Shown here: positions 1 through 11,132 of the stretch, piece by piece
How the letters are laid out: each line of letters opens with the position of its first letter
Position numbering within the stretch: the first letter of the stretch is position 1
NCBI GenBank assembly: GCA_020849575.1
Contig: JADLFY010000103.1
Span: 1-11,132 of the forward strand
Direction of reading: 5' to 3'
Length of the DNA stretch: 11,132 bases
Origin: Candidatus Peregrinibacteria bacterium
GTDB taxonomy: Bacteria; Patescibacteriota; Gracilibacteria; UBA1369
Notes under the pieces: generated by a model
Seen by the model: the letters and a program-made list of their open reading frames with translations, nothing else
What the model was told of the DNA's origin: nothing
The model's database searches: none
Translations under genes and position numbers: made by a program

Positions 1-25
1 GGGCCAGCAGTATTTATCCTAGCCC
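1..25 (-). terminator. Possible terminator hairpin after the nitroreductase gene (cut by window edge)
   Basis: Read on the minus strand, GGGCTAG (25-19) can pair with CTGGCCC (7-1) as a 7-bp stem with one G-U pair and an 11-nt loop. It begins about 19 nt after the nitroreductase stop codon. The T-run expected of an intrinsic terminator would lie before position 1 and cannot be seen, so the call rests on the stem and its position alone. Confidence 0.3.
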
Positions 26-43
26 ATTTTCTAGTCCCAAAAT

Positions 44-670
44 TTAGTTCCGGAATTCCACCACTTCTTCCAACGGGAATCTGACTTTCTTTGGTTGTTC
101 CATATTTCGATAACCCAGACTTACCAAGACAGTCGGATGAATATATTCCGGTAATTCCAATACCTTTGCCACTTCTGCCGGACTAAATCCTTCCATTGGA
201 CAGGAATCGATTTCTTTTTCAGCAGCAGCCAGAATCAGGGCTTCCACCGGGATATAAACTTGTTTCTGTAACCAGGTTTTTAATTCTTCCGGTGATTTGC
301 TGTTAGCCACATCATTAAGCATTTTACTGAAACCGGCCGACTGCGCATCGCTGCGTCCTTGTACATCATGGCTCAATTTTACATGTCTTGCGATCACTCC
401 ATTTTCACCGGTCAAATCAGTTCTGGCACAGAAAAACACCAGTGCTGACGCCTCCATTACCTGGGGTTGATTGTAGCAGGCCGGCATCAGTTTTTTACGC
501 AATTCCATATCAGTTACCACGATGAATTTCCAGGCTTGTATTCCAAAAGAATTTGGAGCCAGTCTGGCAGTATCCAGTAAATCTTTGAGCAGATCCTCCG
601 AAATTTTCTTTTCTGCATCAAAGTGCTGACAGGCAAAACGCCACTGCATTAATTCTTTAATTGTTTTCAT
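44..670 (-). CDS. NfsB-like NAD(P)H-dependent nitroreductase family flavoprotein
   Basis: This 208-aa protein belongs to the FMN-dependent nitroreductase superfamily. Members are cytoplasmic homodimers that use NAD(P)H to reduce nitroaromatics, quinones or related compounds; the natural substrate here is unknown. Visible family marks are the N-terminal FMN-phosphate region RFACQHFD (residues 11-18), the APNSFGIQAWKF segment (38-49) that packs on the flavin, WLQKQVYIP (133-141), and DSCPMEGF (155-162). The last two resemble the equivalent positions of E. coli NfsB (MAKQVYL, DAVPIEGF). The C-terminal KVRFPLEEVV (195-204) is also typical, and the length is normal. The ATG at 670 lies 6 nt after the topA stop, so it is probably the last gene of a topA operon. 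No Shine-Dalgarno is visible; the leader is AT-only. Family assignment is firm. NfsB versus another subgroup is inference. Confidence 0.88.
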   Translation of the reverse strand: MKTIKELMQWRFACQHFDAEKKISEDLLKDLLDTARLAPNSFGIQAWKFIVVTDMELRKKLMPACYNQPQVMEASALVFFCARTDLTGENGVIARHVKLSHDVQGRSDAQSAGFSKMLNDVANSKSPEELKTWLQKQVYIPVEALILAAAEKEIDSCPMEGFSPAEVAKVLELPEYIHPTVLVSLGYRNMEQPKKVRFPLEEVVEFRN

Positions 671-676
671 AATTAA

Positions 677-1816
677 TTATTTTAATTTCTTTTTAATTAA
701 TTCTTCAGCTTCTTCCGCAGTCATATTTTGATAACCCTGACCTTTTGGAATAGCGGCATTTACTTTACCATTAGTCAGATAAATACCATAACGTCCCGAC
801 TTGGCTACTATACCATTACCAAAGTCTTTCAGAGCCGAACTGCTTTGTGGCGCGCCACCTTTTTTGCCTTTGCCGGAGAGATTAGCCGGGCTCTTGATAA
901 TCTTTTCTACATCTTCAATACTCAAAGTCATGGCATCATAACCTTCAGGAAGCGGACGATTTTTCCCGCCTACTTTGATATAAGGACCATATGGTCCGAC
1001 ATCAAAAATAACTTCTTCACCGGCTTTGGTATCACCAACTTTCTTTGGCCAGCTGAGAATTTCCACAGCCTGTTCCATAGTCAAATTCTCTGGAGACAAA
1101 AATCGCGGAATTGACTTCATCTTGAAACCATTGTCACCCTTTTCACCCATCTGCAAAAATGGTCCAAATCTACCCACTTTTCTAAAAATTTCCAATTCAG
1201 TTTCAGGATGTTTACCAATTGAATCAATTTCAGTTTTGGTATTTTCCAATAATTTTTCTGCAGCTTCTTCAGTCAATTCCGCTGGTGCTGTATCATCAGG
1301 GATTGGCGCTTTCTTTTCACCTTTTTCAATATATGGTCCGAATTTCCCGATTCTCACTTGAATTTCTTTGGTATCAGGTAAATTAATTGTACAGACTTCT
1401 CTGGCATCAATTTCCTGTTTGATCAGTTTTACCAAACCTTCATGATGGGGTTTGCCAAAATAAAAACTATCCAGATAAGGAATTGATTTTTTGTCACCTT
1501 CAGCAATTTTATCCAAATCTTCTTCCATCTCAGCCGTAAAGGTATAATCCACCAAATGAGTAAAATATTTTTCCATTAGTGAAACTACCGCATAGGCCAC
1601 AAAAGTTGGTACCAAAGCTGATCCCTGTTTAAATACATATTCACGTCTGACAATCGTATCCATAATCGTGGCATAAGTAGACGGTCTACCAATTCCTCTT
1701 GCTTCCAATTCTTTGATCAAAGACGCTTCAGTATATCTGGCAATTGGTTTGGTACTGTGTGCTTTTACTTCCATACTCTTTACCTCTGCCTTTTCTCCTT
1801 TGTTCAGTTCAGGCAA
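677..1816 (-). CDS. topA: DNA topoisomerase I, C-terminal part (downstream of an in-frame stop)
   Basis: This is the second half of bacterial type IA topoisomerase, continuing in the same frame after the TAA at 1838-1840. Coordinates start at the first possible start codon after the stop, a TTG at 1816-1814; seven further TopA-like codons (LEDQERI) lie between the stop and that TTG. Residues about 27-50 contain RYTEASLIKELEARGIGRPS, a hallmark of the catalytic core needed to complete the DNA-gripping domains. The rest holds four TopA C-terminal repeats with GxFGPYI-like cores at about 152-190, 208-256, 268-309 and 334-376. There is no CxxC zinc ribbon. An AGGAAAG seven bases before the TTG could allow reinitiation, although other genes here lack such sites and the same bases encode conserved residues. 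Without the stop the protein would be 841 residues, a usual TopA length. Whether this half is made is unknown. Confidence 0.85.
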   Translation of the reverse strand: MPELNKGEKAEVKSMEVKAHSTKPIARYTEASLIKELEARGIGRPSTYATIMDTIVRREYVFKQGSALVPTFVAYAVVSLMEKYFTHLVDYTFTAEMEEDLDKIAEGDKKSIPYLDSFYFGKPHHEGLVKLIKQEIDAREVCTINLPDTKEIQVRIGKFGPYIEKGEKKAPIPDDTAPAELTEEAAEKLLENTKTEIDSIGKHPETELEIFRKVGRFGPFLQMGEKGDNGFKMKSIPRFLSPENLTMEQAVEILSWPKKVGDTKAGEEVIFDVGPYGPYIKVGGKNRPLPEGYDAMTLSIEDVEKIIKSPANLSGKGKKGGAPQSSSALKDFGNGIVAKSGRYGIYLTNGKVNAAIPKGQGYQNMTAEEAEELIKKKLK

Positions 1817-1837
1817 AATTCTTTCCTGATCTTCTAA

Positions 1838-1840
1838 TTA
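1838..1840 (-). other. topA: In-frame TAA stop interrupting topA
   Basis: On the minus strand the reading runs GGSDDPEE-like codons, then TAA, then LEDQERILPELN with no frame change. In TopA homologues this stretch usually has an acidic residue followed by a similar run, so GAA to TAA is the simplest single-base explanation. TAA also ends most genes in this window, so general recoding of TAA is excluded. The choice between true nonsense mutation, read error and translational readthrough cannot be made from the sequence. Confidence 0.9.
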
Positions 1841-3202
1841 CTCTTCCGGATCATCTGATCCCTGTACATAGGCTTTCAGGAATCCGGCAAAAATAATCTG
1901 TTTACCGCTGGCCACAAAAACATGCTTCTCATCGGTTACTTCCACAATAGTCGACATCATCTTTGCTTCTTTCATTTGAGAGGCAATTGTTCTTTTCCAA
2001 ATCAATTCATAAAGTGCAGCTTCTTCATCAGTTAATTTCCCGCTTTTAGCCAAAGTTTCCGGCAAAGCAAAAGTTGAACCGGATGGTCTGATCGCTTCAT
2101 GCGCTTCCTGGGCATTTTTGATTTTTGAAGCAAATTGTCTTGGTTTTTCAGCAATATATTCTGCTCCATAAAGTTTAGTAGCCAGGCTTCGGGCCTCCTT
2201 TACTGCTGACTCAGCCAAAGTTGTCGAGTCAGTTCTCATATAGGTAATATAACCATTTTCATAGAGTTTCTGCGCTACCTGCATGGTCTTTTTGGCTGAA
2301 TAACGAAGTTTTCTGGCCGCCTCCTGTTGCAGGGTCGAAGTGGTAAATGGTGCTTCAGGATTTCTGGTAAATGGTTTTTGTTCGATTGAACCAATTTGAA
2401 AATCATTTTTCAGAATTGCTTCTTTCAAATCATTGGCTTCTTTCTCATTCAGATGAATTTTCCCAGTACCTTTCAGCTTTCCGGTTTCAGGATCAAAATC
2501 TTTACCATGTACCAGTTTTTTCCCGAAAATTTCTTTGAGTTCAGCACTAAATTTATCTTTTCTTTCACTTAAAAATTCTGCTGTTAAATCAAAATAACTT
2601 GATGGTTTGAATTTCTGGCGCATTTTTTCACGTTCTACTACCAGCCTGATAGCCACGGATTGTACGCGACCCGCCGACAGGCGGGGAGCAATTTTTTTCC
2701 ATAAAACCGGAGATACTTCATAACCATAAAGACGGTCCAAAATACGACGCGTTTCCTGGGCATGTACCAGATTCATATCTACTGTACGTGGATTTTTCAG
2801 GGCTCCTTGTATGGCTTCCTTAGTAATTTCATGAAATACCAGTCTTTTCACCGGAACTTTTGGTTTAAGAATTTCCAGCAAATGCCAGGAAATACTCTCT
2901 CCTTCGCGATCCTCATCCGTTGCCAGATAGAGTACATCGGCTTTTTTGATGGCATCCTTCAGTTTGCTGACCTGTTTTTTCTTGGTATCAGGAATTATAT
3001 ATAGTGGCTTGAAATCATGATCTACATCCACTCCCAACCTGGCCCATTTTTCACCTTTATGTTTTTCCGGAACTTCCTGGGCATTACTTGGTAAATCCCT
3101 GATATGTCCAATTGAAGCCTCTACCTGAAAATCCTTGCTCAGGAACTTAGAAATTGTTTTCGCCTTAGCAGGTGACTCTACTATTACTAAATTTTTCCCC
3201 AT
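1838..3202 (-). CDS. topA: DNA topoisomerase I, N-terminal part with Toprim domain and catalytic tyrosine
   Basis: These 454 residues form the N-terminal half of topoisomerase I (omega protein), which relaxes negatively supercoiled DNA by single-strand passage. The Toprim domain carries the catalytic glutamate E9 (VIVESPAKA) and the metal-binding DxDxE-type motif D96-E97-D98 with E100 (ATDEDREGE). The nucleophilic tyrosine is Y321 in GYITYMRTDST, matching Y319 of E. coli. SAGRVQS (177-183) and EAHEAIRPS (366-374) are further core motifs. The ORF stops at GSDDPEE, inside the core, so the fragment lacks the RYTEASL/GIGRPSTYA region and would probably not relax DNA alone. The ATG at 3202 matches the family start (MGKNLVIVESP). 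Its leader is AT-rich without a Shine-Dalgarno, and a good promoter lies about 60-95 nt upstream. Type IA activity is normally essential, which makes the interruption notable. Confidence 0.9.
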   Translation of the reverse strand: MGKNLVIVESPAKAKTISKFLSKDFQVEASIGHIRDLPSNAQEVPEKHKGEKWARLGVDVDHDFKPLYIIPDTKKKQVSKLKDAIKKADVLYLATDEDREGESISWHLLEILKPKVPVKRLVFHEITKEAIQGALKNPRTVDMNLVHAQETRRILDRLYGYEVSPVLWKKIAPRLSAGRVQSVAIRLVVEREKMRQKFKPSSYFDLTAEFLSERKDKFSAELKEIFGKKLVHGKDFDPETGKLKGTGKIHLNEKEANDLKEAILKNDFQIGSIEQKPFTRNPEAPFTTSTLQQEAARKLRYSAKKTMQVAQKLYENGYITYMRTDSTTLAESAVKEARSLATKLYGAEYIAEKPRQFASKIKNAQEAHEAIRPSGSTFALPETLAKSGKLTDEEAALYELIWKRTIASQMKEAKMMSTIVEVTDEKHVFVASGKQIIFAGFLKAYVQGSDDPEE

Positions 3203-3262
3203 TTTTATAAAAATTATTAACTTTTTGACTGCGCGTAAACTGGAATTTTTTCCTATTTCGAC

Positions 3263-3292
3263 TTTACTAATAATACTGATCGAACCTATTAT
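3263..3292 (+). promoter_or_regulatory. Candidate sigma70-type promoter for pepF, overlapping the topA promoter
   Basis: On the plus strand TTTACT (3263-3268) and TATTAT (3287-3292) are separated by 18 nt. The start would be near 3299, giving a leader of about 28 nt. Its -10 shares base 3292 with the -35 of the opposing topA promoter, so polymerase should not occupy both at once. Confidence 0.35.
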
Positions 3293-3297
3293 GTCAA
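3270..3297 (-). promoter_or_regulatory. Candidate sigma70-type promoter for topA
   Basis: On the minus strand a perfect TTGACA (3297-3292) is followed after 16 nt by TATTAT (3275-3270), a 5/6 match to the -10 consensus. Transcription would begin near 3263 and leave a leader of about 60 nt before the topA ATG. The assignment rests on consensus matching only. Confidence 0.5.
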
Positions 3298-3326
3298 AAA
3301 ATTACCCTTAAAACCCAATTTTAAAA

Positions 3327-5147
3327 ATGGCTAAAAAGACCTCTGGTAAGCCTAAACAGGCTAAAACTTATTTTGATTCACGTGCTTCAGTTCCGACCCA
3401 ACACCGCTGGAAACTGGAAAAAATGTTTTCCGGACTTTCAGCATGGAATAAATCTTTTGAAAATGTGTCTAAACAAATTAAACCACTAGCATCTTTCAAA
3501 GGTAAACTTGCTGATTCAAAAAAACTTCTGGAGTTTTTTCAAAAATCTTCAGCTGTGCTTAGACAAATCGAAATGCTTTATGTCTATGCCAGTCATTTGA
3601 GTGCTGTGGATTTATCTGATCATCATGCCCAAATCATCACTCAGAAAGCCCAGAATCTCTATACGACTTTTTCCCAAACCACTTCTTTCCAGTCTCCTGA
3701 ACTTTCCCATCAACCAGAAAGTTATCTGAAAAAATTACTCAAGGATAAAAATTTTCACCTTTATCATCGTGAACTGAAATTAATTCTGGCCAAGAAAAAA
3801 CATATTCTTTCAGATGCTGAAGAAGCAATTATGTCCCAGGTAGGAAAATTATTTCCTGGTCCTGAAGATATTTTTAGCGCTTTGGATAATGTTGATTTAA
3901 CTTTTGGTAAAATAAAAGACCAAGAGGGCAAAGAAGTACAGATTACCTATGGCCTTTATTCCAAATATTCCGAAAGCCCAGACCGTCGTGTGCGCCGGGA
4001 TAATTTTGAAAATTTTTATAAATCCTATCAGGCTCATATTCACACTTATGCCCAGACACTTAATCTTTGTGTGAAACAGCATGATTTTTATACTAAAGCC
4101 AAGAAGTATAACTCTTCGCTGGAGGCAGCCATCTCCAACAATATGATTGATCCAAAGGTCTATCGTACACTCATCGACGAAACTCACAAAAGCCTCAAAA
4201 CCCTCTACAAATATTTTGCTTTCCGTGCCAAGAAACTTAAACTGAAAAAACTCAGTATGTACGATTTGCGGGTCAATATTTTTGATCAAAAACCTCTGCA
4301 TTTCAGTTACGATGAGGCCGTCGATCTCTGCCTCGAAGCAGTTCGGCCTTTGGGTGAGGAATATGTCCGAATCATGTCTGATGGACTTAGAAATGGCTGG
4401 GTGGATAAATATGAGAATAAAGGTAAAAGAAGCGGAGCTTTCTCAGGAGGGTGTTACGATTCAGATCCCTATATCCTCATGAATTTCAACGGTACACTCA
4501 ATGATGTTTATACGCTGATTCATGAAGGTGGGCATTCCATGCACTCCTATTTGGCCCGCAAAAATCAGCCTTACAACCTGGCTGACTACACTTTATTCAC
4601 AGCTGAAATTGCTTCCACCGTCAATGAACGTTTACTTACTCGTCATCTGCTCAAAAAATTTGCTCATGACCCGGTCAAATTAAAATCGGTTTTGGCTTAC
4701 GAAATAGATGCCATCCGGGCAACTTATTTCCGCCAAACTATGTTTGCCGAATTTGAATTGCTCATTCATAGTCATCTTGAGAAAGGGGAGCCACTGACAG
4801 TTCAGTTTTTCAACGAACAATATGAAAAATTGAATAAACTTTATCATGGACCGGCCCTCGCCCCAGACCCTTATATACAGTACGAATGGGCTAGAATCCC
4901 TCATTTCTACTACAATTTTTATGTTTATGTTTACGCTACTGGTATTGCTGCTGCCTATTATTTTTCTGATCAAATCCTTAATCCCAAAACTTCTGTCAAA
5001 GCCACTCATGATTATCTCCATCTGCTCAAATCAGGCGGAAATGATTTCCCTTTAATTCAATTAAAAAAAGTTGGATTGGATTTCACCAAGCCTGATATTT
5101 ATAGAGCTGTTGCCAAAAATCTTCAAAAGTGCTTAAATCTTTTATAG
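3327..5147 (+). CDS. pepF: Oligoendopeptidase F, M3 family zinc metallopeptidase
   Basis: This 606-aa protein is a cytoplasmic M3 metallopeptidase that cleaves short oligopeptides and probably recycles peptides or degrades signal-peptide fragments. The zinc site is HEGGH at residues 399-403 (LIHEGGHSMHSYLA), with both His as ligands and E400 as the catalytic base. The third ligand is E427 in FTAEIASTVNE, at the spacing usual for PepF. The segment RIPHFYYNFYVYVYATG near residue 530 is the conserved substrate-binding Tyr-rich region. N-terminal helices from about 25 to 200 match the PepF N-terminal domain, and the length is normal for the family. No signal peptide is present. The ATG at 3327 follows an A-rich leader with no Shine-Dalgarno. 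The gene is divergent from topA, and doxX follows 45 nt downstream with no terminator visible between them. Confidence 0.93.
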   Translation: MAKKTSGKPKQAKTYFDSRASVPTQHRWKLEKMFSGLSAWNKSFENVSKQIKPLASFKGKLADSKKLLEFFQKSSAVLRQIEMLYVYASHLSAVDLSDHHAQIITQKAQNLYTTFSQTTSFQSPELSHQPESYLKKLLKDKNFHLYHRELKLILAKKKHILSDAEEAIMSQVGKLFPGPEDIFSALDNVDLTFGKIKDQEGKEVQITYGLYSKYSESPDRRVRRDNFENFYKSYQAHIHTYAQTLNLCVKQHDFYTKAKKYNSSLEAAISNNMIDPKVYRTLIDETHKSLKTLYKYFAFRAKKLKLKKLSMYDLRVNIFDQKPLHFSYDEAVDLCLEAVRPLGEEYVRIMSDGLRNGWVDKYENKGKRSGAFSGGCYDSDPYILMNFNGTLNDVYTLIHEGGHSMHSYLARKNQPYNLADYTLFTAEIASTVNERLLTRHLLKKFAHDPVKLKSVLAYEIDAIRATYFRQTMFAEFELLIHSHLEKGEPLTVQFFNEQYEKLNKLYHGPALAPDPYIQYEWARIPHFYYNFYVYVYATGIAAAYYFSDQILNPKTSVKATHDYLHLLKSGGNDFPLIQLKKVGLDFTKPDIYRAVAKNLQKCLNLL

Positions 5148-5192
5148 TCAGCATCATATCTGACACAAAATAAAACTTAACAAAATCAAAAC

Positions 5193-5606
5193 ATGAAAAC
5201 GAATTGCGAAGCCTTCACTCCTTACACGAAGTTATTACTTAGACTGATGCTGGGCGTGATTTTTATTTATGCCGGTTGGGGCAAAATCAATAATATCCCC
5301 ATGGTGGAAGGCATGTTAACTGGCCTTAGTATTCCTTTCCCAGCCATCATGGCCTGGGTCTTGGCTATAGCCGAATTGGTCTGTGGCGCTCTGTTGGTTC
5401 TCGGTTTATGGACTTGCTTTGCTACTATTCCAGTAATGTTTTCCATAGCTGTTGCCTTCTTTACTCTTCATCTTCCCAAGGAAGGATTGATGGGTATGGG
5501 CAGCCTCTATGTAGCTTTGATTTTCTTCTCTCTCTTACATATTTCTGCTTCAGGACCTGGCAAAATCTCTCTGGATCACAAAGTTCTTCATAAAGGCAAC
5601 AAATAG
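5193..5606 (+). CDS. DoxX family membrane protein
   Basis: This 137-aa integral membrane protein has four predicted helices at about residues 11-29, 50-72, 74-93 and 102-120. Family signatures are RLMLGVIFIYAGWGKI (17-32), where the GWxK turn follows helix 1, AELVCGALLVLGLWT (60-74) in helix 2, and the terminal SGPGKISLDH (120-129). DoxX proteins are small inner-membrane proteins linked in some bacteria to redox and thiol stress; their biochemical role is mostly undefined. The start ATG at 5193 has only an A-rich leader. It may be cotranscribed with pepF because the gap is 45 nt and contains no hairpin. A strong hairpin follows 28 nt after its TAG. No function specific to this organism can be deduced. 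Confidence 0.85.
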   Translation: MKTNCEAFTPYTKLLLRLMLGVIFIYAGWGKINNIPMVEGMLTGLSIPFPAIMAWVLAIAELVCGALLVLGLWTCFATIPVMFSIAVAFFTLHLPKEGLMGMGSLYVALIFFSLLHISASGPGKISLDHKVLHKGNK

Positions 5607-5634
5607 ATAACTCAGCGCATTAATACCTCTAAAC

Positions 5635-5661
5635 GGCTGGGTTCTCCTGGAGGGCTCAGCC
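5635..5661 (+). terminator. Hairpin between doxX and the SLH gene, likely terminator or attenuator
   Basis: Bases 5635-5646 pair with 5650-5661 in an uninterrupted 12-bp stem with three G-U pairs and a 3-nt loop. It is followed by ATTTTAAAA. The T-run is short for an intrinsic terminator. The stem ends only 17 nt before the next ATG, leaving no room for a separate promoter, so attenuation or mRNA stabilisation is also possible. Confidence 0.5.
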
Positions 5662-5678
5662 ATTTTAAAACCAAATTT

Positions 5679-6980
5679 ATGTTTAAAAAATCATTCATTA
5701 TTCTGCTCGCTACAACTTTATTAGCTGGAAATGTTTTGGCTGCCGATGAGTTGCCACCATTAGTTGATAATTCAGCCACTGATACTAGCCTTACTACCAC
5801 CGCCGAAACTTCAGACGAATCTACTGCGGTTGATACCAGTACGACTACCAGCGGGACTACTGCTACCTCCACCGTCAAAACAGTAACCAAAGGATTTGAG
5901 GATTTTAATGACGTATCTGTAAATCATCCTTATTACAATGCCATTATTGTGCTCAGATATCAGGGGGTATTGTCCGGCTATTCTGACAACACTTTTCATC
6001 CTGATCAACCACTCAATCGTGTAGAAGCCCTGAAACTGGTTTTTGAAGTCGCTGATCTTGATTTTAATACGGGCATTGCTTCGGCCAAATTTTCAGATAC
6101 TGAAGCCAATACCTGGTATACCAGCTATTTAAATCGGGCTGCTTTCTTGGAAATAGTTTCAGGTTATCCGGATGGCTCTTTCCGCCCCTCACAGTCAGTA
6201 AATCTGGTTGAATTCCTCAAAATGCTGGAATTGGCTCAAAAAGTTGATTTGAGTAAATCTACTCTCGCTCAAATTCCTTATGCTGATGTCATGCCTGGTC
6301 AGTGGTACAGCAAATATGTGAATTTTGCCAAAATCAATAACCTGCTTGATACTGACGAACAAAACAATATTCATCCCGATCAGGCTTTGACCCGTGGCCG
6401 CGCTGCTGAAATTATTTATCGCTTCCGCAATATGCTTTCCAAGCCTTCCACTCCTGCTGAAGAAAATCCAGACACAGGCTCACAGCCACCAGTTTCTGAT
6501 CAATTTGGTATATATGTCAGTGAAAGTTATAAATTTGCTGTTCAATACCCACGCAACTGGTTTTACAGTTCAATTGAAAATACCAATCAAACAGCTATTC
6601 GTACCTACGGTTTTGGTCCAAAAGATTTAACAGAAAATGCTCCTTCCATCACTCTGGAATTATTGCCAGCTGACGAAAACTTCCAGCCCAATCTTGATTA
6701 TCAGGGCTTTATGTACAAAAAATCTGCTTCAGACGATGGTACCAACAATCTTCAGCTTTCAGCCAAAATCAACGGTTCTACCAGAATCTATCGAATTGCC
6801 GGTCCAATTGCTCTGGAATCAACCATGTTAACCATGCTGACCTCTCTGACTGCCAATATTGAAGGTTTGGAAACAACTACTTATAGCACCACCCCCGCTG
6901 CTTCTGATACTACTTCAACCACTTCTGACACCACCACCTCTGATTCTGGCACTACCACCGACACCACGCCTACTACTTAA
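5679..6980 (+). CDS. Secreted SLH-domain protein with C-terminal globular domain and Thr-rich tail
   Basis: This 433-aa exported protein begins with a signal peptide (MFKKSFIILLATTLLAG), with likely cleavage after residue 21 (VLA|A). Residues 30-70 are a Thr/Ser-rich linker. Three S-layer homology repeats follow at about 73-128 (GVLSGYSDNTFHPDQPLNRVE), 137-190 (IVSGYPDGSFRPSQSVNLVE) and 200-252 (NIHPDQALTRGRAAE); the third is the most diverged. SLH triplets typically bind pyruvylated cell-wall polymer and anchor proteins to the envelope. Residues 275-395 form a separate domain opening with YKFAVQYPRNWFY, a pattern like PsbP-type domains; that resemblance is tentative. The last 35 residues are almost only Thr, Ser, Asp and Ala and may be a glycosylated stalk. 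There is no LPXTG motif or C-terminal membrane helix. No Shine-Dalgarno or clear own promoter is visible. Confidence 0.85.
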   Translation: MFKKSFIILLATTLLAGNVLAADELPPLVDNSATDTSLTTTAETSDESTAVDTSTTTSGTTATSTVKTVTKGFEDFNDVSVNHPYYNAIIVLRYQGVLSGYSDNTFHPDQPLNRVEALKLVFEVADLDFNTGIASAKFSDTEANTWYTSYLNRAAFLEIVSGYPDGSFRPSQSVNLVEFLKMLELAQKVDLSKSTLAQIPYADVMPGQWYSKYVNFAKINNLLDTDEQNNIHPDQALTRGRAAEIIYRFRNMLSKPSTPAEENPDTGSQPPVSDQFGIYVSESYKFAVQYPRNWFYSSIENTNQTAIRTYGFGPKDLTENAPSITLELLPADENFQPNLDYQGFMYKKSASDDGTNNLQLSAKINGSTRIYRIAGPIALESTMLTMLTSLTANIEGLETTTYSTTPAASDTTSTTSDTTTSDSGTTTDTTPTT

Positions 6981-7029
6981 AGATTATTCTCCTTATTCTC
7001 GGCTCTAATCACCAGTTATCACATTCAAA

Positions 7030-7053
7030 AAGGCCCGCCATCCGGCGGGCCTT
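7030..7053. terminator. Strong bidirectional intrinsic terminator
   Basis: AAGGCCCGCC (7030-7039) and GGCGGGCCTT (7044-7053) form a perfect 10-bp, very GC-rich stem with a 4-nt loop. It stands out in an AT-rich gap between convergent genes. Reading minus, the stem runs straight into TTTTTG; reading plus, into TTATTTCATTT. It therefore can end both the SLH gene and the protease operon, whose stop lies only 8 nt away. Confidence 0.9.
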
Positions 7054-7060
7054 ATTTCAT

Positions 7061-8149
7061 TTATACTTTAGCGAAATCAGAAAGTTCACAACCGAATTTC
7101 TCATTTAGCAGATGATCTATTTCATCAGCTTTATTGGCTAATTCAGAAAAATTTCGCTGCAATTGTTCACGATCAACTGAATCCATATCACCCAGATAAA
7201 TTCTATAGGACAGATAAACCAGATTATTATTGATGCCCAAATAGAATGGAGCATGTGGCTGGCCCAAAATATATTTATAGAATTCTTCAATTTTATCCTT
7301 GGGTAATTTTACCAGTGGAGAAGTAGCACAAAGATAATAATTTCTCATAATAAAAATTCTGATCAAAGCACTTCCTTTGTGGAATTCCCAGAAATCCTGA
7401 CCTGACCTGGCAATTACCGGGTCGACCTGCATACCTTCAATAGCCTTTTCTACAAACAGTGCAATCGGACTTACCTGTGGTTCAGCAAAATATTTGGCCA
7501 CATCAACCTCCATTCCGCAATTCGGACAATATTCAATTTTATCAAAAATCAAATGATTACAGGAAACACATTTAAAGGAATATTTCATTTCCTTATTCTC
7601 GGCAAACGAATTCAATTCATCCAATAATTGATTTGCTGGCACGGCAAACCCGACATTATCAGCATTATTAAATTTGCAGGTAGTTACACCAATCACTTCA
7701 CCTCGTGAATTTACCATTGGTCCACCACTATTTCCCGGATTTACGGCAGCATCAGTCTGAATATAGCGTTTGCCATCCAACAGCTGATCGGCAGATGAAA
7801 TAATACCATTGGTAATAGTGAAAGGCATTCCAAAAGGGAAACCCAGCACTGACACCGGTTCCATACTTTGAATATTTTCTACGGATTGCACAGTCAGACT
7901 GGGCAAATCCAAGGGGCCTTCAGGTAAAAGAAAAGCCAAATCATAAGTCGGATTGATAAACACGACTTTAGCCGGGAAACGGTCTTTATTTTGTGTTTCC
8001 AGACCTACACGCATAAATCCGGAAATGACATGATAATTGGTCACGATAATTCCTCTATCCTTCAGATAGAATCCGCTCCCACTGCCCGCAGCCGTGCTTA
8101 TTTTTACTACGGCTCTCGATAATGCTTTTAAATCAGTTGTAATATCCAT
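7061..8149 (-). CDS. Cytoplasmic trypsin-like serine protease with zinc ribbon and C-terminal YbjN/chaperone-like domain
   Basis: This 362-aa protein combines three parts. Residues 1-180 are an S1C (HtrA/Deg-like) trypsin fold with complete triad H40 (TNYHVISG), D70 (TYDLAFL) and S141 (NPGNSGGP). Residues 192-213 form a zinc ribbon with C194xxC197 and C208xxC211. Residues 225-362 are an alpha/beta domain that I tentatively liken to YbjN or type III secretion chaperone-like folds. HtrA proteases usually have a signal peptide or membrane anchor plus PDZ domains; this one has none of these, so it should act in the cytoplasm on substrates recruited in another way. The C-terminal domain aligns by eye with the upstream gene product, including NxADxxD(x4)EKFG. 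The ATG lies 7 nt after that gene's stop, so the two are very likely cotranscribed and coupled. Protease and ribbon calls are firm; the third domain's family is inference. Confidence 0.85.
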   Translation of the reverse strand: MDITTDLKALSRAVVKISTAAGSGSGFYLKDRGIIVTNYHVISGFMRVGLETQNKDRFPAKVVFINPTYDLAFLLPEGPLDLPSLTVQSVENIQSMEPVSVLGFPFGMPFTITNGIISSADQLLDGKRYIQTDAAVNPGNSGGPMVNSRGEVIGVTTCKFNNADNVGFAVPANQLLDELNSFAENKEMKYSFKCVSCNHLIFDKIEYCPNCGMEVDVAKYFAEPQVSPIALFVEKAIEGMQVDPVIARSGQDFWEFHKGSALIRIFIMRNYYLCATSPLVKLPKDKIEEFYKYILGQPHAPFYLGINNNLVYLSYRIYLGDMDSVDREQLQRNFSELANKADEIDHLLNEKFGCELSDFAKV

Positions 8150-8156
8150 GGTAAAT

Positions 8157-9284
8157 TTATTGGTTAGAAACTGTCGGATTGGTCATTTCCATAACTGTAT
8201 TAGCTGCTTTCCAAAGAGCCTCAGAAGCCAGCTTCCATTCTTTTTGACTGGCATTTTTTAATCCTTCATTGAGAATTTTGGTGATTTCAGCTGGAATTTC
8301 ATTCCGGAAATAAAGATTAAATATTCCATACATCAGGCTAAGTGTAGCCCCGATATGATCGGCACTGCCCATTTCATTTTTGGCCCGATCATAGAAAGTT
8401 CGGAGATTATTTTGAATTGCTGCAATATCAGATCTGGTCTTGGATGAAATGAAAACATTGGGTTTATACATACATGAGGCAAATTTGGCCCGGTCAAAAG
8501 TTTTCAGTTTTTCCAAAACCAATTTGGCCTTGGCAATTAAATCAGGTAATTGTGCCTGAGCTCCCAGATCAAAAATTCCTTTTTCAATTTCTGTACGTAT
8601 ATATCCCTGTGTACCACAGTAATAATCAATTTTCATAAAAGTCATCGCCAAAGTATCCCAGCAAAAACCAAAAAATCTTTTACTTTCAAAATAAGCCAGG
8701 TAATCAGTAGCTTCTTTTAAATATTCCTGATATTTCTGCCAGCCTTTTTCTACGTCTCCTTCCGCCCATTGTGTGGCCTGAACTTCAACCATTCTCTGTG
8801 CACCAAATTTCTCTATGAACATGTCATCATAATAATCGGCATTATTACAGATCTCTCTAAAAATATCGTAGAGTTTATAAGGATCGCATAATTCAATTGG
8901 GCATTTGTATTCAAACCACAGCTCATCGTTTTTCATCACTATCTGGGTCAGAACAAGTATATTGAAATTGATGTCCGCAACCTGTCTGAGTAATGGCAAG
9001 CCTCCAGTAGCCGGAACCCTTACAAAAGGAGCTGACACAAAAAACATATTATCCTTCAAAGTAATTGTCAGTCTGATCGACCCATGTGGAATTACAAATT
9101 CACTTTGATCCGGATTGCTATGTTTATCAAAAATACTTCCATCTATATATCTCAGTGTTGCCAAAACTGCCTCTCTATAATTTTTTGCCTCAAAGGTCTG
9201 CATAACCGTTGGCCAATAAGCTATGTTTAGCTTGCTGGTACTAATCCCCAGCAGGGATTCATCAAAAATGGGTGCCGTATTCAT
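8157..9284 (-). CDS. Uncharacterised protein with YbjN/chaperone-like domain, partner of adjacent protease
   Basis: I do not recognise this 375-aa protein as a named family. It has no signal peptide or membrane helix and should be cytoplasmic. Residues about 30-161 form an alpha/beta domain with strands around 62-90 and 108-128 and a terminal helix NNADYYDDMFIEKFG (147-161). This matches residues 339-353 of the adjacent protease (NKADEIDHLLNEKFG), and the preceding GS-I-N-P-V spacing also agrees, so the two share a domain. Residues 165-370 look wholly helical with several Trp and Tyr and end in EALWKAANTVMEM, possibly a repeat-like or protein-binding scaffold. The protease follows after 7 nt in the same operon. 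A role as adaptor, inhibitor or substrate of the protease is inference from this arrangement. The ATG at 9284 follows an A/T-only leader. Confidence 0.75.
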   Translation of the reverse strand: MNTAPIFDESLLGISTSKLNIAYWPTVMQTFEAKNYREAVLATLRYIDGSIFDKHSNPDQSEFVIPHGSIRLTITLKDNMFFVSAPFVRVPATGGLPLLRQVADINFNILVLTQIVMKNDELWFEYKCPIELCDPYKLYDIFREICNNADYYDDMFIEKFGAQRMVEVQATQWAEGDVEKGWQKYQEYLKEATDYLAYFESKRFFGFCWDTLAMTFMKIDYYCGTQGYIRTEIEKGIFDLGAQAQLPDLIAKAKLVLEKLKTFDRAKFASCMYKPNVFISSKTRSDIAAIQNNLRTFYDRAKNEMGSADHIGATLSLMYGIFNLYFRNEIPAEITKILNEGLKNASQKEWKLASEALWKAANTVMEMTNPTVSNQ

Positions 9285-9317
9285 TTAAATTTAAAAAGAA
9301 ATTCAAACGCTGTAATC

Positions 9318-9443
9318 CTATATCAGTCCATCTGACTCTGCAATAATTTTATCGTCCTTCACAATAACTGTCCCACAAGGGAGAGGTTCCTTAGATTTTT
9401 GAGCCAGTTCTATTGCCAATTTGATGAAATACTCTTTGTTCAT
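9318..9443 (-). pseudogene. Truncated cytidine/deoxycytidylate deaminase-like gene (N-terminal remnant)
   Basis: A 41-codon reading frame, ATG at 9443 to TAG at 9318, encodes MNKEYFIKLAIELAQKSKE, then PLPCGTVIVKDDKIIAES. This is the typical first helix and first two strands of the cytidine/dCMP/nucleoside deaminase fold (AIELA..S...P.G.VIVKD.KIIAE). Complete members run about 140-160 residues and need a later zinc site, HAE plus PCxxC. Neither appears before the next gene, whose ATG lies 33 nt further on. The remainder has therefore been deleted, or the gene is only a fragment. Expression cannot be judged, although a plausible promoter precedes it. A genuine small protein is the alternative, but the match to a deaminase N-terminus makes decay more likely. 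Confidence 0.6.
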
Positions 9444-9458
9444 TTTGTTGTTACTTTC

Positions 9459-9487
9459 AATTTATTGAACCTGTGACTACATGGCAA
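9459..9487 (-). promoter_or_regulatory. Candidate promoter before the deaminase remnant and protease operon
   Basis: On the minus strand TTGCCA (9487-9482) and TAAATT (9464-9459) are separated by 17 nt. Both match consensus at 4 of 6 positions or so. Transcription would start near 9452, just before the remnant's ATG, and could continue into the two downstream genes. This is consensus matching only. Confidence 0.3.
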
Positions 9488-9503
9488 AAATACTTAGTTC
9501 AAA

Positions 9504-9530
9504 CCAATTTTCGCTTGGCCAAAAAATTGG
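9504..9530 (-). terminator. Possible terminator hairpin overlapping the tRNA-Pro 3' end
   Basis: On the minus strand CCAATTTT (9530-9523) pairs perfectly with AAAATTGG (9511-9504) across an 11-nt loop, and TTTG follows. The first three bases are the CCA of tRNA-Pro, so the hairpin could end transcription or mark the 3' processing site. The stem is AT-rich and therefore weak. Confidence 0.35.
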
Positions 9531-9604
9531 TCGGAGTGGCGGGACTTGAACCCGCGACCTCACGCACCCCATGCGTACGCGCTAGCCAACTGCGCTACAC
9601 CCCG
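9528..9604 (-). tRNA. tRNA-Pro (GGG)
   Basis: The 77-nt cloverleaf folds fully. The acceptor CGGGGTG pairs with CACTCCG (one G-U pair), the D-stem GCGC pairs with GCGC, and the anticodon stem TACGC pairs with GCGTG. The T-arm is GCGGG-TTCAAGT-CCCGC. The anticodon loop ATGGGGT puts GGG at positions 34-36 (9570-9568), which reads proline CCC/CCU codons. The discriminator is A73 and the CCA end is encoded in the DNA. It lies 66 nt downstream of the DUF2200 stop codon and may have its own promoter. Confidence 0.95.
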
Positions 9605-9621
9605 ACAGCTTGGTAAGTTTT

Positions 9622-9650
9622 ATCATATTATTTTTCTCAGTCCTACCCAA
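9622..9650 (-). promoter_or_regulatory. Candidate promoter for tRNA-Pro
   Basis: On the minus strand TTGGGT (9650-9645) and TATGAT (9627-9622) are spaced by 17 nt. The -10 is a 5/6 match, the -35 only 3/6. Transcription would begin about 10 nt before the mature tRNA 5' end, a usual spacing. Confidence 0.35.
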
Positions 9651-9670
9651 AAATCCTCCTACCAGTTTTT

Positions 9671-10021
9671 CTATTTCCTTAAAATTTTCTCCATCGCTTT
9701 ACCTTTGGCCAATTCGTCAATCAGCTTATCCAAATAACGAACCTGTTGCACGAGTTTGTCTTCAATCTCCTCCACGCGATATCCACAAATGACCCCCGTA
9801 ATTTTTGAGGCATTTGGGTTGATGCGTGGAGCTTTTTTGAAAAACTCTTCAAAATTGCTGTTTTGGTCAATTTGCTGCTGCAGAGAATGTTGATCGTATC
9901 CTGTCAGCCAGCTAATGATAGTGTCTACTTCTGCTTTGGAACGGCCTTTTCTCTCAGCTTTCTGAATATACAGGGGATAGACGGCAGCAAACGAGAGGCT
10001 ATATATTCTTGCATTATTCAT
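9671..10021 (-). CDS. DUF2200 domain-containing protein
   Basis: This 116-aa soluble protein matches the DUF2200 family over its whole length. The opening [22 protein letters not shown], then [31 protein letters not shown] and the ending [21 protein letters not shown] are all conserved. The function of the family is unknown; members are small cytoplasmic proteins found in scattered bacteria. I chose the ATG at 10021 because homology begins there. A longer in-frame start at 10063 would lie inside tRNA-Leu and encode residues unlike the family. A weak GGA-containing site precedes the chosen ATG. The gene starts 12 nt after the CCA end of tRNA-Leu and is followed by tRNA-Pro, so it probably shares a transcript with tRNA-Leu and is released by tRNA processing. 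Confidence 0.88.
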
Positions 10022-10033
10022 AATTTTTCCAAA

Positions 10034-10120
10034 TGGTGCGCGAGAGAGGACTTGAACCTCCATGCCCTAGCGTGCGCTACGACCTGAACGTAGTGCGTCT
10101 GCCAGTTTCGCCACTCGCGC
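10034..10120 (-). tRNA. tRNA-Leu (CAG)
   Basis: The 87-nt sequence folds as a class II tRNA. The acceptor GCGCGAG pairs perfectly with CTCGCGC, and the anticodon stem CTACG pairs with CGTAG around the loop TTCAGGT. This gives anticodon CAG (10086-10084), reading leucine CUG. A long variable arm follows, then the T-arm GGAGG-TTCAAGT-CCTCT. A73 and an encoded CCA complete the 3' end. It is the first gene of the minus-strand group and lies 12 nt before the DUF2200 start. Confidence 0.95.
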
Positions 10121-10137
10121 TTATCAGGTGCGCTATG

Positions 10138-10166
10138 AATCTAATTCAAAGCCTTCTTTTTTTCAA
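10138..10166 (-). promoter_or_regulatory. Candidate promoter for tRNA-Leu
   Basis: On the minus strand TTGAAA (10166-10161) and TAGATT (10143-10138) are separated by 17 nt. Initiation would fall about 10 nt before the tRNA 5' end. It is divergent from the promoter of the membrane-protein gene. Confidence 0.4.
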
Positions 10167-10173
10167 ACTTAAA

Positions 10174-10202
10174 TTGTCAAAAACTTCTTCAGCAACTATT
10201 AT
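10174..10202 (+). promoter_or_regulatory. Candidate promoter for the DUF6629-like gene
   Basis: On the plus strand TTGTCA (10174-10179) and TATTAT (10197-10202) are spaced by 17 nt, each a 5/6 consensus match. Initiation near 10209 would leave a leader of only about 15 nt before the ATG at 10224, with no Shine-Dalgarno. Confidence 0.5.
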
Positions 10203-10223
10203 ATAGTCAAATAAAATTACCAT

Positions 10224-10838
10224 ATGTGTTTTTGCGCACCAGCCAGTTTTATAGCGGGTGGAGGTATAGCCGGCGTTTCAGCAGTTATTAAACCAAAGAA
10301 AATTAAGCCCAGGAATAGAATGTTATTCTCTATACCATTCATTTTTTCTTTGCATCAAATTCTGGAAGGTTTTGTTTGGCTGACCTTTGGGTCAGTTTTT
10401 CAGATTTATTTTGCTTACGCTTTTGTAATTATTGCTTTTTTGCTCTGGCCGGCCTATGTACCTCTGGCTTTTTATAGACAGGAAACCAACTTGGACATCC
10501 GTAAAAAACTGCGTAATTTTATTCTTCCTGGTTTTTTGGTTTCCGGTTATTTGGCTTATTTTATGCTTCAAAATCAACTTCATTACGAAATACAGGGATG
10601 GCATATTGAATATTTTTATGATGTTTATGGGGAACAGATAGTAATGGCTCTCTATTTCCTGCTTACGGTTTTGCCACCAATGCTTTCCTCCGGCAAAATT
10701 CTCAAGCTGTTTGGAGTCATGTTGTCTTTGGCTTATTTTGTTAGTTTCTTCTTTTTCTATTCGGGTTTATTTTCTGTCTGGTGCTTCTTTGCAGCTATCA
10801 TGAGCCTTTTAATCATATTCCATTTAAGACAGGAATAA
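10224..10838 (+). CDS. Seven-helix membrane protein, DUF6629-like
   Basis: This 204-aa polytopic membrane protein has about seven hydrophobic segments, near residues 4-22, 33-53, 58-83, 99-116, 138-154, 158-179 and 181-200. The start MCFCAPASFIAGG and the second-helix pattern SLHQILEGFVWL (42-53), with H44-Q45 and E48-G49, match the conserved MCFSAxASF and QQxxEGxVWL motifs I associate with DUF6629. The usual Ser at position 4 is Cys here. The family's function is unknown; the conserved Cys, His, Gln and Glu in or near helices 1 and 2 could form a buried site, which is inference. The ATG at 10224 is supported by the N-terminal motif. It is transcribed alone, divergent from tRNA-Leu, with a near-leaderless promoter. 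Confidence 0.75.
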   Translation: MCFCAPASFIAGGGIAGVSAVIKPKKIKPRNRMLFSIPFIFSLHQILEGFVWLTFGSVFQIYFAYAFVIIAFLLWPAYVPLAFYRQETNLDIRKKLRNFILPGFLVSGYLAYFMLQNQLHYEIQGWHIEYFYDVYGEQIVMALYFLLTVLPPMLSSGKILKLFGVMLSLAYFVSFFFFYSGLFSVWCFFAAIMSLLIIFHLRQE

Positions 10839-10871
10839 TTTTGTAATAAAATTTCCAGTCGCTTTGTATCA

Positions 10872-10900
10872 ATTACTGTAAGTCCATGGTTTACAGTAAT
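10872..10900 (+). terminator. Perfect inverted repeat after the membrane-protein gene: terminator or operator
   Basis: ATTACTGTAA (10872-10881) and TTACAGTAAT (10891-10900) are exact reverse complements around a 9-nt spacer. ATTTCTTAAT follows. The stem is AT-rich and the T-run poor, so it may end the upstream transcript weakly. A dyad of this form 19 nt before the next ATG could also be a repressor site. Confidence 0.45.
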
Positions 10901-10919
10901 ATTTCTTAATATAAAATTA

Positions 10920-11132
10920 ATGAATCTTCCCACTAAATTACTTGCCGGTGTCCTGGTAACAGCATCTCTGGGTGCCTCTATCGTAGGAGCACAATCTACT
11001 TCAACTACCAATAACGTAGATAAAGCAGGTACTCCCAAAATGTTCCATCTGAAATTTGATCCAGCCAAACACGCTGAAGAACTAAAATTGATTGAAGCAG
11101 GGGATTATACTGCCTGGGCCGCTCTCCAAAAA
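10920..11132 (+). CDS. Exported protein, N-terminal part (cut by window end)
   Basis: The first 71 codons of a gene run off the window. Residues 1-24 form a signal peptide: a basic start MNLPTK, the hydrophobic run LLAGVLVTASLGASIVG, and likely cleavage after A24 (VGA|Q). The mature start is Thr/Ser/Asn-rich. Residues 52-71 read AEELKLIEAGDYTAWAALQK; an A-GDYxAW motif of this kind recurs in secreted proteins of Patescibacteria, where it can repeat along the chain, although only one copy is visible here. The function is unknown. The start was chosen because the signal peptide follows directly and no earlier in-frame start is evident. An inverted repeat lies 19 nt upstream. Confidence 0.7.
   Translation, partial: MNLPTKLLAGVLVTASLGASIVGAQSTSTTNNVDKAGTPKMFHLKFDPAKHAEELKLIEAGDYTAWAALQK

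Follow-up and report, generated by a model that had tools for sequence, protein, structure and literature searches.

The closest described counterparts of the gene reported here are bacterial DNA topoisomerase I (TopA) chains of solved structure (6pcm_A, 5d5h_A and 1ecl_A), which resemble it in having a Toprim domain, PF01131 and C-terminal repeats in one frame and which align with it across the position of an internal stop codon. Two-part type IA topoisomerases have also been described, and both the split topoisomerase I (NEQ045-324) and the split reverse gyrase of Nanoarchaeum equitans are reported from an organism with a small genome (PMC3655853, PMC1175954). A related genome is reported to share the reverse gyrase split, at an identical site, whereas topoisomerase I is unsplit in that relative (PMC3655853). 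A review names a further type IA enzyme, the heterodimeric reverse gyrase of Methanopyrus kandleri, as the exception among otherwise monomeric structures (PMC7534307). Escherichia coli lacking topoisomerase I is reported not to be culturable unless compensatory mutations are present (PMC3313902). Interrupted genes may also arise in the course of assembly: a survey of 126,564 genomes attributes many of the internal stops found in assembled bacterial genomes to assembly errors, which it links with coverage and platform (PMC11017572). The spurious pseudogenes of that survey share with our gene the combination of a single in-frame stop, an otherwise intact conserved gene and a draft genome.

The stretch of DNA analysed here, hereafter the window, is 11,132 bases long and constitutes the entire contig C103 of a 790 kb draft genome that is spread over 143 contigs and is 53% complete. 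The window carries topA, and its other protein-coding genes have no internal stops. Within positions 7061-9284, two genes on the same strand stand 7 bases apart: the upstream one has as its sole match, weak and below cut-off, the YbjN/CesT-type chaperone family PF22551, and the downstream one encodes a trypsin-like protease (PF13365). A search of the 53%-complete draft with the PF01131 profile found no second type IA topoisomerase besides the window topA. This search had been suggested in the preliminary description, and its outcome favours a single gene, if weakly at this level of completeness and with 14 of the 60 other contigs consulted consisting of N.

The topA gene forms a single reading frame with exactly one internal stop and no frameshift (Table 1). 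The Toprim domain (PF01751) and the Topoisom_bac domain (PF01131) both score above their cut-offs, and the pieces upstream and downstream of the stop match consecutive positions of PF01131 (E 5.5e-124, with '1 TAA' inside the match), so the two halves belong together and are not neighbours by chance. As expected of a TopA, the Toprim and Topoisom_bac domains are in register, the catalytic-core residues are kept, and DEDREGE and Tyr321 are present, the latter corresponding to the active-site tyrosine of the family; the single uninterrupted open frame of the family is broken by the TAA at 1838-1840. One base change is all that this TAA requires; of the 840 sense codons in topA, 333 are a single substitution away from a stop. 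The preliminary description had claimed that a single in-frame TAA splits topA and leaves both halves intact, that the frame is unchanged past the stop with the next codons still resembling TopA, and that the lesion is a point change. Each of these statements held: the 841-codon frame contains one stop, LEDQERILPEL beyond it aligns with intact relatives, and one frame from end to end rules out a frameshift or deletion. Its placing of domains was likewise borne out, with the Toprim domain and the tyrosine of YMRTDS, correctly numbered 321, upstream of the TAA and with the RYTEASL/GIGRPSTYA core and four C-terminal repeats downstream.

Table 1. Features of the interrupted topA in the window, and other deep in-frame stops in the same draft genome
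Feature	Position	Strand	Description
topA, DNA topoisomerase I	677..3202	-	841 codons; terminator TAA at 677-679; one internal stop
Internal TAA	1838..1840	-	Residue 455 of 841
Upstream open frame, 454 aa	1838..3202	-	Toprim domain and PF01131 profile positions 2-293; Tyr321
Downstream open frame, 379 aa if from TTG 1814-1816	677..1816	-	PF01131 profile positions 297-407 and four Toprim_C_rpt stretches
Tyr321 codon	2240..2242	-	In YMRTDS
DEDREGE motif	2897..2917	-	Toprim domain, residues 96-102
RYTEASL and GIGRPSTYA motifs	1670..1738	-	Residues 489-511, 3' of the stop, near-invariant region
Variable acidic loop	1814..1840	-	Contains the TAA and an in-frame TTG eight codons on; AGGA before the TTG
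Further deep in-frame stop	L125 4567-4569	-	TGA
Further deep in-frame stop	L129 2906-2908	+	TGA
Further deep in-frame stop	L230 19587-19589		TAA

Conservation is equally strong on the two sides of the TAA. Against 29 aligned relatives, none of the 141 invariant columns is broken in the window TopA (0/110 upstream and 0/31 downstream), and dN/dS relative to G001 was 0.103/1.50 upstream (~0.07) and 0.124/1.49 downstream (~0.08), ratios that are rough because synonymous sites are near saturation. Both halves have thus been under similar, strong constraint until now. Had the stop been there for long and the second half gone unused, traces of this should be visible. Decay of the gene was ruled out, as both halves are conserved, with the caveat on the ratios that dS is close to saturation.

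We therefore turn to the relatives, whose topA genes the preliminary description had proposed for comparison. When 40 relatives were searched with the N-terminal half, 37 gave a match besides the genome itself, those in G011 and G015 being short pieces. The closest sequences, by identity over this half, were those of G001 (86%), G007 (83%), G003 (79%), G002 (77%) and G005 (74%), and in all five of these topA is uninterrupted and has glutamate at the column of the TAA. Two more distant genomes (G013 and G039) also have glutamate there, but in a gapped part of the alignment. Within the family, the PF01131 match is free of stops in all 11 other genomes that have one, and one further genome has no match. 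Among 379 genomes (0.4-2 Mb) sampled across the phylum, probably Patescibacteria, 362 have a PF01131 match and the window genome alone has an in-frame stop within it (0/361 of the others); this count concerns the matched stretch rather than the full length of the gene, some matches being fragments at the ends of contigs. A split shared with related genomes was therefore found neither in the family (0/11) nor in the phylum sample (0/361). Elsewhere in this sample, G188 has topA as two adjacent pieces in different frames (L264 and L265; contig C8, 10998-12918), located elsewhere in the gene than the window TAA, and its genus mate G209 has an intact topA. In G381 there are two full-length PF01131 genes, on contigs C10 and C7, with frames of 802 and 656 aa. 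A scan of viral contigs with the C-terminal half of TopA found no relative.

Members of this one family carry topA of two types. In a 48-row tree built from the N-terminal half (root for drawing only), the topA genes of the window, G001, G002, G003, G005 and G007 (L003-L007 and window 1841-3202) group with those of Planctomycetota, Actinomycetota and other phyla in a group of 28 rows with support of 100/100, while those of the same-family genomes G004, G008, G009, G010 and G012 (L017, L018, L021, L026 and L028) group with the rest of the order. The named rows were 20 picked from the best matches to the window protein in a scan of named genomes; among the matches listed (at least 80 loci) all were distant relatives, the best having 61% identity. 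This pattern has probably arisen because topA was replaced, or two types were sorted, within the family, and it is perhaps more interesting than the TAA.

In order to place the TAA against the background of other lesions, genes of the window and of 60 further contigs from its draft, 14 of which consist wholly of N (281 kb in readable form), were paired with frames from relatives, dropping hits below 40% identity and open reading frames below 100 aa. In-frame stops were called deep if at least 30 alignment positions from either end; those nearer an end, which are likely end effects, were counted apart (2 for the window genome, G000; 8 for G001; 4 for G002/G007). Deep stops occurred in 4/156 gene pairs of the window genome (topA and 3/155 others), 1/209 of G001 and 0/192 of G002/G007. 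The excess over the relatives (4/156 versus 1/401; Fisher p 0.023) is suggestive only, because it gives p 0.068 without topA and disappears once the pairs are restricted to those with 60% identity or more (1/113 for the window genome, 1/133 for G001 and 0/98 for G002/G007; 1/113 versus 1/231, p 0.55). The three other deep stops in the window genome's draft, of which that in L125 splits a PGA_cap family gene, are in genes 44-50% identical to those of the relative, and these genes may be genuine pseudogenes. A mutational-damage signature was considered as a source of the stops, which were too few for it. Frameshift-like breaks numbered 0 in the window genome, 1 in G001 and 1 in G002/G007.

The deep stop of G001, a congener of the window genome, is an in-frame TAG in a gyrA-like gene (L137, around 5522, contig C6) with a same-frame ATG directly after it. 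By its resemblance we take this gene to be gyrA; the TAG presumably lies close to where the C-terminal domain is delimited, and it too may be an error like the one proposed for topA. The gyrA of G016 has a TGA plus a frame break, so that lesions were seen in 2 of the 37 genomes (G001 and G016) matching the 462-residue gyrA piece. With gyrA affected in these two relatives, isolated lesions belong to the background of this group's drafts even where a gene is expected to be essential. The three further deep stops in the window genome's draft likewise show that isolated stops do occur in such drafts.

Our analysis suggests, with a probability of roughly 0.6, that the single in-frame TAA in topA is an error of the consensus base in a fragmentary draft genome. 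The point lesion, the intact relatives, the undecayed halves and the further isolated stops in this draft and those of relatives are what we observed, and we infer that the assembly, and not the cell, has the wrong base. This reading is favoured by the state of the draft (143 contigs, 53% complete), by the uninterrupted genes of 5/5 close relatives, by the stop-free PF01131 matches of 11/11 other family members and 361/361 others of the phylum sample, by the lack of decay in either half, by the other deep stops of the draft and the gyrA lesions of relatives, and by the published survey of internal stops (PMC11017572). Conversely, the stop excess is weak, the sampled part of the draft has no frameshift-like break, the neighbouring genes of the window are uninterrupted, and the loop with the TAA is variable, a place in which a genuine interruption should be least harmful. 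If the base is an error, the living organism would carry one ordinary, uninterrupted topA, whose product would relax negatively supercoiled DNA as does other bacterial topoisomerase I. Four explanations had been listed in the preliminary description, of which a base-call error and a recent nonsense mutation fit the evidence while readthrough and a two-piece enzyme gained no support.

The TAA may instead be real and of very recent origin, a nonsense allele carried by a single strain or a fraction of the population and either harmful or tolerated via second-site changes, with no special use for the halves. We consider this unlikely, though it deserves to be weighed: a single substitution is enough, undecayed halves fit a recent event as well as they fit an error, and E. 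coli without topoisomerase I is reported to become culturable after compensatory mutations arise (PMC3313902). Furthermore, topA may not be indispensable throughout the group, because 17 of the 379 phylum genomes have no PF01131 gene, although drafts miss genes; searching these 17 with the intact G001 TopA as query found none there either. Some of them (e.g. G395, G205, G243 and G393) are 94-100% complete in 2-7 contigs. Loss of the type IA topoisomerase from these 17 genomes is possible, as is absence of the relevant sequence. Against a nonsense allele, no type IA gene other than the window topA was found in the draft, so that a null allele would be costly, and a consensus drawn from a population should reflect whichever allele is common. 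Compensation was looked at in the gyrA piece alone (462 codons, cut by the contig start), which is an open frame. Were the stop real and tolerated, nature would have put to the test whether topoisomerase I can be divided or missing in a bacterium with a reduced genome.

Use of the gene in spite of a genuine stop is far less plausible. Decoding of the TAA often enough to yield full-length TopA, by a suppressor tRNA or context-dependent readthrough, would fit a frame that is open and conserved past the stop, but in the sampled draft more frames of 100 aa or longer end in TAA (121) than in TAG (60) or TGA (27), which rules out reassignment of TAA, and two of the three other deep stops are TGA. 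No ochre-suppressor tRNA was found among the 11 tRNAs of 46 other contigs and the 2 of the window, a scan of part of the genome, and readthrough thus seems very improbable. It is equally hard to credit that translation ends at the TAA and restarts at the TTG eight codons on, the pieces assembling into a working topoisomerase I. Such an arrangement would agree with the full conservation of both halves and with an in-frame TTG suitably spaced from a preceding AGGA (only 20 of the 830 codon positions tested in topA are followed by this combination), and split type IA enzymes are known from reduced archaeal genomes. The predicted structure of the intact G001 TopA (mean pLDDT 81.9) places the break in a low-confidence loop between confident blocks, with mean pLDDT of 53 for residues 451-460, where the stop lies, compared with 85 and 92 for the flanking strand blocks (431-440 and 471-480). 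Because the codon lies in a variable loop of low confidence, a break at residue 455, and with it a two-piece enzyme, is structurally conceivable in this model. However, none of the relatives searched (the 40 relatives, the family and the phylum sample) has the split, AGGA-like motifs are as frequent in shuffled leaders (3/121) as before the ATG starts of draft frames that reach 200 aa or more (3/121), G001 has nearly the same purine-rich codons at the TTG site in an intact frame, and one sequence cannot show fixation. A promoter just before the second piece was also ruled out, with no promoter-like site found on the minus strand from the topA start to the TTG and 7 such sites in the region versus 6.6 in shuffles. 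If true, the two-piece reading would mean that in this one lineage a type IA topoisomerase gene of a small-genome bacterium has only just begun to split, by a single point mutation.

A consensus error thus remains our preferred reading, and it carries a warning: where a single internal stop interrupts a gene expected to be essential in a draft genome, as in topA here and in the gyrA of two relatives, the reads should be consulted before it is taken as biology. Among the systems with which we began, the spurious pseudogenes of bacterial assemblies are reported to have been proven by reassembly and by near-identical genomes (PMC11017572), whereas the window topA is known from one consensus sequence. 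Bacterial relatives of TopA are one uninterrupted chain, and the window topA differs from them in its in-frame TAA. The existence of split type IA enzymes in N. equitans and M. kandleri means that the two-piece idea is not absurd, yet little in the window points to it. The archaeal reverse gyrase of M. kandleri is described as having been isolated as an enzyme (PMC7534307), whereas for the window gene there is a single sequence. Finally, the halves of the N. equitans reverse gyrase are reported to be encoded by noncontiguous genes (PMC1175954), whereas those of the window topA are contiguous, in frame and one codon from intact.
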